Source of the DNA: Lachnospiraceae bacterium
GTDB lineage: Bacteria; Bacillota; Clostridia; Lachnospirales; Lachnospiraceae
Assembly: GCA_910575775.1 (NCBI GenBank)
Contig: CAJTEY010000002.1
Location: 186,001 to 250,000, forward strand
Direction of reading: 5' to 3'
Length of the DNA stretch: 64,000 nucleotides
Position numbers and translations under genes: made by a program. Of the stretch, positions 1 to 64,000 are shown one piece after another (within the stretch, counting starts at the first letter, position 1; each line of letters starts with the position of its first letter). The notes beneath the pieces are model-generated. The model did no database searches. It was not told the origin of the DNA and saw only the letters and a list, made by a program, of their open reading frames with translations.

Positions 1-1065
1 TGCCGAAGAAAACAGGACGTCCATCTGCCCCGGCAGAATATACCCCTTCTCTGCCCGGTGCGCCATGCTCTCCCGAAATTCCAGCTCCACCGCGCTCACA
101 TGCTCTTTGATCCGCAGAGGCTCATCCAGAAAAACACATGCCTTCTCCCCGGCAAAGCAGTCCGCAAAGGAAGCGGTCTCCGGGTAAAAATAGCGCACAT
201 AGCTGTCCAGATTGATCGCATTGTAAGAAATGCCAAGCTCCAGAAGCGTCTCCGCAAGCTCCCGTGTCTGCACCTCGATGCGGTGCGCCTCCTCGGTTTT
301 CATCATCTTTCTGAGCGCTTCCGCCTGCTTTTTCGCCTCTTTTTGAATCTTCTTCAGACCCGCCGCAAGCTCATCCTTCGACAGAATAAGCTCTGTGACA
401 GGATAGATGGACACCGCTTCCAGCTTCTCAATGGAGCGTTGGCTTAAAACGTCAAAGCTGCGGATTGATTCCACCTCATCCCCCCACAGCTCAACCCTGT
501 ACGGATTTTCTTCCGTCAAATCAAAAATATCGACAATGCCGCCCCGGATGCTGAACTGTCCCGGCTCCTCCACCTGGTCGCACCGCTCATAGCCAAGCCC
601 AGCCAGCGCGCCCGCCAGTTCATGTTCTTCCACGGGGGCCTGCCTGCTTATGGAAATCACATGCTTACACCAGTCTTCCAGAGACACCTGAGGCGCCATC
701 AGCGCGTCAAATGTGGTGACTACGGTGAGCGGCACACCCTCCGCCATTCTGCGAAGAACTTTGATCCGCTCCTTGGTAAGCTGATTGCCGTGAATGTCTG
801 CCTGAAAGAAAATGAGGTCTTTCGCAGGATACAACATGACATTTCTGTCATAAAATTGGTAATCCTCGTACAGTTCCTTCGCCCGCAGATCATTGAACGT
901 GATAATCAGTTTCCGGCGAAAGCCCTCACCCAGCCCGTAAATCATATGCAGTTTTTGGGAATCTGCGCAGCCGCTCAGTGCGGCGGAAGTCTTTCCTCTT
1001 ACAAGCAGTTCCCGGATCTCTTCATATTCCCCCAGTTCCGAAAGGGGGGCAAGCAATGCTCTCAT
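1..1065 (-). CDS. mfd: Transcription-repair coupling factor Mfd, N-terminal part (cut by window edge)
   Basis: Mfd is a DNA translocase that removes RNA polymerase stalled at lesions and recruits UvrA. The window holds the first 355 codons of a protein that is normally about 1150-1180 aa; the rest lies to the left. The visible part matches the UvrB-like N-terminal module, including the stretch FSIRGGIVDIFDL near residue 160 followed by the PYRVELWGDEVESIR segment. The start ATG at 1065 is preceded by AGAGG. It lies 74 bp downstream of pth on the same strand, the usual pth-mfd order of Firmicutes. The RNA polymerase-binding and helicase domains cannot be checked here. Confidence 0.95.
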   Translation of the reverse strand, partial: MRALLAPLSELGEYEEIRELLVRGKTSAALSGCADSQKLHMIYGLGEGFRRKLIITFNDLRAKELYEDYQFYDRNVMLYPAKDLIFFQADIHGNQLTKERIKVLRRMAEGVPLTVVTTFDALMAPQVSLEDWCKHVISISRQAPVEEHELAGALAGLGYERCDQVEEPGQFSIRGGIVDIFDLTEENPYRVELWGDEVESIRSFDVLSQRSIEKLEAVSIYPVTELILSKDELAAGLKKIQKEAKKQAEALRKMMKTEEAHRIEVQTRELAETLLELGISYNAINLDSYVRYFYPETASFADCFAGEKACVFLDEPLRIKEHVSAVELEFRESMAHRAEKGYILPGQMDVLFSSA

Positions 1066-1139
1066 GCAAACCTCTTTCTCTCTCTATAACTGTCTTTATA
1101 TCCAATACCGCCTGTGCTTCGGTTTCTTTGAATGGCCAG

Positions 1140-1739
1140 TCACGCGCCTTCTTTCTCTTTCTTCGGCGGGCGTTTGCGCACATTATACTTGTTCATGGCG
1201 GCGTCCGGGCCTTCCACCATCATCGTCTCTATGGCAAGCACTGCGGTTCTCGCGCTCTCGTTCATCACTTCCCGCTCCTGCGCGGAAAAATGTCCCAACA
1301 CATAATCCGCCAGATCCATCTGCGGCGGTTTTTCGCCCACGCCCATCCGCACCCGGATAAACTCGTCATGTCCCAGGTGCATAATGATATTTTTCAGGCC
1401 GTTGTGTCCCCCGTCACTGCCCCGCTTGCGCATGCGGATCTGCCCCATGTCGAGACTCACATCGTCCGAAATCACAATCAGTTCGCTCTTCTCGTCCACT
1501 TTATAAAAGTCTATGACACTGCGGATGCTCTCACCACTCAAATTCATGTAGGTAAGCGGCTTTACCAGAACCACTTTCTGCCCTGCGGCAATCCCTTTTC
1601 CGATGACCGCCTTGTGCTTTTTTTCTCCCAGCACGATATCGTTCTTTTCCGCGATCGCATCAATCACATCAAAGCCGATGTTGTGTCTCGTATTCATATA
1701 TTTTTTTTCCGGGTTTCCCAGACCTGCAATAATGTACAT
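1140..1739 (-). CDS. pth: Peptidyl-tRNA hydrolase
   Basis: Cytosolic enzyme that cleaves the ester bond of peptidyl-tRNAs dropped by the ribosome, recycling tRNA. The 199-aa protein has the family signature GLGNP near the start (Asn9), the catalytic histidine in TRHNIGF (His19), the LVKPLTYMNLSG segment and the glycine-rich GSDGGHNGLKN motif with its conserved Asn. The length is usual for the family, with a short lysine/arginine-rich tail. It sits between spoVG and mfd, in the order common in Clostridia and Bacilli. Confidence 0.97.
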   Translation of the reverse strand: MYIIAGLGNPEKKYMNTRHNIGFDVIDAIAEKNDIVLGEKKHKAVIGKGIAAGQKVVLVKPLTYMNLSGESIRSVIDFYKVDEKSELIVISDDVSLDMGQIRMRKRGSDGGHNGLKNIIMHLGHDEFIRVRMGVGEKPPQMDLADYVLGHFSAQEREVMNESARTAVLAIETMMVEGPDAAMNKYNVRKRPPKKEKEGA

Positions 1740-1786
1740 AGATACCTCGATTCTAAATCCTTTTACGAGTATTACGGGGATAAAGA

Positions 1787-1808
1787 AAAGGACGCTTCCG
1801 CGTCCTTT
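1787..1808 (-). terminator. Intrinsic terminator after spoVG
   Basis: A perfect 9-bp stem (GCGTCCTTT with its complement, 4-nt loop) is followed on the minus strand by TCTTTA. It lies 15 bp beyond the spoVG stop codon and before the pth start, so spoVG probably forms its own transcript, with partial read-through possible. Confidence 0.75.
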
Positions 1809-1823
1809 CCCAGTCGCACTGCT

Positions 1824-2096
1824 TTACTCACTGTTCGGTTCTAAAAGCGCATTCTCATAGCTTTCCAGAATAATTCTCTGGATTCTGTCCCGAGTCTCAG
1901 AATTGATCGGATGCGCAATATCACGGTACTCGCCATCCGACGCCTTCTTACTCGGCATAGCTATGAACAGGCCCTTCTCGCCTTCAATTACCTTAATGTC
2001 GTGAACCACAAATTCATCGTCAATCGTGATTGAGACGATTGCCTTCATCTTGCTGTCTTGAGTCATTTTACGCACGCGGACATCAGTAATTCTCAT
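1824..2096 (-). CDS. spoVG: Septation/sporulation regulator SpoVG
   Basis: Small nucleic-acid-binding regulator that acts in sporulation and cell division in Firmicutes. The 90-aa product begins [10 protein letters not shown] and carries the typical [17 protein letters not shown] and [18 protein letters not shown] segments. A longer reading frame exists upstream, but the ATG at 2096 is chosen because AAGGAGG lies 9 bp before it and because family members begin at this point. A sigma-A-type promoter lies about 180 bp upstream, giving a long leader, and a terminator follows, so it appears to be monocistronic. Confidence 0.96.
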
Positions 2097-2283
2097 GAAG
2101 CTCAGCCTCCTTATCATATGATACCAGTATGAAATCTACTGGTTTTCACAAGCTTTCTACACAAGTCATACTCATCAAGCCACGTAGCTTGTAATAAACA
2201 TTTAGTTAAGTTCTGCCCCTCTTACAGACAACCTAAGTCTTTTTAGCAATCACTCCTCATCCCTTTTAACACACATCCTGCCT

Positions 2284-2312
2284 ATCATAACACAAAATAT
2301 CCGATTGGTCAA
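2284..2312 (-). promoter_or_regulatory. Sigma-A-type promoter for spoVG
   Basis: On the minus strand TTGACC (2307-2312) and TATGAT (2284-2289) are separated by 17 bp. The -35 box overlaps the TGA stop codon of glgD. The predicted start near 2277 gives a leader of about 180 nt that contains two short stem-loops, one of them (CCAGTA...TACTGG) just before the ribosome-binding site. No clear sigma-H promoter, which drives spoVG in Bacillus, was recognised. Confidence 0.65.
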
Positions 2313-3427
2313 AGTGAATATCTGTCATTATGTTCCACCACAATCTCAATGCCATTCTCTCCCTTATGATAGGAGTTCGCCCGGATCGTTCCTCTGCTCT
2401 CTACAATGCAGTTCTCGATGTGTGTGTTATCACCGATATATACATCATTCAAAATGATGGAGTTTTTTATGTAACAATTGCTTCCAATATAGGTTTCTTT
2501 GAAGATCACGGAATCTTCAACCGTGCCGTTCACAATACAGCCGCTGGATATCAGGCTGTTTTTGATCTTCGCGCCCACGTTATATTTGGCAGGCGGCAGA
2601 TCGTCCACCTTGGAGTAAACATCCGGGTACTGCTTAAAGAAATAATCCCTGATCTGCGGCTTCAGGAAATCCATGTTGGTCTTAAAATAATCCTCCACCG
2701 TAGCGATGTTGCTCCAGTATTCCTTCTGCTTGTAACCATAAATTCTCTTTTGGTTCTTGTAGCGGATCAGAATATCCTTAACAAAATCATAGCGATCCTC
2801 TTCGCGGCACTTCTCGATCATCTCGATCAGCAGCCTTCTTCTGACTACATAAATACCGCAGGAAATGGTGTTGGACTTGGCTACCACCGGCTTCTCCTCA
2901 AATTCCTCGATGCGGCTGTCCTCGTTCATCTTAAGCGTACCGAAGCGCTCCACATTCGCGCCCGGCGCCAGATCCTTGCAGACCACTGTGATATCGGCTT
3001 TCTTTTCTATATGATACTCCAGAATCTTATTATAATCCATCTTATAGACGCAGTCGCCGGAAACAATTACCACATAAGGCTCATGGCTGTTCTTTAAGAA
3101 AGACAGATTCTGTGCGATCGCATCCGCCGTACCCCGGTACCATGCGTTGCTCTCTGCCGTCACCGCAGGCGTCTCCACAAACAGGCCTCCCTGTTTACGT
3201 CCGAAATCCCACCATTTGGACGAACTCAGATGTTCGTTCAGGCTGCCTGCATTGTACTGCGTAAGCACAGCCACCTTATTGATATGGGAATTAGACATAT
3301 TACTGAGTGCAAAGTCGATACTTCTGTAGCTTCCCGCTATGGGCATCGCGCAGACCGCACGCTTCTGGGTCAACTGCCTGATCCTGTGATTATTACCACC
3401 TGCTAAGATAATTCCGATTGCTCTCAC
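2309..3427 (-). CDS. glgD: Glucose-1-phosphate adenylyltransferase subunit GlgD
   Basis: Partner subunit of ADP-glucose pyrophosphorylase in glycogen synthesis. The 372-aa protein has the nucleotidyltransferase fold at the N-terminus ([12 protein letters not shown], with the usual RLxPLT replaced by RIRQLT) and a left-handed beta-helix C-terminus with hexapeptide-like repeats. GlgD proteins are shorter and more divergent than GlgC and act mainly as modulators of the catalytic subunit. The start is GTG at 3427, preceded by AGGTGA; the GTG overlaps the TGA of glgC (GTGA), which implies translational coupling. Together with glgC it forms a two-gene operon. Confidence 0.94.
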
Positions 3428-4698
3428 GATTTATCACCTGCCTTAATCAAAGTTTTACCGCTGGGAAGATATGCGTCCTTATAGTCATCCTGGGTAGTCA
3501 CACCGAAGACTACCGAATTCTTCCCTATGGTTATCCCTTTCGGGATCACGCTCTTCTCGCCTACCGTCACCAGATCGTGATCGTAGATATTCGGATCCGT
3601 CTCATTGGGAACGGCATCGCCGATGCCCAGCTTTACATTGTCCTGAATCTCTACGTTCTCCGCGATCACTGCCTTATAAAGCTCACAGTTTTCTCCAATC
3701 TGGGTCTGGTTCATAATGATGGAGTCCCGGACCACCGTTCCAGCGCCGATGGTAACGCCGCAGCCGATCACGGAATTGTAAACCTGTCCACAGATCTCGC
3801 AGCCTTCACCTATAATGCTCTTCTCCACCACGCTGTCCGAAGACATGTACTGCGGCGGCAGAATCTCACTCTTGGTGTAGATCTTCCAATACTCCTCGTA
3901 GAGGTTGAACTCGGGCACAATGTCGATCAGCTCCATATTCGCTTCCCAGAAGGAGTGAAGCGTTCCCACATCCTTCCAGTACCCGTTAAACTCATAGGCA
4001 TAGAGGGGCGCGTCTTTCTTATGGCAGTAGGGAATCAGATGTTTCCCGAAGTCCAGTCCCGGCTGTTCCGCATTGGCGAGAAGCGCTTCCTTCAGCGTCT
4101 TCCAGTTGAAGATATAAATACCCATCGACGCCAGATTGCTGCGCGGATTTGCAGGCTTCTCCTCGAAGTCAGTAATCCTGCGGTTTTCATCGGTAATCAT
4201 AATTCCGAAGCGTTTCGCTTCTTCCATAGGAACCGGCATAACTGCTATGGTCACCTCTGCGCCGTTCTGCTTGTGGAAATCAAGCATCACTTCATAGTCC
4301 ATCTTATAAATATGATCCCCGGAAAGAATCAGCACATAGTCAGGATTAAAGGTCTCCATGTAGTCGATATTCTGATATATCGCATTCGCTGTACCAGTAT
4401 ACCATTCACTGTTTGCACTCTTCTCATAGGGCGGAAGAACTGTAACGCCGCCTATGTTCCTGTCCAGATCCCAAGGTATGCCGATACCGATATGCGTATT
4501 TAACCTAAGGGGCTGATACTGCGTCAGCACGCCTACCGTGTCAACGCCTGAATTAATGCAGTTGCTCAGCGGGAAGTCGATAATCCGGTACTTACTTCCG
4601 AAGGACACCGCAGGCTTGGCCACCTTAGATGTGAGCACTCCCAATCTGCTTCCCTGACCGCCAGCCAGAAGCATGGCAATCATTTCTTTCTTTACCAT
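3424..4698 (-). CDS. glgC: Glucose-1-phosphate adenylyltransferase, catalytic subunit GlgC
   Basis: Makes ADP-glucose from ATP and glucose 1-phosphate, the committed step of glycogen synthesis. The protein (424 aa from the chosen start) has the pyrophosphorylase signature [12 protein letters not shown] near residue 13, the substrate-binding [12 protein letters not shown] and [12 protein letters not shown] motifs, FEEKP, and a C-terminal beta-helix. A GTG three codons upstream is possible, but the ATG at 4698 has AGAGGTGA at proper distance while the GTG lies inside that site. The gene overlaps glgD downstream and has its own promoter upstream, divergent from murC. Confidence 0.96.
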
Positions 4699-4772
4699 CT
4701 TTATCACCTCTTATTTCTTTTTATTTTTCATGTCTCCTTAATCTTTGATCGAAAAAACATAGCTCTATGTAA

Positions 4773-4801
4773 AGTATAGCACAAGCCGACTACAAACTGA
4801 A
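4773..4801 (-). promoter_or_regulatory. Promoter for glgC-glgD
   Basis: TTCAGT (4796-4801) and TATACT (4773-4778) lie 17 bp apart on the minus strand, about 75 bp before glgC. The -35 box is poor and the -10 box good. The whole 293-bp glgC-murC gap is AT-rich and holds only this and the divergent murC promoter. Confidence 0.5.
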
Positions 4802-4932
4802 TACAATTTACAAGAATTCTCAGTTTTTAGTCCTTTCGATATATTAATAATATACAATATTTTATTTCTTTTTTCAATGTCTTTGTTAATTTTTACATAT
4901 TATCCTGTTTTTTCTCATTTGCCAACTTTATA

Positions 4933-4961
4933 TTGGTTTTTTCCCATGAAATGAGTATAAT
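4933..4961 (+). promoter_or_regulatory. Promoter for murC
   Basis: TTGGTT (4933-4938) and a perfect TATAAT (4956-4961) are separated by 17 bp, about 30 bp upstream of the murC start codon. GGGAGA supplies the ribosome-binding site. Confidence 0.7.
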
Positions 4962-4991
4962 ACTAGTAAAAACTGTAAAAGGGAGATACCC

Positions 4992-6371
4992 ATGTACCAG
5001 ATTGATTTTCAAAAGCCGATCCGCATTTATTTTATAGGAATTGGCGGCATCAGTATGAGTGGTCTCGCAGAGATCCTTCTTGAGGAGAACTTTGCCGTAG
5101 CGGGTTCCGACCGTGCCCCCTCAGATCTGACACGTATGCTGGAAGAACGCGGCGTCAAGATCTTCTACGGGCAGAGAGAAGAAAAACTAAACGGAGATAT
5201 CGATCTCGTTGTCTATACCGCCGCCATCAAAGATGACAACCCGGAACTTGTCGCAGCGAAAAAGAGGAACATTCCCACGCTGACCCGGGCAGAACTTTTA
5301 GGGCAGATGATGAAAAATTATAAGACACCTGTCGCTGTGAGCGGCACCCACGGCAAAACAACTACCACCTCCATGATTTCCCAGGTTCTTCTGAGCGCTG
5401 AGGCAGATCCTACCCTGTCCATCGGCGGCATCTACCGGCCCATCGGCGGCAATATCCGGGTGGGGGCGTCCGAACTCTTTGTCACGGAAGCCTGTGAGTA
5501 TACAAACAGCTTTTTAAGTTTCTTTCCAAAAATCGGCATTATTCTTAATATAGAAGAAGACCATCTGGACTACTTCAAGGATCTTTCGGATATTCGGAAT
5601 TCCTTCCGCCGCTTTGCGCTCCTTCTGCCTGAGGACGGTGCCCTCATTATCAACGGCGGCATCGAGCGGTACGAAGAGCTTACGGAAGATCTTCCCTGCC
5701 GTGTTATCACCTACGGTCTCTCCGCCGACCTGGATTACGCTGCGTCTCAGATCACATACGACGATGCCGGCTTTCCTTCCTTCTGCCTGAGAGGCAAAGA
5801 GGGCGGGGAGCGGAACTTTTCCCTGCGGGTGCTCGGGGAACACAATATTCAAAACGCCCTGGCGGCCATCGCACTGGCGGATCTGCTCGGCCTCTCAGAT
5901 GAGGTGATCAGCGCGGGCCTCCTTGCTTTCACCGGCACGGACAGACGCTTCGAGTACAAAGGACAGGTGAACGGCGTCACCATCATCGATGACTACGCCC
6001 ATCATCCCACGGAGATCCGTGCCACCCTAAACGCTGCGAGACAGTACCCTCACAGGCGGATCTGGTGCGTTTTCCAGCCACACACATACACAAGAACCAA
6101 AGCCTTCCTTGTGGAGTTCGCCTCCGCCCTCTCCCTGGCAGACGAGATCGTCCTGGCAGATATCTACGCCGCCAGAGAGAAAGACACACTGGGCATCAGT
6201 TCCAAAACCCTGCAGGAAGAAATCCGATCTCTCGGACACTCCTGCCATTACTTCCCGGCCTTTGACGAGATAGAAAATTATCTCCTGAAAAATTGCACAA
6301 AGGATGATTTGTTGATAACTATGGGCGCGGGCGATGTTGTAAAAATCGGTGAAAACCTGTTACAAAAATAA
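4992..6371 (+). CDS. murC: UDP-N-acetylmuramate--L-alanine ligase
   Basis: Adds L-alanine to UDP-MurNAc with ATP hydrolysis, the first peptide step of peptidoglycan synthesis in the cytosol. The 459-aa protein shows the N-terminal UDP-binding GIGGIS motif (residues 16-21), the ATP-binding GTHGKTTTTS motif from residue 118, the central EACEYTNSFL and EEDHLDYF segments, and the C-terminal DDYAHHPTEI motif. The length is normal. It has its own promoter and is followed by a hairpin built from DnaA-box-like repeats, which may terminate its transcript. Confidence 0.97.
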   Translation: MYQIDFQKPIRIYFIGIGGISMSGLAEILLEENFAVAGSDRAPSDLTRMLEERGVKIFYGQREEKLNGDIDLVVYTAAIKDDNPELVAAKKRNIPTLTRAELLGQMMKNYKTPVAVSGTHGKTTTTSMISQVLLSAEADPTLSIGGIYRPIGGNIRVGASELFVTEACEYTNSFLSFFPKIGIILNIEEDHLDYFKDLSDIRNSFRRFALLLPEDGALIINGGIERYEELTEDLPCRVITYGLSADLDYAASQITYDDAGFPSFCLRGKEGGERNFSLRVLGEHNIQNALAAIALADLLGLSDEVISAGLLAFTGTDRRFEYKGQVNGVTIIDDYAHHPTEIRATLNAARQYPHRRIWCVFQPHTYTRTKAFLVEFASALSLADEIVLADIYAAREKDTLGISSKTLQEEIRSLGHSCHYFPAFDEIENYLLKNCTKDDLLITMGAGDVVKIGENLLQK

Positions 6372-6487
6372 TTATTCACAATATCCACAGAAAAGAACCT
6401 GAGACAATCCGTTTTTTCTGTGGATATTTTTGTGGAGGAAACCATTCGGTTCCGCAATGGTTTCCCGGTTTGTCCACAATATCCACA
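6372..6487. promoter_or_regulatory. Cluster of DnaA-box-like sites between murC and a dnaD-type gene
   Basis: Five close matches to the DnaA box TTATCCACA occur in 116 bp. They are TTATTCACA (6372-6380) directly joined to ATATCCACA (6381-6389), an inverted copy TGTGGATAT (6419-6427), and TTGTCCACA (6470-6478) directly joined to ATATCCACA (6479-6487). The tandem pair is thus used twice in the same arrangement. The first ATATCCACA and the inverted copy also form a 15-bp perfect inverted repeat (6380-6394 with 6414-6428) followed by T-rich sequence, so the element could also end murC transcription. It lies just upstream of two replication-initiation genes, which supports DnaA binding, either autoregulatory or titrating. 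The rest of the gap to 6643 holds no clear gene. Confidence 0.5.
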
Positions 6488-6643
6488 AAAGAATGATTGC
6501 CCCGTCACTGATGCACGCATATCCGTTTGTTACAGATTGCCCATTTCTTTTCACAGAAACAAGTGCTATACTCATAAATGCACGCGGAGATGGTATGGGT
6601 CTGCCGGACCGCGCGTTATCAGTTTTTAATACAGGGGTATAAT

Positions 6644-7756
6644 ATGGGGTTTTTGACAATTTATCAGGACAACTACACGGATTCCACGGTTATTTCAAAC
6701 CGCTTTATTGACGAATACATGCAGGCCGCCAACGATGCGCAGTTAAAGATCTATCTTTATCTGATCCGCATGATGAGCGCCAGACTCGACACCAGTATAG
6801 GCGATATTGCCGATAAATTCAACTACACAGAAAAGGACGTGATCCGCGCCCTCAAATATTGGGAGAGAAACCGCCTTCTGGTGCTTGACTATGATAGCCA
6901 AAAAAATATTACCGGCATTCACATGATGGATTCCAACACCTCCGCTCCGATTCCGGCCAGCTCTGCCATGGCCACTTATCCGAGTGTGGCGGCTCCCATT
7001 CCATCTGCGGTCAGTCCTGCACAGACGATCACTTATCCTTCCGTAAACGCAGGGGCCTGCGCACAGCCGCAGGTTCAGCCGCTTTCTGTGAAAAAGCCAA
7101 ATTACACGGCAGATCAGCTTCGTGACTTTAAGGCAAATGAAGATACCGCAAGACTTCTTTTTGTGGCGGAGCAGTATCTGAAAAAGCCTTTGAGTGCAAA
7201 CGATATGCGCACCATACTTTTCATCATGGACAAGCTTGGGTTCTCTGAGGATCTGACTGATTATCTGATTCAGTACTGCGTTGACCGCGGCAAGAGGGAT
7301 CTGCGCTACATAGAAAAAGTGGCCATAAGCTGGGCTGAGCAGGGCATTACCACCCAGAAGCAGGCCGCTTCTCTGGCTGGAAAATACGATAAGGCCGTCT
7401 ATGAAATTATGCGCAGTCTCGGAAAGAACAATATGCCCACAGAGACAGAAGTGGCGTATATTGACCGCTGGCGCGGGTTCTACGGCTTTGAAAATGACGT
7501 GATTCTCACGGCCTGCGAGCGCACGGTACTTGCCACGGACAGTCACCGTTTCGAATATGCGGACAGCATACTGGCAAACTGGTACAAGGCGGGAGTTCAC
7601 CACAAGAGTGATATCAAATCCCTGGACGAAAATCACCGTCGGAACAAAGCCGGCCGTGCCACCGTTGCCACCAACAAATTTAACCAGTTTGCACAGCATG
7701 ACTATGATTTTGACGCCATTCAGCAGGCACTGGAGAAAGAAATTCTGACTAATTGA
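6644..7756 (+). CDS. DnaD-domain replication initiation protein
   Basis: A 370-aa protein related to the DnaD/DnaB primosomal proteins of low-GC Gram-positives, which remodel origin DNA and help load the replicative helicase. The N-terminal 75 residues look like a winged-helix domain (DAQLKIYLYLIRMM, FNYTEKDVIRALKYWERNRL). A proline/alanine/serine-rich linker spans roughly 100-160, and the second half is helical with the DnaD-type YIEKVAISWAEQGI segment near residue 220, then a second such region. The frame is open further upstream, but ATG 6644 is preferred because AGGGG precedes it. It is followed 51 bp later by a DnaC-like loader, as in other Clostridia. Confidence 0.85.
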   Translation: MGFLTIYQDNYTDSTVISNRFIDEYMQAANDAQLKIYLYLIRMMSARLDTSIGDIADKFNYTEKDVIRALKYWERNRLLVLDYDSQKNITGIHMMDSNTSAPIPASSAMATYPSVAAPIPSAVSPAQTITYPSVNAGACAQPQVQPLSVKKPNYTADQLRDFKANEDTARLLFVAEQYLKKPLSANDMRTILFIMDKLGFSEDLTDYLIQYCVDRGKRDLRYIEKVAISWAEQGITTQKQAASLAGKYDKAVYEIMRSLGKNNMPTETEVAYIDRWRGFYGFENDVILTACERTVLATDSHRFEYADSILANWYKAGVHHKSDIKSLDENHRRNKAGRATVATNKFNQFAQHDYDFDAIQQALEKEILTN

Positions 7757-7807
7757 GTGTACCTCGGCTTCATCTAAAGAAATCCTGCAAAATAAAAAGG
7801 AGACACC

Positions 7808-8767
7808 GTGCCATTAACAAACACGCAATACGATCGGATTTTCCGGCAATATGAAGAAAAGCAACGGCAAAACCGTCTGGAGACAGAGTGCAGACGCGAC
7901 TATGTATATGCGCATCTCCCCAGGTATCGGGAACTGGAGGCCGAGACTGCTTCCCTTTCCGTCGAACAGGGAAAGAAGCTGCTCTTCGGGGATGATGCCG
8001 CTCTTTCAAGGCTGCATGAAAGTCTCGCCTCCTTAAAAGAACAAAAAAAGCAGCTCCTGCTGGACGCCGGGCTCCCGGCAGATTATCTGGAACCACTCTT
8101 TTCCTGCCTTGACTGCCGTGATACCGGCTATATCGAACGGGAAAAATGTCACTGTCTGAAGCAGGCCGAAATTTCCCTGCTCTATGAGCAGTCGGGCATA
8201 CAGGACATGCTGAAGCACAATAATTTCAGTCAGCTTTCTTACGAGTATTACGAGGGAGAATCTTTGGCTCTTTTCCGGCACGCCGTTGAAACCTGCCATA
8301 GTTTTATCAAAAATTTTATTTCAGACTACCGTAATCTCTTTTTTTATGGTACAGTGGGAACGGGAAAATCATTTCTCTCCGGCTGTGTTGCGAAAGAACT
8401 GATGGATCAAGGATATTCCGTGATCTATTTCGGCGCAGCAGGCCTGTTTGATTTATTGTCGAGTGTTTCCTTTAACCCCAAAAACAGGGATGAGCGGCAA
8501 AACACTTACTCTGATCTCTATCGGTGTGATTTGCTTATCATCGATGATCTTGGGACGGAGCTGACGAACCAGTTTACCGCGTCCCAGCTCTTTTCACTCT
8601 TGAATGAAAGGCATCTCGGCAAAAAATCTACCCTGATATCTACCAATCTTTCTCTGGCAGAATTACGGGATCGCTATTCCGACCGTATTTTTTCCCGTAT
8701 TACAAGCAATTTTGAGGTCTGCCGGCTTGCCGGGGAAGATATCCGCATGTACCGGCTTAGAAAATAA
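7808..8767 (+). CDS. DnaC/DnaI-type helicase loader ATPase
   Basis: AAA+ ATPase expected to load the replicative helicase DnaB (also in this window, 41.9 kb) onto DNA. The 319-aa protein has a helical N-terminal region with a putative zinc site (CLDC and CHC, about residues 98-118), Walker A GTVGTGKS at 181-188, Walker B LLIIDDLG, and the ISTNLS sensor segment. The start is GTG with AAGGAGA upstream. The N-terminal zinc site fits Firmicute DnaI-type loaders better than IstB transposase helpers, and no transposase gene lies nearby. It is co-directional with the DnaD-type gene. Confidence 0.88.
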   Translation: MPLTNTQYDRIFRQYEEKQRQNRLETECRRDYVYAHLPRYRELEAETASLSVEQGKKLLFGDDAALSRLHESLASLKEQKKQLLLDAGLPADYLEPLFSCLDCRDTGYIEREKCHCLKQAEISLLYEQSGIQDMLKHNNFSQLSYEYYEGESLALFRHAVETCHSFIKNFISDYRNLFFYGTVGTGKSFLSGCVAKELMDQGYSVIYFGAAGLFDLLSSVSFNPKNRDERQNTYSDLYRCDLLIIDDLGTELTNQFTASQLFSLLNERHLGKKSTLISTNLSLAELRDRYSDRIFSRITSNFEVCRLAGEDIRMYRLRK

Positions 8768-8804
8768 CAGAAACGAATCTTGACAGTTACGAAAGGACGC
8801 TTCC

Positions 8805-9992
8805 ATGAACAGACGCGAAGAGAAACGAAATCTGGAAACCATACCTGTCGGCTCTCTGGGGATGATTCCCCTGAAAGGCTGCAGCAAACTCGGAGAAAAG
8901 GTTGACTATTATCTTGTGAGATGGCGCACGGAGCGCGAGAGTGAGCACAAGGATTCCCTCGCCTTCTCCGGCTATCAGCGCGATACCTATATTCTGCAGG
9001 CCGATGTTCCCAGATTCGGCTCCGGCGAAGGAAAAGGCGTTATCAAAGAATCCGTGCGCGGCACGGATCTCTACATTCTGGTAGATGTGGCCAACTACAG
9101 TCTCACCTATTCTCTCTGTGGGCACGAAAACCATATGTCTCCCGACGACCATTATCAAGATCTGAAGCGTATTATAGCGGCCGTAGGCGGCAAGGCACGG
9201 CGCATCACCGTAATTATGCCTTTTCTCTACGAGAGCAGACAGCATAAGCGTTCCGCAAGGGAATCTCTGGACTGTGCCCTTGCCCTGCAGGAGATGGTCA
9301 GCATGGGTGTTGATAATATCATCACATTCGATGCCCACGACCCCCGTGTACAGAATGCCATCCCTCTGCACGGTTTCGAAACCGTACAGCCCGCATATCA
9401 GTTCGTCAAGGGACTTTTGACCCATGTCAAAGATCTGCAGATTGACAGCAACCATATGATGGTGATCAGTCCGGATGAGGGAGGCATGGGCAGGGCGATC
9501 TATATCGCCAATGTACTCGGTCTGGATATGGGCATGTTTTACAAGAGACGGGATTACACACAGGTTGTAAACGGCAGAAATCCGATTATTGCCCATGAAT
9601 TTCTCGGCAGCAACATAGAAAACAAAGATATGATTATCATAGACGACATGATATCCTCCGGCGAAAGCGTGCTGGAAGTAGCTGCCGCATTAAAAGAGCG
9701 CAAAGCTGGAAAAATTTTCGTCTTCTCCACCTTCGGACTTTTTACCGCCGGGCTGGATCGGTTTGACAAGGCTTACGAAGAGGGTACCATCTGCCGTGTC
9801 CTGACCACAAATCTGATCTACCAGACCCCGGAACTGCTCAGCCGGGAGTGGTATATCGACTGCGATATGAGCAAGTATATCGCCTATATCATTGACACGC
9901 TGAACCACGATGCCTCCATCAGTGATCTGCTCAACCCTGTGGAGCGAATCCAGTCGATCGTAACGAGATATCATGCGGGTGAACTGATATAA
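8805..9992 (+). CDS. prs: Ribose-phosphate pyrophosphokinase (PRPP synthetase)
   Basis: Makes 5-phosphoribosyl 1-pyrophosphate from ribose 5-phosphate and ATP for nucleotide, histidine and tryptophan synthesis. The 395-aa protein is longer than the usual 310-320 aa because of an extended N-terminus and internal insertions. It keeps the DAHDPRVQ segment and the PRPP-binding loop IDDMISSGES (residues 279-288). This longer form is known from Clostridia. It lies 37 bp after the helicase loader gene. The queT promoter begins 5 bp after its stop codon, so prs probably ends the upstream transcript. Confidence 0.92.
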   Translation: MNRREEKRNLETIPVGSLGMIPLKGCSKLGEKVDYYLVRWRTERESEHKDSLAFSGYQRDTYILQADVPRFGSGEGKGVIKESVRGTDLYILVDVANYSLTYSLCGHENHMSPDDHYQDLKRIIAAVGGKARRITVIMPFLYESRQHKRSARESLDCALALQEMVSMGVDNIITFDAHDPRVQNAIPLHGFETVQPAYQFVKGLLTHVKDLQIDSNHMMVISPDEGGMGRAIYIANVLGLDMGMFYKRRDYTQVVNGRNPIIAHEFLGSNIENKDMIIIDDMISSGESVLEVAAALKERKAGKIFVFSTFGLFTAGLDRFDKAYEEGTICRVLTTNLIYQTPELLSREWYIDCDMSKYIAYIIDTLNHDASISDLLNPVERIQSIVTRYHAGELI

Positions 9993-9996
9993 ATGC

Positions 9997-10024
9997 TTGA
10001 CAATCTCCTGGTTTTGCTTATAAT
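9997..10024 (+). promoter_or_regulatory. Strong sigma-A-type promoter for queT
   Basis: Consensus TTGACA (9997-10002) and consensus TATAAT (10019-10024) are separated by 16 bp, starting 5 bp after the prs stop codon. The predicted start near 10031 gives a leader of about 90 nt that opens with a GC-rich hairpin (10032-10057) and then holds the preQ1-like element. Confidence 0.8.
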
Positions 10025-10070
10025 AGGATTTTGGGGAATGCGTGGAAACGCGGTTCCCCGGAATATACAC

Positions 10071-10110
10071 GTCAGTTCGAGACCTTCCTGACGAAAAACA
10101 AAACTAAAGG
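10071..10110 (+). promoter_or_regulatory. PreQ1-I-type riboswitch, probable
   Basis: A 5-bp stem GTCAG/CTGAC (10071-10075 with 10088-10092) closes a 12-nt loop beginning TTCGAG and ending in C, followed by an A-rich tail GAAAAACAAAACTAAAGG that runs into the ribosome-binding site. Known preQ1-I aptamers have this design: a short stem, a loop starting UUCxAG and ending in the ligand-contacting C, and an AAAAC-type tail that folds back as a pseudoknot over the Shine-Dalgarno sequence. It precedes a queT-type transporter gene, the expected target. The loop-tail pairing is not fully canonical, so this is a pattern match and not a covariance-model hit. Confidence 0.65.
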
Positions 10111-10120
10111 AGACAACTAC

Positions 10121-10666
10121 ATGAAAACACAAAGCACACAGGCGGTTTCCGTGAAAACTGCCCACACTCACGCGCTCTTCATGGCGCAGGCGGCTATGAT
10201 CGCCGCACTCTACATCGTATTGACCTTTATCGCAAATGCCTTCGGGCTGGCCAATTACGCTGTCCAGGTACGCTTCTCGGAAGCGCTCACCGTTTTACCC
10301 TATTTTACTCCGGCTGCAATTCCGGGACTTTTTATCGGCTGCCTTTTAAGCAATATTCTGACAGGCTGTGCCCTGCCCGACATTGTTTTCGGTTCTCTGG
10401 CAACCCTTCTTGGCGCACTCGGCACATACGCCCTTCGGAAGTGGAAATGGTGCGCACCGGTCTGCCCGATTCTCGCGAATACGGTGATCGTGCCGCTGAT
10501 ACTGGTCTACGGCTATGGTCTGATGATTGAGGGCATGTCCCTGATACAGTGTCTCGGCTTCTACTGCCTGACCGTCGGGGCCGGGGAAGTGATTTCCTGC
10601 GGGATTCTTGGCATGATTCTTCTGACAGCGCTGCAAAAATACGGTAACAGACTCTTTGGCAAATGA
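10121..10666 (+). CDS. queT: QueT-type queuosine precursor transporter
   Basis: Predicted membrane S-component that imports a queuosine precursor (preQ1/preQ0-like) for tRNA modification. The 181-aa protein is hydrophobic with about five to six membrane segments, and has the family-typical NYAVQVRFSEALTVLPYF and IPGLFIGCLLSNI segments. A TTG-started extension exists upstream, but ATG 10121 with AAAGGAG before it is clearly the start, and the upstream part is the riboswitch. It is monocistronic between its own promoter and a strong terminator. No queuosine biosynthesis gene was seen in the window. Confidence 0.88.
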   Translation: MKTQSTQAVSVKTAHTHALFMAQAAMIAALYIVLTFIANAFGLANYAVQVRFSEALTVLPYFTPAAIPGLFIGCLLSNILTGCALPDIVFGSLATLLGALGTYALRKWKWCAPVCPILANTVIVPLILVYGYGLMIEGMSLIQCLGFYCLTVGAGEVISCGILGMILLTALQKYGNRLFGK

Positions 10667-10702
10667 CAGAAGCTACGGCAATTTCCAGTGTATAAAACGA
10701 TA

Positions 10703-10744
10703 AAAATCCTGCAGACAGTCCGATCTGTCCGCAGGATTTCTTTT
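10703..10744. terminator. Bidirectional intrinsic terminator between queT and vsr
   Basis: Stem AATCCTGC-GACAG with CTGTC-GCAGGATT, followed by TTCTTTTA on the plus strand and by TTTTTA on the minus strand. It lies between two convergent genes and can serve both. Confidence 0.88.
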
Positions 10745-10772
10745 ATGCTGCTCACGAAAACTGATTGCGTTG

Positions 10773-11219
10773 TCACAACTCTTCTCCCTCACTCATAGCC
10801 ATATCAAAAATCGCCTCCTCCACAACTTTCACACACTCGTCAACATGTTTTTTTATCTCATCCCCCCAAAACCGAATAACCGTCCACCCCTCAAACAACA
10901 ATCTTTTGTTTACCACATCATCCCGCTCTCTGTTGCCGGATATCTTGCTGATCCAAAATTCACTGTTATTGCTTTTTTCCAGCCTCGGTTTTAATACTTC
11001 CCAATCTTTTCCATGAAAAAATTCACCATCACAGAATATAGCTATCTTATACTTTGTCAGTACAATATCTGGGCTGCCCGGGAGCATTTTATCATTCTTA
11101 CGGTACCGATAACCCTTATTCCATAAGGCCTTCCGCAACATAACTTCAATCTTTGTATCTTTTCCGTGGATATTTTTCATGTTCCTATGCCGCTGCTCTT
11201 TTGTCAAAACATCCGCCAT
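10773..11219 (-). CDS. vsr: Vsr-type DNA endonuclease (very short patch repair family)
   Basis: Vsr proteins nick next to T:G mismatches that arise from deamination of 5-methylcytosine. The 148-aa product has the family layout: MADVLTKEQRHRNM start, GKDTKIE, the PGSPDIVLTKYKIAIF catalytic strand with its Asp, and ERDDVVNKRLLFEGWTVIRFW near the end. The usual HGCFWH motif is DGEFFHG here, a variant seen in stand-alone Firmicute members as far as I recall. Start ATG 11219 has GGAGG seven bases upstream; the longer frame starts inside the preceding gene. No cytosine methyltransferase gene is visible next to it, which is unusual for vsr. Confidence 0.82.
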   Translation of the reverse strand: MADVLTKEQRHRNMKNIHGKDTKIEVMLRKALWNKGYRYRKNDKMLPGSPDIVLTKYKIAIFCDGEFFHGKDWEVLKPRLEKSNNSEFWISKISGNRERDDVVNKRLLFEGWTVIRFWGDEIKKHVDECVKVVEEAIFDMAMSEGEEL

Positions 11220-11233
11220 AATATCCTCCATAG

Positions 11234-11536
11234 TCAACTTTCAATGAGCTCTGCCAGCTTTTCTATTTCTTTTATATCCTGCCGGATATTTATTTTCATA
11301 AGAGTCTTGATATCCATAAGGATACCCTGGATCCTATGGTACTCTTCCGAATCATCTTTCCAGTTGCTGACCGCCCCATCTATTTCCACTCTCGGTAAAA
11401 TCTGCCCGACAAAATCCGAATACGGAAACATATTCATCTGCTCTCCGAAGATCGCACTATGTGTCTGGTGGAAGAAGGTAATACATATTTCGTACGCCGC
11501 ACGGTGGCAATCCTTGAATCTTTCTGAAACTTTCAA
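11234..11536 (-). CDS. Hypothetical protein or gene remnant upstream of vsr
   Basis: A 100-codon frame ending 14 bp before the vsr start and ending in a lysine/glutamate-rich helix (DIKEIEKLAELIES). I do not recognise a family. The only possible full-length start is TTG with AGGAAG directly against it, which is poor; an internal ATG (near 11437) with GGAGAG before it would give 67 aa. Upstream (11540-11665) two other reading frames of the same strand hold protein-like stretches (for example PEDMTPEGIGEFPCIYE) that end in stops, so this may be the 3' end of a frameshifted gene, possibly a lost partner of vsr. The function is unknown. Confidence 0.35.
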   Translation of the reverse strand: MKVSERFKDCHRAAYEICITFFHQTHSAIFGEQMNMFPYSDFVGQILPRVEIDGAVSNWKDDSEEYHRIQGILMDIKTLMKINIRQDIKEIEKLAELIES

Positions 11537-11702
11537 TCTTCCTATGCTGAACAGAATGAAAGCTTATATGGCGATACATCATCAGAAATTGCTTTCATAT
11601 ATACATGGGAATTCTCCGATCCCCTCCGGCGTCATATCCTCCGGCACAGCCGCCTGCAGCATTGCAAGCAAACGTCACTTTCTCATCCTTTCTTTCTCTT
11701 TC

Positions 11703-12359
11703 TCACTTCTCAAAATATTCCTTCACTTGAAGCAAGTCCTCAAATACCGCCACGCTTAACCCCCTCATCTCCTCTGTCGCAGGCGTCAGGTCCGGCACCA
11801 TAATAGGACGCAGACCCGCGCCGTGTGCCGAGCGGATGCCGTTATAGGAATCCTCAATGGCATATGTATATTCGGGCAGAACGCCCATACGCTCACATGT
11901 CATCAGATAAATGTCTGGTGCCGGTTTGCTGTTCTTCAACAGATCGCCTCCCACCACTACCTGGAAGTACTCATAAAGCCCTGCTTCCTTCAGCTCCTGC
12001 GTGACAGTGGAAAGTCTGGTAGAGGAAGCAAGCCCCAGAGGAATCTTATTTTCCGACAGATAGTCCAACAACTCCACCGCGCCCTTTTTCACGGGAATCC
12101 CCGACTGATCCGCGATTTCATGAAACAGCACGGAGCTTTCCTCACTGAATTTTTCATAAGGAAAATCCTTCCCGTAATGGGCATAGACAATCTCCTGCGT
12201 GCGCACCTTATTCGTACCGATGCAGCGCATGAATACCTCCCTGATACCAGACATTCCATGCTTTTCACCAATACGCTCCCAGCAGTCCAAAACCAGCCTT
12301 TCTGTATCGAAAATAGTACCATCCATGTCAAAAATCACCGAAATATCCTCTTGCCGCAT
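11703..12359 (-). CDS. HAD-superfamily phosphatase/phosphoglucomutase-like hydrolase
   Basis: A 218-aa haloacid dehalogenase family protein, subfamily IA. It has motif I FDMDGTIFD (nucleophile Asp11, Asp13), motif II LGLASST, the Lys of NSKPAPDIYL and motif III AIEDSYNGIRSA. The cap lies between residues 20 and 85. The layout resembles beta-phosphoglucomutase and sugar-phosphate phosphatases; the substrate cannot be read from the sequence. The start ATG 12359 has AAAGGAGG upstream; a longer frame exists but overlaps the preceding gene. It follows the 846-aa gene by 16 bp and is probably co-transcribed with it. Confidence 0.85.
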   Translation of the reverse strand: MRQEDISVIFDMDGTIFDTERLVLDCWERIGEKHGMSGIREVFMRCIGTNKVRTQEIVYAHYGKDFPYEKFSEESSVLFHEIADQSGIPVKKGAVELLDYLSENKIPLGLASSTRLSTVTQELKEAGLYEYFQVVVGGDLLKNSKPAPDIYLMTCERMGVLPEYTYAIEDSYNGIRSAHGAGLRPIMVPDLTPATEEMRGLSVAVFEDLLQVKEYFEK

Positions 12360-12375
12360 ACGTGCCTCCTTTGCC

Positions 12376-14916
12376 CTACTCTTTTCTGATATAGGAAATG
12401 AACTGGTTTCCATTCTCCTCAAGCCACTCCGCAGAGTCGTTCATGCCCCGTTTTTCCAGCGTACCCGCCACCGGGTCCATAACCACGATATTCAGCTCGT
12501 TAAAGCCTGTAATCAGCACTGCGTTGCCGTCCTCCAGCGTGGCGAGCACAGGAATGTCCTTATTCACATAATACAGCACTGCATCCAGACTGCATCCGGT
12601 TAAATCCAGTATCGTGTAATCCTGCAGATCGCTTTCCAGAATATCCATCACTGTGTCGCCCTGGTTCAGACGTCTCTGTGTGTTTCTCGAAATTCCTTCG
12701 TATTTCAGTATCGTGTCAAGACAAATCGCAAGCGACCCCTCAGTCTCTGTCACCTCATCCTCAGTGATCGCCATAATCTGATTGCGCGTGCTCCTTGTCA
12801 CCCTGCGCCACACGTAGTCTCCGTCATCATCCACCACTACACCCGCCACGCGGTACGCCAGTTCTACCGCCCTGCCCGGATTGGTATAAAGGTTTTCGAT
12901 TCCGTTCTTCCCATATACGTAGAAAAAGTCTTCCGAAGATCCGTCGCCCAGATCGCCCACCGAACGGTTCCCCTCAAAAAGGATTTCCTTCGGTGTCAGA
13001 TGCTTCAGTCCCTTGACGTCTATCTCGTTCTTCACCGTAATCTGCCAGATCGTTTCATACGTTTCTGTAACTACAGAACTCAGCACATTATTTCCGCTCC
13101 CGACTTCCTCCGTATTCATAATCTGATCGTCAAGGGTAGGCACATAGCTTTCGCTCTCCTCGTCATACACAACCCGGGAAAGCGTAAGCTGGTTCTCCAC
13201 AATTTCGCTGCCCACCACATACACATTCTCTTTCTGGTACGTCTTTAAAACGCTGCCCTCATCACTCTGGATTTTCAGAGAGTACATAGGAAAAGTTGTA
13301 ATGCCCGTCCTGTTCTCCCGGACATCCCGTTCTCTGGCGAGTCCATAAATCAGATCTTCCTCCATAAATCCCACGACCGAAATGTACTCGCCCGCTCCCG
13401 CCTGGATCTTCGTCTGTTTCTGCGTATTAAGATTCATCAGAATCAGACCGTTTGCGGCGTAAAGATCGCTGCCTTCCTGCCAGACCAGCATTTTGTTGGA
13501 CTCTGACACATGATAGCCTCCCTCTTTCAGTCCCGTCACCACCGTCTGCATCGAAAGGTTTCTGACATCTATCGCATACACACCACCGTCAAGCATAAAA
13601 TAATATATGCCTGTCCTGCTTAAATAGGAAAGTTTCTCGATATCCGTCTTCAAAAGCTCATAGGACTTGTCGTAGGGAATATACGCCAGCTCCTCCACCG
13701 TGTTTGCCACGCTGTTATAGGCGTAAAGCACCACACCCACACAGCCCTCATGCCGCCCCCGGTTCATATAACCGTAAACAAGAAACAGGATATTTCCTGT
13801 CTCGTCCACCGTCAGCACCCGGATGTCATGCCGGTCGTAGGCGCTTCTTTCATCCCTCAGCTCCTCCGTGTTCCCATAAAAACTGAAAAGCCTGGCCAGT
13901 TTGTTGTCCGTCACATTATAGCTGTAGAGCTTATCCGCCACCGTAAAGGCAAATACGTTGCCACCGTCGCTCTCTTTAAGCTCCACCTTTTCCCCAGTGA
14001 TTCCAAGCACGATTTTGTCATTGATATAAACGTCAGCTTCCTCATCAAAGATCTGCTCCATTGTTCTCTCAAAATCAAGCAGGTACATCCGATCAGGGGT
14101 GTAGCGGATTCTGTAATATTCGCCAGAGCGGTAATATTCTGTTTTTTTCCCGTTTTTGATACTTACCAGATATTCCAGTTTAAAGGAGCCGGTCTGCTCC
14201 GCCAGCTCTTTGATTGTAATGCACGGCTCCGTTACCTTCCTTACTGGCAGATCTCCCCAGGTTACCTGATGGAAGCTGGAATGAATCGTCACTTTGTGGA
14301 AAGTGGTATTGTCTCCCTCCGCATTGGATTCCAGATATTTCGTCAGTTCTGCCGCCTCTTCCTTGTCAAAAGTGCGCTCGTGGAAATCCGTGATGTAATC
14401 CAGCTTCTCAAGCACGTGAAGCGATTCGCTCAATATGATTCTGGAATAATATCTGACCGGCTCACTGTTTTCCGGGGTAACGAGAAAAACAAGCATATAC
14501 TCGGTCTCGCTCTCAATCAGATCCTTCAGTGTAATCGAGAAAGAGATCTCGTCCTCCTCCTTTTCATAGTTTTCCACCGGCGTACTCTCCACCAGTCGTT
14601 CCCCGTCAAGGCTTCTCACCTCGAAGCCAATGGCATCGATTCTGCGCCCGTACGTGTCCATCCTTACATCAATTTTTCTGTCCTCACCGATGGGCTGGAG
14701 GTTGTCCCGCAGATAGGCACATTCCATGCTCTGGGCATAACCATGCAGACTTCCTACCCTGTACGTGCCCACATACATGGACAGCACAGGGTAAGTCGCC
14801 TCACCCATCTCAGTCGTCATATCCGTATTTCCCTGGTTCATCACCCTGCTCAGGATCAGCAGCGCAAGCGCAAATATACAGCCAAGCAGGAGCCCCTTTA
14901 TGATTGCTCTCTTCAT
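12376..14916 (-). CDS. Large membrane-anchored protein with beta-propeller-like middle and degenerate C39-like C-terminus
   Basis: An uncharacterised 846-aa protein. Residues about 5-24 form a single membrane segment (signal anchor), so the bulk is probably outside the cell. Residues about 280-640 show repeated short beta-strand units with phrases such as LYSYNVTDNKLARLFSF and GVYAIDVRNLSMQTVV, like a propeller. The last 110 residues resemble a papain-like peptidase C39 domain (GCSLDAVLYYVNKDIPVLA, then AVLITGFNE and VVMDPVAGT). The place where C39-like enzymes have Gly-His-Ala-Val reads Gly-Asn-Ala-Val, so the catalytic His seems lost. It follows a 124-aa gene by 18 bp. The function is unknown. 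Confidence 0.8.
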   Translation of the reverse strand: MKRAIIKGLLLGCIFALALLILSRVMNQGNTDMTTEMGEATYPVLSMYVGTYRVGSLHGYAQSMECAYLRDNLQPIGEDRKIDVRMDTYGRRIDAIGFEVRSLDGERLVESTPVENYEKEEDEISFSITLKDLIESETEYMLVFLVTPENSEPVRYYSRIILSESLHVLEKLDYITDFHERTFDKEEAAELTKYLESNAEGDNTTFHKVTIHSSFHQVTWGDLPVRKVTEPCITIKELAEQTGSFKLEYLVSIKNGKKTEYYRSGEYYRIRYTPDRMYLLDFERTMEQIFDEEADVYINDKIVLGITGEKVELKESDGGNVFAFTVADKLYSYNVTDNKLARLFSFYGNTEELRDERSAYDRHDIRVLTVDETGNILFLVYGYMNRGRHEGCVGVVLYAYNSVANTVEELAYIPYDKSYELLKTDIEKLSYLSRTGIYYFMLDGGVYAIDVRNLSMQTVVTGLKEGGYHVSESNKMLVWQEGSDLYAANGLILMNLNTQKQTKIQAGAGEYISVVGFMEEDLIYGLARERDVRENRTGITTFPMYSLKIQSDEGSVLKTYQKENVYVVGSEIVENQLTLSRVVYDEESESYVPTLDDQIMNTEEVGSGNNVLSSVVTETYETIWQITVKNEIDVKGLKHLTPKEILFEGNRSVGDLGDGSSEDFFYVYGKNGIENLYTNPGRAVELAYRVAGVVVDDDGDYVWRRVTRSTRNQIMAITEDEVTETEGSLAICLDTILKYEGISRNTQRRLNQGDTVMDILESDLQDYTILDLTGCSLDAVLYYVNKDIPVLATLEDGNAVLITGFNELNIVVMDPVAGTLEKRGMNDSAEWLEENGNQFISYIRKE

Positions 14917-14934
14917 GTATTTCCAATTCCTCTT

Positions 14935-15309
14935 TCAAAACTTCAGAATTCCGTTTTGATTCATATGGCGCTTTTTATATATCTCACCGCACAAAAGCAC
15001 CTGGACAAACTCCGCAGTGCGATCCCAGTCCTGTTCTGTCTGTCCCGCACTCCCGTCCTGTTTCAATTTATCCAAAACGACCTGTGTCAGCCGGTAAATC
15101 TGCCACTTGTCAGGATATTCATCGTAAATCACACTGCCTTCATAGTCTAACCGATTCAGAATCTCGGCAATCACCTTCTGGTATCTCTTCGCCTCCATCG
15201 GATACATCTCCTGCAGATATTCCAGATCCCGCGTCACTGTATCCTGCTCCTGATAAAAGAGCGGCATCGGATACGCCATGTAAAAGGGTAAAATTCTCGA
15301 TTGTCTCAT
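14935..15309 (-). CDS. Conserved hypothetical protein (124 aa)
   Basis: A soluble, charged 124-aa protein beginning MRQSRILPFYMAYPMPLFYQ and rich in Tyr, Glu and Asp. I recall similar small proteins in Lachnospiraceae genomes but no assigned function. There are no membrane segments or metal motifs. It lies directly upstream of the 846-aa propeller-like protein (18-bp gap), so the two probably work together. GGTGAG precedes the ATG. The 105-bp gap to the chemoreceptor gene holds no convincing terminator. Confidence 0.72.
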   Translation of the reverse strand: MRQSRILPFYMAYPMPLFYQEQDTVTRDLEYLQEMYPMEAKRYQKVIAEILNRLDYEGSVIYDEYPDKWQIYRLTQVVLDKLKQDGSAGQTEQDWDRTAEFVQVLLCGEIYKKRHMNQNGILKF

Positions 15310-15413
15310 ACACTCACCATGATAATCAGTCGTTTTATTTTATCATATGGCAAGACTACCAGAACGTGAGAATTTTATAACTATCGCCGCCGCTGCCGCC
15401 AAATCCTTATTTT

Positions 15414-17375
15414 TTAAAGTCTGAAGCTTCCCACAAGCTGCTGGAGCATCGCTGCCTGACTGGATAGTTCCTGACTGGTGGCCGCGCTTTCCTCTGCGGT
15501 CGCGGAGTTATTCTGCACCACGCCGGATATCTGGCCGATACCAGCGGCTGCCTGCTCAATTGCATCCGTCTGATCCTCCACGCCTTTTGCCACCTGCTCC
15601 ATCTGTTCTACTGCCTCACCTGCCATCTTTGCTGCAGCTGTCACTGAATCAGTCACCTTCCCCACAACAAAGCTTCCGCTCCCAACCGCTTTTACAGATC
15701 GCTCAATCAGCTCCTTGGTCGCTTTCGCCGCCTGATCCGACTTGTTCGCCAGCTCCCTCACTTCTTCAGCCACCACGGCGAATCCCTTTCCGCTCGTCCC
15801 GGCGCGTGCCGCCTCCACCGCTGCATTGAGCGCCAGAATATTTGTCTGAAAAGCGATATTTTCAATGGTATCTATAATACGTCTGATTTCATCGGACGAT
15901 TGTGTAATCTGACTCATCGCCTGATTCAGGCTGTCTATATACGCGCTGCTCTCCTGAAGCTTTCCTCCTGCCTCACCCACAACGTCTTTTGCCTGTTCCG
16001 TCATCTGCGCAATTTCCTTTGCCTCCGCACTCATATTTGAAATGGTTCCGCTGAGTTCTTCAACTGAGCTTGTCTGCTCCACCGCGCCCTGAGACAAAAC
16101 CGCAGCAGTAGCTGCCACCTGATCCGATCCTGTCGAAACCTGCCCGGATGCAGAGACAATGCCTGCCATTGTCGCATTCAGCTTTTCGCTGATGACCCGC
16201 AATGATTCCCATAAAACAGCAAAATCACCCGGATAGGGCTGCCCGGAAACCTCTCTGGTCAGATCTCCATCCGCTATTGCACCCAGAATATCCTGCATTT
16301 CATGTATAATCGTACCAAAATCTTTGACAAGCTGTGCCGTGGAATCTGCCAGTATCCGCGTCTCATCTTTACTCTTTACCTGTGGAACCGGGCTTCCCAG
16401 ATCCCCCTGTGAAAGCGCCTGGATCCGCTTCGCACACCTGACAACGGGCATAGCAATGGAGTGACTGACCCTCATGGAAATGACAATAATCACAAGACAT
16501 GCCACGGCACAGACTGCAGTCTGTATAAAATTTCCGTACTCTGCCGGACGCATGAACTCATCCTCGTCTACCGTCACTGCGATCGACCACCCATCCGTCC
16601 CCGCAATGGGCGCATAGCTCTGGATATTGTTTGACTGATCCTCCGCGTAATAGAACCGTTCCACACCAACTTCACCGAGCGTCATCTTCTTTTCGATTGC
16701 AGCCACTGTCTGAAGTCCTTCGTCGCCGGGAGCCGCCGCCGCTTCCCGCATGACGTTTTCCCGGTTCAGCACCGACTCCTGATCAACATAGGCAATTGTG
16801 GTGCCTTCTTTGTCCAGAATGTATGCCTCGCCTTCCTCCCCAATCTTCAGCCCTTCAATAATAGACTGTAAAATATCGGTATCGCACTGAAAGTAAAGTA
16901 CACCTTTCACCGCACCGCCTTCCCGGATCGGGGCGGCAACCATGAGATAGATATCTTCGCCGTCTATATAGGGGGCAGACATATAACTGTTCCCCTGCAC
17001 AGCTGCCTGGAAAAAGGGTTCTTCGGAAATATCCACATCGTGAATCACGTCATAACCTTCTGTATCGGCCATGCCGCCAAAGCGCATATAATAAGCGTCT
17101 GTCCGTTCCTGAATAAACGCCTGCTTTTCCTCCGGTGAAACATTTTCATCCACAAGGATCGGATTTGATGCCATTTCCGCTACTGTCAGCGTATAAGTCG
17201 CGATCTTGTTTTCCGCCGCCATAGAGGCAAGCTCTGCCGTTTCCAGCACATTTTTTTCAAGTGCTGACGTAGTGGAATATCTGGTTACCATCGCACTCAC
17301 AATCCCTGCAATCATTGAGACACATACTGTTGCCAACACCACTATAGCAATAATTTTCGTCTGAATTTTTCGCAT
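15414..17375 (-). CDS. Methyl-accepting chemotaxis protein with dCache sensor
   Basis: Transmembrane chemoreceptor, about 653 aa. It has membrane segment 1 at about 7-29, an extracellular dCache-like domain ([33 protein letters not shown]) to about residue 280, a second membrane segment, then HAMP and the cytoplasmic signalling domain with the invariant hairpin-tip region [15 protein letters not shown] and [16 protein letters not shown]. The start is set at ATG 17375 (GGAAGA upstream), where the hydrophobic segment begins; the 59 codons upstream look non-native. No CheW-binding pentapeptide tail is seen. The ligand is unknown. Flagellar genes at 59-61 kb fit with motility. Confidence 0.92.
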
Positions 17376-17526
17376 TTCTTCCGTCCCCGGGCACTTCAAA
17401 TGTCGAGCCCCTTCTCCCTTTCCATTCCTCTGTTTATCATCGAGCAGGGAAGATTTTCTCCCCATGTCATACGGCCCGCATGCTGTGAAACAGCAGATTT
17501 CCCCGTGCGGACCTGTGTATAAACAA

Positions 17527-17548
17527 GGGAACGGATCAATCCGTTCCC
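17527..17548 (-). terminator. Terminator of the ATP synthase operon
   Basis: A perfect 9-bp stem GGGAACGGA/TCCGTTCCC with a 4-nt loop, followed on the minus strand by TTGTTTAT, 14 bp after the atpC stop codon. Confidence 0.85.
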
Positions 17549-17561
17549 CCATAGTACCTTG

Positions 17562-17972
17562 TCATTTGTGCACTGTCTCTATCCTCGCCACAGCTCTCTT
17601 CAGGGACATCTCTGCCCTGCGCATATCTGTTCCCGGTGCGTGTTCCCTGATTCGCTCCTCGGCGCGGGACTTGGATTCCTCCGCGCGCTCCACGTCAATC
17701 TCATCAGGCCATTCAATGATTTCAGCAAGCACTGTGACCTGATCCGGCAGCACCTCGGCAAACCCCGCATGCAGAGCCGCTTCGGACACCTCCTGATCCT
17801 TCGTGATCGTGAGGATTCCGGGCGCAACAATCATCGTCATCGGGATATGTTCCCTGTATATGCCGACCTCGCCCTCGACCGTGTTAAACTCAACCATAGA
17901 CACCTCATCCTCAAAGAAGATTCTGTCCGGTGTGATGATCTTTAGTGTAAAGTTTCTGCTGTCCTCAGCCAT
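17562..17972 (-). CDS. atpC: F-type ATP synthase epsilon subunit
   Basis: Epsilon subunit of the F1 central stalk, which couples rotation and inhibits ATP hydrolysis. The 136-aa protein has the N-terminal beta-sandwich (FTLKIITPDRIFFEDEVSMVEF, EGEVGIYREHIPM) and a C-terminal two-helix hairpin rich in Glu/Arg/Ala. It is the last gene of the operon, 44 bp after atpD, with AGGAGG before the ATG. Confidence 0.96.
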   Translation of the reverse strand: MAEDSRNFTLKIITPDRIFFEDEVSMVEFNTVEGEVGIYREHIPMTMIVAPGILTITKDQEVSEAALHAGFAEVLPDQVTVLAEIIEWPDEIDVERAEESKSRAEERIREHAPGTDMRRAEMSLKRAVARIETVHK

Positions 17973-18016
17973 ATATTTACCTCCTGCGGCTATTCGGTTT
18001 CCTCATAGCTGCACTC

Positions 18017-19435
<1,419 letters not shown>

Positions 19436-19451
19436 TCACTCGTATTTAATA

Positions 19452-20318
19452 TTAGCTGATCGCATTCGCACCTGCGATAATTTCTGTTAATTCCTGCGTA
19501 ATAGATCCCTGACGCGCTCTGTTATACATCAGTGATAAGTGATCTATCATTTCCTCAGCATTGCTCGTTGCGGAATCCATAGCCTGCATTCTCGCACCGT
19601 TTTCGCTTGCAACCGCTTCTACCAGGCCGCCGTAAATCAGGCTGGTCACATATTTCGGAATAATCATGTCCAGCGCCTCGTCGTCCTCCGGCTCAAAGTT
19701 CATCATCGCCTTGCTTCCCGTCTCCTGCTTTTCCTCCGAAGCGTTCTGCGCCGGCTCCACGGGAAGAAGCTTGAGAAGCTTCGGCTCATGAACTACCGTA
19801 TTCTTAAATCCCGTATAGGCGAGATAAATCTCCCCGATCTCCCCGGCTGCGAAGGAGGCAAGCAGCCTCTGGCTCAGGGCCATCGCATCCACATAGGACG
19901 GCTCCTCGATAATCTCGGAATTTTCTTCCACAATTTCATAGCCGTTACGGTTCAAGGCATCTCTGCCCTTCTTGCCGATTGCGTAGATCCGCAGATCTTC
20001 CTTCTTAAAATCGCCCTTCGTGATCAGTTTCACAATATTGGAATTGTAACCGCCCGCAAGACCCCTGTTGGAGGTGATCACGATCACGGCCTTCTTCTGC
20101 GATTCCCCGGCCGTCAGGTAGGGATGGTTTAAGCCGCCGGTTTTTGCCAGCATGGAAGTCACCGTCTCATACATACAGTTAAAATATGCCTTCGACTGTT
20201 CTGCACGCTGTTTCGCCCTCTGCAGTTTAACGGTAGAAACGAGTTTCATAGCCTTGGTAATCTGCTGCGTACTCTGAATACTGCCTTTACGCCTTTTTAT
20301 GTCTCTCATTGAGGCCAT
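19452..20318 (-). CDS. atpG: F-type ATP synthase gamma subunit
   Basis: Central-stalk rotor subunit, 288 aa. The N-terminal helix MASMRDIKRRKGSIQSTQQITKAM and the C-terminal helix ending in the RQGSITQELTEIIAGANA type sequence are characteristic. The segment VITSNRGLAGGYNSN is the usual Rossmann-like centre. AGGAGGG precedes the start. The 120-bp gap to atpA carries two hairpins. Confidence 0.97.
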   Translation of the reverse strand: MASMRDIKRRKGSIQSTQQITKAMKLVSTVKLQRAKQRAEQSKAYFNCMYETVTSMLAKTGGLNHPYLTAGESQKKAVIVITSNRGLAGGYNSNIVKLITKGDFKKEDLRIYAIGKKGRDALNRNGYEIVEENSEIIEEPSYVDAMALSQRLLASFAAGEIGEIYLAYTGFKNTVVHEPKLLKLLPVEPAQNASEEKQETGSKAMMNFEPEDDEALDMIIPKYVTSLIYGGLVEAVASENGARMQAMDSATSNAEEMIDHLSLMYNRARQGSITQELTEIIAGANAIS

Positions 20319-20351
20319 AGCGTTACCCTCCTAATCAATTCTCACCGCTGC

Positions 20352-21950
<1,599 letters not shown>

Positions 21951-21976
21951 TCATACGCACCTTTCTTTATTATTTT

Positions 21977-22522
21977 CTAGATCTGTACTTTCAGCAGATC
22001 CTTCTGCAGCTCATTCAGTTTCGTCCTGATGCTGCTGTCAACAACTCTGTCGCCGATTTGGATAACCATACCCCCGATCAGGGAGGCATCCACACCGTAA
22101 CTGATCTCCATAGACTTATACTGTGTGGTGTCGAGCAGTTTTTTCTCAACTTCCCTGCACTGGTCATCTCTAAGCGGAACGGCCGTTGTCACCGTGGCGA
22201 TGCCTATTCCCTTATACGCCTTAACCTTAGCGACAAAATATTTCAGGATCTCGTCGATCTCCCTGTAACGGTCTTTTGAGATAATGATAGTGAGAAACCC
22301 GAGCAGCTCCTCGGATATCCTTCCCTCAAATACGCTTTTGGCAACCCCGATTTTCTCCTCCTTGATAATTTTCGGATGATTCATCAGTCTGCCAAAATCT
22401 GTATTCTCCGCAAGGATTTTCTGAAGCTGTTCCATTTCTTCCAACAGGACGTCTATCTTACCTTCTTCCACCGCCAGTTCGAACAACGCGTCACCGTATG
22501 TCTTTGAAATCAGCTTAGCCAT
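21977..22522 (-). CDS. atpH: F-type ATP synthase delta subunit
   Basis: Peripheral-stalk protein that joins F1 to subunit b. The 181-aa protein has the OSCP fold segments MAKLISKTYGDALFELAVEE and LLGFLTIIISKDRYREIDEI, and the C-terminal GGMVIQIGDRVVDSSIRTKL motif. Its start overlaps the end of atpF by 13 bp, implying coupled translation. Confidence 0.96.
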   Translation of the reverse strand: MAKLISKTYGDALFELAVEEGKIDVLLEEMEQLQKILAENTDFGRLMNHPKIIKEEKIGVAKSVFEGRISEELLGFLTIIISKDRYREIDEILKYFVAKVKAYKGIGIATVTTAVPLRDDQCREVEKKLLDTTQYKSMEISYGVDASLIGGMVIQIGDRVVDSSIRTKLNELQKDLLKVQI

Positions 22523-23070
22523 GTGCTCTCACCTATTTCCTTAAGCGTCTCTTCCACCAGACTGTCCTGTACAGTGGTGTCAATCGCCGCATTCACAACC
22601 TTGGCGGCCATCATGGATGCAAGCACTACCATCTCGCGCTTCACCTCGTCAACAGCCTTCTTCTTCTCAAGCTCCGCTTCCACGCCGGCTCTCTCGAGAA
22701 TCCTGGCTGCCTCCTCCTTAGCATCCGCCACGATCTTATTTTCATTCGCCAGAGCTTTCTTGCGCGCCTCCGCAAGAATCTCTTCAGCCTCTTTGTCTAT
22801 CTCTTTCAGCTTCGTCTCGTACTCTTCCTTCAGCGCCTTGGCATTTTCCATGTCGGACGCAGCCGTATCCAGCTCGCTTTTGATGCGCTCCTGCCGCTTT
22901 TCCATCATATCCCGGACGGGATTGAACAGAAAATGGGAAGCGATCAGAAAGAGCGAGAACACAGCTATAATCATCAACACGGAATCCGCGATCAACTGTA
23001 AGTCAAGGTCAAACAACCTCGGTGCCATCTCAGCGGACGCCAGCGCCAAACCCGCAACTGTCGTACTCAA
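22510..23070 (-). CDS. atpF: F-type ATP synthase b subunit
   Basis: Membrane-anchored peripheral-stalk subunit, 186 aa. It has one membrane helix at about residues 28-48 (LIADSVLMIIAVFSLFLIASHFLF), the FNPVRDMMEKRQERI segment and a long charged coiled coil rich in Ala/Glu/Lys. The start is TTG at 23070 because AAAGGAGG lies eight bases before it; the next ATG (Met15) has no such site. Confidence 0.94.
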   Translation of the reverse strand: MSTTVAGLALASAEMAPRLFDLDLQLIADSVLMIIAVFSLFLIASHFLFNPVRDMMEKRQERIKSELDTAASDMENAKALKEEYETKLKEIDKEAEEILAEARKKALANENKIVADAKEEAARILERAGVEAELEKKKAVDEVKREMVVLASMMAAKVVNAAIDTTVQDSLVEETLKEIGESTWLS

Positions 23071-23157
23071 GCGTTACCCCTCCTTTCCTATGCCTCACAT
23101 CCCTCACAAGTCTGCACGCTTGCCGTGCTGTCTGTGAAGATGTCTAAACTTCGCCAT

Positions 23158-23199
23158 ACATCAGGCTCGCCGTAAATTGGTTCCGAAACGGCCTGATGT
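23158..23199 (-). other. Hairpin in the atpE-atpF gap
   Basis: The 151-bp gap holds a 9-bp perfect stem ACATCAGGC/GCCTGATGT enclosing a second CCGT/ACGG pairing, plus a smaller GCACG/CGTGC hairpin at about 23115-23129. Subunit c is needed in many copies, so a stabilising or partly terminating hairpin right after atpE is plausible; no T-run follows it. Confidence 0.45.
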
Positions 23200-23221
23200 C
23201 CGTAACCAAAGGTATTTGTCA

Positions 23222-23521
<300 letters not shown>

Positions 23522-24241
23522 TTACTCTGTCGTACATGCGTCCGTGATGTACGTCATGGTCAGCATACAGAACACATACGTCTGGATCGCTCCCGAAAAC
23601 AGATCGAAATACACATGAAGCGCCGCTGGCCAGATGATTGCGATCTTCGACAGGAGCGCATACACCAGAGCCATCATTACAGTGCCTGACAGAACGTTCG
23701 CGAACAAACGCAATGACAAAGAGATCGGCACCGCCACATCACCAATCACATTGATTGGCGCCCAGATCGGCCACGGATCACATAATCCCGAGAGCACGCC
23801 CTTCACTTTCTGATACCTGAACTTGTTGAAGTGGATCAGCACAAACGTCATAACGCCCATAGGCAGTGTGACGCCGTAGTCCGCCGTCGGCGGTCTGAGC
23901 CCGAACAGTCCCGAAATATTGCTCAGCAGGATAAAAATGAATATCGTGCTGATGTAGTTGCGGAATTGCGGACTGAATTTCCCCATAACGCCGCCAACCA
24001 TCTTGTCAAGCATTTCCACTACCAGCTCAACAATGTTCTGGAATGTCCCCGGAACTTCCGAGGCGTGCTTAACAACGCGGTTCGCCGCAATGCAGAACCC
24101 TATGATTACCAGCATGACGATCAGCACGCACACATGGGTGGTGGTGATCCACACGGTCTGCCCAAAAAGCTCGTAGGAAAAAACGCCGTGAATCATAAAG
24201 TCAATATCCGCACCGCCGGACAACATAATTCCCTGTCCCAT
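23522..24241 (-). CDS. atpB: F-type ATP synthase a subunit
   Basis: Membrane stator that provides the ion half-channels, 239 aa from ATG 24241 (AAGGAGGTGAG upstream). It has about five to six membrane helices. The essential arginine is in ISLSLRLFANVLSG. The C-terminal helix contains LFSGAIQTYVFCMLTMTYI. The frame is open for 76 more codons upstream, but these cover the intergenic hairpin and are not protein-like. Confidence 0.96.
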   Translation of the reverse strand: MGQGIMLSGGADIDFMIHGVFSYELFGQTVWITTTHVCVLIVMLVIIGFCIAANRVVKHASEVPGTFQNIVELVVEMLDKMVGGVMGKFSPQFRNYISTIFIFILLSNISGLFGLRPPTADYGVTLPMGVMTFVLIHFNKFRYQKVKGVLSGLCDPWPIWAPINVIGDVAVPISLSLRLFANVLSGTVMMALVYALLSKIAIIWPAALHVYFDLFSGAIQTYVFCMLTMTYITDACTTE

Positions 24242-24284
24242 CCTCTCACCTCCTTCTACACATAATTGTATGTAAAGTTTTAAC

Positions 24285-24309
24285 CGGGTAGGAAAATTTT
24301 TCCTGCCCG
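24285..24309. other. Hairpin between atpI and atpB
   Basis: Near-perfect inverted repeat CGGGTAGGAAAA with TTTTCCTGCCCG in the 122-bp gap. No T-run follows on the minus strand, so it is probably not a terminator; it may affect mRNA processing. Confidence 0.4.
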
Positions 24310-24363
24310 CTGCGCGGCCCGCACACTGCGCCAACAACAGACGCCCCATGCAGGCCTGTGCCT

Positions 24364-24777
24364 TTATAAAGCAGTACCGTCCGAGATTTCCTGTTCTTTC
24401 TTTCCCGCCCGCAGCCTGTGAATCAATGGATTCAGGTAAGCGGATGCTTTCATGCCCATATAGCCGCAAAAAGCAAGAATCGGATTGGCCAGATTTGTGT
24501 ACATCAGCACACCCAGCACAATCACCAGAACCACATAGCGTATGATATTTTGCGCGCCCAGACTCTTTACGGCTTCCTTCTCCGGCAGGTCAAGCCCCCG
24601 ATCCAGAGACCACCACATATGAAAGGCTCCCGCAGCGGCTAAAAACACGCCGATCCAGAGTCCTATGCTGTAGGAGGGGTTTCCGGAAAATACCAGAAGC
24701 GCTATCTCAAAGACAACACCGTATGCCAGAATGCCCAGCCAGAGCTCAAGCAGCGTTGGATCAATCTTTCTCTTCAT
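24364..24777 (-). CDS. atpI: ATP synthase operon subunit I-like membrane protein
   Basis: A 137-aa protein with four predicted membrane segments and a short basic tail, placed second in the ATP synthase operon, where atpI homologues are found. AtpI-type proteins aid c-ring assembly in some bacteria. The sequence is divergent, so the family is inferred mainly from position and topology. Its start overlaps the 3' end of the upstream atpZ-like gene by 17 bp. Confidence 0.75.
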   Translation of the reverse strand: MKRKIDPTLLELWLGILAYGVVFEIALLVFSGNPSYSIGLWIGVFLAAAGAFHMWWSLDRGLDLPEKEAVKSLGAQNIIRYVVLVIVLGVLMYTNLANPILAFCGYMGMKASAYLNPLIHRLRAGKKEQEISDGTAL

Positions 24778-25039
24778 TTTCTTCCATCTCTTTTTTTATC
24801 TGCGTGCTGCGCCTGCGCGTCCTCGCAGGCGTCTCATAAATCTTTCTTGCGAAACGGAACACATTGGTAAATCCTGCCAGCGCGCCCACGAAAAAAAGCG
24901 CCACCATCCAGACATTGGTCCCAAGCTTTCTGTCAAGATACATCCCTACGAAGGAACAGAGAAAGATGGGAACAAGCATGTTGACGCCAAACTGTGTGAT
25001 CATCATTAACGCCTGATAGACAGTTTTATGATACTTCAA
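24761..25039 (-). CDS. AtpZ/AtpI-family small membrane protein, first gene of the ATP synthase operon
   Basis: A 92-aa protein with two membrane helices (QALMMITQFGVNMLVPIFLCSFVGMYLD and VWMVALFFVGALAGF) and a basic/acidic tail, typical of the AtpZ/AtpI family placed first in F-ATPase operons. The start is taken as TTG 25039, which has AAGGCGG just upstream. An upstream TTG at 25084 lies at the predicted transcription start and cannot be used. The family role proposed elsewhere is in ATPase assembly or Mg/Ca supply. Confidence 0.8.
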   Translation of the reverse strand: MKYHKTVYQALMMITQFGVNMLVPIFLCSFVGMYLDRKLGTNVWMVALFFVGALAGFTNVFRFARKIYETPARTRRRSTQIKKEMEENEEKD

Positions 25040-25088
25040 AGTACCGCCTTCCCACCCCACAGAATTTTCCCTAAAACCCAACAATCAA

Positions 25089-25117
25089 ATTATACTCATT
25101 TTTGGTACTTATGTCCA
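25089..25117 (-). promoter_or_regulatory. Promoter of the ATP synthase operon
   Basis: TGGACA (25112-25117) and TATAAT (25089-25094) are separated by 17 bp on the minus strand. The transcription start is predicted near 25082, about 43 bp before the chosen TTG start of the first gene. Confidence 0.78.
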
Positions 25118-25227
25118 GTGAAATATTGACATTTATCCCCCGGCGGTGTACGTTTAATATCAAAGCAGGCAAGCCCGCTTGCGGGATTCGCTTCGTGAAC
25201 CCAAAAACAAGACGGAGGGACAACGAC

Positions 25228-25704
25228 ATGGCTAATCCGATTCTTTACCGCAAGAGACTGATTCCCGAAGAATGCGTCCTGTTGAAAGACGACAGGCTTC
25301 TTTACCGTGACGAGGAAATCATCGTGACTGCCTGGAATACGCTGAAACCCCGTAAAGACCTGCATCACGGCCTCTCCTGCTACTATCTGGGTGAGGGCAT
25401 AAAAGTGAGCCGTTTCTATGACGAAAACGACTCTCTTCTGTATTGGTACTGTGATATTGTAGACTATGATTATTATGAGGAAACAGACACATACATCATC
25501 ACCGATCTTCTGGCGGACGTCATCATCTATCCCGACGGCTTCGTGAAGGTGGTGGATATCGGCGAGCTGGCTGATGCCAGGGAGGCCGGCCTGTTAAACG
25601 ATGCCATGCTTAAAAAGGCTCTTCTGACACTCAACCGCCTGCTGCAGGTGATTTATGACGGCGGTTTTGAGAAGCTGCAGGCGCCGCTGGAAAAGTACGG
25701 GTGA
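25228..25704 (+). CDS. DUF402-family protein
   Basis: A 158-aa soluble protein of the DUF402 family. The stretch WYCDIVDYDYYEETDTYIITDLLADVIIYPDG is the conserved core with clustered acidic residues, as in metal-dependent nucleotide phosphatases of this family (NtdP-like). ATG 25228 is the start (GGAGG nine bases before); the longer frame begins inside the divergent promoter region. A TTGACA at 25126-25131 could be part of its promoter, but the -10 is unclear. It is followed by the dispersed repeat pair. Confidence 0.85.
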   Translation: MANPILYRKRLIPEECVLLKDDRLLYRDEEIIVTAWNTLKPRKDLHHGLSCYYLGEGIKVSRFYDENDSLLYWYCDIVDYDYYEETDTYIITDLLADVIIYPDGFVKVVDIGELADAREAGLLNDAMLKKALLTLNRLLQVIYDGGFEKLQAPLEKYG

Positions 25705-25720
25705 TTCGACGCTTTACCCC

Positions 25721-25836
25721 GCCGTGCCGATTCGCAAAATCGCCGCAAAGCGGCGATTTTGGCTCATCTCGGGCTTTCTCCCTATAGATTCCCGTCATCT
25801 CAGCCATCCGAAAGAAAGCTTTCTTCTGGCTAATTC
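25721..25836. repeat. Dispersed palindromic element, copy 1
   Basis: Starts with GCCGTGC and contains an 11-bp stem AAAATCGCCGC/GCGGCGATTTT, the core GGGCTTTCTCCCTATA (25771-25786) and the palindrome GAAAGAAAGCTTTCTTC. It is arranged in tandem with copy 2 and shares its order of parts. No coding potential is seen on either strand. Confidence 0.7.
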
Positions 25837-25971
25837 GCCGTGCTGATTCGCAAAACCGCCGCTTCGCGGCTTCCTTTTGCTCATCCCGGGCTTTCGCCCT
25901 ATAAAAGCAGGACGAAACATCCTTCAGAAAGCGAGCTTTCTTCCGGCTGATTCGTCCTGCTTTTGCACGGC
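25837..25971. repeat. Dispersed palindromic element, copy 2
   Basis: Bounded by GCCGTGC (25837-25843) and the inverted GCACGGC (25965-25971). It contains CGCCGCTTCGCGG, the core GGGCTTTCGCCCTATA (25888-25903) and an outer 14-bp inverted pair AAAAGCAGGACGAA/TTCGTCCTGCTTTT. It ends 7 bp from the stop codon of the SleB-like gene. Further copies are at about 50018-50146 and 59614-59736. Confidence 0.72.
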
Positions 25972-25978
25972 TCAATGC

Positions 25979-27178
25979 TTAGTAGAAAATATGCCCGCCG
26001 ATGGTGTATTTGGGGGTGATGCCGTCTACGGGGGTTCGGAAGTAGACACAGCTGCCTACGTTGGTGGTGCCGGCCATGACTTCGTCTGCGGCGCTGTAGC
26101 AGTTTGACGTGGCTCTGCCCTCCGCGAGGGCGAGTGCGAGGCGTCCGCTAGCCACCGGGGAAAACTGGCCCGACTGGTAAATCACCCCGGTTACCGTATC
26201 CGGGTATACGGAGCTCAGCACACGGTTGATTACCACCGAACCAACGGCCACCTGTCCGCTGTAGGATTCTCCTCCCGCCTCACAGTAAATCAGATTCGCC
26301 AGAAGGTATCTGTCCCCTTCGGCAAAACTCACTTCGGAAATGTCACGCCAACTAGACTGGGCAGCCAGCTCTGCCATACGGATTTCTTCCGCCAGCTTTG
26401 CCCGGAGGGCCGAAAGGTTTTCCTCCTGCTCCTTAATCTGCTGCTCGTAGGCGAGCGCCGCTGCCTCCGCCTCGGAAATCTGGTTCGCCGTGGCGTTCAG
26501 ACTGCTGGATGTCTGGCTGACAAGCCCGGAAACGCGTCCCTGCTCCGCCACAACCTGTACTTTGTAATCTGCCAGCTCGGCCCGGTTCTCCTCCTGTTCC
26601 TTTTTCGCCTGCTCCAGCTCCAGCTGCTTCTGCTCCATAGCCGCCTGCGCCGCTTTGTATTCGTCCAGAACCTTTCCCTGATAGGCGGAAAGCTGTTCGA
26701 TATATTCGTTTTTATTCAGGAAATCCGACAGACTTCCCGAGGAAAAAAACAGTTCCATATAGAGATTGCTGCTACGCTCGTAGGCAAACTGGATCTGCTT
26801 TTTCATGGTGGCATACTGTTCTTCTTTTAATGCAATCGCCTCGGCCAGCTCCTCCTCCACCTGGGCAATCTGCTTCTCCAGATCGTCAATCTCCGCTTCC
26901 TTTTCCGTAATCTGCTCTTCCAGCTCGTTCAGATTATTGCTCACCTGAGTAAGCTCTGTGTTCAGCGTAGAAAGCGTGCCCTGCAAGGAGCTGTGCTGTT
27001 CATTCAGCCCCTTTAAGTTTTCCTCCGTCTCATCCAGCTTTTCTTCCGTCTCTTCCCGTTGCTGCTCCGCTTCCTTGATCTTCTGCCTGGTCTCCTCCGT
27101 CGCCTGTACGGAGAGCGGCATCATGCCACAGAGCAGAGCAAGCGCCAGACTGGCAGCCGCTCTTCGTCTTATTTCCAT
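25979..27178 (-). CDS. SleB-family cell wall hydrolase with N-terminal coiled coil
   Basis: About 399 aa, exported. A signal peptide (RRRAAASLALALLCGMMPLSVQA) is followed by a long coiled coil (about residues 25-300) like that of PcsB/CwlO proteins, then a C-terminal Hydrolase_2 (SleB/CwlJ) domain of about 110 residues starting at LIYCEAGGESYSGQVAVGSVVINR with the catalytic Glu. SleB enzymes are lytic transglycosylases that act on spore cortex or cell wall; the coiled coil suggests control by a membrane partner. ATG 27178 or ATG 27190 could be the start: AGAAAGG lies 13 and 1 bases before them. Confidence 0.86.
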   Translation of the reverse strand: MEIRRRAAASLALALLCGMMPLSVQATEETRQKIKEAEQQREETEEKLDETEENLKGLNEQHSSLQGTLSTLNTELTQVSNNLNELEEQITEKEAEIDDLEKQIAQVEEELAEAIALKEEQYATMKKQIQFAYERSSNLYMELFFSSGSLSDFLNKNEYIEQLSAYQGKVLDEYKAAQAAMEQKQLELEQAKKEQEENRAELADYKVQVVAEQGRVSGLVSQTSSSLNATANQISEAEAAALAYEQQIKEQEENLSALRAKLAEEIRMAELAAQSSWRDISEVSFAEGDRYLLANLIYCEAGGESYSGQVAVGSVVINRVLSSVYPDTVTGVIYQSGQFSPVASGRLALALAEGRATSNCYSAADEVMAGTTNVGSCVYFRTPVDGITPKYTIGGHIFY

Positions 27179-27276
27179 AATAACAGCCATGCCTTTCTGC
27201 CCACAGGCATGATGCCCCCGGACACGCCAGTGTGCTGATATGTTCCTTTTATGCAAGCAAAGAACATGTCCACGCA

Positions 27277-27708
27277 CTAACAGTTTTCAATCAGATCCAC
27301 ACGTCTCTGGTGCCTCTCCCCATGGGAAAAGGGTGTGTCCAGAAAAATATCAACGATATCGAGCGCTACCGCCTCCCCGATAATCGCAGCCCCCATAGCA
27401 AGCACGTTGGCGTCATTGTGCTCTCTCGTAAGTCTTGCAGATACCGGGTCGCCGCAGAGGGCACAGCGGATTCCCTTTACCTTATTTGCCGTCATGGAAA
27501 TCCCGATGCCTGTGGTGCAGATCACAATACCTCTGTCGCACTCTCCCGATGCCACCGCTTTCGCCACCGCCGCGCCGAAAATCGGATAATCGCAGGAACT
27601 TTTGTCCGGGCACCCGAAGTCCCTGCACTCCAGTCCCCGCTCCTTCAAATGTGCAATCACCTTCTGTCTCAAATCATATCCGCCGTGGTCACTTCCAATT
27701 GCTATCAT
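27277..27708 (-). CDS. rpiB: Ribose-5-phosphate isomerase B
   Basis: Interconverts ribose 5-phosphate and ribulose 5-phosphate, linking the pentose phosphate pathway to PRPP synthesis (prs at 8.8 kb). The 143-aa protein has IGSDHGGYDL at the N-terminus, the catalytic Cys64 in ICTTGIGIS, and REHNDANVLAMGA. ATG 27708 follows AAGGAAGG; 31 extra upstream codons in the frame are not family-like. The gap to the SleB-like gene is about 100 bp. Confidence 0.95.
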   Translation of the reverse strand: MIAIGSDHGGYDLRQKVIAHLKERGLECRDFGCPDKSSCDYPIFGAAVAKAVASGECDRGIVICTTGIGISMTANKVKGIRCALCGDPVSARLTREHNDANVLAMGAAIIGEAVALDIVDIFLDTPFSHGERHQRRVDLIENC

Positions 27709-27777
27709 ATTTACCTTCCTTTCTGAAGCGCGCGTAGCGGCGCCTCCTGTCCTATTATTTGCACATGCCGTCAGTCT

Positions 27778-27815
27778 GGCATTCTTCCGTGCGAGACGCA
27801 AAACCTCTCCTCACA
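27778..27815. repeat. Second copy of the atpA-atpG intergenic repeat
   Basis: GGCATTCTTCCGTGCGAGAC and the following 18 bases match 20369-20404 at about 30 of 36 aligned positions. It overlaps the stop codon of the sua5/tsaC gene, as the other copy is next to the atpA stop codon. Confidence 0.5.
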
Positions 27816-28860
27816 CATTGATCACTTTATGCCCGGCCGCCTTTAACAGCCGGTTCATCACCGCCTGTGAAACACCCGCTCCCTCAAAGCTCTCCGAGTA
27901 AATAAGATCCACGCCCTCATCGTCAAACTCCCGCAGGATGCGGTACAGCCCTTTCGCCGCCGCAGCTGCGTCCGCTCTTTTCCCGACGCTGCGCGGCACA
28001 TCTGCCTTATACTGGTCAATCGTTTCATCTGTGGCTATAACACCTGTTTTTTTACTGTACAGGCGTCCGTCATCAAGTTTACCGCTGATATATTCCGTCA
28101 CCGCCTCCGCCGGTCCTCTGACAATCACCAGCTCGCCCTGCGGCGCATAATGCCGGTATTTCATGCCTGGCGCCTTCGGGGCCTGTCCACTGTCTGGGCG
28201 AAAAAGCGTCTCGTCCTCCTCCACGTGTCCCAGCTTCTGCCGGAGCATTTCCCGTGTAATAAAGCCGGGTCTTAAGATCACAGGCGGCTCCACCGTCAGA
28301 TCTACAATCGTGGATTCCAGCCCCAGTGTGACATCGCCGCCGTCCAGTATCATCTCTATCCTGCCGTCCAGATCCTGCGCCACATATTCCGCCCTCGTAG
28401 GGCTCGGCCTGCCGGAACGGTTGGCGCTGGGTGCGGCCACATAGCCGCCTGCTGCCCTGATAAACGCCAGAGCCACGTCATCGGACGGCATACGCACCGC
28501 CACCGTTTCAAGTCCTCCCGTCGTCTCCTTTGGTACCAGCACCGATTTCTCCAGAATCATCGTGAGCGGTCCCGGCCAGAATGCCTCCGCCAGCCTCTTC
28601 GCCGCCTCCGGCACACACTTTACAATAGCTTGCAGCGCTTCCATGTCCGCGATATGCACAATCAGCGGATTGTCGGAGGGCCTGCCTTTGGCCTCATAGA
28701 TTTTCCTGGAAGAAGCCGGATTCAGTGCATCTCCCCCCAGCCCGTAAACCGTTTCTGTGGGAAATGCTACCAGACCGCCCGCCTTGATAATCTCCCCGGC
28801 CTCATAAAGCAGATCTTTACTTCTTTCTGCTTCCTCTATTTGAACTACTCTTGTAAGCAT
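27811..28860 (-). CDS. tsaC: Threonylcarbamoyl-AMP synthase (Sua5/TsaC type)
   Basis: Forms L-threonylcarbamoyl-AMP from threonine, bicarbonate and ATP for the t6A modification of ANN-decoding tRNAs. The 349-aa protein has a YrdC domain (FPTETVYGLGGDA, KGRPSDNPLIVHI, AVRMPSDDVA, APSANRSGRPSPT) to about residue 210 and a C-terminal Sua5 domain, so it is the long Sua5 form. It lies 15 bp after cwlD and is probably co-transcribed. Confidence 0.95.
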   Translation of the reverse strand: MLTRVVQIEEAERSKDLLYEAGEIIKAGGLVAFPTETVYGLGGDALNPASSRKIYEAKGRPSDNPLIVHIADMEALQAIVKCVPEAAKRLAEAFWPGPLTMILEKSVLVPKETTGGLETVAVRMPSDDVALAFIRAAGGYVAAPSANRSGRPSPTRAEYVAQDLDGRIEMILDGGDVTLGLESTIVDLTVEPPVILRPGFITREMLRQKLGHVEEDETLFRPDSGQAPKAPGMKYRHYAPQGELVIVRGPAEAVTEYISGKLDDGRLYSKKTGVIATDETIDQYKADVPRSVGKRADAAAAAKGLYRILREFDDEGVDLIYSESFEGAGVSQAVMNRLLKAAGHKVINV

Positions 28861-28875
28861 ATTTCTCTCATTCCC

Positions 28876-29604
28876 TCACTTCTCCGCATTCAAGTACTGC
28901 AGGATGGCCAGATGGATCGCCCATGCCGTCTTCTCCTGATAGGCCTCCGAGGAAAGTTTCTGTGCCTCCTCATAGTTGGAGAGGAAACCGCATTCTATAA
29001 TAATAATAGGAGTTGAAGTCTTTTTCAAAAGGTAATAGCTGCCGTTCGCCTTCGCCTGTCTGGCATTGTCCGGATCGATCTGCTCAGCCAGCACCTGCTG
29101 CATGCGCTCCGCAATCTTCCTGCTCTCCTGGCTTCCCTCATAATAAAAGACTTGTGCGCCATGCACGTATTCCTCGTGATAACTGTTCTGGTGGATGCTG
29201 ACCGTCAGCGCAGGTTTCTTCTCCTCAATCAGTGCCACGCGGTTTTTCATGTCCTGCACTTTTTTATTGGAGACATTCTCATCGTAAAGTCCGGCGTCAG
29301 TCTCTCTTGTGAGCGCCACATCCACGTCTGCCGCCGTGAGAAACAGGGCCAGCTTTTTTGCAATCTGCAGGTTGATATCCTTTTCCAGGCTGCCGTCCAC
29401 GCCCACTTTACCTGGATCAGCTCCGCCGTGCCCGGCGTCAATGACCACACAGGGTTTTTCCTTTCCCGCTTTCTCTGTCAATACCCGCTCCGAGGATGCC
29501 ATACGCGCCCCTCCCCGCAAAGCAAATCCAAAGGCTGCCAAAAGCAGCAGAAGCAACCCCGTTCTGACAATCTTGTCATATTTTCCCGCTTTTTCTTTCT
29601 CCAT
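28876..29604 (-). CDS. cwlD: N-acetylmuramoyl-L-alanine amidase, CwlD-like
   Basis: A 242-aa Amidase_3 enzyme with an N-terminal membrane anchor (about residues 15-30). It shows the zinc-site motifs VVIDAGHGGADPG, a downstream Glu in LEKDINLQ, SIHQNSYHEEYVHGAQVFY and the catalytic Glu in IIIECGFLSN. CwlD removes peptide side chains when muramic lactam is formed in the spore cortex, which is needed for germination. Size and anchor fit CwlD; a vegetative amidase role cannot be excluded. Confidence 0.88.
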   Translation of the reverse strand: MEKEKAGKYDKIVRTGLLLLLLAAFGFALRGGARMASSERVLTEKAGKEKPCVVIDAGHGGADPGKVGVDGSLEKDINLQIAKKLALFLTAADVDVALTRETDAGLYDENVSNKKVQDMKNRVALIEEKKPALTVSIHQNSYHEEYVHGAQVFYYEGSQESRKIAERMQQVLAEQIDPDNARQAKANGSYYLLKKTSTPIIIIECGFLSNYEEAQKLSSEAYQEKTAWAIHLAILQYLNAEK

Positions 29605-29743
29605 TTTTCACCTGGCCAAAATCCGCTTTCCGCCATCAGGCACAGTGCGGATCCGGCTCTGTCGATACGCGTCTTAGTGAATGTATATGAAGAAAGCATA
29701 CAGAAGATAACCCTTCCGTACAGGATTTTACCATGCTGCATCG

Positions 29744-31453
29744 TTACGGCTCATTCATATATTCCTCTATCACATCCCAGATATCCGCCGTCTCAAAACC
29801 AAGCCGCCAGGCCGCCACACCTGCGATCTCATACTTTTCCATAATGTTCAGTTTGACTGTAATAGACTCCGCGTCCTCCAGCCACACCTGGCACAGTCTG
29901 TCACCGTCCTGAAATTCCCCGTAGTTCTGGCAGGTTACCTCGTCCCAGCGGGTAGCAATTCCATGATCCGACACATAAGTCTGCGCCATTTCCATGCCAA
30001 CCGCCTGGCTGCTTATGCCGTCCGCTCCGGTTTCCCAGATTCTGGTATAAAAAGGAAGAGCATTTATCACTTTCTCCTTCGGCACCTCCGCCACTGTGTT
30101 TTTGATGCCGCTTTCCACGAAATTGATCGAGGCCACGCTCCCTGCCTCATCACTGCCGTTATAGTGCTCGTCATATCCCATAATAATGACATAATCTGCC
30201 ACCACCCCCTGCTCGGCACGGTCGTAATGATCCGTATGGTTCATTGGCACATAATTATCCACCGAAAGCACAATGCCATACTTTCTGCACGGGATAGACA
30301 ATTCCCTGATAAACTGGATAAAGGGTTCCCCGGCATCCAGACTTACATTTTCAAAGTCAATATTCAGCCCGTCCAGATTATATTCCCGAACTGCTGCCAA
30401 AAGCTGTAAAATCAGACGCCGCCTGTTGGATGTCTTTGAGAGCACCGTGTACAGATCCACATCCACGCTGTCCACGTTGCCGACAAGCGCCCACACTTCC
30501 AGACCCATTTCATGAGCCCTTTCCACATAGGAAGTGGTGGCAAAACTGCTGAATTCTCCCTCGTTTCCCGTCAAGGTAAACCACGTCGGGGAAATCACGT
30601 TAAGCCCCTTCGTCTTCGCGACAGTCTCTTCCAGTGTGTCATTGCCTCCCACACCGCCGATCACATGCCAGCCCAGATTAATCTTATAATCCCGGGTGTT
30701 CGACGGATACTCAGGCTCCACATAATCCGTCACGGGAACCGGCTCTTCCTCCGTCTTTTCCCCCAGCCTCTTATTCTCCACATAGCCGATAACGGAATCC
30801 TGCGTCTTTACCTTCGTCCATGTTTCCATTTCCTCCAGTATGATGACCTGGTCACCCGCCGATACATCTGTCAGAATATCACTCTTGATGCCGCCCTGAT
30901 AGCGTACCTGCGTGTCTTTCGTGACGGACGCTGTCTGCCGCCTGTCCCATTCCGTATAAATCTGCATATGGTTCGGCTCTGTAAAAAGCTCATAGGAAAA
31001 GTTTGCGTATTTTTTTACAAAATCCACTGCGATATAGAGTGCCTCCCCTTCATAGCGGGAAATAGTATAATCATAGCTTTCGCCACTCTCAACAAAATCC
31101 GCATCATAACCGGTTACAGTTCCCGTACCGATCACATTTGCATAAACCATGTCCGGCGTTGTGTAAAGAAGGCTGTTCTCCGACTTATCCTCATAAAACC
31201 TGTCGTTAAAATATTTGTGCACGGTAGCCATGTCAAAATAGCATATACCATCAAATATTTTCGCATGTTCTTCTATCTGTTCATCCTGTAAAATAATGGG
31301 GACATCGTTCTCTCCCGCAATGCCAAAATATTCCGTCAAATCCGCTCTTTCTTTCGAATAAGAGTATTTTTCGAGCAGTTTTGCTCCAAATCCCGCTGCG
31401 CCGATCAGTATAATAAGGATGACCGCAACTATCACCGGAATTATTTTTTTCAT
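29744..31453 (-). CDS. Glycoside hydrolase family 18 protein with SH3-like domain, membrane-anchored
   Basis: A 569-aa exported protein with an N-terminal anchor (residues 4-24). The N-terminal region of about 170 residues resembles the copper amine oxidase-like/YfkN type module. An SH3-like domain lies near 185-232 (TASVTKDTQVRYQGGIKSD, TKVKTQDSVIGYV), and the catalytic GH18 domain spans about 258-565. The GH18 motif is DGLNIDFE at 361-368 with acid Glu368; Asn at the fourth position is typical of spore-associated YaaH/SleL enzymes. It probably cleaves peptidoglycan GlcNAc linkages, for example in the cortex. It has its own promoter. Confidence 0.88.
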   Translation of the reverse strand: MKKIIPVIVAVILIILIGAAGFGAKLLEKYSYSKERADLTEYFGIAGENDVPIILQDEQIEEHAKIFDGICYFDMATVHKYFNDRFYEDKSENSLLYTTPDMVYANVIGTGTVTGYDADFVESGESYDYTISRYEGEALYIAVDFVKKYANFSYELFTEPNHMQIYTEWDRRQTASVTKDTQVRYQGGIKSDILTDVSAGDQVIILEEMETWTKVKTQDSVIGYVENKRLGEKTEEEPVPVTDYVEPEYPSNTRDYKINLGWHVIGGVGGNDTLEETVAKTKGLNVISPTWFTLTGNEGEFSSFATTSYVERAHEMGLEVWALVGNVDSVDVDLYTVLSKTSNRRRLILQLLAAVREYNLDGLNIDFENVSLDAGEPFIQFIRELSIPCRKYGIVLSVDNYVPMNHTDHYDRAEQGVVADYVIIMGYDEHYNGSDEAGSVASINFVESGIKNTVAEVPKEKVINALPFYTRIWETGADGISSQAVGMEMAQTYVSDHGIATRWDEVTCQNYGEFQDGDRLCQVWLEDAESITVKLNIMEKYEIAGVAAWRLGFETADIWDVIEEYMNEP

Positions 31454-31536
31454 TCGTCCAGCTCCTTTTTGACATCTGTAGTTAACGCCGACCAGGCAGG
31501 GAAGTTTTCCCTTTCCTGCCTGCCGCGTTCATTATG

Positions 31537-31565
31537 ATTATAACAAACTATTTCCTTTCAGTCAT
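31537..31565 (-). promoter_or_regulatory. Promoter of the GH18 gene
   Basis: ATGACT (31560-31565) and TATAAT (31537-31542) are separated by 17 bp on the minus strand. The leader of about 75 nt holds a hairpin CAGGCAGG/CCTGCCTG (about 31492-31521). Confidence 0.6.
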
Positions 31566-31824
31566 CAGTTTTTTTCAGGTAATGACAGTGTCACATAGCG
31601 GGAAGCCTCCCAAAACCAACCTTACCACAGACCCTCTTATGCCGTTTCCCAAAAGGATTCGCAAAAAAACTATAAAATAACTCAACCGTGATATACTAAC
31701 GGCATATGATATATGAGGGCGGAAATAGTTCTGAAGATGACTCTGACATGCAAATGAATTTGAAAAATATCTGTATAACCTACTCATTCCTTGTGAATTA
31801 TATTTTGTGTACCAAAGGAAATTT

Positions 31825-31986
31825 TTAAAAATTAACCCGGCGCTTAGATGGGAATAAGATATGGTCTCTGACAAGGCACATAGCCCATAAGACTGCCTCC
31901 GCCAAAAGATATCGGCAAAGACACAGATGCTGTTTATTTAATTTTCGCATGCCTCCTTTCCCTGCGGAATATCAGAGACATCTTGT
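31825..31986 (-). ncRNA. Possible structured RNA or 41-codon small gene
   Basis: Downstream of a good promoter the predicted transcript begins ACAAGATGTCTCTGATATTC. Its GUCUCUGA (31979-31972) can pair perfectly with UCAGAGAC (31871-31864), closing a domain of about 100 nt. That domain contains GCC/GGC and GGCA/UGCC hairpins and an exposed AAAGGAGG. The same stretch has a 41-codon frame (ATG 31950 to TAA 31825) with three Cys and a hydrophobic centre, but its ATG is only one base from AAAGGAGG, too close for normal initiation. I could not match it to 6S RNA, a riboswitch class or another known RNA by eye. Confidence 0.3.
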
Positions 31987-31992
31987 AGTTAA

Positions 31993-32022
31993 ATTATAGG
32001 CATAATCTGACAGGAATTGCAA
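31993..32022 (-). promoter_or_regulatory. Orphan minus-strand promoter
   Basis: TTGCAA (32017-32022) and TATAAT (31993-31998) are separated by 18 bp on the minus strand, with no recognised gene for 500 bp downstream. It is divergent from the mecA promoter. Confidence 0.6.
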
Positions 32023-32069
32023 GCATTTTCTAAAATTATTAAAATTTTTTAAACACTTATCGCGCACTA

Positions 32070-32099
32070 TTGACTAAAACCGACCTCTGGGCTTAAGAT
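32070..32099 (+). promoter_or_regulatory. Promoter of mecA
   Basis: TTGACT (32070-32075) and TAAGAT (32094-32099) are separated by 18 bp, about 80 bp before the mecA start. Confidence 0.65.
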
Positions 32100-32178
32100 A
32101 CACTTAACTTAAGAGATGCGGGAAGCCTTCCCGGCACTAATGCCATTATTCTAAAATAAGAAGGAAGAGAACAACAAC

Positions 32179-32943
32179 ATGAAAATAGAAAAAGTGAATG
32201 AGCAGCAGATCCGCTGCACCCTCACAAGAGAAGATCTGCTGAACCGTGAACTAAAGATCAGCGAACTGGCCTACGGCACGGAGAAGGCGAAGAGCCTCTT
32301 CCGCGATCTCATGCAGCAGGCCGCCTATGAATGCGGCTTTGAAGCTGAAGATATTCCTCTTATGATTGAAGCAATTCCCTTAAATGCCGAATGTATTGTG
32401 CTGATCGTCACCAAGGTGGAAGATCCCGAAGAGTTGGATACCCGTTTCGCCAAATTTGCACCCTCCGTCCATGACGACGAATATGAAATGGAAGAAGGCG
32501 AGGATAACGAGGCTCTGATGGAAGCTTTTGCCGACAGTGCGGACGAGGTTCTCAATCTCCTGCGCCGGATGAACGGAACAGACGAATCCGCTCCATCCCC
32601 GAAGTCCGCGTCCAAAGAAAAAGCACAGCCAGCCCTTCCTGGTCATGAGAAAACTGCCAGCCGTCTCTTCTCCTTCCGTTCTTTGCGCGAAGTGAGCAGA
32701 CTGGCGCGCGTAATCGGCACCTGCTGCGGAACCAATACTTTATATAAGGATGAGACCCGGGGCAATTATCTTCTGCTGTTCGCTCCCGAAGATCTTGATG
32801 CTGCGGATTTTAACCGTATCTGCAGTCTGATCTCAGAATACGGCAGACCCGAAAAGACAGCGAACTCCGCAAAGGCATATCTGGAAGAACATTTTGAGCC
32901 GTTGATAAAGGACAGCGCGGTGGAGACACTGGCGCGGATTTAA
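32179..32943 (+). CDS. mecA: ClpC adaptor protein MecA
   Basis: Adaptor that delivers substrates to the ClpCP protease; in Bacillus it controls competence and sporulation. The 254-aa protein has the N-terminal substrate-binding part (MKIEKVNEQQIRCTLTREDL, LMQQAAYECGFEAEDIPLMIEAIP), an acidic linker of about residues 95-150, and the C-terminal ClpC-binding part (LFSFRSLREVSRLARV, GNYLLLF, YLEEHFEPLIKDSAVETL). It is monocistronic between its promoter and a terminator. Confidence 0.93.
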   Translation: MKIEKVNEQQIRCTLTREDLLNRELKISELAYGTEKAKSLFRDLMQQAAYECGFEAEDIPLMIEAIPLNAECIVLIVTKVEDPEELDTRFAKFAPSVHDDEYEMEEGEDNEALMEAFADSADEVLNLLRRMNGTDESAPSPKSASKEKAQPALPGHEKTASRLFSFRSLREVSRLARVIGTCCGTNTLYKDETRGNYLLLFAPEDLDAADFNRICSLISEYGRPEKTANSAKAYLEEHFEPLIKDSAVETLARI

Positions 32944-32970
32944 GCAAGTGGTACAAATTCATTTAAAACA

Positions 32971-33020
32971 AAATCCCACACTGCCATCCGGCTCCCCGGA
33001 AACAGCGTGGGATTTATTTT
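32971..33020 (+). terminator. Terminator of mecA
   Basis: Stem AATCCCAC-CTG with CAG-GTGGGATT followed by TTATTTT, 28 bp after the mecA stop codon. Confidence 0.88.
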
Positions 33021-33089
33021 CCTTATCTGCGTTGATGAATCGTCCGCATCATACATCTCCGGCAGCCGCTTCAACGAAATCTGTCTGCT

Positions 33090-33281
33090 TTAAACTGCCG
33101 CGATCTTCGCCATCAGATCATCCGCATTGATGCCGTGCACCATAGCTGCTTCCTCTAAGGTTTCTCCCTGTGCGGAAGGACAGCCGAGACAGTGCATACC
33201 GATCTCCATAAGCACGGGCGCGATATCCGGATTGATTCTGAGCGCCTCTCCTATTGTTGTATTCTTTGTGATATCTGCCAT
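33090..33281 (-). CDS. DUF1858-domain small redox-disulfide protein
   Basis: A 63-aa protein with the DUF1858 pattern: [38 protein letters not shown], with a CxxC pair (CLGC). The family is common in anaerobes and is thought to act in redox or Fe-S contexts; its role is not established. ATG 33281 is the start (GGAGG eight bases before); an upstream ATG at 33296 lies inside the Shine-Dalgarno region. Its promoter is divergent from that of pflB. Confidence 0.88.
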
Positions 33282-33354
33282 TTTATTTTCCTCCATACCT
33301 TCATTCTGTGATAGCTTCTAATAAAATATACATTTGTTTTCTGTGTCAGATACG

Positions 33355-33383
33355 ATTATAGAGGAAAGCTTCTGCGCAGTCAA
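33355..33383 (-). promoter_or_regulatory. Promoter of the DUF1858 gene
   Basis: TTGACT (33378-33383) and TATAAT (33355-33360) are separated by 17 bp on the minus strand. Confidence 0.75.
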
Positions 33384-33548
33384 GCCGGATATTTGTTATC
33401 AAGAAAATGTATATGCTTTCCGCTCATTATGGGGTGCAGAATTTCGAAATGTCAAGAACGGAAAATCGTCCAATCCACATTATTGCATTTTTCACAAAAT
33501 TTTCATGCTTTTTTTGGCATTTGTATGAGAAAAAGAACAAAGGTCGTC

Positions 33549-33578
33549 TTGACTGTGATTCGACACATGGCATATAAT
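33549..33578 (+). promoter_or_regulatory. Promoter of the split pyruvate formate-lyase operon
   Basis: TTGACT (33549-33554) and TATAAT (33573-33578) are separated by 18 bp; transcription should start near 33585, 100 bp before pflB. Confidence 0.75.
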
Positions 33579-33684
33579 ATTCTTACCGATTCAGAGTTAT
33601 GCGGCGTAATTATGCATGATTCCGAATGTAAAACATTTCACAGTTACTTTATTAAAAATTTTAAAATAGGAGGTTGGTACAAAA

Positions 33685-35724
33685 ATGAGACCAGAATGGA
33701 AAGACTTTGTAGGCGGCAAGTGGGACAAAGAAGTGAATGTCCGCGACTTTATCCAGAAAAACTATCACCCTTACGACGGTGACGAGGCATTCCTGGCTGA
33801 GCCTACACAGAACACAAAGGATCTTTGGGCACAGGTACTTGATCTGCAGAAACAGGAGCGTGAGGCAGGCGGCGTACTTGATATGGATACCAAGGTTGTG
33901 TCCACCATCACATCCCACGGCCCCGGCTATCTTGACAAGAGCAAAGAGACCATCGTAGGTTTCCAGACAGATAAGCCCTTCAAGCGTTCCTTACAGCCTT
34001 ACGGCGGTATCAGAATGGCTGAGAAAGCTTGCTCCGACAACGGCTACGAAGTAGATCCCGAGATCAGCGAGTTCTTCTCCACACACAGAAAGACACATAA
34101 CGCAGGCTGCTTCGATGCTTACAATGCTGAGATGAGAGCTTGTCGTTCTTCCCACATCATCACTGGTCTTCCGGATGCATATGGCCGCGGCCGTATCATC
34201 GGCGACTACAGACGTGTGGCTCTGTACGGTATCGACAGACTGATCGAAGACAAACAGGCACAGAAGGATTCTACCGGCCGCGTTATGACCGACGATGTAA
34301 TCCGTCTCCGCGAGGAGCTTTCCGAGCAGATGATTGCACTTAAGCTGATGAAGGAGATGGCTGCTTCTTACGGCTGCGATATTTCCAAGCCCGCTACTAA
34401 CGTACAGGAAGCTATCCAGGCTACTTACTTCGGATATCTTTGCTCCGTAAAAGAGCAGAACGGTGCAGCAATGTCCCTCGGACGTACATCTACATTCCTT
34501 GATATCTACGCAGAGAGAGACCTTGCTAACGGCACATTCACCGAGCAGCAGATCCAGGAGTTCGTTGACCACTTCATTATGAAGCTGCGTCTGATCAAGT
34601 TCGCCCGCACACCTGAGTACAACCAGATTTTCGCAGGCGATCCGGTATGGGTAACCGAGTCTCTCGGCGGTGTTGGCGTTGACGGCCGTCACATGGTAAC
34701 AAAGATGAGCTTCCGTTATCTGCACACACTGACCAACTTAGGTCCTTCACCCGAGCCGAACCTGACAGTTCTCTGGTCTACCAGACTTCCCGAGAACTGG
34801 AAGAAGTACTGCGCTAAGATGTCCATCCAGACCTCTTCCATCCAGTACGAGAACGATGATCTGATGAGAGTGACACACGGCGACGACTACGGTATCGCAT
34901 GCTGCGTATCTTCTATGGTTATCGGTAAGGAAATGCAGTTCTTCGGCGCACGCGCTAACCTTGCTAAGTGTCTGCTGTACGCATTAAACGGCGGCGTTGA
35001 TGAAGTAACCAAGAAACAGGTTGGTCCGAAATACCGCGCTGTTACAGGCGATGTGCTTGACTATGACGATGTTCTGGATAAGTTCCTTGACATGATGGAG
35101 TGGCAGGCAGACGTGTATGTAAATACACTGAACATCATCCACTACATGCATGACAAGTACTGCTATGAGAGAGCAGAGATGGCTCTCCATGACAGAGACG
35201 TTAAGCGTTACTTCGCAACCGGTGTTGCAGGTCTGTCCATCGTGGCTGACTCCTTATCTGCCATCAAGTATGCTAAGGTTGAGCCCATCAGAGATGAGGA
35301 CGGCATCATCGTTGACTTTAAGACAACCGGCGACTTCCCGAAATATGGTAACGATGACGACCGCGTAGATGAGATCGCACAGGAGATCGTTCACAAGTTT
35401 ATGACCGCGATCAGAAGACATCATACCTACAGAAACGGTGTTCCTACAACCTCTATCCTTACCATTACTTCCAACGTAACCTACGGTAAGGCTACCGGTA
35501 ACACACCTGACGGACGTAAGAAAGGCCAGCCTTTCGCACCCGGCGCTAACCCGATGCACGGCCGTGATACCCACGGTGCAGTTGCTTCCCTGTCTTCTGT
35601 ATCCAAGCTTCCGTTCAATGATGCACAGGATGGTATCTCCAATACCTTCACCATCATTCCGGGCGCACTCGGCAAAGAGGATCAGGTATTTGCAGGTGAC
35701 CTTGAGGTAGACCTCAGCAAATAA
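33685..35724 (+). CDS. pflB: Pyruvate formate-lyase core subunit lacking the glycyl-radical domain
   Basis: Cytosolic enzyme that cleaves pyruvate with CoA to acetyl-CoA and formate during fermentation. The 679-aa protein aligns by eye with the PFL family throughout. It has the [20 protein letters not shown] region, the active-site pair Cys406-Cys407 in GIACCVSSM, and the late segments [22 protein letters not shown] and [15 protein letters not shown]. It then stops at [19 protein letters not shown], whereas normal PFL (about 750-760 aa) continues for about 75 residues with the RVSGYAV glycyl-radical loop. That part is supplied by the gene at 36088. The stop is followed by a normal intergenic region and a hairpin, not by a frameshifted continuation. 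AGGAGG precedes the ATG. Codon use looks more biased than in neighbours, as in highly expressed genes. Confidence 0.95.
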
Positions 35725-35727
35725 TCG

Positions 35728-35753
35728 TGGTAAATTCCTGTGGAATAAACCAC
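35728..35753 (+). other. Hairpin directly after pflB
   Basis: GTGGT/ACCAC with an inner TTCC/GGAA pairing lies 4 bp after the pflB stop codon, without a T-run. It may stabilise the pflB mRNA end or set the ratio of core to small subunits. Confidence 0.4.
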
Positions 35754-35807
35754 ACGGGCACTGCTCCGCAGGCTCGGCATACTATGAAATAAAAGGAGTT
35801 GTTGATT

Positions 35808-36020
35808 ATGGATGATAAGCAAATGATAGATGATTTTATCAAGATGATGGATTCCGGGATGGCGAATGGCGTCGGGCATGTGAATGTGGACGTTGATAAC
35901 AATGCCGACAACTCTAAAAATGTGCAGACCATGGGGTGCACGGATTGCTCCCGCACCCCGCTGGCCTGCAGCGTGCCTACCCTCCACGATGGATTGGACG
36001 GGTTGGAAGATTTTAAATAG
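35808..36020 (+). CDS. 70-aa truncated paralogue of the glycyl-radical subunit with Cys-rich tail
   Basis: An uncharacterised protein encoded between the PFL core and the glycyl-radical subunit. Its residues 6-31 (MIDDFIKMMDSGMANGVGHV and following NVDVDN) align without gaps to residues 6-31 of the 79-aa radical subunit ([20 protein letters not shown] and following NVNVLN), with eight identities and many conservative changes. The part that would carry the radical glycine is replaced by an unrelated tail with three cysteines (MGCTDCSRTPLAC: Cys44, Cys47, Cys54) and an acidic end. AAGGAGT precedes the ATG. It may dock on the same surface of PflB as the radical subunit. The function is unknown. 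Confidence 0.82.
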   Translation: MDDKQMIDDFIKMMDSGMANGVGHVNVDVDNNADNSKNVQTMGCTDCSRTPLACSVPTLHDGLDGLEDFK

Positions 36021-36087
36021 CATTGAGCCACACGAATATGCATGACACAATGCAAAACAAAATATAGTAAAACAGGAGGACAATACA

Positions 36088-36327
36088 ATGGCAGCAAATG
36101 CTCAGGTAGATAACTTAGTAAACTTATTAGATGGTTATGCAACAAAGGGTGGCCATCACCTTAACGTAAACGTGCTCAACAGAGATATGTTACTGGATGC
36201 GCAGAAGCATCCTGAGAACTATCCTCAGCTGACCATCCGCGTATCCGGCTATGCAGTAAACTTCATCAAGCTGACACCGGAACAGCAGGCGGACGTTATC
36301 TCCCGTACTTTCCACGAGAGTATCTGA
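36088..36327 (+). CDS. Separate glycyl-radical domain subunit of pyruvate formate-lyase
   Basis: A 79-aa protein equal to the C-terminal domain of normal [22 protein letters not shown], then [30 protein letters not shown]. Gly54 in RVSGYAV is the residue that PflA converts to the glycyl radical. It resembles the E. coli spare-part protein GrcA (YfiD), but here the partner PflB has no glycyl domain of its own, so this protein should be essential for activity. It has its own AGGAGG and begins where the core subunit ends. A terminator follows. Confidence 0.94.
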
Positions 36328-36351
36328 TCACGTCAAAACCAAAGAGTGCAG

Positions 36352-36386
36352 GAAGCCTTGCGACACGTCGCAGGGCTTCTTTTTTC
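36352..36386 (+). terminator. Terminator after the split PFL genes
   Basis: A long stem GAAGCC-TTGCGAC with GTCGCA-GGGCTTC followed by seven T residues, 25 bp after the radical-subunit gene. It separates the PFL genes from pflA. Confidence 0.9.
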
Positions 36387-36500
36387 TGGATTTTAATCGG
36401 ACTATATGCTATGATATAAGTAATCCGAAATATTTGTAATAAAACAGAATAACCCGTAAACAAAGTACAAAAAATGAATAATCGAAGGGTTGGTGATTAT

Positions 36501-36686
36501 ATGCCGAGTGCAGCAGATATTATCAGAGATTCAATCAACGAGCTTTCAAGAGTACAAAATTGGATGCTGGCTATTGAGGACAAAGACTCAGCCGTCTATC
36601 GCTCGATGTATGATAGATATTTAGAGTTAAAAGTGACGTTAACCTCTTTGGGCGTGAATCTTACAGAATTGGACAGAATAAAATAA
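36501..36686 (+). CDS. Small hypothetical protein upstream of pflA
   Basis: A 61-aa, mostly helical, charged protein (MPSAADIIRDSINELSRVQN, then MYDRYLELKVTLTSLGVNL) with no cysteines or membrane segment. I recognise no family. ATG 36501 is preferred since GGTGAT lies just before it; an ATG nine codons upstream has no Shine-Dalgarno sequence. It lies 28 bp before pflA and after a terminator, so it is probably transcribed with pflA from a weak or unrecognised promoter near 36390-36450. Confidence 0.6.
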   Translation: MPSAADIIRDSINELSRVQNWMLAIEDKDSAVYRSMYDRYLELKVTLTSLGVNLTELDRIK

Positions 36687-36714
36687 AAGAATAAGCAGAA
36701 AGAAGGTTTTTGAG

Positions 36715-37482
36715 ATGCAAGGAAGAATCCATTCCTTAGAAAGCTTTGGCACGGTAGACGGCCCGGGAACACGCTTTGTGGTATTTGTACAGGGGTGCCC
36801 GATGCGGTGTGCATACTGCCACAATCCCGACACCTGGGAGATGAACGGCGGCACGCTGATGGAGCCGGAATATATTTTTGAACAGTATAAGAGAAACGAG
36901 GCGTTTTACAACGGCGGCGGCATTACCGTCACCGGCGGAGAACCGCTGATGCAGGTAGATTTTCTGATTGATCTCTTCACTATTGCAAAGAAAAATAATG
37001 TCCACACCTGCATCGACTCCTCGGGCATTGCCTACAAGAAAAATGCAAACCCGGAATGGCTCGCGAAATTGGATCGCCTGATGGAATTGACTGATTTGGT
37101 CATGCTTGATATCAAGCATATTGATCCCGAAAAGCATAAGGAGCTTACCTCCCAGCCCAACGACGGGATTCTCGCGTTTGCAGAGTATCTGAATGAAAAG
37201 CATGTGGACATGTGGATCCGCCATGTCATTGTACCGGGCATCACGGATGACGACAAATATCTGTACCAGCTCGGCTATTTCATCGGCGCTTTCACGAATC
37301 TGAAAGCCCTGGACGCGCTTCCCTATCACACAATGGGGGAATCCAAGTACGAGAAGCTGAACATGGAATACAAGCTCAAAGGCGTTCCCGCTATGGAAAA
37401 GGATAAACTGATTGACAAGAAAAAAGTCATTCTGGACGGTATCCGCAAACGGCGGGAAGAGCTCGGCATACACGCGTCATAG
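36715..37482 (+). CDS. pflA: Pyruvate formate-lyase activating enzyme
   Basis: Radical SAM enzyme that abstracts hydrogen from the glycyl residue of PFL, here from the separate 79-aa subunit. The 255-aa protein has the [4Fe-4S] motif CPMRCAYC (CxxxCxxC) near residue 28, preceded by FGTVDGPGTRFVVFVQG, the SAM-binding GGGITVTGGEPLMQ and a C-terminal YHTMGESKYEKL segment. The length is normal for PflA without extra ferredoxin clusters. AGAAGG precedes the ATG. Confidence 0.96.
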   Translation: MQGRIHSLESFGTVDGPGTRFVVFVQGCPMRCAYCHNPDTWEMNGGTLMEPEYIFEQYKRNEAFYNGGGITVTGGEPLMQVDFLIDLFTIAKKNNVHTCIDSSGIAYKKNANPEWLAKLDRLMELTDLVMLDIKHIDPEKHKELTSQPNDGILAFAEYLNEKHVDMWIRHVIVPGITDDDKYLYQLGYFIGAFTNLKALDALPYHTMGESKYEKLNMEYKLKGVPAMEKDKLIDKKKVILDGIRKRREELGIHAS

Positions 37483-37535
37483 ACCTTGCGCCATGCACCC
37501 GATTCAGAAAGCGGATACTTTCCAATCATTAAAAA

Positions 37536-37569
37536 AGGGACAGAATCAAAATCGATTCCGTCCCTCTTT
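37536..37569. terminator. Bidirectional terminator between pflA and the histidine kinase gene
   Basis: Stem AGGGAC-GAATC with GATTC-GTCCCT, followed by CTTTTTAT on the plus strand and TTTTTT on the minus strand, between convergent genes. Confidence 0.88.
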
Positions 37570-40542
37570 TTATACGACCCACCTCTTCAGCGCTTCCTCC
37601 AGCCTCTCGATATCCACAGGCTTGGAAATGTGATCGTTCATTCCGGCATCTTTCGCCCTCTTAATATCATCCGCAAAGGCGTCCGCCGTCATGGCCACAA
37701 TAGGTATTTTCTTTAAATCCTCGCGCTCTAGAGCACGGATTGCCTCTGCGGCCTCGTAGCCGTTCATAACAGGCATCTGAATGTCCATAAAGATCAGATC
37801 AAAGTACCCCGGCTCTTTCTCCTGCACAGCCTCTACAGCCAGTTTTCCGTTCACCGCCATCTCTACCTGTATGCCCACCATGCCAAGGAGTTCTTTGGCC
37901 ACCTCGATATTGATTTCATTATCCTCCACAAGCAGTACACGCCTGCCCGTAAAATCCTGCTGGCTGAATGTTTCCAGCGCCGAGATTTTCTCCTCCTGAT
38001 TCGGCTCCAGCGCCTCCTTGAGCACACGCACCAGGCGGGATTTAAACAGCGGTTTCCCGATAAAGGCATCCACTCCTGCATCCAGCGCTTCCGCCTCAAT
38101 ATCGGCCCAGTCGTAGGCCGACTGAATGATAATCAGAATATCATCACCGACTGTCTTTCGAATATCTTTCGCCGTCTCCAGCCCGTCCATGCCGGGCATT
38201 TTCCAGTCGAGGATGATCACTTCAATGCGCCTTCTGTCCTCCGCTGAAATGCGTGCCAGCGCCGCTTCTCCGCTGGTCACATACTCTGCTTCCATGCCAA
38301 GACTCCTTAACATCTCACAGGAGCTCTCGCATGCTGTCTCTTCATCATCCACAACCAGCACAGGCATCCCATTGTATGCGGCCAGATCAGCCGCCGTCAT
38401 GTCATCGAGTTTCAGATATACAATAACCGTAAATCTGGAGCCTTTTCCCAGCTCACTCTCTACCTTAATATCACCCCTCATCATGCGGGCGATATTGACC
38501 GCGATCGACATACCAAGTCCCGTACCCTCAATCTTGCCCGTCCGGGAATCCGCCGCCCGGGAAAACGGCTCAAAAATTTTCTGAATGTACTCCGGCTCCA
38601 TGCCAATGCCGGTATCCTCAAAGATAAACTCATAGCAGCCGCATCCCTCGATGCTGGAAGGCTTCTCCACAATGTGAATGCTGATTTTTCCGCCCGAAGG
38701 CGTGAACTTCACCGCATTGCCCATAATATTCATAAAAATCTGCTGCAGATGCTGCTCGTCTCCGACCACATTCTCGTGCTCGAGCTTGGCAATACCCGCA
38801 TTCAGCGCAAGACCCTTGAACTCCATCTGCGAGCGGAATACGGTCAGAAGGCTTTCTATCGTATCAGAGATATTAAAGGCGCCTTCTGTCAGGCTCACCT
38901 TGCCGCTCTCGATACGGCTCATATCCAGTACTTCATTGATCAGGCCAAGCAGATGCTTGCCGGAAACCATGATCTTCTCAAGCGCATCCAGAACACGGTC
39001 TTTCTCTTCTATATGCATTGTTGCCACAGAAGTCATACCCAGTATCGCGTTCATGGGTGTACGGATATCGTGGCTCATCCGGGAAAGGAAATCACTCTTG
39101 GCATGGTTAGCCGCCTCAGCGCGTTCCACAGCCTGCTCCAGCATTTCCTTCTGCTCCTCCTCACGGCGGATCATATCGTCGATGCTTCGGATTGCTATTG
39201 TAATGGCGGAAGGCTCTCCTTCTTCCATCTCAGCAACCGTAATGGCAATGGAACACCACTCGTAACCCTCTTCCCCCATTTTCTTTCTCTGGAACTGTAA
39301 TTCCATGTGATCCCTGTCGGAAAGCTGTTTTCGGATATTGTCAATAGCCAGGAACTCCTTTACCAGCTCAATATGCTCCTGCATGATAACACCGCTCTCA
39401 AAACTTTCCGAAACCATGTCATCAAACGTTTCCCTCCTGGGTTCCTCTTCGCAGTCCGGGTAAACGGTATCGCAGGTATTTTCCTTCAGATTGATATAAT
39501 AAATTGCTCTGCAGGCGCGCGCCGTGCTGTCCATCGCATTTCGGTAAACTTTCGTCCGCGCCGCTATTCTGTCATTTTCTTCCCTCAGCGTCTGATTGCG
39601 TTTCTGGTTTCCGTAATCTCTGATTAACTGCATTAGGAACACAATAGCGCCCAGTACAATGAGTACGGCGCTGATATAGTAGAAGGTATCGGTGCCGGAC
39701 AGGATCTTGTCCCTGGGTATGGTCAGAATGCCAATCCATCCATTGTCCAAATGCTGGAAATAGACATTTCGGACAATTCCATCCATAGGCATCAGATTCT
39801 CCAGCACATGATTGCTGCTGTTACAGATTGCGCTATCTATGTAGCTGTCCACCAGCTCCTGAAATTCCTCCCGCTCGTAGTCCCAGCAGGATTTGTAGTA
39901 GAGCAGCCCCCCGTTTTCATCCACCAGATAGAATGAGGACTCATCGGGTAAAACCAGATCCTCATTCTCCAGATCAAAAAAGGAAGGCAGCAGATCAACT
40001 GCCAGATAACTTCCCGTCGAGGGAACTACCTTGCACATGGTGATCACCGGCAGCTCCGTCATATAATCCGTGTAAACAGGGGAAACATAGACATCCCCTC
40101 CTGCCGCAGCCGCTTCCCGGTAATAGCCTGCCTCCAGAAAGTTATATTTATAAAGCTCTTCCAGTTCGGGATTGTTTGACACGATCTCCGTGCCGTTAAA
40201 CGCCTTACCATAAATCTGAATATTTTCTTCGCCATATACTTTGATGAGGCCGTCCATAAACGGATACAGCCCTTCCCTAAGCTCTTCGATCGTGATATCT
40301 TCCTTCTCACGCTGCTCAATGTAGTTTACGCTGATCTCCAGAATGGCCTCACATGTGCGGATGCCGCTCTCCTCCGCTCCCGTATAGTTCTCCACCAGAG
40401 CCAGCCCCATCTGATTGGTGTTCGTCCAGAGAGTCTCGCGCAGAACCAGGGTGCAGAACACGACAACAAGGATAAAAGATCCCAGCACCAAAATATTATT
40501 GCGCATTTTTTTTATTAGCGATTTTTCTTTCATTCCGTTCAT
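37570..40542 (-). CDS. Hybrid sensor histidine kinase with two receiver domains
   Basis: A 990-aa membrane kinase. It has membrane segments at about 15-35 and 285-310 bracketing an extracellular Cache-like sensor, then a PAS-like linker and HisKA with phosphoacceptor His491 ([12 protein letters not shown]). The HATPase domain has [19 protein letters not shown] and GTGLGMSI. The first receiver has Asp779 (LDWKMPG) and the second Asp920 ([11 protein letters not shown]). No output domain or partner regulator gene is adjacent, so signalling probably goes through the receivers or a distant regulator. The stimulus is unknown. Confidence 0.93.
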
Positions 40543-40616
40543 TATGACACACTCATCCTATTATGTATTTTATAAGGCTGGTTTCCGCCGGCCACTATAT
40601 ATTTATACCCCATATT

Positions 40617-40645
40617 ATTCTACCCAGCACGGATGTAAAAATCAA
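40617..40645 (-). promoter_or_regulatory. Promoter of the hybrid kinase gene
   Basis: TTGATT (40640-40645) and TAGAAT (40617-40622) are separated by 17 bp on the minus strand, about 75 bp before the gene. Confidence 0.55.
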
Positions 40646-40678
40646 GACATATCCTGCATAAAAGCTATATTTTTCTAC

Positions 40679-40707
40679 TTGTATATTAAATCCTTTTATA
40701 TTAAAAT
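40679..40707 (+). promoter_or_regulatory. Possible promoter of the ferredoxin gene
   Basis: TTGTAT (40679-40684) and TAAAAT (40702-40707) are separated by 17 bp in an AT-rich region, 60 bp before the ferredoxin start. Confidence 0.4.
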
Positions 40708-40767
40708 AAAACCATGGCAACTTATGATTGCTAACAACCATTTTTAAAACATAAGGAGGATATAGTC

Positions 40768-40938
40768 ATGGCATTCGTAATCAGTGACGCTTGTGTAGCT
40801 TGTGGGGCTTGTGAGGCTCAGTGCCCGGTTGGCGCGATCAGCATGGGCGACGGCAAGTTTGAGATTGATCCCGCTAAGTGCATCGACTGCGGTTCCTGTG
40901 CAGGCGCTTGCCCGACAGGCGCTATCTCTCAGGGCTAA
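40768..40938 (+). CDS. 2[4Fe-4S] ferredoxin
   Basis: A 56-aa clostridial-type ferredoxin, the low-potential electron carrier of anaerobic metabolism. It has two CxxCxxCxxxCP motifs: CVACGACEAQCP near the N-terminus and CIDCGSCAGACP near the C-terminus, separated by the usual acidic FEIDPAK stretch. AAGGAGG lies before the ATG. It is the only plus-strand gene between the pfl locus and the end of the window's main minus-strand block, and is monocistronic. Confidence 0.96.
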   Translation: MAFVISDACVACGACEAQCPVGAISMGDGKFEIDPAKCIDCGSCAGACPTGAISQG

Positions 40939-40963
40939 TGGTCATTTCAACAAATGATTGAGG

Positions 40964-41018
40964 GAGCCGTCTCTTAGAAATGTGTATGCATTTCTACGGG
41001 AGCGGTTCTTTCTTTTTT
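40964..41018 (+). terminator. Terminator of the ferredoxin gene
   Basis: A long interrupted stem GAGCCG-CTC-TAGAAATG with CATTTCTA-GGAG-CGGTTC followed by TTTCTTTTTT. It overlaps the 3' end of the convergent MerR-type gene. Confidence 0.75.
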
Positions 41019-41764
41019 CCTCTGCCAAACCGCTCCGCCGGACGACGGCGCTGGCTTATCATCTCATCAATCTTGCGGAAATGCTCCTCTTCGCGCTTTT
41101 TGCGCTCCTCATCCCGCTCTTCCTGCTGCCGGAACTGATAATCCAGCTCCTTTAAGATGCTTTCCTTGATTTCCGTGCACATTTCCCGGTTGGCATTTTT
41201 GACTGCATCAGTCACCATGTGTTGTAAAAGATACTGCAGTCGTTTCGCCTTCTTCTCCTTTTCTTCATCCAGAGGCTCCTCGTACTCTTTCAGCTCCTGG
41301 CTCTCTTCCGGTATCTCCAGAACCGTCTCTTTTCCCTTAGACATGGTAACCATATATTTCTTTGCCTTCTTCATAACCATTTCCTCCACTTTTTCTTCTA
41401 TCGGATCACTCTCCGCTGCCTCCTCATGCGGCTGCCCGGTTCTGTTTTCCGCGCTTTCCTCCGCTTTCTTCTCCGCGCTGTCGTCTGCCGTCCCCGCTGC
41501 ACGCCCGTCTTCCACAGGATTCCGGCCATACAGATCCTGTCCTGCGCCCTGCAGAACCATCCGTATCGCCTTGAGCTGCAGGCCCTGTTCTTTGAGCTGC
41601 TTGATACGGCGCAGGGTCTCTATATCTTTCCCGGTATAGCAGCGGTGCCCCATTTCATTCCGTCTGATTGCCAGCTCCAGTTCGTCCTCCCAATAGCGGA
41701 GTACATGCGGCTCCACCTCCACCTTCTTCGATGCCTCCGAGATATAGTAAACGGTATCATTCAT
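40994..41764 (-). CDS. MerR-type HTH protein with long coiled-coil tail
   Basis: A 256-aa protein. Residues 5-75 form a MerR-like winged helix (YYISEASKKVEVEPHVLRYW, GHRCYTGKDIETLRRIKQLKEQGL). A Glu/Ala-rich acidic linker follows to about residue 125, then a long charged coiled coil ends in basic residues. There is no effector domain. This layout (MerR HTH plus coiled coil) resembles RacA of Bacillus, which binds chromosome arms and anchors them at the pole, but similarity outside the HTH is too weak to name it. It lies 160 bp downstream of dnaB; a hairpin lies between. Confidence 0.8.
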   Translation of the reverse strand: MNDTVYYISEASKKVEVEPHVLRYWEDELELAIRRNEMGHRCYTGKDIETLRRIKQLKEQGLQLKAIRMVLQGAGQDLYGRNPVEDGRAAGTADDSAEKKAEESAENRTGQPHEEAAESDPIEEKVEEMVMKKAKKYMVTMSKGKETVLEIPEESQELKEYEEPLDEEKEKKAKRLQYLLQHMVTDAVKNANREMCTEIKESILKELDYQFRQQEERDEERKKREEEHFRKIDEMISQRRRPAERFGRGKKKEPLP

Positions 41765-41805
41765 GTAGGCTCCTTCCCTGCCTTGCGGCTCTGTTTATTC
41801 ACGCA

Positions 41806-41839
41806 CAAAGAGACGCCCCGGTCATGGGTCGTCTCTTTT
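41806..41839 (-). terminator. Hairpin after dnaB, possible terminator
   Basis: Stem AAAGAGACG/CGTCTCTTT with an inner CCC/GGG in the 160-bp dnaB-MerR gap. Only a short T-run follows on the minus strand, so termination may be partial. Confidence 0.5.
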
Positions 41840-41924
41840 GTAAGTTTATATCTATCATTTATTTTGTTCCGCACACGCCCGTTCACGGCTGTTGTTGCTC
41901 ATAAAAAGGCGTTCTCTCAGTGCA

Positions 41925-43262
41925 TTATTTGGCTAAATTTGCAAACTTGGTATAATCCGGCAGCCAGACCAGCTCTACCGTTCCGATCGGGCCGTTTCTC
42001 TGCTTCGCTATGATAATTTCCGCAATGCCTTTCCGCTCCGTGTCCTTATTATAATAATCATCGCGATAGATAAACATTACCACATCGGCGTCCTGCTCGA
42101 TGGCACCGGACTCACGCAGATCGGAGAGCATCGGTCTGTGATCAGGCCTCTGTTCCACCGCACGGGAAAGCTGCGAGAGCGCCACCACAGGCACATGCAG
42201 CTCCCTGGCAAGCGCTTTTAAGGAGCGGGAGATATCTGAGATTTCCTGCTGTCTTGAATCTGTGGAACGGCCGCTTCCCGACATCAGCTGCAGATAATCG
42301 ATAATGATCATCTCCAGATTGTGCTCCAGCTTATATTTACGACACTTGGAACGCATCTCCGAGATGCTGATACCCGGCGTATCATCAATAATAAGATTGG
42401 ATTTGCCAATCTGCGCCGCGCTCTCAATCAGCTGCTCCCATTCCGCATCCGACAGGTTGCCTGTCCTAAGATGCTGAGAATCTACCCGGGACTCCATAGA
42501 AAACAGTCGGTTCACCAGCTGTTCCTTGGACATCTCCAGACTGAATATCGCCACGGTTTTATTCTGCTTAAAAGCCACATATTGGGCCACATTCAGTACA
42601 AAAGCCGTCTTTCCCATAGAAGGTCTGGCCGCTACCAGAATCAGATCCGAGGGCTGCAGGCCCGCAGTCCTGTAGTCCAGATCCAGAAAGCCCGTTGCCA
42701 CGCCTGTCACATTTCCTTTGTTGTGGGAAGCGCGCTCAATGTTTTCCATCGCATTCATTACGATCTGCCGGATGGGAACGAACTCCGCCCCGCCCCTCCT
42801 CTGCACCAGGTCGAACACCCGCTTCTCCGTATCCTCAAGAATGGTGTCCAGACTTTCCTTGCCGACATAGCAGTCGTTTGCAATCTCTTCATTCAGACGG
42901 ATCAGCCGGCGGAGCACCGCTTTGTCCGCGACAATGCCCGCATAGTACTTTACGTTCGCCGAGGTGGGCACCGCCGTAATCAGATCTCTGATAAATTCAG
43001 GGCTGCTGACCTCCGAAGGCACATCTTTCTCCCGCAGTCTGTCCTGCAAAGTCACCAGATCCACAGGTTTTCCCTCATCGTTCAGTTCCACCATCGTATC
43101 GAACAAAACACCGTATTGTTTGTTGTAAAAGTCCTCCCCTACCACAATCTCAGAGGCTGCAACGATGGCCTCACGATCCATGATCATGGAACCGACGACA
43201 GACTGCTCCGCCTCCATGCTGTGGGGCAATATTCTTTTCAGTAGTGTTTCCTCTGATGCCAA
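41925..43262 (-). CDS. dnaB: Replicative DNA helicase DnaB
   Basis: Hexameric 5'-3' helicase at the replication fork (called DnaC in Bacillus). The 445-aa protein has an N-terminal domain (LPHSMEAEQSVVGSMIMD), a linker, and a RecA-like domain with Walker A ARPSMGKTAF (Lys218), Walker B IIIDYLQLM and the C-terminal SGAIEQDADVVMFIYRDDYY motif. The start is TTG at 43262 with GGAGG seven bases upstream, and no ATG fits better. It follows rplI by 12 bp, the usual rplI-dnaB order. Its likely loader is at 7.8 kb. Confidence 0.97.
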   Translation of the reverse strand: MASEETLLKRILPHSMEAEQSVVGSMIMDREAIVAASEIVVGEDFYNKQYGVLFDTMVELNDEGKPVDLVTLQDRLREKDVPSEVSSPEFIRDLITAVPTSANVKYYAGIVADKAVLRRLIRLNEEIANDCYVGKESLDTILEDTEKRVFDLVQRRGGAEFVPIRQIVMNAMENIERASHNKGNVTGVATGFLDLDYRTAGLQPSDLILVAARPSMGKTAFVLNVAQYVAFKQNKTVAIFSLEMSKEQLVNRLFSMESRVDSQHLRTGNLSDAEWEQLIESAAQIGKSNLIIDDTPGISISEMRSKCRKYKLEHNLEMIIIDYLQLMSGSGRSTDSRQQEISDISRSLKALARELHVPVVALSQLSRAVEQRPDHRPMLSDLRESGAIEQDADVVMFIYRDDYYNKDTERKGIAEIIIAKQRNGPIGTVELVWLPDYTKFANLAK

Positions 43263-43274
43263 AATTGACCTCCG

Positions 43275-43721
43275 TTACGCTTCCTCCACTTTGACCCTTA
43301 AGCTTCCTGTCACCTTCGGGTGCAGCTTTACGCCAACCTCATAAACGCCCAGCGCCTTAATCGGCTCAGGGAGCTGTATTTTCTTTTTATCCAGTTCCAG
43401 GCCGCACTGCTCTTTCGCAGCCTGCACAATTTCCTTTGAGGAGACGGATCCGAAAGCCTTACCGCCTTCGCCGGACTTCATTTTCAAGGTAACCTCCTTG
43501 GTCCCAAGTACCTCAGCCAGCTCCTTCGCCGCTTCAAGCTGTTCCTTTGCCAGCTTGTCCGCATTGGCTTTCTGAAGCTTTAAGTCGTTCTTGTTCTTTG
43601 CGTTTGCTTCCACGCCGAGCTTCTTCGGCAGCACAAAATTTCTCGCATATCCGTCGCTGACGTTCACAATCTCACCCTTTTTTCCAAGTGTCTTCACATC
43701 TTCCAGTAATATGATCTGCAT
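43275..43721 (-). CDS. rplI: Ribosomal protein L9
   Basis: Large-subunit protein, 148 aa. The N-terminal domain [32 protein letters not shown] is diagnostic; a long helix and a C-terminal domain follow. ATG 43721 has AAGGAAG upstream; the 19 upstream codons of the frame are not L9-like. It lies between gdpP and dnaB, as in many Firmicutes. Confidence 0.97.
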
Positions 43722-43824
43722 GGTATTCCACTTCCTTTCCTGTCTTTCGCAGACATGCCGGACACACTCTTTTCCCATCCGTCATGCCTGTCTTTTCTGT
43801 GTCTTCATCAGCATGTGCGCATCA

Positions 43825-45885
43825 TCAGTCCGCGTTCAGCTCGCCTTCTTCTATCATGGTGTCCAGCGTTCTCTTGATGCTCACAATGCCTTCCTCTATG
43901 GTGCCGTTCTCAAGCTGCGCTCCCGCTATGTTCAGATGGCCGCCGCCCCCCATTCTCTCCATAATGACCTGCACGTTCACCTCGTCGATGGAGCGCGCGC
44001 TGATATAGATAATTCCGTTGTATCTGGTGAGAATAAAGCTTGCCCGGATGCCCTTGATATTAAGAAGCTCGTTGGCCGCCTGCGCACCCACCACGGTGGG
44101 GCTTGCCACATCCTCCCCCGTACAGACGGATATGGCGTAAAACCGTCTGTAAATTTCCGCCTGACTGACCGCGTCCGCCTTTGCCTTGTATTCCGCCGCA
44201 TCGTCCCGGAACAGCTTTCTGACGCGGGTCACGTCCGCGCCGTTCCTGCGTAGGAATGCCGCCGCCTCGAAGGTTCTGACGCCTGTCTTTGTCATAAAGT
44301 TATTGGTGTCTATCATAATACCCGAGTACATGCAGTCCGCCTCTTCAGACCGAAGCCTCAGGTCATCACTGATGTACTGCAGAATCTCGGACACCATCTC
44401 ACAGGCCGAAGACGCATAGGCCTCTATATAGGAAAGCGTCGCATTCTCAATAATTTCCGTGCCCTGTCTGTGATGATCCAGCACCACAATGGACTTACAC
44501 CGCTTCAAAAGCTCGGGGCACTCCGTAATGCTGGGCTTATTGACATCCACCACCACAAGCACTGCGTTGTTGCCCACCGTCTCCAGCGCAAGCTGACTGT
44601 TGACAATCATGTCGTCCGCATAGTCATTGTTGTCCCGGAACATCTCAACCATAGGCTGCATGGATGAAGTCACATCGTTTAGGACAATGTGCGCCTTTTT
44701 GTCTAATGCCTTCGCAATGCGGTAGATTCCCACCGATGCGCCGAAGCTGTCCACATCCCCCATGCGGTGTCCCATCACATAGACCTCGTCCTTGACGGAA
44801 ATAATTTCCCGCAGGGCATGCGCCTTTACCCGGGCCTTGACGCGGGTACTCTTCTCCATCTGCTGGCTCTTCCCGCCGTAATAAATCACATTTTCCGGCA
44901 CCTTCACCACCGCCTGGTCGCCGCCTCGGCCGAGTGCAATATCTATGGCGTTTCTCGCAAACTCATAATTCTGTGCGTAGGACAGGCCGTTTAAACCCAT
45001 GCCAATACTGATGGTGACCGCCATTTCATTTCCGATGTTGACCGTTTTCACATCCTCCAGAATGTCAAACCGATTCTCCTGCAAGTGGGTTGCCGCCTCC
45101 TTGCGCATGATCACCAGATACTTGTCCTTCTCCAGTTTCTTGCAGATGCCGTCCAGCGCTGCAATGTATTTATTTACCTTTCTGTCAATCAGCGCAATCA
45201 GCAGGGAGCGTCTGACTTCTTCCACGCTCTCTAACGCCTCCTCGTAATTGTCCAGATAAATGAGTGCGACGGCAAGGGACTGGTCATCCACTTCCTTCAA
45301 GGCGATCTGCAGCGCCGTCTCGTCAAACAGATACAGGGCAATCAGATAGCCGTCATAGCCCTGCGCCTCAATAACATCGCTGTTTTCCGCCATTTCTTTC
45401 AAGGAGATTTTTTTCAGCTTCGCCACATAATTGCCGTTCTCGTATTCCACCCGGCACTCGATGTCTTCCTCCGTATCCCGCCCCGGAAGGTTGTCCTTCG
45501 TAATTGTAGGGAAAAGGGTAGTGACCGACTTGCGATACCCCTTCTCCTGATGGGTAAGCCGCTCAAATGCGATATTCGTCCATATGATTTTTCCCGCATC
45601 GTCCAGAAGCGCATGCGGCAGTTCCAGATCCCGCAAAAGCCTTCTCTGAATCTGGCCGTACTGGGTCGCAAAACTGATCAGTTCATTCATAATGACCGGC
45701 TTGTTATAGAGCATCATGGATGTGGCGATCGCAAAATAGAAAATTAAAAAAGCGGTCAGCACAAGACCTGCCCGGTAATCCAGCAAATAGACCAGAATAT
45801 CCACAACCGCAAGTAAAAATCCCAGATATAAGGAGGACTGCAGGTAAGACTTCATCCGCCCTTTTAACTTCACTGTATTTTTCAT
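43825..45885 (-). CDS. gdpP: c-di-AMP phosphodiesterase GdpP
   Basis: Membrane-bound DHH/DHHA1 phosphodiesterase that degrades cyclic di-AMP and so controls potassium and osmotic balance and cell wall stress. It has two membrane helices at the N-terminus, a PAS-like domain (LELPHALLDDAGKIIWTN), a degenerate GGDEF domain, then the DHH domain (VMGHRMGDVDSFGA; Asp470-His471-His472) and DHHA1 (MGGGGHLNIAGAQ). The 686-aa start at ATG 45885 is chosen since AGAGGA lies just before it; a start ten codons upstream lacks a site. The opposing synthase gene cdaA is at 53 kb. Confidence 0.93.
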   Translation of the reverse strand: MKNTVKLKGRMKSYLQSSLYLGFLLAVVDILVYLLDYRAGLVLTAFLIFYFAIATSMMLYNKPVIMNELISFATQYGQIQRRLLRDLELPHALLDDAGKIIWTNIAFERLTHQEKGYRKSVTTLFPTITKDNLPGRDTEEDIECRVEYENGNYVAKLKKISLKEMAENSDVIEAQGYDGYLIALYLFDETALQIALKEVDDQSLAVALIYLDNYEEALESVEEVRRSLLIALIDRKVNKYIAALDGICKKLEKDKYLVIMRKEAATHLQENRFDILEDVKTVNIGNEMAVTISIGMGLNGLSYAQNYEFARNAIDIALGRGGDQAVVKVPENVIYYGGKSQQMEKSTRVKARVKAHALREIISVKDEVYVMGHRMGDVDSFGASVGIYRIAKALDKKAHIVLNDVTSSMQPMVEMFRDNNDYADDMIVNSQLALETVGNNAVLVVVDVNKPSITECPELLKRCKSIVVLDHHRQGTEIIENATLSYIEAYASSACEMVSEILQYISDDLRLRSEEADCMYSGIMIDTNNFMTKTGVRTFEAAAFLRRNGADVTRVRKLFRDDAAEYKAKADAVSQAEIYRRFYAISVCTGEDVASPTVVGAQAANELLNIKGIRASFILTRYNGIIYISARSIDEVNVQVIMERMGGGGHLNIAGAQLENGTIEEGIVSIKRTLDTMIEEGELNAD

Positions 45886-45935
45886 CTTATTCCTCTTGAA
45901 ATAGTGTTCCGCCATTTAGAAGTTCTTCTCGCATT

Positions 45936-45944
45936 AGTATAGCA
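45936..45944 (-). promoter_or_regulatory. Extended -10 promoter for gdpP
   Basis: TGCTATACT on the minus strand forms an extended -10 element; no good -35 is present. The transcript would begin near 45929 with the dyad AGAAG-AA-CTTCT, part of the stretch GAGAAGAACTTCTAA that also occurs in the atpA-atpG gap. Confidence 0.5.
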
Positions 45945-46051
45945 TTTTTTGCCAAATACCGCCACATCAATATATAGAGCTTTTTCGGGAAAAAGCGACA
46001 CAATGTAGTGGTAGGTGCGGCATCAGCACCCCAAAAAATACTTCTGCACGC

Positions 46052-46083
46052 AAAAACCGGGCGCCCTAAAGCACCCGGTTTTC
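46052..46083 (-). terminator. Terminator of the rpsF-ssb-rpsR operon
   Basis: Stem AAAACCGGGTGC with GCGCCCGGTTTT followed by TTGCG on the minus strand (T-run shared with the stem end), about 19 bp after rpsR. Confidence 0.85.
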
Positions 46084-46101
46084 TTATTTCTCATATCATG
46101 C

Positions 46102-46362
46102 TTAGTCCTGAACGTAGGGCATCAAAGCCAGATGTCTTGCGCGCTTGATCGCTACTGTAAGCGCTCTCTGGTGCTTCGCGCAGTTTCCTGTGATTCTTCT
46201 GGGAAGAATCTTACCTCTCTCGGAGATATATCTGCGCAGCTTGTTGCTGTCCTTGTAATCGATTACATTATCTTTGCCGCAGAATACGCAGACTTTCTTT
46301 CTTCTGCGCATGCCTCCCTTTTTCTTCGGGAAATCCGGCCTGTCTGATTTATTAAATGCCAT
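46102..46362 (-). CDS. rpsR: Ribosomal protein S18
   Basis: Small-subunit protein, 86 aa, with the core [32 protein letters not shown]. The N-terminus carries CVFC, which with the later Cys gives a zinc-binding-type S18. It ends the rpsF-ssb-rpsR operon. GGAGG precedes the ATG. Confidence 0.97.
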
Positions 46363-46398
46363 AGTAAACCTCCAATCCCGCGCACTGGGCGCCTTACC

Positions 46399-46845
46399 TT
46401 AATTGAACGGCAGTTCCTCATCAATTCCGTCGGGAATGTTCATGAAGCCATCCCCCGCTGCCATCGGTGCGGATTCTGTTCTGCCTGCCGGCACATAGTC
46501 ATTGCCAGCCTGCTGGGATGCGTTCTTGCTCTCCGCAAACTCATGATCCTCCACCACCACATCTGTGGTATACACCTTGACGCCATCCTTATTCGTATAG
46601 CTCCCTGTCTGGATGCGTCCTGTGACTGCGATCTTCGTACCCTTGTGGAGATATTTCTCAGCAAACTCACCCGATCTCCCAAAAGCTACACAGTTAATAA
46701 AATCTGCCGTCTGTTCGTCATTATTGCGATTAAATCTGCGGTCTACCGCCAGCGTATATCTGGCTACCGCCGTCGCGTTCTCACCCTGGGAATATCTTAC
46801 CTCGGGGTCTCTTGTCAAACGTCCCATCAGAATCACTTTATTCAT
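46399..46845 (-). CDS. ssb: Single-stranded DNA-binding protein
   Basis: Tetrameric OB-fold protein that coats ssDNA at forks. The 148-aa protein has MNKVILMGRLTRDPEVRYSQ, the FINCVAFGRSGEFAEKYLHKG core and a disordered tail ending DEELPFN. The acidic tip normally ends in Pro-Phe; one extra Asn follows here. It lies between rpsF (15-bp gap) and rpsR. Confidence 0.97.
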   Translation of the reverse strand: MNKVILMGRLTRDPEVRYSQGENATAVARYTLAVDRRFNRNNDEQTADFINCVAFGRSGEFAEKYLHKGTKIAVTGRIQTGSYTNKDGVKVYTTDVVVEDHEFAESKNASQQAGNDYVPAGRTESAPMAAGDGFMNIPDGIDEELPFN

Positions 46846-46860
46846 ATAGAATACCTCTTT

Positions 46861-47151
46861 CTATTTCTCGTCTTGTCTGACGCACAGGTATCTGATGACG
46901 TTATCCATGATGCGGATGCGGCTCTCGATCTCGCCGGGAGCTGTGCTCTCAGCCTCAAAGCGGATAAAGTAATAAAAAGCCTCTTTCATCTTCTGTACTT
47001 CGTACGCGAGCCTCTTCTTACCCCAGTCGTCAACTTCTGTGATCTTTCCGCCGAACCTCTCTACCAGAGCTTTCACCTTCTCCAGCGTAGCGGCCCGCTC
47101 GTCATCTTCAATCTTCGCAGTGACAACAACGGCTAACTCATACTTGTTCAT
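46861..47151 (-). CDS. rpsF: Ribosomal protein S6
   Basis: Small-subunit protein, 96 aa, which pairs with S18. It begins MNKYELAVVVTAKIEDDER and has the DDWGKKRLAYEVQKMKEAFYYFIRF segment. It is the first gene of the operon, with AAGGAGG upstream. The leader (about 85 nt) has two short hairpins and may contain the S6:S18 autoregulatory element, which I could not confirm. Confidence 0.97.
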   Translation of the reverse strand: MNKYELAVVVTAKIEDDERAATLEKVKALVERFGGKITEVDDWGKKRLAYEVQKMKEAFYYFIRFEAESTAPGEIESRIRIMDNVIRYLCVRQDEK

Positions 47152-47242
47152 GCTTCTTTACCTCCTTTTGGTCTCTGGCCCCTCTTATCATGAGGAGCAA
47201 GGATGTGTGGCTTTACGCCAGTTTAGTATATCACGGGTACTT

Positions 47243-47271
47243 ATGATAACACAGTCCACGGAAATGTGCAA
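47243..47271 (-). promoter_or_regulatory. Promoter of rpsF-ssb-rpsR
   Basis: TTGCAC (47266-47271) and TATCAT (47243-47248) are separated by 17 bp on the minus strand. A second candidate is the extended -10 element TGATATACT at 47225-47233. Confidence 0.6.
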
Positions 47272-47299
47272 GGAGTTTTGCCGAATAACTCCAGAATTG

Positions 47300-47479
47300 T
47301 CAGTTTCGTACCACACCCCGCACATTTTTCTCCGCTTTCACCCGAGGAATCATAATCTGATGTCCGCAGCCTGTACATTTCAGGCGAAAGTCCGCACCGA
47401 TCCGCAGCACCTCCCACTCTGAGGAGCCGCAGGGGTGCTGTTTTTTCATTTTTAAGATATCACCGACCTGAATATCCAT
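47300..47479 (-). CDS. DUF951-family small zinc-ribbon-like protein
   Basis: A 59-aa protein matching the DUF951 family: MDIQVGDILKMKKQHPCGSSEWEVLRIGADFRLKC and then TGCGHQIMIPRVKAEKNVRG. Three cysteines (one in HPCG and CTGC) may bind metal. The family lies near rpsF in many Firmicutes, as here; its function is unknown. GGAGA precedes the ATG. Confidence 0.9.
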   Translation of the reverse strand: MDIQVGDILKMKKQHPCGSSEWEVLRIGADFRLKCTGCGHQIMIPRVKAEKNVRGVVRN

Positions 47480-47545
47480 ACTGTCTCCATTCCGAGACTG
47501 TCCGCCGCGACTTTTATCGCCATTTCTGTACTGACAGTTCTCACC

Positions 47546-48262
47546 CTAATCAAGCTGCGAAAAAATCTCCCCAATGCTCCCCTGTACTACCAGGTCAGCG
47601 ATCCCGTCCCTCGCGGTAGGGGTTTTATTGACAAGCACCAGCTTATTTCCGTTATAATAGTCCAGCAGCCCTGCGGCCGGATAAACGGCGAGGGAAGTGC
47701 CACCTACAATCAGCACGTCTGCCTCGCTGATGGCGCGGATAGCGCCCGTGAGCGTGTTCTGGTCCAGCCCCTCCTCATAGAGCACTACGTCCGGCTTAAT
47801 ATCAGCGCCACAGGTGCATTTCGGCACACCCTCGGAATCGGCAATATAGTGGACATCATAAAACTTGTGACAGCTCTCGCAGAAATTGCGCAGGACGGAG
47901 CCGTGAAGCTCATATACTTTCTGACTGGCTGCCGCCTGATGCAGTCCGTCAATATTCTGGGTCACCACCGCTTTGAGTTTTCCCTCACGCTCCCACTGGG
48001 CCAGCTTTAAATGGGCGGCGTTGGGCTTCGCGTCAAGACAGAGCATTTTATTACGGTAAAACCTATAAAATTCTTCCGTGTTTCTTCTGTAAAAGGTATG
48101 GCTGAGTATGGTTTCCGGCGGATAATCATACTGCTGGTTATAGAGACCGTCCACACTCCGAAAATCCGGGATTCCGCTCTCTGTGGACACCCCCGCCCCA
48201 CCGAAAAAGACGATGTTGTCCGATTCGTTTACCCACTGTCTCAGTTGATCAATCTGCCCCAT
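47546..48262 (-). CDS. NAD-dependent protein deacylase (sirtuin)
   Basis: A 238-aa sirtuin of the CobB/SrtN type that removes acyl groups from lysine using NAD. It shows GAGVSTESGIPDFRS, TQNIDGLH, the catalytic His in YELHGS, a four-Cys zinc site (CESC and CTC) and GGTSLAVYPAAGL. It lies 28 bp downstream of leuA on the same strand and may be co-transcribed. GGGAGG precedes the ATG. Confidence 0.93.
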   Translation of the reverse strand: MGQIDQLRQWVNESDNIVFFGGAGVSTESGIPDFRSVDGLYNQQYDYPPETILSHTFYRRNTEEFYRFYRNKMLCLDAKPNAAHLKLAQWEREGKLKAVVTQNIDGLHQAAASQKVYELHGSVLRNFCESCHKFYDVHYIADSEGVPKCTCGADIKPDVVLYEEGLDQNTLTGAIRAISEADVLIVGGTSLAVYPAAGLLDYYNGNKLVLVNKTPTARDGIADLVVQGSIGEIFSQLD

Positions 48263-48290
48263 AAGAATGCCTCCCTTTTAAATGATTTTT

Positions 48291-49973
48291 TTAATCGTGT
48301 TCCCCCAGCCCCAGCCGGTTCACGGCCGAGAAGATTGCCCGCACGGATGCCCTCGTAATGTTGGAGCTGACGCCCACGCCGTAGGTCACACTGCCGCTCT
48401 CCGCATCCAACAGATGAATATAGGCCGCTGCCTGGGAATTGGATCCGCTCTGGAGCGCGTGCTCCTCATAGTCCAGTATCTTGACGTTGATATCCAGCGT
48501 CTCCTGCAAGCCTCTCTTTACGGCATCAATAGGGCCGTTTCCAACCGCCTCAAAACGTTTCTCCACGCCTTTGTCTGTGTAAACCACAGTTACCTTCGTA
48601 TCAAATTCGGACTCCGTCTCTTCGCTCAGATCATCCACCCGGAGCCTTCTGAAATGGATGGGTTCTTTCTTCATCAGATATTCCTGGCGGAAGCTTTCCA
48701 TGATCTGATCCGGGCTTACCTCGCCCTGCTTCTCGGAAATGGCCTGAATGACATTGGCAAATTCCCGGTGCATCCCCTTGGGCAGTTTAAAGCCAAAATA
48801 AGTATCCATGACAAAGGCCACACCGCCCTTGCCGGACTGTGAATTGATGCGCACAATAGGCTCATACTCCCTGCCGATATCCGCAGGATCAATGGGAAGA
48901 TAGGGCACTTCCCAGTATTCCCCGCCCCGTTCCTTCATGGCCTTCACGCCCTTGTTTATGGCATCCTGATGGGAGCCGGAGAAAGCGGTAAACACCAGCT
49001 TGCCCGCGTAGGGATGTCTGGGGTGCACAGGAATCTTACAGCATCTCTCATAAATCTCAATGCTCTCGTTCACATGCTCAATGGCAAGTTCAGGATCTAT
49101 GCCCTGGGAAAACATGTTATAGGCAATATTCAGGATATCCACGTTTCCTGTTCTCTCACCGTTTCCGAAAAGGGTGCCTTCCACACGCTCCGCACCTGCA
49201 AGCAGGGCAAGTTCTGCTGTCGCCACCCCGGTTCCTCTGTCGTTGTGGGGATGTATGCTCAGAATGATGCTCTCCCTGTTTTCCAGGTGTTTGTCCATCC
49301 ACTCAATCCTATCCGCAAAAACGTTTGGCGTTGTCATCTCCACCGTAGAGGGAAGGTTGATGATCATGGGATTTTCCTTAGTCGGCCCCCATTCTCTCTG
49401 CACCGCATTGCAGACTTCCAGCGCGTAATCCAATTCGGTGCCGGTGAAGCTCTCGGGAGAGTATTCCAGAATCACTTTGCCCGGGAATTTCGCGGCGTGG
49501 CGTTTCACCATCTTCACGCCCTCAACGGCAATGTCTATGATCTCCTCGCGGCCCATCTGGAAGACCACGTCCCTCTGCAGGGTGGAGGTGGAATTATAAA
49601 TATGCACAATGGCCTGCTTACATCCCTCAATGGACGCAAAGGTGCGCTCCACAAGTTCTTCTCTGCACTGAGTCAGAACCTGTACCACCACATCATCGGG
49701 AATCAGCTTCCTGTCCACGAGCTGGCGCAGGAAATCGAACTCAATCTGGCTGGCGGCCGGGAACCCGATTTCGATTTCCTTAAAACCGAGTTTAATCAGA
49801 TAATTAAAAAACTCAATTTTTTCGGACACGATCATAGGATCAATCAGAGCCTGATTGCCGTCGCGCAGATCCACGCTGCACCAGACAGGGGCTTTCTCAA
49901 TCTGCTTGTCAGCCCACTCCCTCTCGGGGTAATCCACCACCGGGTTTCTGCGGTATCTCTTATAATTTAACAT
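48291..49973 (-). CDS. leuA: 2-isopropylmalate synthase
   Basis: Condenses acetyl-CoA with 2-ketoisovalerate, the first step of leucine synthesis. The 560-aa protein is of the longer LeuA type (as in Corynebacterium), with WCSVDLRDGNQALIDPM at the N-terminus of the TIM barrel, IHPHNDRGTG with the metal His residues, NGERTGNVD, and a C-terminal LeuA regulatory domain (AAAYIHLLDAESGSVTYGVG) expected to bind leucine. ATG 49973 has GGGAGG upstream. No other leu genes are present. Confidence 0.95.
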   Translation of the reverse strand: MLNYKRYRRNPVVDYPEREWADKQIEKAPVWCSVDLRDGNQALIDPMIVSEKIEFFNYLIKLGFKEIEIGFPAASQIEFDFLRQLVDRKLIPDDVVVQVLTQCREELVERTFASIEGCKQAIVHIYNSTSTLQRDVVFQMGREEIIDIAVEGVKMVKRHAAKFPGKVILEYSPESFTGTELDYALEVCNAVQREWGPTKENPMIINLPSTVEMTTPNVFADRIEWMDKHLENRESIILSIHPHNDRGTGVATAELALLAGAERVEGTLFGNGERTGNVDILNIAYNMFSQGIDPELAIEHVNESIEIYERCCKIPVHPRHPYAGKLVFTAFSGSHQDAINKGVKAMKERGGEYWEVPYLPIDPADIGREYEPIVRINSQSGKGGVAFVMDTYFGFKLPKGMHREFANVIQAISEKQGEVSPDQIMESFRQEYLMKKEPIHFRRLRVDDLSEETESEFDTKVTVVYTDKGVEKRFEAVGNGPIDAVKRGLQETLDINVKILDYEEHALQSGSNSQAAAYIHLLDAESGSVTYGVGVSSNITRASVRAIFSAVNRLGLGEHD

Positions 49974-50017
49974 GACTGCAACTCCTCCCTTTCCATGTTG
50001 TCTTTTATACACAGTGT

Positions 50018-50146
50018 AGCTCGATTCCGCTTCGCTCCATCTCGCTCACGGGCTTTCGCCCTATGCATCCGCAATCCGAAAAAGCCGTCAGCAAGCTGCC
50101 GCTTTTTCATCTTACGTCTGCGCACTGCTCATTGCTTACGTGCAAA
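50018..50146. repeat. Dispersed palindromic element, copy 3
   Basis: Carries the family core GGGCTTTCGCCCTAT (50050-50064), a stem GAAAAAGC/GCTTTTTC with an inner GTCAGC/GCTGCC-type pairing, and the end TTACGTGCAAAAA, which echoes the TTTTGCACGG end of copies 2 and 4. It fills the gap between leuA and HPr. Confidence 0.6.
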
Positions 50147-50147
50147 A

Positions 50148-50175
50148 ACCCCGCTGCATAAAAATACAGCGGGGT
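50148..50175 (-). terminator. Terminator of the HPr gene
   Basis: Perfect 9-bp stem ACCCCGCTG/CAGCGGGGT followed by TTTTTGCA on the minus strand, 16 bp after the HPr stop codon. Confidence 0.88.
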
Positions 50176-50190
50176 CGTCCGAACGTGACA

Positions 50191-50454
50191 TTATTCTCCA
50201 AGACCGCTCTCAATTGCATCCACTAATGCCTTGAGAGCTGCTTCCTCATCTTCACCGTCACACACAAACTCGATTTCATCGCCACACTTGACACATGCCC
50301 CAAGCACGCTAAGGACACTCTTGGCATTCGCTGTATTTTCACGAAATGTAAAGGTTATCAGAGATTTAAACTGCATCGCTTCCTTACATAGGATGCCTGC
50401 CGGTCTTAGATGTAGCCCTGTCGGGTTTTTGATGACTACCTTCTGACTTACCAT
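50191..50454 (-). CDS. ptsH: Phosphocarrier protein HPr
   Basis: Phosphotransferase-system carrier, 87 aa. His15 in TGLHLRPAG receives phosphate from enzyme I, and Ser46 in NAKSVLSVLG is the HPr kinase site for catabolite control. Since His15 is present it is HPr rather than the Crh paralogue. No enzyme I gene follows; the gene stands alone between a terminator and glmM. Confidence 0.94.
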   Translation of the reverse strand: MVSQKVVIKNPTGLHLRPAGILCKEAMQFKSLITFTFRENTANAKSVLSVLGACVKCGDEIEFVCDGEDEEAALKALVDAIESGLGE

Positions 50455-50518
50455 TGCCTTTTCCTCTTTCTTACATGATACTATGAGTATACCATATTTC
50501 TGTATGTTATCTCAAGTC

Positions 50519-51868
50519 CTACAGCATAATATTCTGTATCAGTTCGGCGAGCTTCTTCGCCTCCTCGGTAATAACCTTCTGGTCTTTCCCCTCAATCATT
50601 ACCCGGACAAGCGGCTCTGTGCCGGAGGGACGAATCAGTACGCGCCCTTCACCCGCAAACTTTTTGTCCAGAGCGGCGATTGCTTCCGCAATCTCGGGAT
50701 AATCCATAAATTTTTCTTTTTTGTGGTTGGGCACCTTCGCACCGACCAACGCCTGGGGCATCACTTCCATAATGGAGGCCAGCTCCGAAAGAGGCTTGCC
50801 CGTTTCCACGATCACCTGTAAAAGGTGCAGCGCACTTAAGAGACCGTCTCCCGTTGTATTCTCATCCAGGAAAATCACATGGCCGGATTGCTCGCCGCCA
50901 AGGCTTGCGCCGATCTCACGCATCCGCTCCAGCACATAGCGGTCACCCACCTTGGTCTGCTCAATCTTGATCTTGTTTTTCTCACCCATCAGGAAAAAGC
51001 CGAGGTTACTCATTACGGTTGCGACGATGGTGTTCTTATTCAGCTTTCCCTGAGATTTCATATGATTGCCGACAATGGCCATAATCTGATCGCCGTCCAC
51101 AATGTTGCCAAGCTCATCCACCGCCAGCAGTCTGTCTGCGTCTCCGTCAAAGGCAAGGCCGAGCTGTGCCTTTTCATAGACAACCCGCGCCTGCAGCTCT
51201 TCCATATGGGTGGAACCGCAGTTAGCGTTAATGTTTGTACCGTCAGGATTATTGTGAATGGCTACAACCTCAGCCCCCAGCTCCTTCATGGTCTCCACGG
51301 AAGTATAATAGGACGCGCCCTCCGCACAGTCCAGTACAATCTTCATGCCGCGCAGATCCACATTCACGGCTTTCATGGCGTGGTTGATATATTCCTCTCT
51401 GGCATCCGTGCGGTACTTGATTTTTCCCACACTTGCACCCGTAGGAAATTTGACGCCCTTCATATCGCTCTTAATCAGCGCCTCAATCTCATCCTCCAGC
51501 GCATCAGGGAGTTTGTATCCGTTTCCATCAAAGAATTTAATACCGTTAAACTCTACGGTATTGTGGGAAGCGGAGATGACAACGCCCGCATCCACTTTAT
51601 ATTTTCTGGTAAGATATGCCACCGCAGGCGTGGGAACCACACCCACATACACCGCATTCGCTCCTACGGAACAGACGCCTGCCATCAAGGCATTCGCCAG
51701 CATATCTCCCGATATTCTTGTATCACATCCTACCATGATTGTGGGCTTGTGCTCATTCTCTCTGGTCAGGACATAGGCGCCTGCCTGCCCAAGCTGCATC
51801 GCCAGAAGGGGCGACAATTCCTCATTTGCAACCCCGCGGACTCCATCTGTACCAAATAATCTGCTCAT
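50519..51868 (-). CDS. glmM: Phosphoglucosamine mutase
   Basis: Converts glucosamine 6-phosphate to glucosamine 1-phosphate for UDP-GlcNAc and peptidoglycan synthesis. The 449-aa protein begins [15 protein letters not shown]. The phosphoserine loop SASHN has Ser101, the metal loop is [10 protein letters not shown], the sugar loop is GGEQSGH and the phosphate site is [11 protein letters not shown]. It is the third gene of the cdaA-cdaR-glmM operon; GlmM is known to bind and inhibit CdaA in other Firmicutes. Confidence 0.97.
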
Positions 51869-51902
51869 ACATACCTCCGTCTATCGTTTTTTGAAGTCAT
51901 TC

Positions 51903-53180
51903 TTACTCTGATATAATGTGCACCCGTACTTCCGTAACGCCCGTCTGTTCGAGATTTCGTCCCTCTACAGAAGCGTTTACGGGCATCCAATAGCTTCCCT
52001 CTGTAAACTCTTCCATATCCTCATCAGCCATCCACGTTTCCAAGTCCACCACAGCCGTCACTTCCTCTGCCGTCACTTCATTTAATACTGCAAACAATCC
52101 CTTGAAAGTAACACTGCACTCATTTGCCGGCTCTGTGATAACGGCCCTGTAACCTTCGGGAAGACCATCAAAGCGGATTCGTTCCACAGGAATCCGCACA
52201 GCGCGCTCACGCTCTGCCTCAATCTTTGCCGTGGCATTGACCCTGCCTACAAAATTATCCTCCACCAGCGCCACGCCGTCGGGCAGATACTGGGTGATAT
52301 CCACAAGCACGGTCACATCCTCAGACGCATCAGTCACATCGAGTACACCTGCAGGAATGACAACCGCCTCCACATTTTCCAATAGCTTCGATTTGCCCGC
52401 CACCATAACTGACCCTTTGCTGAAGGTTACCTCGCCGGTAAATTGAAAACCGTCCCCGGGCGTTCCAGTCACCTCACAGGTGAGAGGCAGTACCTTGCGT
52501 TCCAGAATTTCTACGCTGACACGCACCTTTGAAATGCTTTTTTCGATATTTTCCGCAATGATTTCCTTTCCGTTCTCATCATAAAGGCGTACTTCGGAAT
52601 CCGTACTGATATCGTTTGAAAACCCGGAAATATCGACTTCCGCCTGCGCCTTGCTGACTTGTGAGATAATGGACTGTGGACCGGAAATGCGGATCAGGTT
52701 CTGATCCGTGGTGACTTTTCCAACCACATATCCTTCACGGACTTCTCCCGTAGTAATGGATTTTACCGGAAGGGATCTGTCCCGTTTTTCCTCAATGCTA
52801 AGGCGCACACTGTCGATGTTGCCGCGTATGCTGTCCAGTTTGTCGCTGTATTTATTTGTAGAAAGCTTGATCGCCACGGTATCTACGCTGGTCAGGTCGT
52901 TGACATCCGCCACTGCCACGATATTGCTCTTGTCCAGAGAATCAATAATGGATCGCGGCGCGGAAATCGTGACCACGTCAATCATATCCGTGCCGTCCAG
53001 CACCTCGTAAACCTGCCCTCTTTCGGTTATCAAATTCGCGTTTTTGATAGTAACCGGCACATCCGTCACGCGATAGGTGCTTATGGGATCATTTATATTC
53101 GTAACGACCAGCCAGAGAACTGCCGCGCTGAGAAAGGAGGCGATTTTTAAGCCCCAGTTCCGGGTAAGCTTATTCTTCAT
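51903..53180 (-). CDS. cdaR: CdaR (YbbR-domain regulator of diadenylate cyclase)
   Basis: A 425-aa membrane-anchored protein with one N-terminal membrane helix (about 10-27) followed by extracellular YbbR repeats of about 80 residues. CdaR binds CdaA across the membrane and modulates c-di-AMP synthesis. The start overlaps the end of cdaA by 11 bp, implying coupled translation. Confidence 0.93.
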   Translation of the reverse strand: MKNKLTRNWGLKIASFLSAAVLWLVVTNINDPISTYRVTDVPVTIKNANLITERGQVYEVLDGTDMIDVVTISAPRSIIDSLDKSNIVAVADVNDLTSVDTVAIKLSTNKYSDKLDSIRGNIDSVRLSIEEKRDRSLPVKSITTGEVREGYVVGKVTTDQNLIRISGPQSIISQVSKAQAEVDISGFSNDISTDSEVRLYDENGKEIIAENIEKSISKVRVSVEILERKVLPLTCEVTGTPGDGFQFTGEVTFSKGSVMVAGKSKLLENVEAVVIPAGVLDVTDASEDVTVLVDITQYLPDGVALVEDNFVGRVNATAKIEAERERAVRIPVERIRFDGLPEGYRAVITEPANECSVTFKGLFAVLNEVTAEEVTAVVDLETWMADEDMEEFTEGSYWMPVNASVEGRNLEQTGVTEVRVHIISE

Positions 53181-54051
53181 TCTTAGCCCCTGCCTTTCCT
53201 ATGCTCTTGCCCTTAAAAAGCTTGCGCTTCTTCTCCTCCATCGGTTTATCCTGAATTTCTAAAAGTCTTTCCTTTAATCTCCCGGCATCCAGACTTCGTT
53301 CAAGCGCACCGCCATAAGCAACGCTGATCTTGCCTGTCTCCTCGGACACGATCACCGTCAGGGAGTCCGTGACCTCAGAAATACCCACACCCGCCCGGTG
53401 CCTGGTTCCCAGATCCTTACTGAGAGCCATGTTGTCTGACAACGGCAGATAGCATGTGGCGGACACGATTCTGTTCCCTCTTACAATGACTGCGCCGTCA
53501 TGGAGGGGAGTATTGTGCTCAAAAATATTGATAAGGAGCTGACTGGAAATAATACCGTCCACGTCGATACCTGTTCTTTCATATTCCTTGAGGGACTGCT
53601 CATGCTCAATGACAATGAGCGCGCCCGTCTTCACCTTTCCCATCTCCACGGAAGCCTTTACGATCTCATTCACCGTACGGTCGGAAAACCGTCCCGTCTC
53701 CCGCTTGTTGGAATCCAGAAAAGAGGCGACGAAATTTTTCCGCCCCAGCTCCTCCAGCGCAGAACGAAGCTCCGGCTGCAGGACTACTACGAATGCCGTA
53801 GCGGCAATACTGATAATATTGGGAACGATCCAGAGAATCGTGTTCATCTTACAGAGGGCGGCAATCACGATAAACACCATAATTACAATAACACCCTTTA
53901 AGAGCGCCCAGGCCCTCGTATTTTTGATCCATACGAGAATATGGTAAGCCACAAAAGTCAGAATGGCAATTTCCGCCACATCGTTCCAATGCATCGTAGG
54001 CATGTGCAGTCTCGCGAGATAGACGCCAATCCAGCTATTCAGTTGTTCCAT
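53170..54051 (-). CDS. cdaA: Diadenylate cyclase CdaA
   Basis: Makes the second messenger c-di-AMP from two ATP. The 293-aa protein has three membrane helices in the first 95 residues and a DAC domain with the signatures DGAVIVRGNRI and GTRHRAGVGISEVTD. ATG 54051 is taken as start since AGGTGATGGAG lies before it; eleven upstream codons from a TTG are unlikely. It is followed by cdaR and glmM in the conserved Firmicute order. Confidence 0.95.
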   Translation of the reverse strand: MEQLNSWIGVYLARLHMPTMHWNDVAEIAILTFVAYHILVWIKNTRAWALLKGVIVIMVFIVIAALCKMNTILWIVPNIISIAATAFVVVLQPELRSALEELGRKNFVASFLDSNKRETGRFSDRTVNEIVKASVEMGKVKTGALIVIEHEQSLKEYERTGIDVDGIISSQLLINIFEHNTPLHDGAVIVRGNRIVSATCYLPLSDNMALSKDLGTRHRAGVGISEVTDSLTVIVSEETGKISVAYGGALERSLDAGRLKERLLEIQDKPMEEKKRKLFKGKSIGKAGAKNEE

Positions 54052-54135
54052 CTCTCCATCACCTGCCTTCTGTGTCATTTTCAAAGCTGCCGGACGAGTC
54101 TGCGGCTCTCTTATCCGGGCAGTCAGCAGCCCGGT

Positions 54136-55104
54136 TTATGAATGGTGTGTCGGTCTGGTACTTCTTCCGGTACCGCTTCGCGTAGAGCTGATCTGCTTCA
54201 CCTTTTTATCTGGTTTTGCCACGGTGACCTTCGGCACAGCCTTAACATAATAATAATACTCATCGTCCTCAAACTGAACCTTTTCTGTTCGACTGTAATC
54301 TACATAAAACACAAAAAACTGCAGCACAAGCGCAAGCAGGAAGGAGATAACCGTCCCCAAAATCACACTGATCAGAGGCTGGTTTATCTCAAAAATCAAG
54401 TCTCCCACCAGAAGCACCATGATGTTCACCACCGCACCGGCCGTCATGGCAATCGTCCACGCGTAGTCAATGCTCAGACGCCGCAGAAGATAAACGACAA
54501 TCACTGTCATGGCAAAAGCCGCAATCGTCACAACCATCTCCCGGTTTTTCATCAGTCCGTCAATAATAAACTTAAACTTGGCCGCTGTCTCCTCATCCGC
54601 CATGGCTGCAATTACTGTCGCATTCTGCGTTACATAATGGATCATGTAGTAGACCATCACACCGCAGGCAACGGAGACAGCCGATGTGGGCGCGCCTACC
54701 AGTCCCATGGATATGGGAATTACATAAGGTATGCGCAAAAGGAAGCAAAGCGGCAGAAGCACCACAACAACTGTATCCTTCGGTGAAAACCGCAGATACA
54801 GCAAAAAGAGCAGAAGAAAACCCGCACCGATTACCGCAGCGCATTCCATGCTAAAGGTGTAGAGATGCAGAAGCACGAAAACAGCACTCATCAGAACAAT
54901 AAAGTTCATCGGCATGAAAGAGCACATAAGCGCCACAATCAGCACCACTGTCATTCTGTCAATCGTCTCCATATAACCCAGTCTGGAATTGATCAGCACA
55001 AGGGTTATCAGCGCCAGAAGAAACTTCAGGAGCGGCGTGATATACACCTCGTATTTGCTGTATATGGTCATAAGTACCTGTTTTGCAACCAGTAAAGTAG
55101 TCAT
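54136..55104 (-). CDS. Polytopic membrane protein of unknown function
   Basis: A 322-aa protein with about eight to nine predicted membrane segments and a cytoplasmic, basic, serine/threonine/arginine-rich tail (VKQISSTRSGTGRSTRPTHHS). I recognise no transporter signature. A hairpin CCGGGC/GCCCGG (54115-54134) lies right after its stop codon, then cdaA begins 84 bp downstream. It forms a pair with the 132-aa membrane protein upstream (50-bp gap). Its position next to c-di-AMP genes suggests a cell-envelope role, which is only inference. Confidence 0.75.
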   Translation of the reverse strand: MTTLLVAKQVLMTIYSKYEVYITPLLKFLLALITLVLINSRLGYMETIDRMTVVLIVALMCSFMPMNFIVLMSAVFVLLHLYTFSMECAAVIGAGFLLLFLLYLRFSPKDTVVVVLLPLCFLLRIPYVIPISMGLVGAPTSAVSVACGVMVYYMIHYVTQNATVIAAMADEETAAKFKFIIDGLMKNREMVVTIAAFAMTVIVVYLLRRLSIDYAWTIAMTAGAVVNIMVLLVGDLIFEINQPLISVILGTVISFLLALVLQFFVFYVDYSRTEKVQFEDDEYYYYVKAVPKVTVAKPDKKVKQISSTRSGTGRSTRPTHHS

Positions 55105-55154
55105 TGTAAATTAGTCCCTTTATCCGTTCTTGTAACTGTTCCATATCTGCACAG

Positions 55155-55553
55155 TTACCCGTTCCTCTCATTTTTGTACATGGCTGAGAGCTTGTGCAGA
55201 TTCATATAGTATGCACGCAGACTCTTGCTCGCCCTGCTGTATCTGACCGCATATATCCCATAAGAGATGAGTGCGTACGCCCCCACCGTCCCCAGATACA
55301 AGAAAAGAACATTCTTGGCAAATTCCAGGAGATCCATCTTATAAATCTCCGTCATAAATATTTCAAAATCATAAAAAATGTACATGGCAAAAACCACTAC
55401 AAATGCGATGGTTGCACTTATAATGGATTTAAGCACCTGCCAGCCTATATAGTCGTTCCGAAAATAACTGCCGATAGCCAGACATTTTTTCCCCTCATGG
55501 GCTTCGTAAGACGCCATCTTTGTCATCAGAACGACTCTCTCTTCATTTAACAT
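55155..55553 (-). CDS. Small membrane protein of unknown function
   Basis: A 132-aa protein with two predicted membrane helices (about residues 42-63 and 80-103) and cytoplasmic ends. It has a conserved-looking N-terminus (MLNEERVVLMTKMASYEAHEGKK). The start is set at ATG 55553, with GGAGACAGGT before it, rather than the TTG four codons upstream. It lies between yvyF and the 322-aa membrane protein on the same strand. I recognise no family. Confidence 0.7.
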   Translation of the reverse strand: MLNEERVVLMTKMASYEAHEGKKCLAIGSYFRNDYIGWQVLKSIISATIAFVVVFAMYIFYDFEIFMTEIYKMDLLEFAKNVLFLYLGTVGAYALISYGIYAVRYSRASKSLRAYYMNLHKLSAMYKNERNG

Positions 55554-55580
55554 ACCTGTCTCCAATTTTCAGTCAAAATA

Positions 55581-55988
55581 TCAGTTCAGGAAACGCATCT
55601 TGGGATTTTCCTTGGTATCCTTTTTCTTCTGCACCTTGATCGGTTCAGGTTTTTTGATGCTGGCGCCCAGCTCGTTGGCCATACTGTTTTTGCACTTACC
55701 GCAGAAACGCCCGGATAAAATAGCCGCGCCGCAGTTCTCACAGGAAAGTGTAACCCCCGACTCCGCAGAAAGTTCCAGCCGCTCTTCCCGGAGCCACTGA
55801 TGAATCTGGTTCGTGGAAACGTCACAGGCTTCCGCTACCTGCTGGATGCCGGCATGCCCATTGTCCTGAATGTACTTCTTTACTTCCTGAAACTTCTCCT
55901 CCAGTTTCTCGCGGCATGCCATACAAATCGGCGGTCCGGAGACATAATTAAAAAGATTTCCGCACTTTCTACAATTCCTTACGTTCAT
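55581..55988 (-). CDS. yvyF: YvyF-like flagellar-region protein (TIGR03826 type)
   Basis: A 135-aa protein with an N-terminal zinc site (CRKCGNLFNYVSGPPICMAC), a helical region, an HTH-like segment (IQQVAEACDVSTNQIHQWLRE) and a second zinc site (CENCGAAILSGRFCGKCK). This matches the YvyF/TIGR03826 family usually found near comF and flgM. It lies directly downstream of comFC, as in Bacillus. Its exact role in flagellar regulation is unknown. Confidence 0.88.
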   Translation of the reverse strand: MNVRNCRKCGNLFNYVSGPPICMACREKLEEKFQEVKKYIQDNGHAGIQQVAEACDVSTNQIHQWLREERLELSAESGVTLSCENCGAAILSGRFCGKCKNSMANELGASIKKPEPIKVQKKKDTKENPKMRFLN

Positions 55989-56017
55989 ATCTTACCTCCC
56001 TGAGATATATTTTCCCG

Positions 56018-56773
56018 TCATACCCCGCTGCCGATAGCCAGAGATATGAAATAAATTCGTTCTACACCCGCTTTCTTAAACTCGCGGCACACGGCATCTA
56101 TGGTACTGCCCGTCGTGTAGATGTCATCCACAATGATAATTATATTTAATTCTACATCATTATAACGCATTTTGAAAGCCTTTTTCAAATTATTTTGCCT
56201 TTCGGCGGCTGACAGTTCTTTCATGGGCACGGTTTTCTTTGTTCTTTCTATCAAATCAGAGCGCACAGGGATGCCCGTGCACGCGGAAAGTTCCTCCGCG
56301 AGCACCTGCGCCTGATTATATCCGCGTTTTTTCAACCTGCTCTTGTGAAGTGGCACAGGCACCAGTGCGTCTGCCTTGCAGGAAGCAATAAAAGCTCCTA
56401 AATGATCCGCCATACAGGAGGCATAACAGGCGGCATACTCCCGTCTGCCGCGATACTTGAAACGGGCGATCGATGCGGAAATACTCCGATAGGAGAAAAG
56501 CGCCCGGCCGCTGTCGAACAGATGCGGATGAGCGGTACAGTCGGCACAGTATTCTTTTTCACTGTTTCCGATATGCTTGCCGCATTTTAAGCAGTACGGC
56601 GGTTCAATGTAGGAAAGCTTTGATGTACACTCGCTGCATACAAGCGCATGCCATGGTTTGACGGGTTCGTCACAGACAGGGCATCGACGGGGAAACAGAA
56701 GCGTGATGACTGTGTCTGCCGTCGCACGCAGACAAGCCTTCACATCAATACGCGAAGTGAGATATGTGTTCAT
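56018..56773 (-). CDS. comFC: ComF family protein (amidophosphoribosyltransferase-like)
   Basis: A 251-aa ComFC/GntX-type protein. The N-terminal zinc site (CPVCDEP, CSEC, CLKCG, CADC) is followed by a phosphoribosyltransferase-like domain with the PRPP motif IIIIVDDIYTTGSTIDAV. It supports DNA uptake during transformation. ATG 56773 (AAAGGAC upstream) is preferred; an ATG at 56845 overlaps the recD2 stop (TAATG) but lacks a ribosome-binding site. No comFA gene is adjacent; recD2 takes that place. Confidence 0.9.
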   Translation of the reverse strand: MNTYLTSRIDVKACLRATADTVITLLFPRRCPVCDEPVKPWHALVCSECTSKLSYIEPPYCLKCGKHIGNSEKEYCADCTAHPHLFDSGRALFSYRSISASIARFKYRGRREYAACYASCMADHLGAFIASCKADALVPVPLHKSRLKKRGYNQAQVLAEELSACTGIPVRSDLIERTKKTVPMKELSAAERQNNLKKAFKMRYNDVELNIIIIVDDIYTTGSTIDAVCREFKKAGVERIYFISLAIGSGV

Positions 56774-56844
56774 AGACGTGTCCTTTCCGATGTGAATGGG
56801 CAGGCTTTTGCCTGCCCGGATCCGGCCGCAAAGCCGTTGTGACA

Positions 56845-59100
56845 TTAGTTCTCGATCTGTATCGAGCGGATCTGATCAAGGAATCCGGTGTATCGGTGGT
56901 TTTCCCGGTTATTTTCTACCATTTCCGACAGGGTAGCGCGACTGCCCAGAATGGTGACGCACGCCTTCGCGCGGGTGATCCCTGTATAGAGGAGGTTTCG
57001 GTTAAAAAGCATATGGGGACCCGTCAGAAGCGGCATAATCACGGCAGGGTATTCACTGCCCTGGGATTTATGTATGGTGACCGCATAGGCCAGCTCTATT
57101 TCGTCAAGTCCCGAGTAGGGGTAAGTAACCCGCCTGTGTTCATCAAATTCCACCACCACTTCACGCGCATACTCGTCAATCGTGCGGATCACGCCGATAT
57201 CCCCGTTAAAAATTCCCATTCCCTGATCAATCGGAATGTTGTAGCGGCTCACAACTTCCCACGCAAGCTGGTAATTATTCTTGATCTGCATCACCTTGTC
57301 ACCTTCTCTAAAAAGGGTGTCGCCGGACTGGCACTCACGCTTTTTGTCGTCCGGGGGATTCAGATATCTCTGCAGAATGCCGTTTAGCGTCTCCACACCC
57401 AGCTTCCCCTTCCGCATAGGCGTGAGCACCTGAATATCATAGGGCGTCGCGTCCACATAGCGTGGCAGTTTTTCCAGAATCAGTTGAATCATATGTTTGT
57501 ATATGACATTTGTATCGTTTCTTTCCAGAAAGAAAAAATCTCTACTTTTATTGTCCAGAACCGGATCCTCCCCGGCATGGATTCTGTGGGCATTCAGGAC
57601 GATATCGCTCTCTTTTGCCTGCCGGAAAATCTTTTCAAGCGCTACGGTCTGAAATGCGCCGCTTTTGATGAGATCAGAGAGCACCTGTCCCGGCCCGACG
57701 GATGGCAGCTGGTTCACATCCCCCACCATAATCAGACGGGTTCCCACGGAAACTGCTTTTAAAAGCGACTGAAAGAGAAAAATATCCACCATGGACATTT
57801 CGTCCACAATGATCACATCCGCCTCCAGCGGATTTTCTTCGTTGCGCTCAAAGCGCGCGGCCTTCCCCTCCAGAGCAGCCGCCCCGGAAAGTTCCAGAAG
57901 CCGGTGGATTGTGCGGGATTCATAACCCGTCGCCTCGGTCATTCGCTTGGCTGCCCGGCCCGTGGGAGCCGCCAGACTGATATCCATGCCCTGGGAGAGA
58001 AAGTAGCGGATGATCGCATTGATGGTGGTAGTCTTGCCCGTGCCCGGGCCGCCCGAAAGGATGAACACACCGTTTCTGATGCTCTCCAGAACGGAACGTT
58101 TCTGCAGGCTGTCAAGAACAATGCCAAGATCCGCCTCCACCTGATCTATTTTTTGCAGCAGCGCCTCCTCCTCGGCAGGAAGAAGTTCTTCCGATATATT
58201 CAAATCATGCAGCATCCGCGCGCAATTTAATTCGGCATAATAGAAGGTGCTTGCATATACCCTGCATTCCCGCGAAGGCTCGATACTGTCCGCAACAGGA
58301 ACATATTTGATTACCAGCTTTTTATCCATGGCCAGATTCTGGAGCTGCGGTTCCATCAAAGACGGCTGGATTCCCAGAAGTTCCCCCGCCTCGGCAAGCA
58401 GTCTGTCCGCAGGAAGATAACAATGCCCCTCTCCGCCCGCCTGCTGCAGAGTGTAGAGCAGGCCGCTTCTGATGCGGTAATCCGAGTCTGTGTGAATGCC
58501 GATCTTTTCCGCAATCTCATCCGCAATGCGGAAGCCAATGCCCTGAATGTCCTCCGCCAGCCGATAGGGATTTTCTTTCATAATGCCATAGAGCCCCATC
58601 CCATATGCCTCATAAATGCGCAGCGCAAGCGTATTGGAAATACCGTACCCCTGCAGAAAGGTCATGGCGTCCCTCGCATCCCTCTTCTCGTAAAGGGATG
58701 CCGCAATTTCCCGGGCCTTGCGAAGGCTGATTCCTTTTACCTCCGCCAGCCGTTCTGGCTCCTCTTCAATGATACGGTAAGTGTCAGCGCCGAATGCTTT
58801 GATAATACGCTTCGCAAGCGCCTCCCCCACACCTTTTACCGCGCCGGACGAAAGATACCTCTCCATGCTGATCTCATCGCTGGGAGGCAGGATTTTATAT
58901 TGCTCAATTTTGAACTGTTTTCCGTACAACTGGTGTTGGATATATTCGCCCCGGGCCTCAATCATCTCACCTTGATCCATGGTTTTAAAAAAACCCACGC
59001 AGGTAAGCTCGTCCTCCTGTGTGAGAAGATTTAATACCGTATATCCATTGTCTTTGTTGCGGTAAATAATGTGATCAATAAATCCTTTGACTGTTTCCAT
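56845..59100 (-). CDS. recD2: RecD2-type ATP-dependent DNA helicase
   Basis: A superfamily 1B 5'-3' helicase not associated with RecBC, acting in DNA repair and replication stress. The 751-aa protein has the N-terminal OB-like and HhH regions (GAVKGVGEALAKRIIKAFG, VKGISLRKAREI), Walker A GGPGTGKTTT from residue 350, Walker B VIIVDEMSMVD, AVTIHKSQGSEYPAV and TGITRAK. The long N-terminus is diagnostic for RecD2. ATG 59100 has AGGTATTCT upstream; the 17 preceding codons are not family-like. Confidence 0.95.
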   Translation of the reverse strand: METVKGFIDHIIYRNKDNGYTVLNLLTQEDELTCVGFFKTMDQGEMIEARGEYIQHQLYGKQFKIEQYKILPPSDEISMERYLSSGAVKGVGEALAKRIIKAFGADTYRIIEEEPERLAEVKGISLRKAREIAASLYEKRDARDAMTFLQGYGISNTLALRIYEAYGMGLYGIMKENPYRLAEDIQGIGFRIADEIAEKIGIHTDSDYRIRSGLLYTLQQAGGEGHCYLPADRLLAEAGELLGIQPSLMEPQLQNLAMDKKLVIKYVPVADSIEPSRECRVYASTFYYAELNCARMLHDLNISEELLPAEEEALLQKIDQVEADLGIVLDSLQKRSVLESIRNGVFILSGGPGTGKTTTINAIIRYFLSQGMDISLAAPTGRAAKRMTEATGYESRTIHRLLELSGAAALEGKAARFERNEENPLEADVIIVDEMSMVDIFLFQSLLKAVSVGTRLIMVGDVNQLPSVGPGQVLSDLIKSGAFQTVALEKIFRQAKESDIVLNAHRIHAGEDPVLDNKSRDFFFLERNDTNVIYKHMIQLILEKLPRYVDATPYDIQVLTPMRKGKLGVETLNGILQRYLNPPDDKKRECQSGDTLFREGDKVMQIKNNYQLAWEVVSRYNIPIDQGMGIFNGDIGVIRTIDEYAREVVVEFDEHRRVTYPYSGLDEIELAYAVTIHKSQGSEYPAVIMPLLTGPHMLFNRNLLYTGITRAKACVTILGSRATLSEMVENNRENHRYTGFLDQIRSIQIEN

Positions 59101-59132
59101 AGAATACCTGTGTGATATAGAATAGCAATCCG

Positions 59133-59158
59133 AAATCGGGTGCGCCGGCACCCGATTT
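59133..59158. terminator. Hairpin between flgJ and recD2
   Basis: An 11-bp perfect stem AAATCGGGTGC/GCACCCGATTT. The T-run TTATTTTAT is on the plus-strand side, whereas the flanking genes are on the minus strand, where only TTTC follows. It may therefore stop antisense transcription, or stop flgJ transcription weakly. Confidence 0.5.
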
Positions 59159-59194
59159 TTATTTTATAAGAAATTGCGACAGCAGCGACAGTTT

Positions 59195-59557
59195 TTAGGA
59201 AATGCCGTAGTTGATCTTCGCCTGCTCATATAACATCTGCGCAAGAGAATTAGAACCCTGCGTCGCGGTCTGCTCGGAAATCTGCTGGATCACCGTATCT
59301 TTAAAATAATCCACCATATTGGAAGCGTAGCCGTCCTCGTCCTCTCCGAAAATATCTACAGTTTTCTGCATTTCCTTATAGACCTGTTCCCACAGATACG
59401 CTTCAAACTGCTTGCAGGCGTCAAAGAGGGCGTCGTCCTCTTTCTCCTTCGCCGCTTTGTCTGCGCTCTGCAGATTCTTCTGAAGATTCTCTGTCGCCAC
59501 GCGGCTTGAATCGGTCATGTAATTCGTGTATGCAGATAAATTGGTTAAATCGTTCAT
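59195..59557 (-). CDS. flgJ: FlgJ-type rod-binding protein
   Basis: A 120-aa protein equal to the N-terminal rod-binding domain of FlgJ (DDALFDACKQFEAYLWEQVY, ending SNSLAQMLYEQAKINYGI), which caps the growing flagellar rod; the muramidase domain is absent, as in many Firmicutes. ATG 59557 has GGGAG upstream; the frame's further 51 codons run through repeat copy 4. It is the last gene of the mbl-flhO-flhP-flgJ group. Confidence 0.88.
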   Translation of the reverse strand: MNDLTNLSAYTNYMTDSSRVATENLQKNLQSADKAAKEKEDDALFDACKQFEAYLWEQVYKEMQKTVDIFGEDEDGYASNMVDYFKDTVIQQISEQTATQGSNSLAQMLYEQAKINYGIS

Positions 59558-59613
59558 ATACTTTCTCCCTGTATGCTCATGCGGCATGCACCCTGTTAAC
59601 TGCGCAGTGCCCC

Positions 59614-59736
59614 GCCGTGCCCATTCGCCAGTCGCTTGGCGCCTTGCGAATGCGGTCTGTCGCCCTATAAAAGTGCGCCTGTCCAGCTTGCCGCATGCAA
59701 GCATGCGCAATCTGTTCAGTCACCCTTTTGCACGGC
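59614..59736. repeat. Dispersed palindromic element, copy 4
   Basis: Bounded by GCCGTGC (59614-59620) and the inverted GCACGGC (59730-59736), with the core TGTCGCCCTATAAAAG. The end TTTTGCACGGCTC is identical to that of copy 2. It lies between flhP and flgJ and ends 2 bp from the flhP stop codon. Confidence 0.7.
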
Positions 59737-59738
59737 TC

Positions 59739-60557
59739 TTAGCGTTTCAAGTTGTTAGCTACTTCCAGCATGGAGTCGGAGGTGGTGATGGACTTGGAGT
59801 TCATCTCGTAAGCGCGCTGCGCTACGATCAAGTTTACCATCTCATTTGCCACCTGTACGTTAGAACCCTCCAGATAGCCCTGGATAATTCTGCTTCTCTG
59901 TATCCCGTCCGTCGTATTCTCATTCAAAACACGGCCACTTGCATCTGTCACTGCAAAGAGCGTATCTCCCACTCTCTTTAAGCCACCGGGGTTGTTAAAC
60001 TGGTAAGTACCGATCTGTATGCCGATGGGCTGCGGATTATTCTGTGCATCAGGATAGCAAATCTGTCCATCCTCTGTAATCGAGAGATTACTTGCTATGT
60101 AACCTGCATCGGTGACGATGGCACGGCCTTCGATATCCAGCACAGGAAGTCCGTCTGCGTTCGTCAGCGTCATACGGTTGTTGGCACCGATCGCCCATGT
60201 AAAATCACCGTTTCTCGTATAAAAGATCTGTCCGTCCTCCCCACGCAGTGCAAAGAAGCCGTCGCCCTCGATTGCAAATGAAGTGTCGGAAGCGGAGTCC
60301 AGAAGACTGCCCTGCGTGAAAATCTGATTAATCGAAGCGGTGCGGACACCCAGACCTACCTGAGAGGTCGTCGGTTTCGGATCACCGTTCGCCGTCGTCG
60401 TAATGGATTGCAGATTCTGATACAGGAGGGACTTAAACTGCGCCACCTGCGCCTTATACCCTACGGAATTGACGTTTGCGAGGTTATTCGCTATCGTGTC
60501 TACATTTGTCTGCTGTGCATTCATGCCGGTTGCTCCCGACCATAAACTCCTAACCAT
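59739..60557 (-). CDS. flhP: Flagellar distal rod protein FlgG/FlhP
   Basis: A 272-aa rod protein. It begins MVRSLWSGATGMNAQQTNVDTIANNLANVNSVGYK, has the SDTSFAIEGDGFFALRG segment and ends with the C-terminal helix (VNLIVAQRAYEMNSKSITTSDSMLEVANNL). Similarity is to FlgG; the position after mbl and flhO matches Bacillus flhP. Confidence 0.94.
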   Translation of the reverse strand: MVRSLWSGATGMNAQQTNVDTIANNLANVNSVGYKAQVAQFKSLLYQNLQSITTTANGDPKPTTSQVGLGVRTASINQIFTQGSLLDSASDTSFAIEGDGFFALRGEDGQIFYTRNGDFTWAIGANNRMTLTNADGLPVLDIEGRAIVTDAGYIASNLSITEDGQICYPDAQNNPQPIGIQIGTYQFNNPGGLKRVGDTLFAVTDASGRVLNENTTDGIQRSRIIQGYLEGSNVQVANEMVNLIVAQRAYEMNSKSITTSDSMLEVANNLKR

Positions 60558-60595
60558 AGTATTCTCCTTTACACGCTTTCTCTATTTCCTATCTC

Positions 60596-61465
60596 TTATA
60601 TTTTACCGTTCTGCGTTACCGCCTGCTCTAATGTATCATCGTAGGTCGTGATGACTTTCTGGTTGCTCTCATACTGCCGCTGCAAAGTAATCATATTAAC
60701 CATCTCCGTCACCACAGAAATATTTGACATTTCCAGATATCCCTGATGAATCTGTGTATTTACTCCCGTCTCCCCACGGTCGAGCTCCACTGCGCCCTCC
60801 ACAGGCTGGAAAAAGTTCTCACCGAAGCGCTCCAGATAATTATAATCCTCAAAATCGGTAATACCGATAGTTGCCACCGCAGCGCCGTCCTGTACAATCG
60901 TGCCGTTTCGGCTGATACTTATGGGAAGAGCAGGATCCATCTGGATCCGCTGTCCGTCCTCATCCAGCACATAGTCACCGTCCTGTGTCTGCAAAAACCC
61001 CTGCTGGTTCATGGTGAAATTACCGTCTCTTGTGTATTTGGTGGAAGTCACCCCCGCCTTATTTGTGTACTCTATCGCAAAAAAACCTCTGTCGGAAAGC
61101 GCCAGATCAAGTGTATTACCTGTTTCCTTAATAGGCCCCTCAGAATAATCCACATAATTTTCGCCGATCTTTACACCCAGATTCAGTCCCGTTTTTCTGA
61201 CGCGCCGTTCCATGTAATTCTCATTCAGCGGATTGTTTGCCTCCGCCTGATCTATCGCCCTATTCGTCGCCATTGGCCTTGGAAGATTCCCCGGCTCCGA
61301 CAAATCCTTAATCTTATAGGCAAGCACCGTGTCAAACGCTTCGCTTGTGGTGCCCTCTTTCTTAAACCCGTTGGTCGTAGCATTCGCCAGATTGTTCGTC
61401 AAGACATCCATCCGATGCTGCTCATTCAACATGCCTGTATAGGCGGTGTACAAACCTTTTAACAT
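60596..61465 (-). CDS. flhO: Flagellar rod protein FlgF/FlhO
   Basis: A 289-aa rod protein. It has the N-terminal MLKGLYTAYTGMLNEQHRMDVLTNNLANATTNGFKKE helix, a central variable region (LDLALSDRGFFAIEYTNKAG) and a C-terminal helix (VVTEMVNMITLQRQYESNQKVI). It is the gene after mbl, as flhO in Bacillus. Together with flhP it forms the rod of the basal body. Confidence 0.93.
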   Translation of the reverse strand: MLKGLYTAYTGMLNEQHRMDVLTNNLANATTNGFKKEGTTSEAFDTVLAYKIKDLSEPGNLPRPMATNRAIDQAEANNPLNENYMERRVRKTGLNLGVKIGENYVDYSEGPIKETGNTLDLALSDRGFFAIEYTNKAGVTSTKYTRDGNFTMNQQGFLQTQDGDYVLDEDGQRIQMDPALPISISRNGTIVQDGAAVATIGITDFEDYNYLERFGENFFQPVEGAVELDRGETGVNTQIHQGYLEMSNISVVTEMVNMITLQRQYESNQKVITTYDDTLEQAVTQNGKI

Positions 61466-61525
61466 ACTGCTCTTCCTCCATATATGCCGGCAATACCCGT
61501 ATTTGGGCCGGAAATTCTTTTCGCC

Positions 61526-62518
61526 TTAGTCTTCGCGGTATCCTGCCAAAAATTCTACATATTTTCCTGTGCCGATCGCCACAGCCGTCATCGGATCCTC
61601 CGCCGTCATGGTGTTAATGCCGGTTTTGGCTGCGATCAGATCCTCCAGTCCGCGAAGCAGACTACCGCCGCCGGTCAGAACGATACCGCGATCCGCAATA
61701 TCCGCTGCCAGCTCCGGGGGGGTCTTTTCCAGCACGCTGTGTATTGTCTCCACGATCTGCACGGTTGTCTCATGCAGCGCTTCCTCCGTCTCCTCAGAGG
61801 AAACCTTGACGGTTCTTGGAAGACCGGTCACCAGATTTCGTCCTCTCACGTCCATGTAATCTACCTCGGGACGCTTGAACGCGGAGCCGATCTTTATCTT
61901 CAAGTCTTCTGCTGTCCGTTCGCCGATCAGCAGATTATGTTTTTTACGCATATAACGCACAATCGCCTCATCAAAATCGTCACCTGCGATCTTGATGGAA
62001 GCGCTGACCACCGTGCCGCCAAGGGAAATCACCGCGATGTCAGAGGTACCGCCGCCGATATCCACGATCATGTTTCCACAGGGCTTGGAAATGTCAATGC
62101 CCGCACCAATAGCTGCTGCGATCGGCTCCTCAATGATGGAAACCTCCCTCGCGCCCGCCTGATAGGTCGCATCCTCCACGGCCTTCTTCTCTACCTCTGT
62201 CACGCCGCTTGGCACGCAGACCGCAATGCGCGGCTTTCTGAACGTCTTTTTACCCAGAGCTTTCTGGATAAAATACTTCATCATTTTTTCGGTTACCTGG
62301 TAATCGGAGATAACACCCTGTCTCAAAGGTCTTACCGCCACAATATTGCCCGGCGTTCTGCCGAGCATAAGGCGCGCATCCTCCCCGATTGCCTTGATTT
62401 TATTCGTGTCCCTGTCAAAAGCGACTACCGAGGGCTCCTTCAACACAACGCCCTTGCCTCTGATATATACTAAAATACTGGCTGTGCCAAGATCTATACC
62501 GATATCTGTAAACTGCAT
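61526..62518 (-). CDS. mbl: Rod-shape actin homologue, MreB/Mbl family
   Basis: A 330-aa actin-like ATPase that guides the elongation machinery. It has phosphate-1 DIGIDLGTASILVYIRGKG, the AVCVPSGVTEVEKKAVEDA segment, phosphate-2 NMIVDIGGGTSDIAVISLGG, and the adenosine motif GIVLTGGGSLLRGLEDLI. It is not followed by mreCD, and the flagellar rod genes after it match Bacillus mbl-flhO-flhP, so Mbl is the better name. AAAGGTAA precedes the ATG. Confidence 0.93.
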   Translation of the reverse strand: MQFTDIGIDLGTASILVYIRGKGVVLKEPSVVAFDRDTNKIKAIGEDARLMLGRTPGNIVAVRPLRQGVISDYQVTEKMMKYFIQKALGKKTFRKPRIAVCVPSGVTEVEKKAVEDATYQAGAREVSIIEEPIAAAIGAGIDISKPCGNMIVDIGGGTSDIAVISLGGTVVSASIKIAGDDFDEAIVRYMRKKHNLLIGERTAEDLKIKIGSAFKRPEVDYMDVRGRNLVTGLPRTVKVSSEETEEALHETTVQIVETIHSVLEKTPPELAADIADRGIVLTGGGSLLRGLEDLIAAKTGINTMTAEDPMTAVAIGTGKYVEFLAGYRED

Positions 62519-62582
62519 TTACCTTTGTTCCCCTTCCCGAGAATATACCATATGGCCGCTTATTTTCTACTGCGGCTACTAT

Positions 62583-62611
62583 ATTATACCCTCATCGAAT
62601 CGGTTTTTCAA
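62583..62611 (-). promoter_or_regulatory. Promoter of the mbl-flagellar rod operon
   Basis: TTGAAA (62606-62611) and TATAAT (62583-62588) are separated by 17 bp on the minus strand, about 65 bp before mbl. Confidence 0.8.
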
Positions 62612-62655
62612 AGGTTTTTATAAATTTTTTTCAAAAAAGTAAGAAACGCCAAAAA

Positions 62656-62677
62656 CAGAACGGTTCCTTCCGTTCTG
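62656..62677 (-). terminator. Minus-strand hairpin with T-run upstream of the mbl promoter
   Basis: Perfect 8-bp stem CAGAACGG/CCGTTCTG followed on the minus strand by TTTTTGG. It would stop leftward transcription entering from the right, shielding the mbl promoter. Confidence 0.6.
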
Positions 62678-62761
62678 ATTTCAGCATCCATGCCCTTTAT
62701 TTTATTATCGGATGAAATGGCAGAAATGTTTACCCGTTACTATATTTCTTGCGAAAAAAAG

Positions 62762-62792
62762 TTGTCCCAGTTTTTTCCATCTGTGTTATACT
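62762..62792 (+). promoter_or_regulatory. Possible promoter of the ABC-class ATPase gene
   Basis: TTGTCC (62762-62767) and TATACT (62787-62792) are separated by 19 bp, a longer than optimal spacer, about 100 bp before the gene. Confidence 0.4.
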
Positions 62793-62897
62793 ACAAAGTG
62801 CCTGGAGACAGCCGCTTAGCTGCATCCACGGTATCATTGCACGGCCCGGGCCCTTACAGGCAGACCCGGCTGTAATAATCAAAGGAGTGATCTAACC

Positions 62898-64000
62898 ATG
62901 AAGTCACAGGCAGAATTACAGGCAAAACTTAGAGAAATCGACCATAAAGGCTATAAAGCCTACAAAGTGTTAGAGGGGGAATATGATTTTGGGGCATACC
63001 GTCTCTGGATCGACCATGTGCAGGGAGATCCCTTCGCTTCGCCCTCCCGTGTGCGGATTGTCTACCGAAATCAGGGAAATATTCCCGTTTCCTATTTTGA
63101 GAGCAGGCACCGCCGTATCGCAGTGGAAGATTATCTGCTGCGCAGTCTTCACCGCTTCCTAAGAAACGGCGACGGCAGGGCCGCAAAAGGCTCCGGCAAA
63201 AGCGGGCTGGTGACAGCCTGCCGGACCGGGCAGGAAATTTTGGAAACCACTGCCATGCATATCGGCAAAGATGTGATTGAGGCCCGCATCGAAGTAGGTT
63301 TTCCCGCATTCGGACGTACCATCGCGGCAGGGGAACTGGCGCAGATTTTATTCCATCTGCTTCCCGATCTGGCACAGCAGGTCTTTAAGCTGAATCCCCG
63401 CATGAAGCAGGATCTGGACAAGGTAACGGCGCTGGCGGACGACCAGCAGTTTATCCGTCAGGCCCTGCCGCAGCACGATCTTGCCGCCTTTGTGGCGGAC
63501 GGCTCCATTCTGCCGAGAGAAAGCGGTGTTTCCCAGAGGCCCATGCGGGACGCGGTTGTGTTTAAAAGCCCGGAATCCCTTGCCGTCACTCTGGATCTTC
63601 CCCACCGCGGACAGGTGCGGGGCATGGGTATCCGCCACGGCATCACAGTGATTGCCGGGGGTGGTTTCCACGGAAAATCTACCTTATTAAAGGCTTTGGA
63701 GCGCGGCGTCTACAACCACATTTCGGGGGACGGCAGGGAACTTGTGATCACCGACGAGACTGCCTTTAAGCTGCGGGCCGAGGAACACCGCTGCATCCAC
63801 GAGACAGATATTTCCATGTTTATCAACAACCTCCCCATGAAATCGGACACCACCCGTTTTCAGACGGAGAACGCCAGTGGCAGCACATCCCAGGCCGCCA
63901 ATACGGTGGAGGCGCTTGCCAGCGGCAGTACGGTGCTTCTGATTGACGAGGACACTTCAGCCACCAACTTTATGGTGCGCGACGGGCGCATGGCCCGGCT
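62898..64000 (+). CDS. ABC-class ATPase of unknown role, N-terminal part (cut by window edge)
   Basis: The first 367 codons of a protein of the predicted ABC-class ATPase family (COG3044 type). The Walker A is GGGFHGKSTLL near residue 255, and an SGSTSQAANTVEALASGSTVLLIDEDTSATNFM stretch combines a signature-like region with Walker B. The N-terminal 240 residues are family-specific (GYKAYKVLEGEYDFGAYRLWIDHVQGDPFASPSRVRI). It has no membrane partner, so it is not a typical transporter subunit. AAGGAGTG precedes the ATG. The function is unknown. Confidence 0.88.
   Translation, partial: MKSQAELQAKLREIDHKGYKAYKVLEGEYDFGAYRLWIDHVQGDPFASPSRVRIVYRNQGNIPVSYFESRHRRIAVEDYLLRSLHRFLRNGDGRAAKGSGKSGLVTACRTGQEILETTAMHIGKDVIEARIEVGFPAFGRTIAAGELAQILFHLLPDLAQQVFKLNPRMKQDLDKVTALADDQQFIRQALPQHDLAAFVADGSILPRESGVSQRPMRDAVVFKSPESLAVTLDLPHRGQVRGMGIRHGITVIAGGGFHGKSTLLKALERGVYNHISGDGRELVITDETAFKLRAEEHRCIHETDISMFINNLPMKSDTTRFQTENASGSTSQAANTVEALASGSTVLLIDEDTSATNFMVRDGRMAR

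Follow-up and report, generated by a model that had tools for sequence, protein, structure and literature searches.

In gut fermenters, pyruvate formate-lyase (PFL) is one of the main routes by which pyruvate becomes acetyl-CoA, and oxygen cuts the chain of the enzyme at the glycyl radical. The E. coli enzyme, PflB (TIGR01255; PDB 1h16, 2pfl), is a single chain of 759 residues. In the stretch of DNA analysed here (the window; 64,000 nucleotides of a Lachnospiraceae genome of 4.88 Mb and 97.25% completeness, G000:C2:186001-250000) PFL appears in pieces. The original prediction, made from this DNA, had described a 679-residue core with the Cys406-Cys407 pair that stops before the glycyl radical domain and, 363 bp downstream, a 79-residue open reading frame (ORF) with its own AGGAGG and the motif RVSGYAV. 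The locus raises the question whether a PFL divided in this way is a genuine form of the enzyme, and what lies between its two parts. The features are collected in Table 1; the genes for the core, for a third protein ('mid') and for the radical subunit GrcA3 follow each other head to tail, and the PflA gene lies beyond the terminator.

Table 1. Coordinates (window positions) of the features of the split PFL locus
Feature	Position	Strand	Basis
Promoter-like site TTGACT-18-TATAAT, 5' of the core gene	33549..33578	+	11/12 matches; weak
PFL core subunit, 679 aa, without glycyl radical loop	33685..35724	+	TIGR01255 match, Cys pair
Codons of the catalytic Cys406-Cys407	34900..34905	+	coordinates computed from protein position
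RNA hairpin region between core and third gene	35724..35790	+	folding compared with shuffles
Third gene (mid), 70 aa, Cys 44/47/54	35808..36020	+	ORF, conservation, AGGAG 35794-35798
Radical subunit GrcA3, 79 aa, glycyl radical Gly54	36088..36327	+	NF038360 match, AGGAGG 36074-36079
Intrinsic terminator closing core-mid-grcA3	36350..36381	+	14 pairs, T run
PFL activase PflA, 255 aa	36715..37482	+	TIGR02493, 292.4 bits (cut-off 231.75)

Both parts of the earlier description were borne out. The core matches positions 2-666 of the 744 positions of TIGR01255 with 1092.2 bits (cut-off 994.2) and carries the adjacent catalytic Cys pair; the match stops there, and the glycyl radical domain is not on the core chain but on a separate ORF. 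The Pfam family Gly_radical is divided at its position 51, with positions 1-51 on the core and 51-106 on the small protein. The break had been placed ahead of the domain, and alignment to full-length E. coli PFL (core 10-682, small protein 683-758) puts it at 682/683, where it precedes the helix and strand beta10 of the radical domain and lies about 13 residues short of position 695, where the E. coli construct tPFL (1-695; PMC8683613) stops. The small protein is a stand-alone glycyl radical domain (NF038360, GrcA3; 160.7 bits, cut-off 158), in which the domain starts at about residue 8, leaving about seven residues ahead of the docking half, and Gly54 sits in RVSGYAV; PDB 6owr (GrcA/YfiD) matches its residues 19-79 with an E value of 9e-25. 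By sequence the enzyme is a pyruvate formate-lyase, and it is predicted to cleave pyruvate with CoA to formate and acetyl-CoA. It shares with E. coli PflB the core, the Cys pair, the PflA-type activase and the RVSGYAV motif, and differs from it by the break and by the presence of a third protein.

The split of this PFL is real. In the set of near relatives (the best 80 of at least 586 loci, 55 with a core and 25 without a core in reach) all 55 loci with a core show the same core end and a separate radical ORF, in keeping with the original view that a sequencing frameshift was unlikely. To the alternative that the locus is a decayed pfl gene with leftover fragments, or an artefact, we give next to no credence. 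Nothing in its favour was found, the architecture is the same in 55/55 near relatives, purifying selection acts on all three genes (mean dN over mean dS is 0.040 for the core, 0.054 for the third gene and 0.048 for the radical subunit, from 19 pairs that are not independent), the split cores form one clade over families and orders, and split-type cores have been solved in the PDB. By the shared architecture and the purifying selection a frameshift or pseudogene was ruled out.

The split itself is already represented in the libraries, by the NCBIfam model GrcA3 and by the PDB entries 38la and 38lb ('Formate acetyltransferase'; 687 and 739 residues). Both chains are matched by the core, and neither appears among the matches to the glycyl domain at E 0.001. 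LGKED are the last residues of 38la; the C-terminus of 38lb is longer and includes a stretch that contains Cys (a very weak match, 2.7 bits). No matching mid was found in either. NF038360, with which the comparison was by model name and score only, calls GrcA3 a 'cofactor', and no split core or third gene was seen there. The original prediction had been unsure whether a split PFL had ever been described; this doubt stands for the open-access literature searched (subscription papers and preprints were mostly beyond its scope), where neither a split PFL nor the third protein was found to be described, but not for the libraries just named. None of the libraries searched showed the third gene or the either-or distribution of its Cys element, both of which are described below.

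The stand-alone glycyl radical domain has a known likeness in E. coli GrcA (YfiD), whose phage T4 counterpart is Y06I. E. coli GrcA differs in being a spare for a complete PFL and in having a disordered N-terminal arm of 60 residues; here there is neither a complete PFL nor an arm. Searched in full with PF01228, the genome gave four places only, the core, the single-copy GrcA3 and two NrdD frames, which score 945 and 854 bits to NF006732 (anaerobic ribonucleotide reductase). A second, full-length PFL was sought in this way in the 97%-complete genome and was not found. Within this assembly the radical protein therefore cannot be the spare of a complete PFL. Gene content supports the prediction that GrcA3 is an obligatory subunit, and we hold with high confidence that the locus encodes a split PFL with an obligatory radical subunit. 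A search of related genomes, which the prediction had suggested, found the same split widely: for 150 genomes of the family, close to one for each genus, our reading of the search results gives a split core in 56 and a full-length PFL in 65, with three genomes carrying both.

The spacer between the core and GrcA3 had been described as structured. This holds for 35715-35800, which folds with -24.1 kcal/mol as compared with -16.2 ± 2.65 for shuffles (z -2.97); the fold of 36017-36090 was no better than that of shuffles (z -0.50). What had been overlooked is that 213 of the 363 bases of the spacer are a conserved third gene, which was found by translating the spacers of related loci, an ORF being present in each. 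Of the other signals, the terminator region (36328-36420) folds with a z of -3.54 relative to shuffles. Promoter-like sites number 9 over the whole region and 7.0 ± 2.9 in shuffles, which makes the evidence for the site at 33549-33578 weak, and Rfam gave zero matches at the gathering score in 33000-37600.

Among the near relatives (best 80 of at least 586 loci) the third ORF occurs once in each of the 55 loci with a core; the 25 loci with no core within reach gave none, and neither did 12 full-length PFL loci. Shine-Dalgarno-like sites precede the third gene and GrcA3 in most of 58 records. In the family survey a true mid match was obtained in 36 genomes, all with a split core, and in none of the 62 genomes with full-length PFL only. 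The protein very probably works with the split PFL. Neither Pfam nor NCBIfam, both of which were searched, has a family that covers it, its profile hit zero chains among the PDB sequences at E 5, and 12 pattern matches in viral contigs contained zero relatives. For annotation this means that the third gene is without a curated model in either collection, and that a core ending at about 680 residues can pass for a truncated PFL.

Residues 1-32 of the third protein correspond to the docking half of the radical domain and are followed by the tail VQTMGCTDCSRTPLACSVPTLHDGLD; the glycyl radical loop RVSGY is absent, and the Cys tail stands in its place. Four residues are constant or nearly so over 106 mids: D15 (106/106), H24 (105/106), C47 (106/106) and C54 (104/106), the two sequences without C54 being truncated by a stop. 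The two near-invariant cysteines form the motif C-x4..7-A-C-x-[VI]-P-[TN]-L. Conserved candidate ligands in this set are these two Cys and one His. Small Cys-bearing partners of glycyl radical enzymes are known: the small subunits of 4-hydroxyphenylacetate decarboxylase and benzylsuccinate synthase carry FeS clusters, have more ligands and contain no copy of the radical domain. A metal- or FeS-binding subunit of this type would suit the spacing CxxCx6C, seen in most near relatives, and the near-invariant His; over the wider set only two cysteines are constant, Cys44 of the window's mid being lost in many sequences, and the PDB search with the mid profile gave no chain at E 5. We regard this possibility as quite improbable.

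The origin of the N-terminal half was traced by profile comparisons. Profile-profile alignment (hhalign) of this half with GrcA3 gave an E value of 1.5e-5 over 32 columns, and 3.9e-7 when 106 sequences were used. The GrcA3 model is weakly matched by 27 of 32 mid members (best E 2.8e-4), and in other Clostridia the mid profile, with positions ~2-34, matches GrcA3s as well as frames of full-length PFL with E values of 1e-6 to 8e-4. In two genomes (G082 and G093) the PFL model reads past the core stop into the third gene, up to PFL positions 700-704. As far as profiles can tell, these comparisons show that the N-terminal half of mid is homologous to the docking half of GrcA3 and PFL; the copied part corresponds to E. 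coli PFL residues ~683-712, that is, the helix and strand beta10. Such homology would also be expected of a dummy subunit, if one half of a PFL dimer took up GrcA3 and the other half the third protein, which would fix half-of-sites activity. This is highly improbable, as Cys tails fused to the core, which are described in the next paragraph, would act on both sides, and as for E. coli a recent in vivo study (PMC12338860) speaks against half-site reactivity.

The C-terminal half has relatives of another kind. An HMM built from mids alone matched 12 of 24 Cys-bearing core tails with E values of 0.0081 or lower (best 3e-13). The best of 480 shuffled tails reached 0.19, and 16 of the 24 real tails score better than that; seven of the 24 (the DCACCEPN type and others) gave no match at E 10. 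The tails of G500 and G618, with two Cys each, were excluded from this test. In a genome scan the same HMM matched the end of three core frames. The matches show the C-terminal half of mid to be homologous, at the level of the HMM, to many core tails. The core-fused tails keep the cysteines and are without the GrcA-like half, which indicates that mimicry of the docking half is not essential and speaks against a strict decoy.

The two forms of the Cys element exclude each other. The family survey gave 54 split loci, not counting the window's own locus and G016, whose core is divided over the ends of two contigs. Of the 54, 33 combine the third gene with a core tail free of Cys, 19 are without the gene and carry two or three Cys in an extension at the C-terminus of the core, and none has both gene and Cys tail. 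At the remaining two neither was found at the locus, one of the two having the gene on another contig. These counts show an either-or pattern of the Cys element, gene or core tail, as read from the loci. In three other families of the order all 19 complete split loci have the third gene (20 of the split matches listed were fetched, and L280, at a contig edge, was excluded). In other orders of the class 12 split loci comprise two with the third gene, once behind GrcA3, seven with a Cys-bearing tail and three with neither. The linkers of full-length PFLs show a single Cys in 11 of 70 cases, four of these lying outside the linker, and more than one Cys only in L201. In many gut bacteria, then, the split is usually accompanied by a small Cys-bearing partner. 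No Cys element was found in at least four split loci (G110, G548 and two loci of f79), which means that a split PFL can work without it; together with the seven tails that the mid HMM left unmatched, these loci count against a placeholder function of the third protein.

In both core trees the split cores form one clade (SH-aLRT 99), comprising 58 of 124 rows in the first and 86 of 116 in the second, which was built without L314 (core in two frames) and, by choice, without 51 of the 70 full-length rows of the family. The clade spans Lachnospiraceae and other Clostridia, and the split, by this tree evidence, is old, being one clade across families and orders. The f79 pair falls outside it at an unresolved fork and may represent a second, separate split. 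Inside the clade there are single-chain PFLs. Three of them (G146, G122 and G091) make up one sub-clade, and in these no Cys was found in the linker and no match to the third gene in the genome scan; the re-fusion is one event only. Another single-chain member, G079 (774 residues), has three Cys in a linker insert together with the glycyl domain. Counted as fewest changes on a quick tree without bootstrap, the presence of mid requires 14 changes and that of the tail 11, or 9 and 6 when trust is limited to starred branches, so that the Cys element would appear to have switched repeatedly between a gene of its own and the C-terminus of the core.

These properties can be accommodated in the following scheme. 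PFL would be made up of three proteins, the core with the catalytic Cys, the obligatory GrcA3, which would complete the barrel and bear the glycyl radical, and the small third protein. The last would sit in the berth of GrcA3 on an empty or oxygen-damaged core, where its dithiol tail would shield the exposed active site and protect the catalytic Cys pair, and it would mark the core for loading; intact GrcA3 would displace it, and PflA would then install the radical. Docking in the berth, displacement, shielding and the role of the thiols are what we infer from the homologies. AlphaFold models of core plus third protein and of core plus third plus radical protein (L005 read-through chains, shallow alignments) had mean pLDDT values of 53.0 and 50.8; both models are poor, and the argument for docking is hence the one from homology. 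The reading we prefer, tentatively and at somewhat less than an even chance, is that the third protein serves the berth of the radical subunit, either as a placeholder or in recognition. The wider idea, a consumable radical domain with a dedicated decoy that combines a copy of the docking half with a dithiol in place of the loop, holds the berth between subunits, and whose Cys element moves and is lost on re-fusion, is perhaps correct, and we would stop short of calling it probable. The loss of the Cys element in the re-fused trio fits the placeholder, though as one event.

Recognition in E. coli bears on this reading. According to PMC8683613, removal of PFL residues 696-759 leaves a catalytically sound core, recognition involves PFL 696-733 and the first 60 residues of YfiD, which matter for binding and activation, and with the core cut at 695 there is no measurable YfiD binding and 32-fold less radical. 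As YfiD binding by tPFL was not measurable, a simple two-part swap is not self-evident; and as the split enzyme is without both E. coli recognition parts, a stand-in for the recognition element is expected. The third protein would substitute for the element 696-733, which damaged PFL keeps and GrcA needs. Alternatively, the third protein or the tail could bind PflA (or GrcA3) and bring it to the core, in place of the N-terminal arm that E. coli GrcA has, a possibility to which both the few residues ahead of the docking half in GrcA3 and the importance of YfiD 1-60 (PMC8683613) would lend themselves. We consider it distinctly unlikely: it leaves the GrcA-like half unexplained, which predicts the GrcA berth as the binding site, and E. 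coli PflA works without any such factor.

The main rival of the placeholder is a redox guard or radical quencher, in which the Cys pair, held near the bound radical subunit, would give a hydrogen atom to the glycyl radical or form a disulfide with the catalytic Cys under oxygen. It would be a reversible off-switch, and the docking half a mere anchor. Several observations favour it: the two Cys are the most constant part of the protein, the core tails keep them and not the anchor, G079 combines Cys segment and glycyl domain in a single chain, and a divergent neighbour with the redox-disulfide domain DUF1858 occurs in 31 of 39 near relatives and at 21 of 50 split loci of the survey. Against this, the three re-fused PFLs, which are equally radical-bearing, have lost the Cys element, the two truncated mids retain only the first Cys region, and DUF1858 is also found near two of 12 full-length PFLs and is absent from 29 of the 50 split loci. 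Such a guard is in our judgement somewhat unlikely. DUF1858 as a fixed partner of the split PFL was rejected as unspecific on the same counts. The chain of G079 also shows that a bound radical domain does not preclude the presence of the Cys element, an observation at variance with a strict decoy.

The third protein could give access to the loading, protection and exchange of a radical subunit; and, with the weak part of the enzyme made as a separate protein of 79 residues, the survival of brief oxygen exposure by strict anaerobes becomes testable with three small genes. That the radical subunit is replaceable is plausible from its genomic occurrence. Solo GrcA3 genes are common among the near relatives (best 80 of at least 586 loci), and in this set a CRP/FNR-type gene lies just upstream of 15 of the 25 solo genes with enough upstream sequence (one of the 15 being a weak, cut match) and upstream of none of the 55 split loci. 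In IMG/VR 12 contigs carry GrcA3, three of which also show a PFL core and nine of which have no core in a flank of at most 3 kb. Both the solo genes and the IMG/VR copies would fit a consumable part.

The third protein encoded in the split pfl operon, whose N-terminal half is homologous to the docking half of the radical subunit GrcA3, has a second paralog of 64 amino acids in the same genome, which is unlinked to the operon and lies outside the window (loci L343 and L345; Table). It follows the pattern IDDxIxMLD..GVSRLKV, then YHHGRCDVGSPWAxG, and was matched to the third protein by profile with an E value of 3.3e-10, and no model for it was found in Pfam or NCBIfam. The second paralog was present in 17 of the 150 genomes of the family survey, 16 of which also carried the third gene (the remaining one, G074, may or may not carry it). 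Among 343 genomes of the class it was detected in five, all five with the third gene.

Variants of the operon's parts were also observed. The PFL of genome G079 (L201) is a single chain located within the clade of split cores, in which a three-Cys insert joins the core and the radical domain; all elements are naturally fused in one chain. At L311 (G467) the gene order is core-GrcA3-third gene instead of core-third gene-GrcA3, and a profile scan of the genome revealed one TGA within the third-gene match. In L148 (G009) and L156 (G019) the third protein stops directly after CxxC, without the ACSVPTL part.

A DUF1858 protein was encoded within 1.5 kb upstream of split pfl in 31 of 39 near relatives and at 21 of the 50 split loci of the survey; for full-length PFL loci the count was 2/12. 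The 70-aa ORF preceding pflA had no family match in Pfam or NCBIfam, and its homologues, apart from its own genome, were found only in loci L007 and L013 and in the same-genus genome G049. Judged by eye, the sequence of the 990-aa ORF suggests a hybrid sensor kinase that includes response-regulator domains.

Features around the split pfl operon, and the second paralog
Feature	Position	Strand	Remark
MecA-like adaptor protein	32179-32943	+	Pfam MecA, 233.5 bits
DUF1858/prismane-associated redox-disulfide protein	33090-33296	-	divergent, adjoins the operon
70-aa ORF	36474-36686	+	between terminator and pflA
990-aa ORF	37570-40542	-	convergent with pflA
Second paralog	G000:C23:3379-3570		another contig

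Where GrcA3 occurred as a solo gene, a CRP/FNR-type regulator gene was located just upstream in 15 of the 25 loci having at least 0.9 kb of upstream sequence (L009, L016, L018, L039, L040, L059, L060, L066, L068, L069, L070, L073, L080, L194, a weak, cut match, and L196). GrcA3-like genes were also encountered on IMG/VR contigs labelled viral (L331-L342; up to 333 kb), three of which (L335, L336 and L342) carry a PFL core as well.
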